This document shows, piece after piece, positions 1 through 8,451 of a DNA stretch of 8,451 bases. A program made the translations under genes and the position numbers. The stretch is from NCBI GenBank assembly GCA_029256645.1, contig JAQSXM010000122.1, forward strand, positions 1 to 8,451. The letters run 5' to 3'. How positions within the stretch are numbered: the first letter of the stretch is position 1; every line of letters begins with the position of its first letter. The DNA comes from Sporomusa sp. Its GTDB lineage: Bacteria > Bacillota_C > Negativicutes > Sporomusales > Sporomusaceae. The notes under the pieces are model-generated. The model saw only the letters and a list, made by a program, of their open reading frames with translations, had not been told where the DNA came from and searched no databases.

Positions 1-633
1 TACAATAACCCGGTCGGAAAGCACAATAGCTTCCTCGATATCATGAGTTACAAACAGTACACTCTTGCCTACCTTTTCCCACATTTTTAAAAAGGCACTG
101 CCAATTTTAACTCTGGTCTGGGCATCCAAGGGGCCAAACGGTTCATCCATAAGATAAAGATCAGGATCATAGGCAAAGGAACGCGCCAAGGCTACCCTTT
201 TTCTCATTCCGCCTGAAAGCTGCTGAGGATAATACTGTTCAAAGTTTTTTAGCCCTACCGAGGCAAGCAAATTTACCGCTTGGACCGTTTGCTCCTTTAT
301 ATTCAGCCCCTTTACCTCCAGCGGTAACCGCACATTATCTACAACGGTTTTCCATGGCAGCAAGGCATCATTTTGAAAGACAAACCCCACTGAGTCAGGC
401 ACACCCTGGACGGCCCTGCCATCCAGCAATATTTCACCACTCTCCGCCTTTAACAAACCTGAAACTGCTTTGAGCAAAGTGGATTTACCGCAGCCACTTG
501 GACCGACGATCGAGACAAATTCGCCATCCTGCACCGTCAAACTAATATCATCAATGGCCAGAGTGCTATGGTCCTTGGTAATATAGCGTATCTTTAGATT
601 TTTAATAGTCAGTTTAGGTATCTCATTGCCCAT
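1..633 (-). CDS. ABC importer ATPase, nitrate/sulfonate/taurine type (3' part outside window)
   Basis: Cytoplasmic ATP-hydrolysing subunit of an ABC importer. The first 211 codons are present and the frame runs open off the left end. Visible motifs are Walker A GPSGCGKST (residues 44-52), Q-loop Gln87 in FVFQND, signature LSGGMRKR (139-146), Walker B LYLMDEP (159-165, catalytic Glu164), the D-loop PLD (168-170) and the switch His197 in FVTHD. The LPW after the Q-loop and the overall pattern fit the SsuB/TauB/NrtD group. The ATG at 631-633 has AGGAG (641-645) seven bases upstream. It starts 52 bases after the nitroreductase stop, with no terminator between, so it probably belongs to the same transcript. 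It is a paralogue of the ATPase at 5681-6454, so a second importer set probably continues beyond position 1. About 45 residues are expected to be missing. The family is clear; the substrate is unknown. Confidence 0.93.
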   Translation of the reverse strand, partial: MGNEIPKLTIKNLKIRYITKDHSTLAIDDISLTVQDGEFVSIVGPSGCGKSTLLKAVSGLLKAESGEILLDGRAVQGVPDSVGFVFQNDALLPWKTVVDNVRLPLEVKGLNIKEQTVQAVNLLASVGLKNFEQYYPQQLSGGMRKRVALARSFAYDPDLYLMDEPFGPLDAQTRVKIGSAFLKMWEKVGKSVLFVTHDIEEAIVLSDRVIV

Positions 634-685
634 ATTTTCACTCCTATTTAAAATTCCGCCTATATTCCCTTGCTCATGCCGTCTC

Positions 686-1537
686 TTATAATTCGGTCAA
701 TAGCGCCTCTTCAACAGAAATTCGCTGTGGCGGATAGGGCGTCTGATCTGGCCAGCCGACATCGACATACGTAACCACACTGAGGTATGCAGGCAAATCA
801 AAATGGTTTCTTAAACGTTCTTTCATTGCCTCAGTAAAGGTAAGCCATACCCCTCCCAGGCCATAAGCATGAGCTGCCAGCACAATATTCTGTGCTGCCG
901 CGCCGCAATCCAAGAGACGATTGCGCACCGGATTTAATGGGTTAGCGGCATAGACCCGTTCATCCTGTAACAGTACAAGATGTACCGGACCTCCGGGTAT
1001 ATCCGCACCTACAAATAAGCCGGGCGTCTTTTCTTCCCGCACAACCAGATAGCGGATGGATTGCAGATTGCAGGAATGAGCCGCCCACAGCCCGGTTTCC
1101 AGTACCTTTCGTACTACCTCTTCCGGCACACGTTCCGCTGCCCAATGGCGAACCGAACGTCTTTCATAAATGACCTGATCAAACAGCGTTTGTTCTCCTG
1201 GGGTGAGAATATGCCACTGCCAGTCTGATAAATTGAGCTCCTGTCCTGCAAGGAGAAGTTTGGCAAAACCGAGAAGTTTTTGTGCATAAACATAATCGGG
1301 TAATTCATGAGACAAACCTCTTTTATCCCATAAGGCAAGCAAACGCAACGCGGTCTCTGTCTGCTTGTCATTTAACGTTTTTTTGTAATAGGCAGCATGA
1401 TAAACCTGGATTTCCATAGTATGATGCAGGCGTTCCCGAAAGCGGGCCCGAAATTCAGTTTCCGCCAGAGAGAGGTATTCAGCATCGGAAAGATTAAACT
1501 TTTTTTGAATTTCTTCAATATTTTCTTTAGTAGACAT
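686..1537 (-). CDS. Nitroreductase-family flavoprotein with N-terminal extension
   Basis: Predicted FMN-dependent oxidoreductase of the nitroreductase superfamily, 283 residues, cytoplasmic. The core begins at about residue 123 with ERRSVRHW (125-132; the Arg-Arg-Ser FMN-phosphate motif). It continues with the family pattern SCNLQS (155-160) and then LLDCGAAAQNIVLAAHAYGLGG (208-229), the usual helix and glycine turn. Residues 1-122 are an additional, mostly helical and charged region that I do not recognise; ordinary family members are about 200 residues. I chose the ATG at 1535-1537 because AAAGGAG (1548-1554) lies ten bases upstream. An in-frame ATG at 1565-1567 would add ten residues and overlap the amidohydrolase stop by 8 bases, but its only purine run abuts the ATG. 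It follows the amidohydrolase by 22 bases, so it is co-transcribed. It may act on the same compound (reduction, dehydrogenation or dehalogenation); the reaction is not determined. Confidence 0.88.
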   Translation of the reverse strand: MSTKENIEEIQKKFNLSDAEYLSLAETEFRARFRERLHHTMEIQVYHAAYYKKTLNDKQTETALRLLALWDKRGLSHELPDYVYAQKLLGFAKLLLAGQELNLSDWQWHILTPGEQTLFDQVIYERRSVRHWAAERVPEEVVRKVLETGLWAAHSCNLQSIRYLVVREEKTPGLFVGADIPGGPVHLVLLQDERVYAANPLNPVRNRLLDCGAAAQNIVLAAHAYGLGGVWLTFTEAMKERLRNHFDLPAYLSVVTYVDVGWPDQTPYPPQRISVEEALLTEL

Positions 1538-1547
1538 TATCGCTTCA

Positions 1548-1554
1548 CTCCTTT
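1548..1554 (-). promoter_or_regulatory. Ribosome binding site deciding the nitroreductase start
   Basis: AAAGGAG on the minus strand, ten bases before the ATG at 1537. The alternative ATG at 1567 has only AAGG directly against it, too close to be used, so this site favours the shorter 283-residue product. Confidence 0.6.
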
Positions 1555-1559
1555 GTGCT

Positions 1560-2885
1560 TCACTCATCCTTATAGTTCTTGTTTTCCGTACGAATCAGGT
1601 CTTCCATAAAGTCAATATACTGTTCCCGGGTATATTTAGGCCGGTATTGCCCGGTAAGTTCCCTGGCCTTGGCGGCATTATCCCGGAGCAGTTTATAGGC
1701 TGCCAGTGCAAAAATCTTGGCTGTGGTGATATACGCGGCTTCCTCATCCACTATGGCAAATTTATCGGTATGAGCCCCGCCGGCAACCCCGCCGGTGTAA
1801 AAGCCCAGTACAGGCAAAACATGTTCTAAATCTCCGACATCGGTTGAACTGGTTTTATGAGAGGCCGGATCGGCTTCATGGATAACAGCCTGCGGCGCTG
1901 CCTCTCGTGCTGCTTCTATTAGGATCGTACTGGCCGGCTGCGGCAACCGTGGTAAATATCCCGGCATGGTGGCAATCTCAATGGCTGCACCAATGGCTTG
2001 GGCACCGGCTTTAAACGCGCGGTCAGTCTTTTTTTCGGCATCAAGAATGGCTTCCACATTCCTGGCCCTGACAAGGGTTTCAATCACTACTTCATTGGGG
2101 ACCACATTCACCAGATTTCCCCCTTTAGTCACAATAGGGTGTACCCTAACCGCATCCTGATCCCGAAAGGTTTCCCGCTGAAAAGCCAGGGCCGCCAGAC
2201 CAAGGGAAGCAGCATTTAAGGCATTAATACCCTTCTCGGGTGCTGCGGCAGCATGTGCTTCTTTCCCTGAATAACGGACGACTTTAGAAACAAAACCGTT
2301 TGATGAACCGCTGCCGATCGAAATGCCGCCCTCCCCGGAATGATTGACAATCGCAAGATCCACATTATCGAACGCGCCAACCCTGATAAGCTCGCATTTA
2401 CCACCGCCATACCTGATCTTGCCTTCTTCCTTAAGCTGATTTTTAAATTCAATTTCACCGTACTCCTCAGCTGGTACGGCAAAGAAGATGACTTCACCGC
2501 CGAGAGCGGCAGCTATCTCCGGATTACTTAAGGCTAAAGCCGCTCCGACAACTCCGGTCAACTGGACATTGTGACCGCAGCAATGAGCTGCCCCGGTTTC
2601 AGAATTAGCAAAAGGATGGGAGGGTATTTTCAGAGCATCCAGTTCACCAATCAACGCCAGTGATACTTCCTGACGGCCTCCTTTCAAATATCCCTTGACG
2701 CCGGTAATCGCTAACCCTTCCTCGGTCTGTAGATTGAGTTCCTTGAGAACTCCCGCGAATTTGGCAGCAGTACGGAACTCCTTATATCCCAGCTCGGCAT
2801 GAGTATAAATATCCCGGCCAAAAGAAATTATTTTTTCCTTGTTCTGATCAATAAGCGCGATAATCCGTTGCTCTATCCTATCCAT
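1560..2885 (-). CDS. M20-family amidohydrolase, AbgB-like (M20D)
   Basis: Metal-dependent amidohydrolase of 441 residues, probably cleaving an amide or N-acyl bond of a small substrate in the cytoplasm. Family motifs occur in order: HAELGYKEF (29-37), GELDAL (80-85), AHCCGHN (100-106, metal-ligand positions Cys103 and His105), AEEYG (139-143, catalytic and metal Glu pair 140/141), His182 in NHSGEGG, the dimerisation-domain motif GKEAHAAAAP (207-216), SSTDVGDL, and His372 in AGGAHTDKF. The Asn in GHN rather than GHD is typical of AbgB, the aminobenzoyl-glutamate hydrolase subunit, so the AbgB branch fits best. A roughly 40-residue tail after the last core helix is extra compared with ordinary M20D enzymes. 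No signal peptide is visible. The ATG at 2885 has AGGAGG (2893-2898) seven bases upstream. It is the first gene after the structured leader at 2886-3051, which suggests its expression is controlled separately from the redox genes. The specific substrate is unknown. Confidence 0.92.
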   Translation of the reverse strand: MDRIEQRIIALIDQNKEKIISFGRDIYTHAELGYKEFRTAAKFAGVLKELNLQTEEGLAITGVKGYLKGGRQEVSLALIGELDALKIPSHPFANSETGAAHCCGHNVQLTGVVGAALALSNPEIAAALGGEVIFFAVPAEEYGEIEFKNQLKEEGKIRYGGGKCELIRVGAFDNVDLAIVNHSGEGGISIGSGSSNGFVSKVVRYSGKEAHAAAAPEKGINALNAASLGLAALAFQRETFRDQDAVRVHPIVTKGGNLVNVVPNEVVIETLVRARNVEAILDAEKKTDRAFKAGAQAIGAAIEIATMPGYLPRLPQPASTILIEAAREAAPQAVIHEADPASHKTSSTDVGDLEHVLPVLGFYTGGVAGGAHTDKFAIVDEEAAYITTAKIFALAAYKLLRDNAAKARELTGQYRPKYTREQYIDFMEDLIRTENKNYKDE

Positions 2886-2916
2886 AACATATCCTCCTGT
2901 TGTGATAGTCTTTAAA

Positions 2917-3037
2917 TGACAAAAAGGCCCACTTCTCCGCCTGAGAAATGCAGCCTTTGGTTATTTCCAATCAGCTATGCACGCTGTCCTTTTTGTATCA
3001 AATCAATCGTTTTTTCTCAGGCCTCTGCTTTTTGTCA
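2917..3037 (-). promoter_or_regulatory. Candidate attenuator/riboswitch leader with competing folds
   Basis: Two perfect ten-base inverted repeats enclose this segment. TGACAAAAAG (minus, 3037-3028) matches CTTTTTGTCA (2926-2917), and GCCTGAGAAA (3022-3013) matches TTTCTCAGGC (2948-2939). The second repeat takes the rising arm of the terminator inner stem, and the first takes the terminator T-run. The long-range fold and the terminator at 2919-2958 are therefore mutually exclusive, the classic design of a transcription attenuator. Between the arms are two small hairpin candidates: CAGC/GCTG (2986-2983 with 2975-2972) and TTGG/CCAA (2970-2967 with 2960-2957). I cannot match the core to a riboswitch class I know. 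A small mobile element with terminal inverted repeats is an alternative reading. Confidence 0.5.
2919..2958 (-). terminator. Intrinsic terminator hairpin in leader of amidohydrolase gene
   Basis: On the minus strand AAAGGC (2958-2953) pairs with GCCTTT (2928-2923). Inside this, ATTTCTC (2949-2943) pairs with GAGAAGT (2937-2931, one G-U) around the five-base loop AGGCG. A 3/2-base internal loop separates the two stems. A run of five T (2925-2921), partly used by the stem, then GTC follows. It lies 33 bases upstream of the amidohydrolase ATG. The T run is short, so termination may be partial. It could act as the end of the ferredoxin transcript, as an attenuator, or both. Confidence 0.6.
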
Positions 3038-3051
3038 GTCAGCCTCTAAAA

Positions 3052-3414
3052 TTAACGGGCAATTGTAAAAACGTTGCCTGTTGCCGGTGCCTTCCGTTCA
3101 GCCCCAAAGTCAACCACTAAATCGCGGATAACCGGATACTTTCTGGCTGGTTCCACTAAATATTCCCGGCCCGGCTCCAAAACAACATGGCACGATTTTT
3201 TGACCACCCCATCCACAGTCATCAGACAACTGCCACACAAACCGCGTCCACAAAAGTAGTCACGAAAGCCCAGTGTAGGATCAATGGTCTCGTAAACCTT
3301 TTTTACTGCCATCAGCAGTGTCAGCCCCTCAGCCCCTGGCAATACATAGGTCGTATAGTAAGGCAGAGAATCGGTTTCCGGATTAAAGCGAAATATTCTT
3401 AAGCGAATGTCCAT
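3052..3414 (-). CDS. Stand-alone [2Fe-2S] protein, FrdB/SdhB N-terminal domain type
   Basis: Small iron-sulfur electron carrier of 120 residues, predicted partner of the flavoprotein encoded 13 bases upstream. It resembles the N-terminal plant-ferredoxin-like domain of succinate dehydrogenase/fumarate reductase subunit B. The cluster ligands are Cys55, Cys60, Cys63 and Cys75 (spacing C-x4-C-x2-C-x11-C, in CGRGLCGSC and KKSC). The start DIRLRIFRFNPETD also fits that family. Full FrdB proteins are about 240 residues and carry a second domain with [4Fe-4S] and [3Fe-4S] clusters. That half is absent here, and the stop is followed by the leader rather than a continuation in another frame, so this looks like a genuine single-domain form. 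The ATG at 3414 has GGAGG (3421-3425) six bases upstream. No membrane segment or signal peptide is present, so it is cytoplasmic. Confidence 0.9.
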   Translation of the reverse strand: MDIRLRIFRFNPETDSLPYYTTYVLPGAEGLTLLMAVKKVYETIDPTLGFRDYFCGRGLCGSCLMTVDGVVKKSCHVVLEPGREYLVEPARKYPVIRDLVVDFGAERKAPATGNVFTIAR

Positions 3415-3427
3415 AATATACCTCCAA

Positions 3428-5095
3428 TTAGAGCTTGGTTACGGGAATAGCGGTGACTTTGGGCTCACCTTGCTGTAGCGAAATTAAAGTATGCTGCCCC
3501 TCGGCTTCGGTTTGGGGATAATCGGTCCGGAAATGATGTCCACGCGTTTCTTGCCGCGCGAGAGCCGATAAAATGACGATTTCCGCCAGCGCCAGCATGC
3601 CCCTCACTTCATAAGCTTCCTGGACCTCATAACAGTAACGCTTGTGGGGAACAACCTTAAGAAAAGATAAAGTTTTCCGCAAATCACGGACTTTTCTTAG
3701 CCCGGTGTTTAGGCTTTCTTCATTTCGTTCCAGGCCCACATATTGATCCATAATCGTTTTGAGCTGGGATTTTAAAGCAATCGGCCGGACCGCATACTCT
3801 TTGTCCTGCTTCCATTCGTCAATCTGATGATACTCTGTCAGCACTTCCTGCTCAGCCGCAACCACTAAAAAATCAACCTTTGCCGCGAACTGACAAGCAC
3901 TCAGGGCTGCCCTGCGGCCGAATACCTGGGTTTCAGACAATGCATTTCCCGATATGCGGTTGGCACCATGTACATTACCGGTAATTTCCCCGGCCGCAAA
4001 TAAGCCCGGCACATTGGTCCGGCCATGTTCATCAATTTTTATCCCGCCAAGGCAATAATGGGCCGCAGGCGCCATTTCCAGCTTGTCTTTTCTAAGATCG
4101 ATACCGACATTAAGCAGATTACCAAATTGATGCAGCCAAGCTGTAATTCTTTCGGTGAGCACCGCCGGCGGATATTTAGAATGCGTCAAATCGACAAAGA
4201 AACCGCCATGAGGGCTTGCGGTACCCTTTTTCACCTCTTCGCGTATGGCTTTTATAAATTCATCCCTGGCGGGAAAACCCTCAACAAATACCTCTTCCTT
4301 GCCGTTCAGTACCCGGCCGTCCAAAATATCCGGGTTCAATATGTATTCATACTGTACCAGCCAGCCGCGGGCCGCCGGCGGATATACAACCACCCCGGGA
4401 TAGTAAAGTACCATTTCCAGATCGACAAGCTGTGCACCCACTTGATAAACCATAGCCAACGTTTCACCAGTTGCATCAGGTGGAGTATCCGTAAAGGGCC
4501 ACAGCTCCTCATAGCCTCCCGTTGCCAAAAGCGTGGCCTTAGCCTGAATCACTTGGATTTCTCCACTGTTTGTATTTAAATACACCGCGCCGATCACCCG
4601 GTCATCCCGGACCAGAAAACGCGTAACAACAGCACTGTCGATGATAAATACATTGGGTAGTTGAGCTACCTTTTTATGGAGACTGGCAGCCAGCCCCCAG
4701 CCCCCTCCCATAATAAACAAATTGCGGGAGTGGCTTTGCCCCGGACGTACGGAGGTTGCAAAAGTCCCATCCTCCTTCTTCTTGAATTTAGCCCCATAGG
4801 CCTCCAGTTCTTTGATCCGCTCCACCGAATCTTCGGCCAAAGCTCTGGCCAGGTCCTGATCTGCCAGACCCCGTCCCGCCGTGACAGTATCCTTAAAATG
4901 CATTTCTACCGAATCACCGGCATTAACGGCCCCTTCGATCCCTTCGCCTGCAACCGGGGTAATCCCGGTTTTGGCTAAAGGCCCTTTACTGAGAAGGACA
5001 ACCTGCCGTCCCTGTTCGGCTGCCGCAATCGCAGCCTTAATGCCGGCACCGCCACCGCCAATGACTAAAATATCGGTTTTCTTCGTCTCAAACAT
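3428..5095 (-). CDS. FAD-dependent fumarate-reductase-like flavoprotein
   Basis: Flavoprotein of the SdhA/FrdA/NadB superfamily, 555 residues, with no signal peptide or haem motifs. The N-terminal FAD site is DILVIGGGGAGIKAA (8-22, GxGxxG at 13-18). The capping domain spans roughly 240-340. The second FAD segment is NVPGLFAAGEITGNVHGANR (361-380) followed by SGNALSETQVFGRRAA (382-397). The C-terminal helical domain includes RNEESLNTGLRKVRDL (457-472), and ETRGHHFRTDYP (516-527) matches the family's SRGAHxRxDYP. Of the fumarate reductase active-site positions, the Arg of the RD motif (Arg277), the His of AHYxxGG (His346) and the Arg of GANR (Arg380) are kept. The HPTG His is Tyr232 (LYYPG) and the Thr is Gly. 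It is therefore probably a reductase or dehydrogenase of an unusual acid, not fumarate itself. The start overlaps the ATC-hydrolase-like gene by 8 bases (ATG at 5095, GGAGG at 5102-5106), so the two are tightly coupled. Confidence 0.93.
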   Translation of the reverse strand: MFETKKTDILVIGGGGAGIKAAIAAAEQGRQVVLLSKGPLAKTGITPVAGEGIEGAVNAGDSVEMHFKDTVTAGRGLADQDLARALAEDSVERIKELEAYGAKFKKKEDGTFATSVRPGQSHSRNLFIMGGGWGLAASLHKKVAQLPNVFIIDSAVVTRFLVRDDRVIGAVYLNTNSGEIQVIQAKATLLATGGYEELWPFTDTPPDATGETLAMVYQVGAQLVDLEMVLYYPGVVVYPPAARGWLVQYEYILNPDILDGRVLNGKEEVFVEGFPARDEFIKAIREEVKKGTASPHGGFFVDLTHSKYPPAVLTERITAWLHQFGNLLNVGIDLRKDKLEMAPAAHYCLGGIKIDEHGRTNVPGLFAAGEITGNVHGANRISGNALSETQVFGRRAALSACQFAAKVDFLVVAAEQEVLTEYHQIDEWKQDKEYAVRPIALKSQLKTIMDQYVGLERNEESLNTGLRKVRDLRKTLSFLKVVPHKRYCYEVQEAYEVRGMLALAEIVILSALARQETRGHHFRTDYPQTEAEGQHTLISLQQGEPKVTAIPVTKL

Positions 5096-5615
5096 GACTG
5101 TCCTCCGCTATCTGTTTATCATTTTTCTGCCATTGCACAACCGTATGACAATGGGCGTCTCCGTTTAAAACATTGGTGAATTGCTGCAAATCAAAGTCCT
5201 TATTGTATCCCTTACGCATACACAGATCCTGCTCGCAATATATAAGCCCCAGTTTTTCACCGCCCATTTCTTTCCATTGTTCTGCAAAAGGGCAATAAAC
5301 CACCTGTTTCTCCAGATAATTCTCTTCCACCTTGATTTTTTCCGAAACCCAGGCTAAAGGTAACGGCAGGTCGTAATACCGTGACAGGTTCTCGACCGTC
5401 AAAGGGAGTCCTGCACCCGTAACCTCTTTATGAATCTTGCGCCCCCGGGCCTCCCCATATTTATGAATCGCCCGCCGCACAGCCGCTTCACCTTCAACAC
5501 CGAATTGAGCTGTCACTTCACTGCCCATATAATAGTACAGCATGGCCAAGGTACGTGCCATTTTATCGACAATGTCCCTGACCTCAGACTGCGTAAATGT
5601 TTTTTCTGCCGGCAT
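5088..5615 (-). CDS. ATC hydrolase family protein (L-2-amino-thiazoline-4-carboxylate hydrolase-like)
   Basis: Protein of 175 residues resembling the L-2-amino-thiazoline-4-carboxylic acid hydrolase family. The founding enzyme, from Pseudomonas, opens the thiazoline ring to give N-carbamoyl-L-cysteine. Recognised features are the helical GVEGEAAVRRAIHKYGEARG (39-58), the conserved YCPFAEQWKEMG (107-118), YCEQDLCMRKGYN (126-138) and the C-terminal NGDAHCH (151-157). Cys108, Cys127, Cys132 and Cys156 are candidates for catalysis or metal binding. I chose the ATG at 5613-5615 with AAAGGAG (5626-5632) ten bases upstream. The same frame stays open to a TTG at 5663 (191 residues), but that start and the ATG at 5657 have no good ribosome binding site. 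It is placed between the transporter ATPase and the flavoprotein, overlapping the latter by 8 bases. Many family members are not thiazoline enzymes or are untested, so the substrate is inferred only broadly as an N/S heterocycle or related ring. Confidence 0.8.
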   Translation of the reverse strand: MPAEKTFTQSEVRDIVDKMARTLAMLYYYMGSEVTAQFGVEGEAAVRRAIHKYGEARGRKIHKEVTGAGLPLTVENLSRYYDLPLPLAWVSEKIKVEENYLEKQVVYCPFAEQWKEMGGEKLGLIYCEQDLCMRKGYNKDFDLQQFTNVLNGDAHCHTVVQWQKNDKQIAEDSHV

Positions 5616-5625
5616 TACCTCACAA

Positions 5626-5632
5626 CTCCTTT
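5626..5632 (-). promoter_or_regulatory. Ribosome binding site deciding the ATC-hydrolase-like start
   Basis: AAAGGAG on the minus strand, ten bases before the ATG at 5615. Upstream in-frame starts (TTG at 5663, ATG at 5657) lack a comparable site, so this supports the 175-residue form. Confidence 0.55.
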
Positions 5633-5680
5633 CTCTATCCGATTTTATCCGATTCATTGTCAACTGACTTTGCCTATTAA

Positions 5681-6454
5681 TTATAGGATATATTCCAGAT
5701 CGGCATCGGTTTTAACATCATTAATCGACATATAAATTTCATTTTGCATGTTAAGTAATCCGGTGTCATCGCGCCGCCGCGGGCGCGTATTCTTAATATC
5801 AAAAATTTTTTTAATTTTGCCAGGCCGCGGGGTAAACAGCACCACTCTGTCGGCCAGGAAAACGGCTTCTGAAACATCATGGGTAACAAACACAACGGTT
5901 TTTTTCTCTGCCTGCCAAATATCCAAAAGATCATTCTGGAGTTGCAGGCGTGTCAAATGATCAACAGCGCCAAACGGTTCATCCATTAACAGCACCTCAG
6001 GATTATTGACCAATGCCCTGGCTATACCGGCCCGTTGCCGCATACCGCCGGACAGCTGATGAGGATATTTGTTCTCAAAGCCCTGCAAACCCACCATCGC
6101 AAGATATTTCTCAGCCCTGGCTTTACGCTCAGCCTTGGCGATCCCTTTAATTTCCAAACCCAGCGCCACATTATCGGCAATCGTCCGCCAGGGGTACAGG
6201 GAAGGATCCTGAAATACAAAGCCTAATTTATGATTGGGTGTTTGCAGCTTCTCCTGATTAAAAAAGATCTCACCGCTGGTCGGCTGCTGTAAGCCGGCCA
6301 AAACTTCAAGAAGCGTACTTTTGCCGCAGCCACTTGGTCCCAGGATACACAGAAACTCTCCGTCCCGGATGGTTAAATTAATTTCCTCTAAACTCTTGGT
6401 TGCAGAAGGGCCGGGATATACCTTGGAAACTTGCCTGATAACAAACTCAGCCAT
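5681..6454 (-). CDS. ABC importer ATPase, nitrate/sulfonate/taurine type
   Basis: ATP-hydrolysing subunit of 257 residues, the usual length for SsuB/TauB/NrtD proteins. It has Walker A GPSGCGKST (39-47), Q-loop Gln82 (FVFQDP), LYPW after it, signature LSGGMRQR (134-141), Walker B VLLMDEP (154-160, Glu159) and switch His192 (FVTHD). The D-loop reads AVD rather than the common LD, a mild deviation also seen in working relatives. The ATG at 6454 has AGAGGAG (6461-6467) six bases upstream and lies 19 bases after the binding-protein stop. With the two genes before it, it forms a complete permease/binding protein/ATPase importer. It closely resembles the ATPase starting at 633, so the locus carries two importers of one family. 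The imported compound is not determined by these motifs. Confidence 0.95.
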   Translation of the reverse strand: MAEFVIRQVSKVYPGPSATKSLEEINLTIRDGEFLCILGPSGCGKSTLLEVLAGLQQPTSGEIFFNQEKLQTPNHKLGFVFQDPSLYPWRTIADNVALGLEIKGIAKAERKARAEKYLAMVGLQGFENKYPHQLSGGMRQRAGIARALVNNPEVLLMDEPFGAVDHLTRLQLQNDLLDIWQAEKKTVVFVTHDVSEAVFLADRVVLFTPRPGKIKKIFDIKNTRPRRRDDTGLLNMQNEIYMSINDVKTDADLEYIL

Positions 6455-6473
6455 ATTGTTCTCCTCTGCTAGG

Positions 6474-7469
6474 TTATTTTTGTGGAATAAACCTTACATC
6501 CAAAATCTTACTAAGATCGTAAATCTTCTCCTGGAAGCCTTGTTCAAGTTGGATCCTCTGTGTATCATTCAGGGAGTCTGCATTGACAGCAGGATTGTTT
6601 TCCCATAAAACACTTTCTCTTTTTAATGCATCTGCCAATACAGCCCTGTCGATTTTGACACTTTTCATCGCATAATCTAAATACTCATCCTGATGATTCT
6701 TTGCATATTCCTGTGATTTTAAATAAGCACGAATCATTTTTTCTACTAATTCAGGCTGCTTATTGATAAATTGACTGCTGGCGGTCAGCACACCGGTATG
6801 AAAAGTTGGAAGATAATCCCAGCCCCTGGCCAAAAGATGTGCTTTACCTGTAGTTTCGCCCAAAGTTACAAATGGCTCATGAATAATGGTGGCATCCACT
6901 TGACCTGACTCCAAGCTGGCAAACGCCTGATTATGACTGCCGTTGGCAATAAAGGTCACATCATTTGGGGTCAGACCATGTTTTTGCAAAATGACCCGGG
7001 TATATACTTCCAGGCCTGTACCAAAACCGGAGATGCCTATCTTCTTGCCCCTGAGATCTTCAATCTTCTTAATTTCCGGCTTACTGATCAGATAAAAAGG
7101 TCCTTTGGTTCTAAATGCCGAAGCAACAATTTTAACCGGGGCCCCCCGGCCGGCAGCAATAATGGCATTAGTAGTCGGCGAATCGGCAAAATCAACATCC
7201 CCGCTGGCCAGCCCGGAAATGGAATCTTTCATCTCAATAAGTTCAACATCGATCCCTTCTTCGGCAAAAAAACCTTTATCCTTACCCATACGCGCCGCTA
7301 AGCCGTTTAACCCTGTATAGGGAGCGTATCTCACTTTAACCAGGGCCGGTTTACTGTCTGTAGGCGCTTCAGCCGGCTTCACCTGGCCGCCGCAGCCGCT
7401 CACCAGCACCATTATGAGTAAACTCGCTAAACCAAGCAATAGACCCCGATATTTAATAAACTCTGTCAT
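6474..7469 (-). CDS. ABC transporter substrate-binding lipoprotein, SsuA/TauA/NMT1 type
   Basis: Extracytoplasmic binding protein of 331 residues that delivers the substrate to the permease. The N-terminus MTEFIKYR, a hydrophobic stretch (9-23) and lipobox LVSGC give lipid-modified Cys26 as the mature first residue. A polar linker rich in Pro, Ala and Lys follows. The mature part has the NMT1-like pattern: KVRYAPYTGLNGLAA, the DKGFFAEEGIDVELI segment typical of the family, a short ASGDVDFADSPTTNAI region, and LRGKKIGISGFGTGLEVYTR in the second lobe. I chose the ATG at 7467-7469 because AAAGGAG (7479-7485) is nine bases upstream and it gives a normal signal peptide. An in-frame ATG at 7505 would add 12 residues and overlap the permease gene. 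It follows the permease by 20 bases. The family imports sulfonates, nitrate, taurine, pyrimidine precursors, aromatic acids and others, so the ligand is open. Confidence 0.93.
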   Translation of the reverse strand: MTEFIKYRGLLLGLASLLIMVLVSGCGGQVKPAEAPTDSKPALVKVRYAPYTGLNGLAARMGKDKGFFAEEGIDVELIEMKDSISGLASGDVDFADSPTTNAIIAAGRGAPVKIVASAFRTKGPFYLISKPEIKKIEDLRGKKIGISGFGTGLEVYTRVILQKHGLTPNDVTFIANGSHNQAFASLESGQVDATIIHEPFVTLGETTGKAHLLARGWDYLPTFHTGVLTASSQFINKQPELVEKMIRAYLKSQEYAKNHQDEYLDYAMKSVKIDRAVLADALKRESVLWENNPAVNADSLNDTQRIQLEQGFQEKIYDLSKILDVRFIPQK

Positions 7470-7478
7470 TGTTTGCAT

Positions 7479-7485
7479 CTCCTTT
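7479..7485 (-). promoter_or_regulatory. Ribosome binding site deciding the binding-protein start
   Basis: AAAGGAG on the minus strand, nine bases before the ATG at 7469. It supports the 331-residue lipoprotein over the longer in-frame version from 7505. Confidence 0.65.
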
Positions 7486-7489
7486 AGTT

Positions 7490-8260
7490 TCATAATGATT
7501 TCCATTTTAAAAACACTTTTTTCTCCAGAAAATCAATAGCGGCAATGATCAATACCGAAACAACGGTAACGATAACAATAATGGCAAAAACCTGAGCCGT
7601 ATTATATAGTTGGGTGGCTTTCACCAGAATATTGCCCAATCCTTCCTTAGAGGCTAACATCTCACCAAACAAAGCGCCTACCAGACCTGTACCGGCAGCC
7701 ACCCTCATACCGGCAAAAATAGTGGGCATTGCCGAGGGTAAAATAACCTTTTTGATAATTTGGCTTTGTGTGGCTCCCAGTACGCGCGCCACCTTAATAT
7801 GATTTTCCGCCGTATGTTTTATGCCGGTAATGGTATTGAACAATATCGGAAAAAAACTAAAAACAAAAACAACAACCATCTTATTTACCATGCCAATGCC
7901 CAGCCACAAAGTCATCAGCGGAATGATGGTAACCTTGGGTATAGCCATCAGCGCTGATAAAAACGGTTTAAAGAAACTCTCGGCGTAAGGGGTTAACACC
8001 AAAAACAACCCAATGCCGACAGCCAAAATCGTCGCTGCAGCGTAACCAAATACAAATTCGGTTAACGTAACAGATAGATGAGTAAAAATCAGATTTTGTT
8101 GAAATAAACCGCTAAATTCACCGATAACCTGCGATGGTGGTGCCAAATACAGATTACTCACCATACCTCGCTGGACAATAAACTCACTGATTACCAGCAA
8201 CACCGTTAACAGCATGGCTTGGCCGGAAATAAGCTTCCAGGCGGAAATGCCTTTACTCAT
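7490..8260 (-). CDS. ABC importer permease, SsuC/TauC type
   Basis: Membrane subunit of an ABC importer, 256 residues, the usual size. Hydrophobic segments are visible at about 12-29, 64-88, 100-120, 126-146, 180-200 and 222-245, fitting six membrane spans. The ATPase-contact (EAA) loop is VARVLGATQSQIIKKVILPSA (157-177), with the conserved Gly162 and the LP pair at 174-175. YLAPPSQV near the N-terminus and the GLG of SKEGLGN (204-210) are typical of this permease group. The ATG at 8258-8260 has AAAGGAGG (8267-8274) six bases upstream, one of the strongest sites in the window. It is the first gene after the palindrome-bearing gap and the first of the importer trio. No other gene encodes the membrane part in this window, so it presumably acts as a homodimer with the binding protein and ATPase that follow. 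Confidence 0.95.
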   Translation of the reverse strand: MSKGISAWKLISGQAMLLTVLLVISEFIVQRGMVSNLYLAPPSQVIGEFSGLFQQNLIFTHLSVTLTEFVFGYAAATILAVGIGLFLVLTPYAESFFKPFLSALMAIPKVTIIPLMTLWLGIGMVNKMVVVFVFSFFPILFNTITGIKHTAENHIKVARVLGATQSQIIKKVILPSAMPTIFAGMRVAAGTGLVGALFGEMLASKEGLGNILVKATQLYNTAQVFAIIVIVTVVSVLIIAAIDFLEKKVFLKWKSL

Positions 8261-8271
8261 ATCTATCCTCC

Positions 8272-8283
8272 TTTACCGGCAAC
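8272..8283. promoter_or_regulatory. Second operator-like site overlapping the permease ribosome binding site
   Basis: TTTACCGGCAAC matches 10 of 12 bases of the palindrome core GTTACCGGTAAC (8319-8330). Its centre lies 47 bp from that of the main palindrome. It runs into the AAAGGAGG of the permease gene, so a bound repressor could block elongation, or the two sites could be bridged. It is short, so chance similarity is possible. Confidence 0.35.
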
Positions 8284-8305
8284 TTTATTTCACTGCCGTC
8301 TATTT

Positions 8306-8343
8306 CTTTGTCCTTTATGTTACCGGTAACATAAAGGACAAAG
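8306..8343. repeat. Perfect 38-bp palindrome, probable operator
   Basis: Each half is 19 bases with no spacer. The centre is ATGTTACCGGTAACAT and the outer arms are CTTTGTCC and GGACAAAG. The CG-centred core looks like a LacI-family operator. From memory it resembles the ATGTTA-N4-TAACAT consensus of the E. coli gluconate repressor GntR, which is a LacI-family protein. It begins one base after the stop of the putative LacI-type gene and ends 45 bases before the permease start. It could also form a strong RNA hairpin, but no T-run follows on either strand, so a standard terminator is unlikely. Confidence 0.75.
8314..8341 (-). promoter_or_regulatory. Candidate promoter embedded in the palindrome
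   Basis: On the minus strand TTGTCC (8341-8336) and CATAAA (8319-8314) match the -35 and -10 consensus at four of six positions each, with a 16-base spacer. The palindrome core sits between them, the classical position for a repressor. Because the palindrome is perfect, the same elements exist on the plus strand, so the orientation is set by context only. The match is modest. Confidence 0.3.
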
Positions 8344-8344
8344 T

Positions 8345-8451
8345 TTAACTCTCGGCTGCCACGGTCGATGCCCTGACAAGCATTTCTCCTTTTAAACTGA
8401 TTTCACTAAAGGAGCTTCCTGGCGAACAATCATTAATACGCAAGAATAAAA
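8345..8451 (-). CDS. C-terminal end of a LacI-family transcriptional regulator (5' part outside window)
   Basis: An open frame enters at the right edge and stops with TAA at 8347-8345, giving the last 34 residues of a protein. The end reads LFLRIND, a variable stretch, then ISLKGEMLVRASTVAAES. This matches the usual tail of LacI-family repressors: a helix ending in LLxRI, then a strand of the form IxLPxELVVRxST. The DNA-binding and most of the ligand-binding domain lie outside the window. The call rests on this short pattern and on the CG-centred palindrome one base after the stop, which suits a regulator controlling itself and the downstream importer. Another protein ending by chance in a similar motif cannot be excluded. 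Confidence 0.6.
   Translation of the reverse strand, partial: LFLRINDCSPGSSFSEISLKGEMLVRASTVAAES

Follow-up and report, generated by a model that had tools for sequence, protein, structure and literature searches.

A probable LacI-controlled catabolic operon in Sporomusa that combines an ATC_hydrolase-family protein with two flavoenzymes and an M20 amidohydrolase

Gene content and control elements of the locus

The window, the whole 8,451-nt stretch of Sporomusa sp. DNA analysed here, is probably a catabolic operon under LacI control in a Negativicutes bacterium, a member of an anaerobic group. Eight co-directional genes run on the reverse strand from 8260 to 686, as the preliminary description had reported, and all eight products scored above the curated Pfam cut-offs. 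In this order they encode the permease of a first ABC importer (BPD_transp_1, SsuC/TauC type; 7490-8260; PF00528, 96.5 bits), its NMT1/THI5-type substrate-binding protein (6474-7505; PF09084, 126.9 bits) and its ATPase (5681-6454; PF00005, 130 bits), a 175-aa ATC_hydrolase-family protein, hereafter ATCh (5088-5615; PF14196, 67.5 bits, cut-off 28.1), an FrdA/L-aspartate-oxidase-like flavoprotein (3428-5095; PF00890, 203 bits; PF02910, 77.5 bits), a 120-aa [2Fe-2S] Fer2_3 protein (3052-3414; PF13085, 79.6 bits), an M20 amidohydrolase with a CGHN motif (1560-2885; PF01546, 41.7 bits) and a nitroreductase-fold flavoenzyme, hereafter NTR (686-1567; PF00881, 78.5 bits, cut-off 23.5). The gaps between neighbours are -16, 19, 65, -8, 13, 166 and -8 nt, the 166-nt gap being a leader between two gene modules (2886-3051, reverse strand).

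The eight genes thus stood, whereas the limits drawn around them at 686 and 8260 did not, as more elements lie at both ends. The ATPase of a second ABC importer, cut by the window end (1-633, reverse strand; PF00005, 120 bits), follows 52 nt beyond position 686 in the same direction, and the window holds one complete NMT1/SsuA-type importer together with this ATPase. On the other side, beyond 8260, lie a perfect 38-nt palindrome (8306-8343; core TGTTACCGGTAACA) and then the 3'-terminal codons of a gene for a LacI-family regulator (8345-8451, reverse strand), the remainder of which is outside the window; the LacI protein encoded in locus L070 (L070 817-1878) has a C-terminus that matches this frame. 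The regulator gene and the palindrome adjoin the first gene of the operon, as in LacI-regulated operons, and from its sequence the palindrome is a probable LacI-type operator. In the relative G766 the palindrome has the same core, with two uncompensated changes in one of its outer arms. The regulator, the palindrome and the second importer, as well as a relative's decarboxylase and the association of ATCh with NTR treated below, had been missed in the preliminary description.

The leader, said there to be structured, folds only modestly better than shuffled sequences (z -2.06; 8 of 200 shuffles equally good). It contains a terminator-like hairpin (2930-2950); since the whole window has 12 such sites and shuffles have 9.4 (sd 3.6), the hairpin scan alone is no evidence. 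It also contains an exact 10-nt candidate alternative pairing (GCCTGAGAAA at 3013-3022 with TTTCTCAGGC at 2939-2948) and shows three differences from G766 within the aligned stretch. A search of Rfam (E ≤ 5) returned no family on the leader; its sole matches were miRNA models on the palindrome, an identity that we rejected, taking the matches as chance.

Protein families encoded in the window

PF14196 proteins are named "ATC hydrolase" even in organisms without a known role of this kind; the family name reportedly goes back to a purified hydrolase (Tashima 2006). For ATCh, the list of open reading frames gave a start at 5663, and most aligned orthologues begin at the Met encoded at 5615. The AF2 model of ATCh (pLDDT 90) has, over most of the chain, the predicted V4R/MopR/Bet3 ligand-binding fold, as indicated by its Foldseek/VIA matches; a PDB sequence search returned nothing at E ≤ 10. 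The V4R and MopR-PoxR-DmpR sensor domains, BchJ and TRAPP Bet3 have this same predicted fold; unlike them, ATCh stands free or fused to NTR beside enzymes and is no sensor or vesicle protein. Three cysteines and one aspartate are near-invariant: C143 and C172 occur in 29/29 sequences and C124 and D146 in 28/29, the set being the window protein and 28 proteins chosen from loci rather than all matches (numbering of the 191-aa reading frame). One study mentions a three-Cys cluster for the ATC hydrolase family and relates one domain jointly to PF14196, V4R and heme-NO-binding domains (PMC5847659).

The M20 protein scored 174.4 bits with the TIGR01891 "amidohydrolase" model (cut-off 153.75) and 18.6 bits with the allantoate amidohydrolase model (cut-off 424), and no carbamoylase model was found among its 10 NCBIfam matches (E ≤ 1e-3). 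Judged by its sequence, it is not of the N-carbamoyl type. Its PDB matches include Xaa-Arg dipeptidase, YxeP and aminobenzoyl-glutamate utilization protein, and it has TIGR01891 and the CGHN motif in common with M20 amidohydrolases of the YxeP/AbgB/PM20D2 type. A relay from an ATC hydrolase through an N-carbamoyl amino acid to the M20 enzyme, as earlier proposed, is not supported by these scores, and ATCh itself has the predicted V4R/MopR ligand-binding fold.

The FrdA-like protein contains the flavoprotein domains of fumarate reductase and succinate dehydrogenase (PF00890 and PF02910), and its best NCBIfam match is TfrA (425.9 bits, cut-off 718). Residues R277, H346 and R380 align with PDB flavoproteins and with the proteins of loci L001 and L057-L060; we take them to be the proton-relay Arg and the carboxylate-binding His and Arg. 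FAD_binding_2 and C-terminal domains and this Arg, His, Arg set are shared with fumarate reductase, L-aspartate oxidase and thiol:fumarate reductase TfrA, from which the protein differs in that Y232-P replaces the H-P of the second carboxylate-binding His and the flavin site has no covalent-FAD His. It differs further in its presumed partner, the 120-aa Fer2_3 protein, whose Cys residues are aligned in relatives: no FrdB with a [4Fe-4S] half and no membrane anchor gene were found in the window. Distant FrdA proteins (L061-L063, L065) are without some of the active-site residues and may therefore do different chemistry; across 398 genomes of the phylum the best match reached 46%, and no close FrdA was found. 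In L092 the FrdA-like gene contains a TGA that is in frame; selenocysteine was rejected, as relatives have Phe, Leu or Arg rather than Cys at this position.

NTR carries an N-terminal helical extension of about 120 residues with the motif RERxHHxxEI and invariant residues; its AF2 model (pLDDT 89.7) matched the nitroreductase fold in Foldseek (E 2.3e-10), in line with membership of that family. The substrate-binding protein belongs to the broad NMT1 family PF09084 and scored below the cut-off of the aliphatic sulfonate model TIGR01728 SsuA_fam (144.8 versus 163.5 bits). Its true PDB relatives are THI5, SsuA and taurine binding proteins; TAL-effector chains returned by the PDB sequence search were an artefact of a stretch of about 30 residues.

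Recurrence of the gene set in relatives

Dispersal of the genes in relatives, which the preliminary description had named as the finding that would count against it, did not occur. All five enzyme families are together in G766, a 98% relative whose ATCh protein is 97% identical to that of the window, and in the diverged cluster L092, at 25-47% identity and accompanied by RidA and an L-cysteine-desulfidase-type protein. These two are the complete sets among 35 ATCh loci and belong to one taxonomic family, in which 5 of 12 genomes have ATCh; the phylum background is at least 15/299 genomes, a lower bound because the profile (A1) failed to detect the fused form in G113 and G149. For the same reason, the locus census under-represents NTR-linked members. 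FrdA lies near ATCh in 8/35 loci and a desulfidase in 3/35, while 27/35 are without FrdA and 32/35 without a clear extended NTR in the stretch examined, some being cut by contig ends. On plasmids, neither ATCh (E ≤ 1e-5) nor FrdA (E ≤ 1e-60) was found, whereas 10 records had nitroreductases, all of them distant.

The eight genes do not form an inseparable unit: G766 has lost importer 1, and ATCh-FrdA-Fer2 and M20-NTR are also found apart. In G766, importer 1 is deleted, with the permease down to remnants, and the five enzymes are retained; the six genes compared gave raw dN/dS values of 0.06-0.32, the loss of importer 1 notwithstanding. Locus L055 has relatives of importer 1 together with M20, ATCh and NTR, with no FrdA, L071 and L073 have NTR without FrdA, and L001 has ATCh-FrdA-Fer2 and UbiD without M20 or NTR.

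The tightest link found is that between ATCh and NTR. In all eight genomes found by NTR searches, an ATCh-type gene lies within about 5 kb of the extended NTR or is fused to it. Searches with matches in 2/299 and 1/4 genomes covered some of these genomes a second time, G003 and G002 being of one phylum. This gene scored above the PF14196 cut-off in six of them, and in two fusions the ATCh domain reached 25.2 and, where cut by a contig end, 17.0 bits (cut-off 28.1). The L054 protein and P0154 are alike in start, length and scores and were therefore counted once, as one fusion; alignment A3, which set the fusion protein beside separate ATCh rows, was left out, as those rows seemed misaligned onto the NTR domain. 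M20 and NTR are also linked far above chance, with 16 same-sized contigs in common versus 0.64 in the control, although the 16 include one size, 2,850 bp, that pairs entries from different sources, perhaps by chance. One contig size, 25,204 bp, is common to close relatives of ATCh, M20 and NTR (79-83%). The size matches 1332 (ATCh with NTR) and 1786 (ATCh with M20) may also be chance.

Two further functions appear beside the gene set. In G766 (L069), the ATPase of importer 2 is followed by a permease, an NMT1 binding protein, UbiD and a PF21758 (LpdD-like) protein. UbiD beside a PF21758 protein, here at the far operon end, resembles the LpdC-LpdD/UbiD gallate decarboxylase system, with the difference that the pair is found in the relative and outside the window; PMC10865409 sets UbiD with a PF21758 protein in an aromatic or unsaturated acid context. 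The desulfidase-type proteins of L061, L065 and L092 have a GCTE motif and cluster-type cysteines. That of L092 falls in the Pfam family SDH_alpha, has no NCBIfam name and matched PDB 9he0 (E 4.9e-31), with the Cys-Thr-Glu motif and three cluster-type Cys aligned (residue roles as in PMC12647591). These proteins fit the earlier idea of a nitrogen- and/or sulfur-containing compound. No cysteine desulfidase was found in the window or the G766 stretch examined, and UbiD is absent from all three desulfidase loci, so that the two clues to the products were found in separate clusters.

A proposed pathway and its alternatives

We consider it likely that the operon serves to import one ring compound and to take it apart step by step through redox and hydrolytic reactions. 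As an explanation of the whole, we favour, tentatively, the anaerobic catabolism of a ring-containing acid, plausibly of the azoline or azole type, which would be opened to an N-acyl amino acid and cleaved by M20. The substrate would be a carboxylic acid on a nitrogen ring, most likely a nitrogen/sulfur ring. The extended NTR, with FMN, and ATCh would act as one functional unit, in which NTR would change the redox state of the ring and ATCh would bind it and open it by azoline-type hydrolysis; ring binding is suggested by the fold of the phenol sensors MopR, PoxR and DmpR. The N-acyl amino acid, with N-acyl-cysteine as the best guess, would then have its amide hydrolysed by M20, and the FrdA-like/[2Fe-2S] pair may catalyse another two-electron reaction, its target being a carboxylate beside a C=C or C-N bond. 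UbiD would, in the close relative, decarboxylate the unsaturated or aromatic acid set free, an acid of this kind being suggested by UbiD with PF21758 in G766 and by UbiD in L001; in the diverged clusters, the desulfidase would degrade the cysteine that is set free. A specific cysteine-yielding ring-opening route, to which the desulfidase-type proteins and the RidA of L092 point, is possible rather than likely. In its most detailed form the proposal is a so far undescribed pathway by which anaerobes would degrade 4-carboxylic acids of 2-substituted thiazoles/thiazolines (or oxazoles/oxazolines), aryl-thiazoline fragments of natural products being an example: NTR would reduce the azole to the azoline, its V4R-fold ATCh partner, sometimes fused, would open this to N-aroyl-cysteine or -serine, M20 would split the amide, UbiD would decarboxylate the aryl acid and the desulfidase would consume the cysteine. 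That full scheme we regard as unlikely.

ATCh may instead be no enzyme but a small helper protein that binds an aromatic ligand and hands it as substrate to the flavoenzymes NTR and FrdA. The operon would then serve the reduction of an aromatic or alkenoic acid, which might be an electron acceptor and which M20 would free from an amino acid. Its V4R/MopR/Bet3 fold and its flavin oxidoreductase company (extended NTRs 8/8, FrdA 8/35 loci, a ThiO-like FAD enzyme, scoring under the model cut-off, in L003, and an FAD-binding protein whose gene lies among those for tolyporphin, as described in PMC8401325) agree with such a role, and by analogy so may BchJ, suspected of similarly aiding chlorophyllide reductase; PMC4432870 leaves open whether BchJ is a substrate carrier, scaffold or chaperone. 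The purified hydrolase behind the family name speaks against it, as do the three Cys and one Asp, nearly invariant and not obviously needed by a mere carrier, and we regard it as possible rather than likely. We think it rather unlikely that two unrelated modules, ATCh-FrdA-Fer2 with importer 1 and M20-NTR with importer 2, each serve their own compound on either side of an attenuator-like leader. The 166-nt leader with its terminator-like hairpin, the loss of importer 1 alone in G766, the FrdA module by itself in L001 and the contig sizes (of the 16 M20-NTR sizes, only 25,204 and, ambiguously, 2,850 recur among 68 ATCh matches, which cover close relatives only) would suit that division; the complete set in diverged L092, the ATCh-NTR association across the supposed boundary in 8/8 genomes and the relatives of importer 1 beside M20 and NTR in L055 argue against it.

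An operon for detoxification or as an electron sink, in which nitroaromatics or fumarate take up electrons from NTR and FrdA/Fer2 and the hydrolases are accessory, would account for the nitroreductase fold and the FrdA homology. It appears improbable, given that Tyr stands where the second carboxylate-binding His would be, that the partner has no [4Fe-4S] half, and that a specific-type importer and a LacI-type regulator suggest use of a compound rather than its detoxification. Improbable as well is the literal Pseudomonas pathway, in which ATCh would open 2-aminothiazoline-4-carboxylate to N-carbamoyl-cysteine and M20 would decarbamoylate it, for sulfur and nitrogen. That pathway, an ATC hydrolase with a carbamoyl-cysteine amidohydrolase, likewise pairs a PF14196 protein with an amide hydrolase, and cysteine is a likely product in the sister clusters, three of which have desulfidase-type proteins; in the window, however, M20 belongs to the TIGR01891 amidohydrolases and lies outside the carbamoylase/allantoate group, and the two flavin systems, the importers and UbiD are left without a counterpart or role in the pathway as PMC10821248 describes it. 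Thiamine-pyrimidine salvage was dropped, as no thiamine genes were among those identified. ThiXYZ-YlmB, the formylaminopyrimidine salvage system, does combine an NMT1-type importer with an M20 hydrolase, as the window does, but has no place for NTR, ATCh or FrdA.

Among the titles and abstracts listed by literature searches of openly available papers, most of them unrelated, none described this gene set. NTR with a PF14196-type gene (8/8), plus FrdA/Fer2, M20, UbiD and cysteine desulfidase around some, makes a well-defined group of partners that can be tested. Should the pathway prove real, it would be a means of breaking down stable ring compounds without oxygen, and one branch of the poorly understood PF14196 family would gain a function; if the thiazole/oxazole reading is true, the members of this ATC-hydrolase branch would be ring-opening partners of flavin reductases.

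Operon layout, leader and the close relative G766

The eight genes that the preliminary description placed in one co-directional unit are present as described: all lie on the minus strand, each passes its Pfam cut-off, and the gaps between them are -16, 19, 65, -8, 13, 166 and -8 nt. The limits proposed for this unit had to be revised at both ends, because a second ABC ATPase gene (1–633) lies beyond one, and a perfect 38-nt palindrome (8306–8343; core TGTTACCGGTAACA) and the 3' end of a gene of the LacI family (8345–8451) lie beyond the other. Comparison with orthologues indicated that the gene for the ATC_hydrolase-family protein (ATCh; PF14196) probably starts at 5615, not 5663.

A close relative, G766, was picked from the class of the Megamonas sp. 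MAG behind locus L003, which we take to be Negativicutes. G766 is 97.8% identical to the window across 1–5047 and 98.2% across 5048–5644. Its operon (L069/L070) runs LacI, permease remnants, ATCh, FrdA-like flavoprotein, [2Fe-2S] partner (Fer2), leader, M20 amidohydrolase and nitroreductase, followed by ATPase 2, permease 2, NMT1 binding protein 2, UbiD and a PF21758 protein. Two deletions (L070:1–923 against window 5048–8451) removed the equivalents of 5645–7551 and 7635–8192, which contain most of importer 1, while the regulator, palindrome and enzymes were retained. Raw dN/dS between the window and G766 was 0.06 to 0.32 (six genes, two only in part, with few differences), so the enzymes look constrained despite this loss, and importer 2 may substitute for importer 1. 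The palindrome core is identical in G766, and one outer arm carries two uncompensated changes; the element therefore fits a protein-binding site better than an RNA hairpin and is a candidate operator-type site of that kind.

The PF21758 family is described as proteasome-assembling-chaperone-like, and LpdD is reported to be similar to a chaperone of this kind and to bind the reduced prenylated flavin used by UbiD (PMC10865409). The G766 protein may thus be LpdD-like. Upstream of the G766 operon (L070:4451–13323) are a second UbiD and a UbiX-type flavoprotein, together with MFS carrier, butyrate-kinase-like and 2-oxoacid:ferredoxin oxidoreductase-like genes assigned by sequence look only; this is possibly a second aromatic-acid cluster.

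The 166-nt leader between Fer2 and M20 (2886–3051) contains a terminator-like hairpin, of a type no commoner in the window than in shuffled sequences, and an exact 10-nt complement to the hairpin 5' side lies upstream within the leader. Together they have the layout of a putative attenuator. The leader folds modestly better than shuffles (z -2.06) and matched no Rfam family; the G766 leader differs at three places, a number too small for a covariation test.

Co-occurrence of the five enzyme families

A search with the ATCh profile A1 (E ≤ 1e-10) found the gene in 15/299 genomes from the phylum of G003 (the L003 MAG), 15/297 from the phylum of G001 and 5/12 from the family of G766, giving 35 loci. 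Stretches of up to about 20 kb were taken per locus (two adjacent slices for G766), some ended by contig ends. FrdA was found near ATCh at eight loci (G766, L001, L061, L062, L063, L065, L092 and L122), Fer2 at seven, M20 at three (G766, L061 and L092), and UbiD at two (G766 and L001). The extended nitroreductase occurred at three loci (G766, L064 and L092), plus a weak 58-bit match in L113, and an L-cysteine-desulfidase-type gene at three (L061, L065 and L092). These counts are lower bounds, since the profile failed to pick up the fused form of ATCh in G113 and G149, two genomes of the same sample. The idea that the five families are conserved together in other genomes stands for G766 and L092, which hold the complete set, but these are only 2 of the 35 loci, and 27 have no FrdA in the examined stretch. 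The complete set is rare.

The association was tighter from the nitroreductase side. The protein was found in 3/398 and 3/100 genomes at E ≤ 1e-40 and in 5/150 at E ≤ 1e-20 (eight distinct genomes), and all eight carry an ATCh-type gene with it: fused in L054 and L056, adjoining in L135, and within about 5 kb in L055, L069/L070, L071, L073 and L092. ATCh passed the PF14196 cut-off (28.1) in six of the eight, G766 being counted through 97% identity to the window's ATCh; the fused domains scored below it, at 25.2 (E 3.2e-5) and 17.0 (ended by a contig end). The fusion proteins P0154 and that of L054 seem to be one and the same. Among 120 listed matches each, M20 and nitroreductase protein searches had 16 source-contig sizes in common, whereas 2000 jittered controls averaged 0.64 and never exceeded 5. 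One contig size, 25,204 bp, was common to ATCh, M20 and nitroreductase matches at 79–83% identity.

The strongest case of co-occurrence is L092, a diverged cluster in which identities to the window are 25% for ATCh, 28% for FrdA, 29% for Fer2, 31% for nitroreductase and 47% for M20; it also carries MFS carrier, RidA and desulfidase-type genes. L055 has the order M20, ATCh, importer (58–61% to importer 1), nitroreductase. No FrdA close to that of the window was met in 398 genomes of the phylum, where the best of 11 matches at E ≤ 1e-80 reached 46%. Among 28 genomes of its order, M20 at 99% was found only in G766, and the other 10 matching genomes had 45–50% paralogues.

Several neighbourhoods were recorded separately. 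M20 paralogues in the order of G766 (44–49%; L093–L102) stand beside a pair of proteins that look membrane-type from their sequences, roughly 270 and 150 aa long, at 10/10 loci. L135:9531–16040 is a LivKHMGF–ATCh cluster with the usual nitroreductase reduced to a fragment, and its other end holds another extended nitroreductase, 77% identical to the L092 enzyme, as if this had taken the place of the first. At L003:3307–10498 an ATCh gene (60%) ends a cluster that holds genes for gamma-glutamyltransferase-like and ThiO-like FAD enzymes, neither of which reaches its model cut-off, and an amino-acid-type ABC importer by sequence look only. ATCh-family genes also occur in MAGs titled Thermococci (L004:10097–10375 and L005:3–188), where no partner genes were recognised nearby, L005 being ended by a contig end. 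FrdA-like proteins (40–43%) lie in L057, L058, L059 and L060, apparently other catabolic clusters, with arylmalonate-decarboxylase-like genes in L057 and L058, an arginase-family gene in L058, and Fer2 in L057, L058 and L060; M24-type, ETF and TRAP genes were also recognised there, from the look of the sequence alone.

Predicted folds and active sites

The AlphaFold2 model of ATCh (pLDDT 90) matched TRAPP Bet3 and the phenol sensors MopR, PoxR and DmpR (Foldseek, VIA), with V4R and H-NOX proteins lower. C124, C143, C172 and D146 are kept in 28–29 of 29 diverse sequences. A published study links a domain from a methanogen with the heme-NO-binding, V4R and ATC-hydrolase domains, and it also points out a cluster of three Cys (PMC5847659). 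The predicted nitroreductase structure (pLDDT 89.7) has the fold of small FMN reductases, BluB and cyclodipeptide oxidases plus an N-terminal extension, in which the motif [R/H]ERxHHxxE[I/V] was present in 7/7 proteins checked, including L092, L064 and the fusion. M20 is a TIGR01891 amidohydrolase with a CGHN motif, and the proteins of known structure closest to it in sequence are Xaa-Arg dipeptidase, HmrA and YxeP.

The window's FrdA-like protein retains R277, H346 and R380, has Tyr232 at the position of the other carboxylate-binding His and lacks the covalent-flavin His. Because Tyr232 replaces His and the others are kept, the site points to a substrate that has one carboxylate of this kind and something else as its second group. 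More distant triads (L061–L063 and L065) differ from it even at some active-site positions. The FrdA-like gene of L092 (L092:9304–11082) has an in-frame TGA where relatives have Phe, Leu or Arg; given those residues, selenocysteine is less likely there than a nonsense change or sequencing error.

The L092 desulfidase aligns with a solved L-cysteine desulfidase (E 4.9e-31), including a Cys-Thr-Glu motif and cluster-type cysteines, and similar motifs occur in L061 and L065. The serine dehydratase family is reported not to conserve Cys23 and Glu25 (PMC12647591).

Proposed pathway

The analysis established which genes are present, that they recur, their predicted folds, the residues of the active sites and the constraint; the chemistry that follows is inferred. 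An anionic ring compound would be taken up and undergo a redox change by the nitroreductase; ATCh would bind and then open the ring, M20 would cleave an amide, and FrdA/Fer2 would carry out a second redox step. UbiD would add a decarboxylation in G766, and sister clusters would break down cysteine. The chief alternative limits ATCh to presenting the substrate to the flavoenzymes, a function that has been considered, among others, for BchJ (PMC4432870). Ring dismantling in this generic form is a probable reading of the operon; a route that specifically yields cysteine is doubtful, and the product clues, each coming from a different cluster, may not apply to the window.

In titles and abstracts among the matches listed from open-licence literature, the five-family set, the nitroreductase–ATCh association and the UbiD/desulfidase link were undescribed. 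The individual families are already known; the operon is probably a regulated catabolic operon, and the loss of importer 1 in G766 is a natural test of which of its parts are dispensable.
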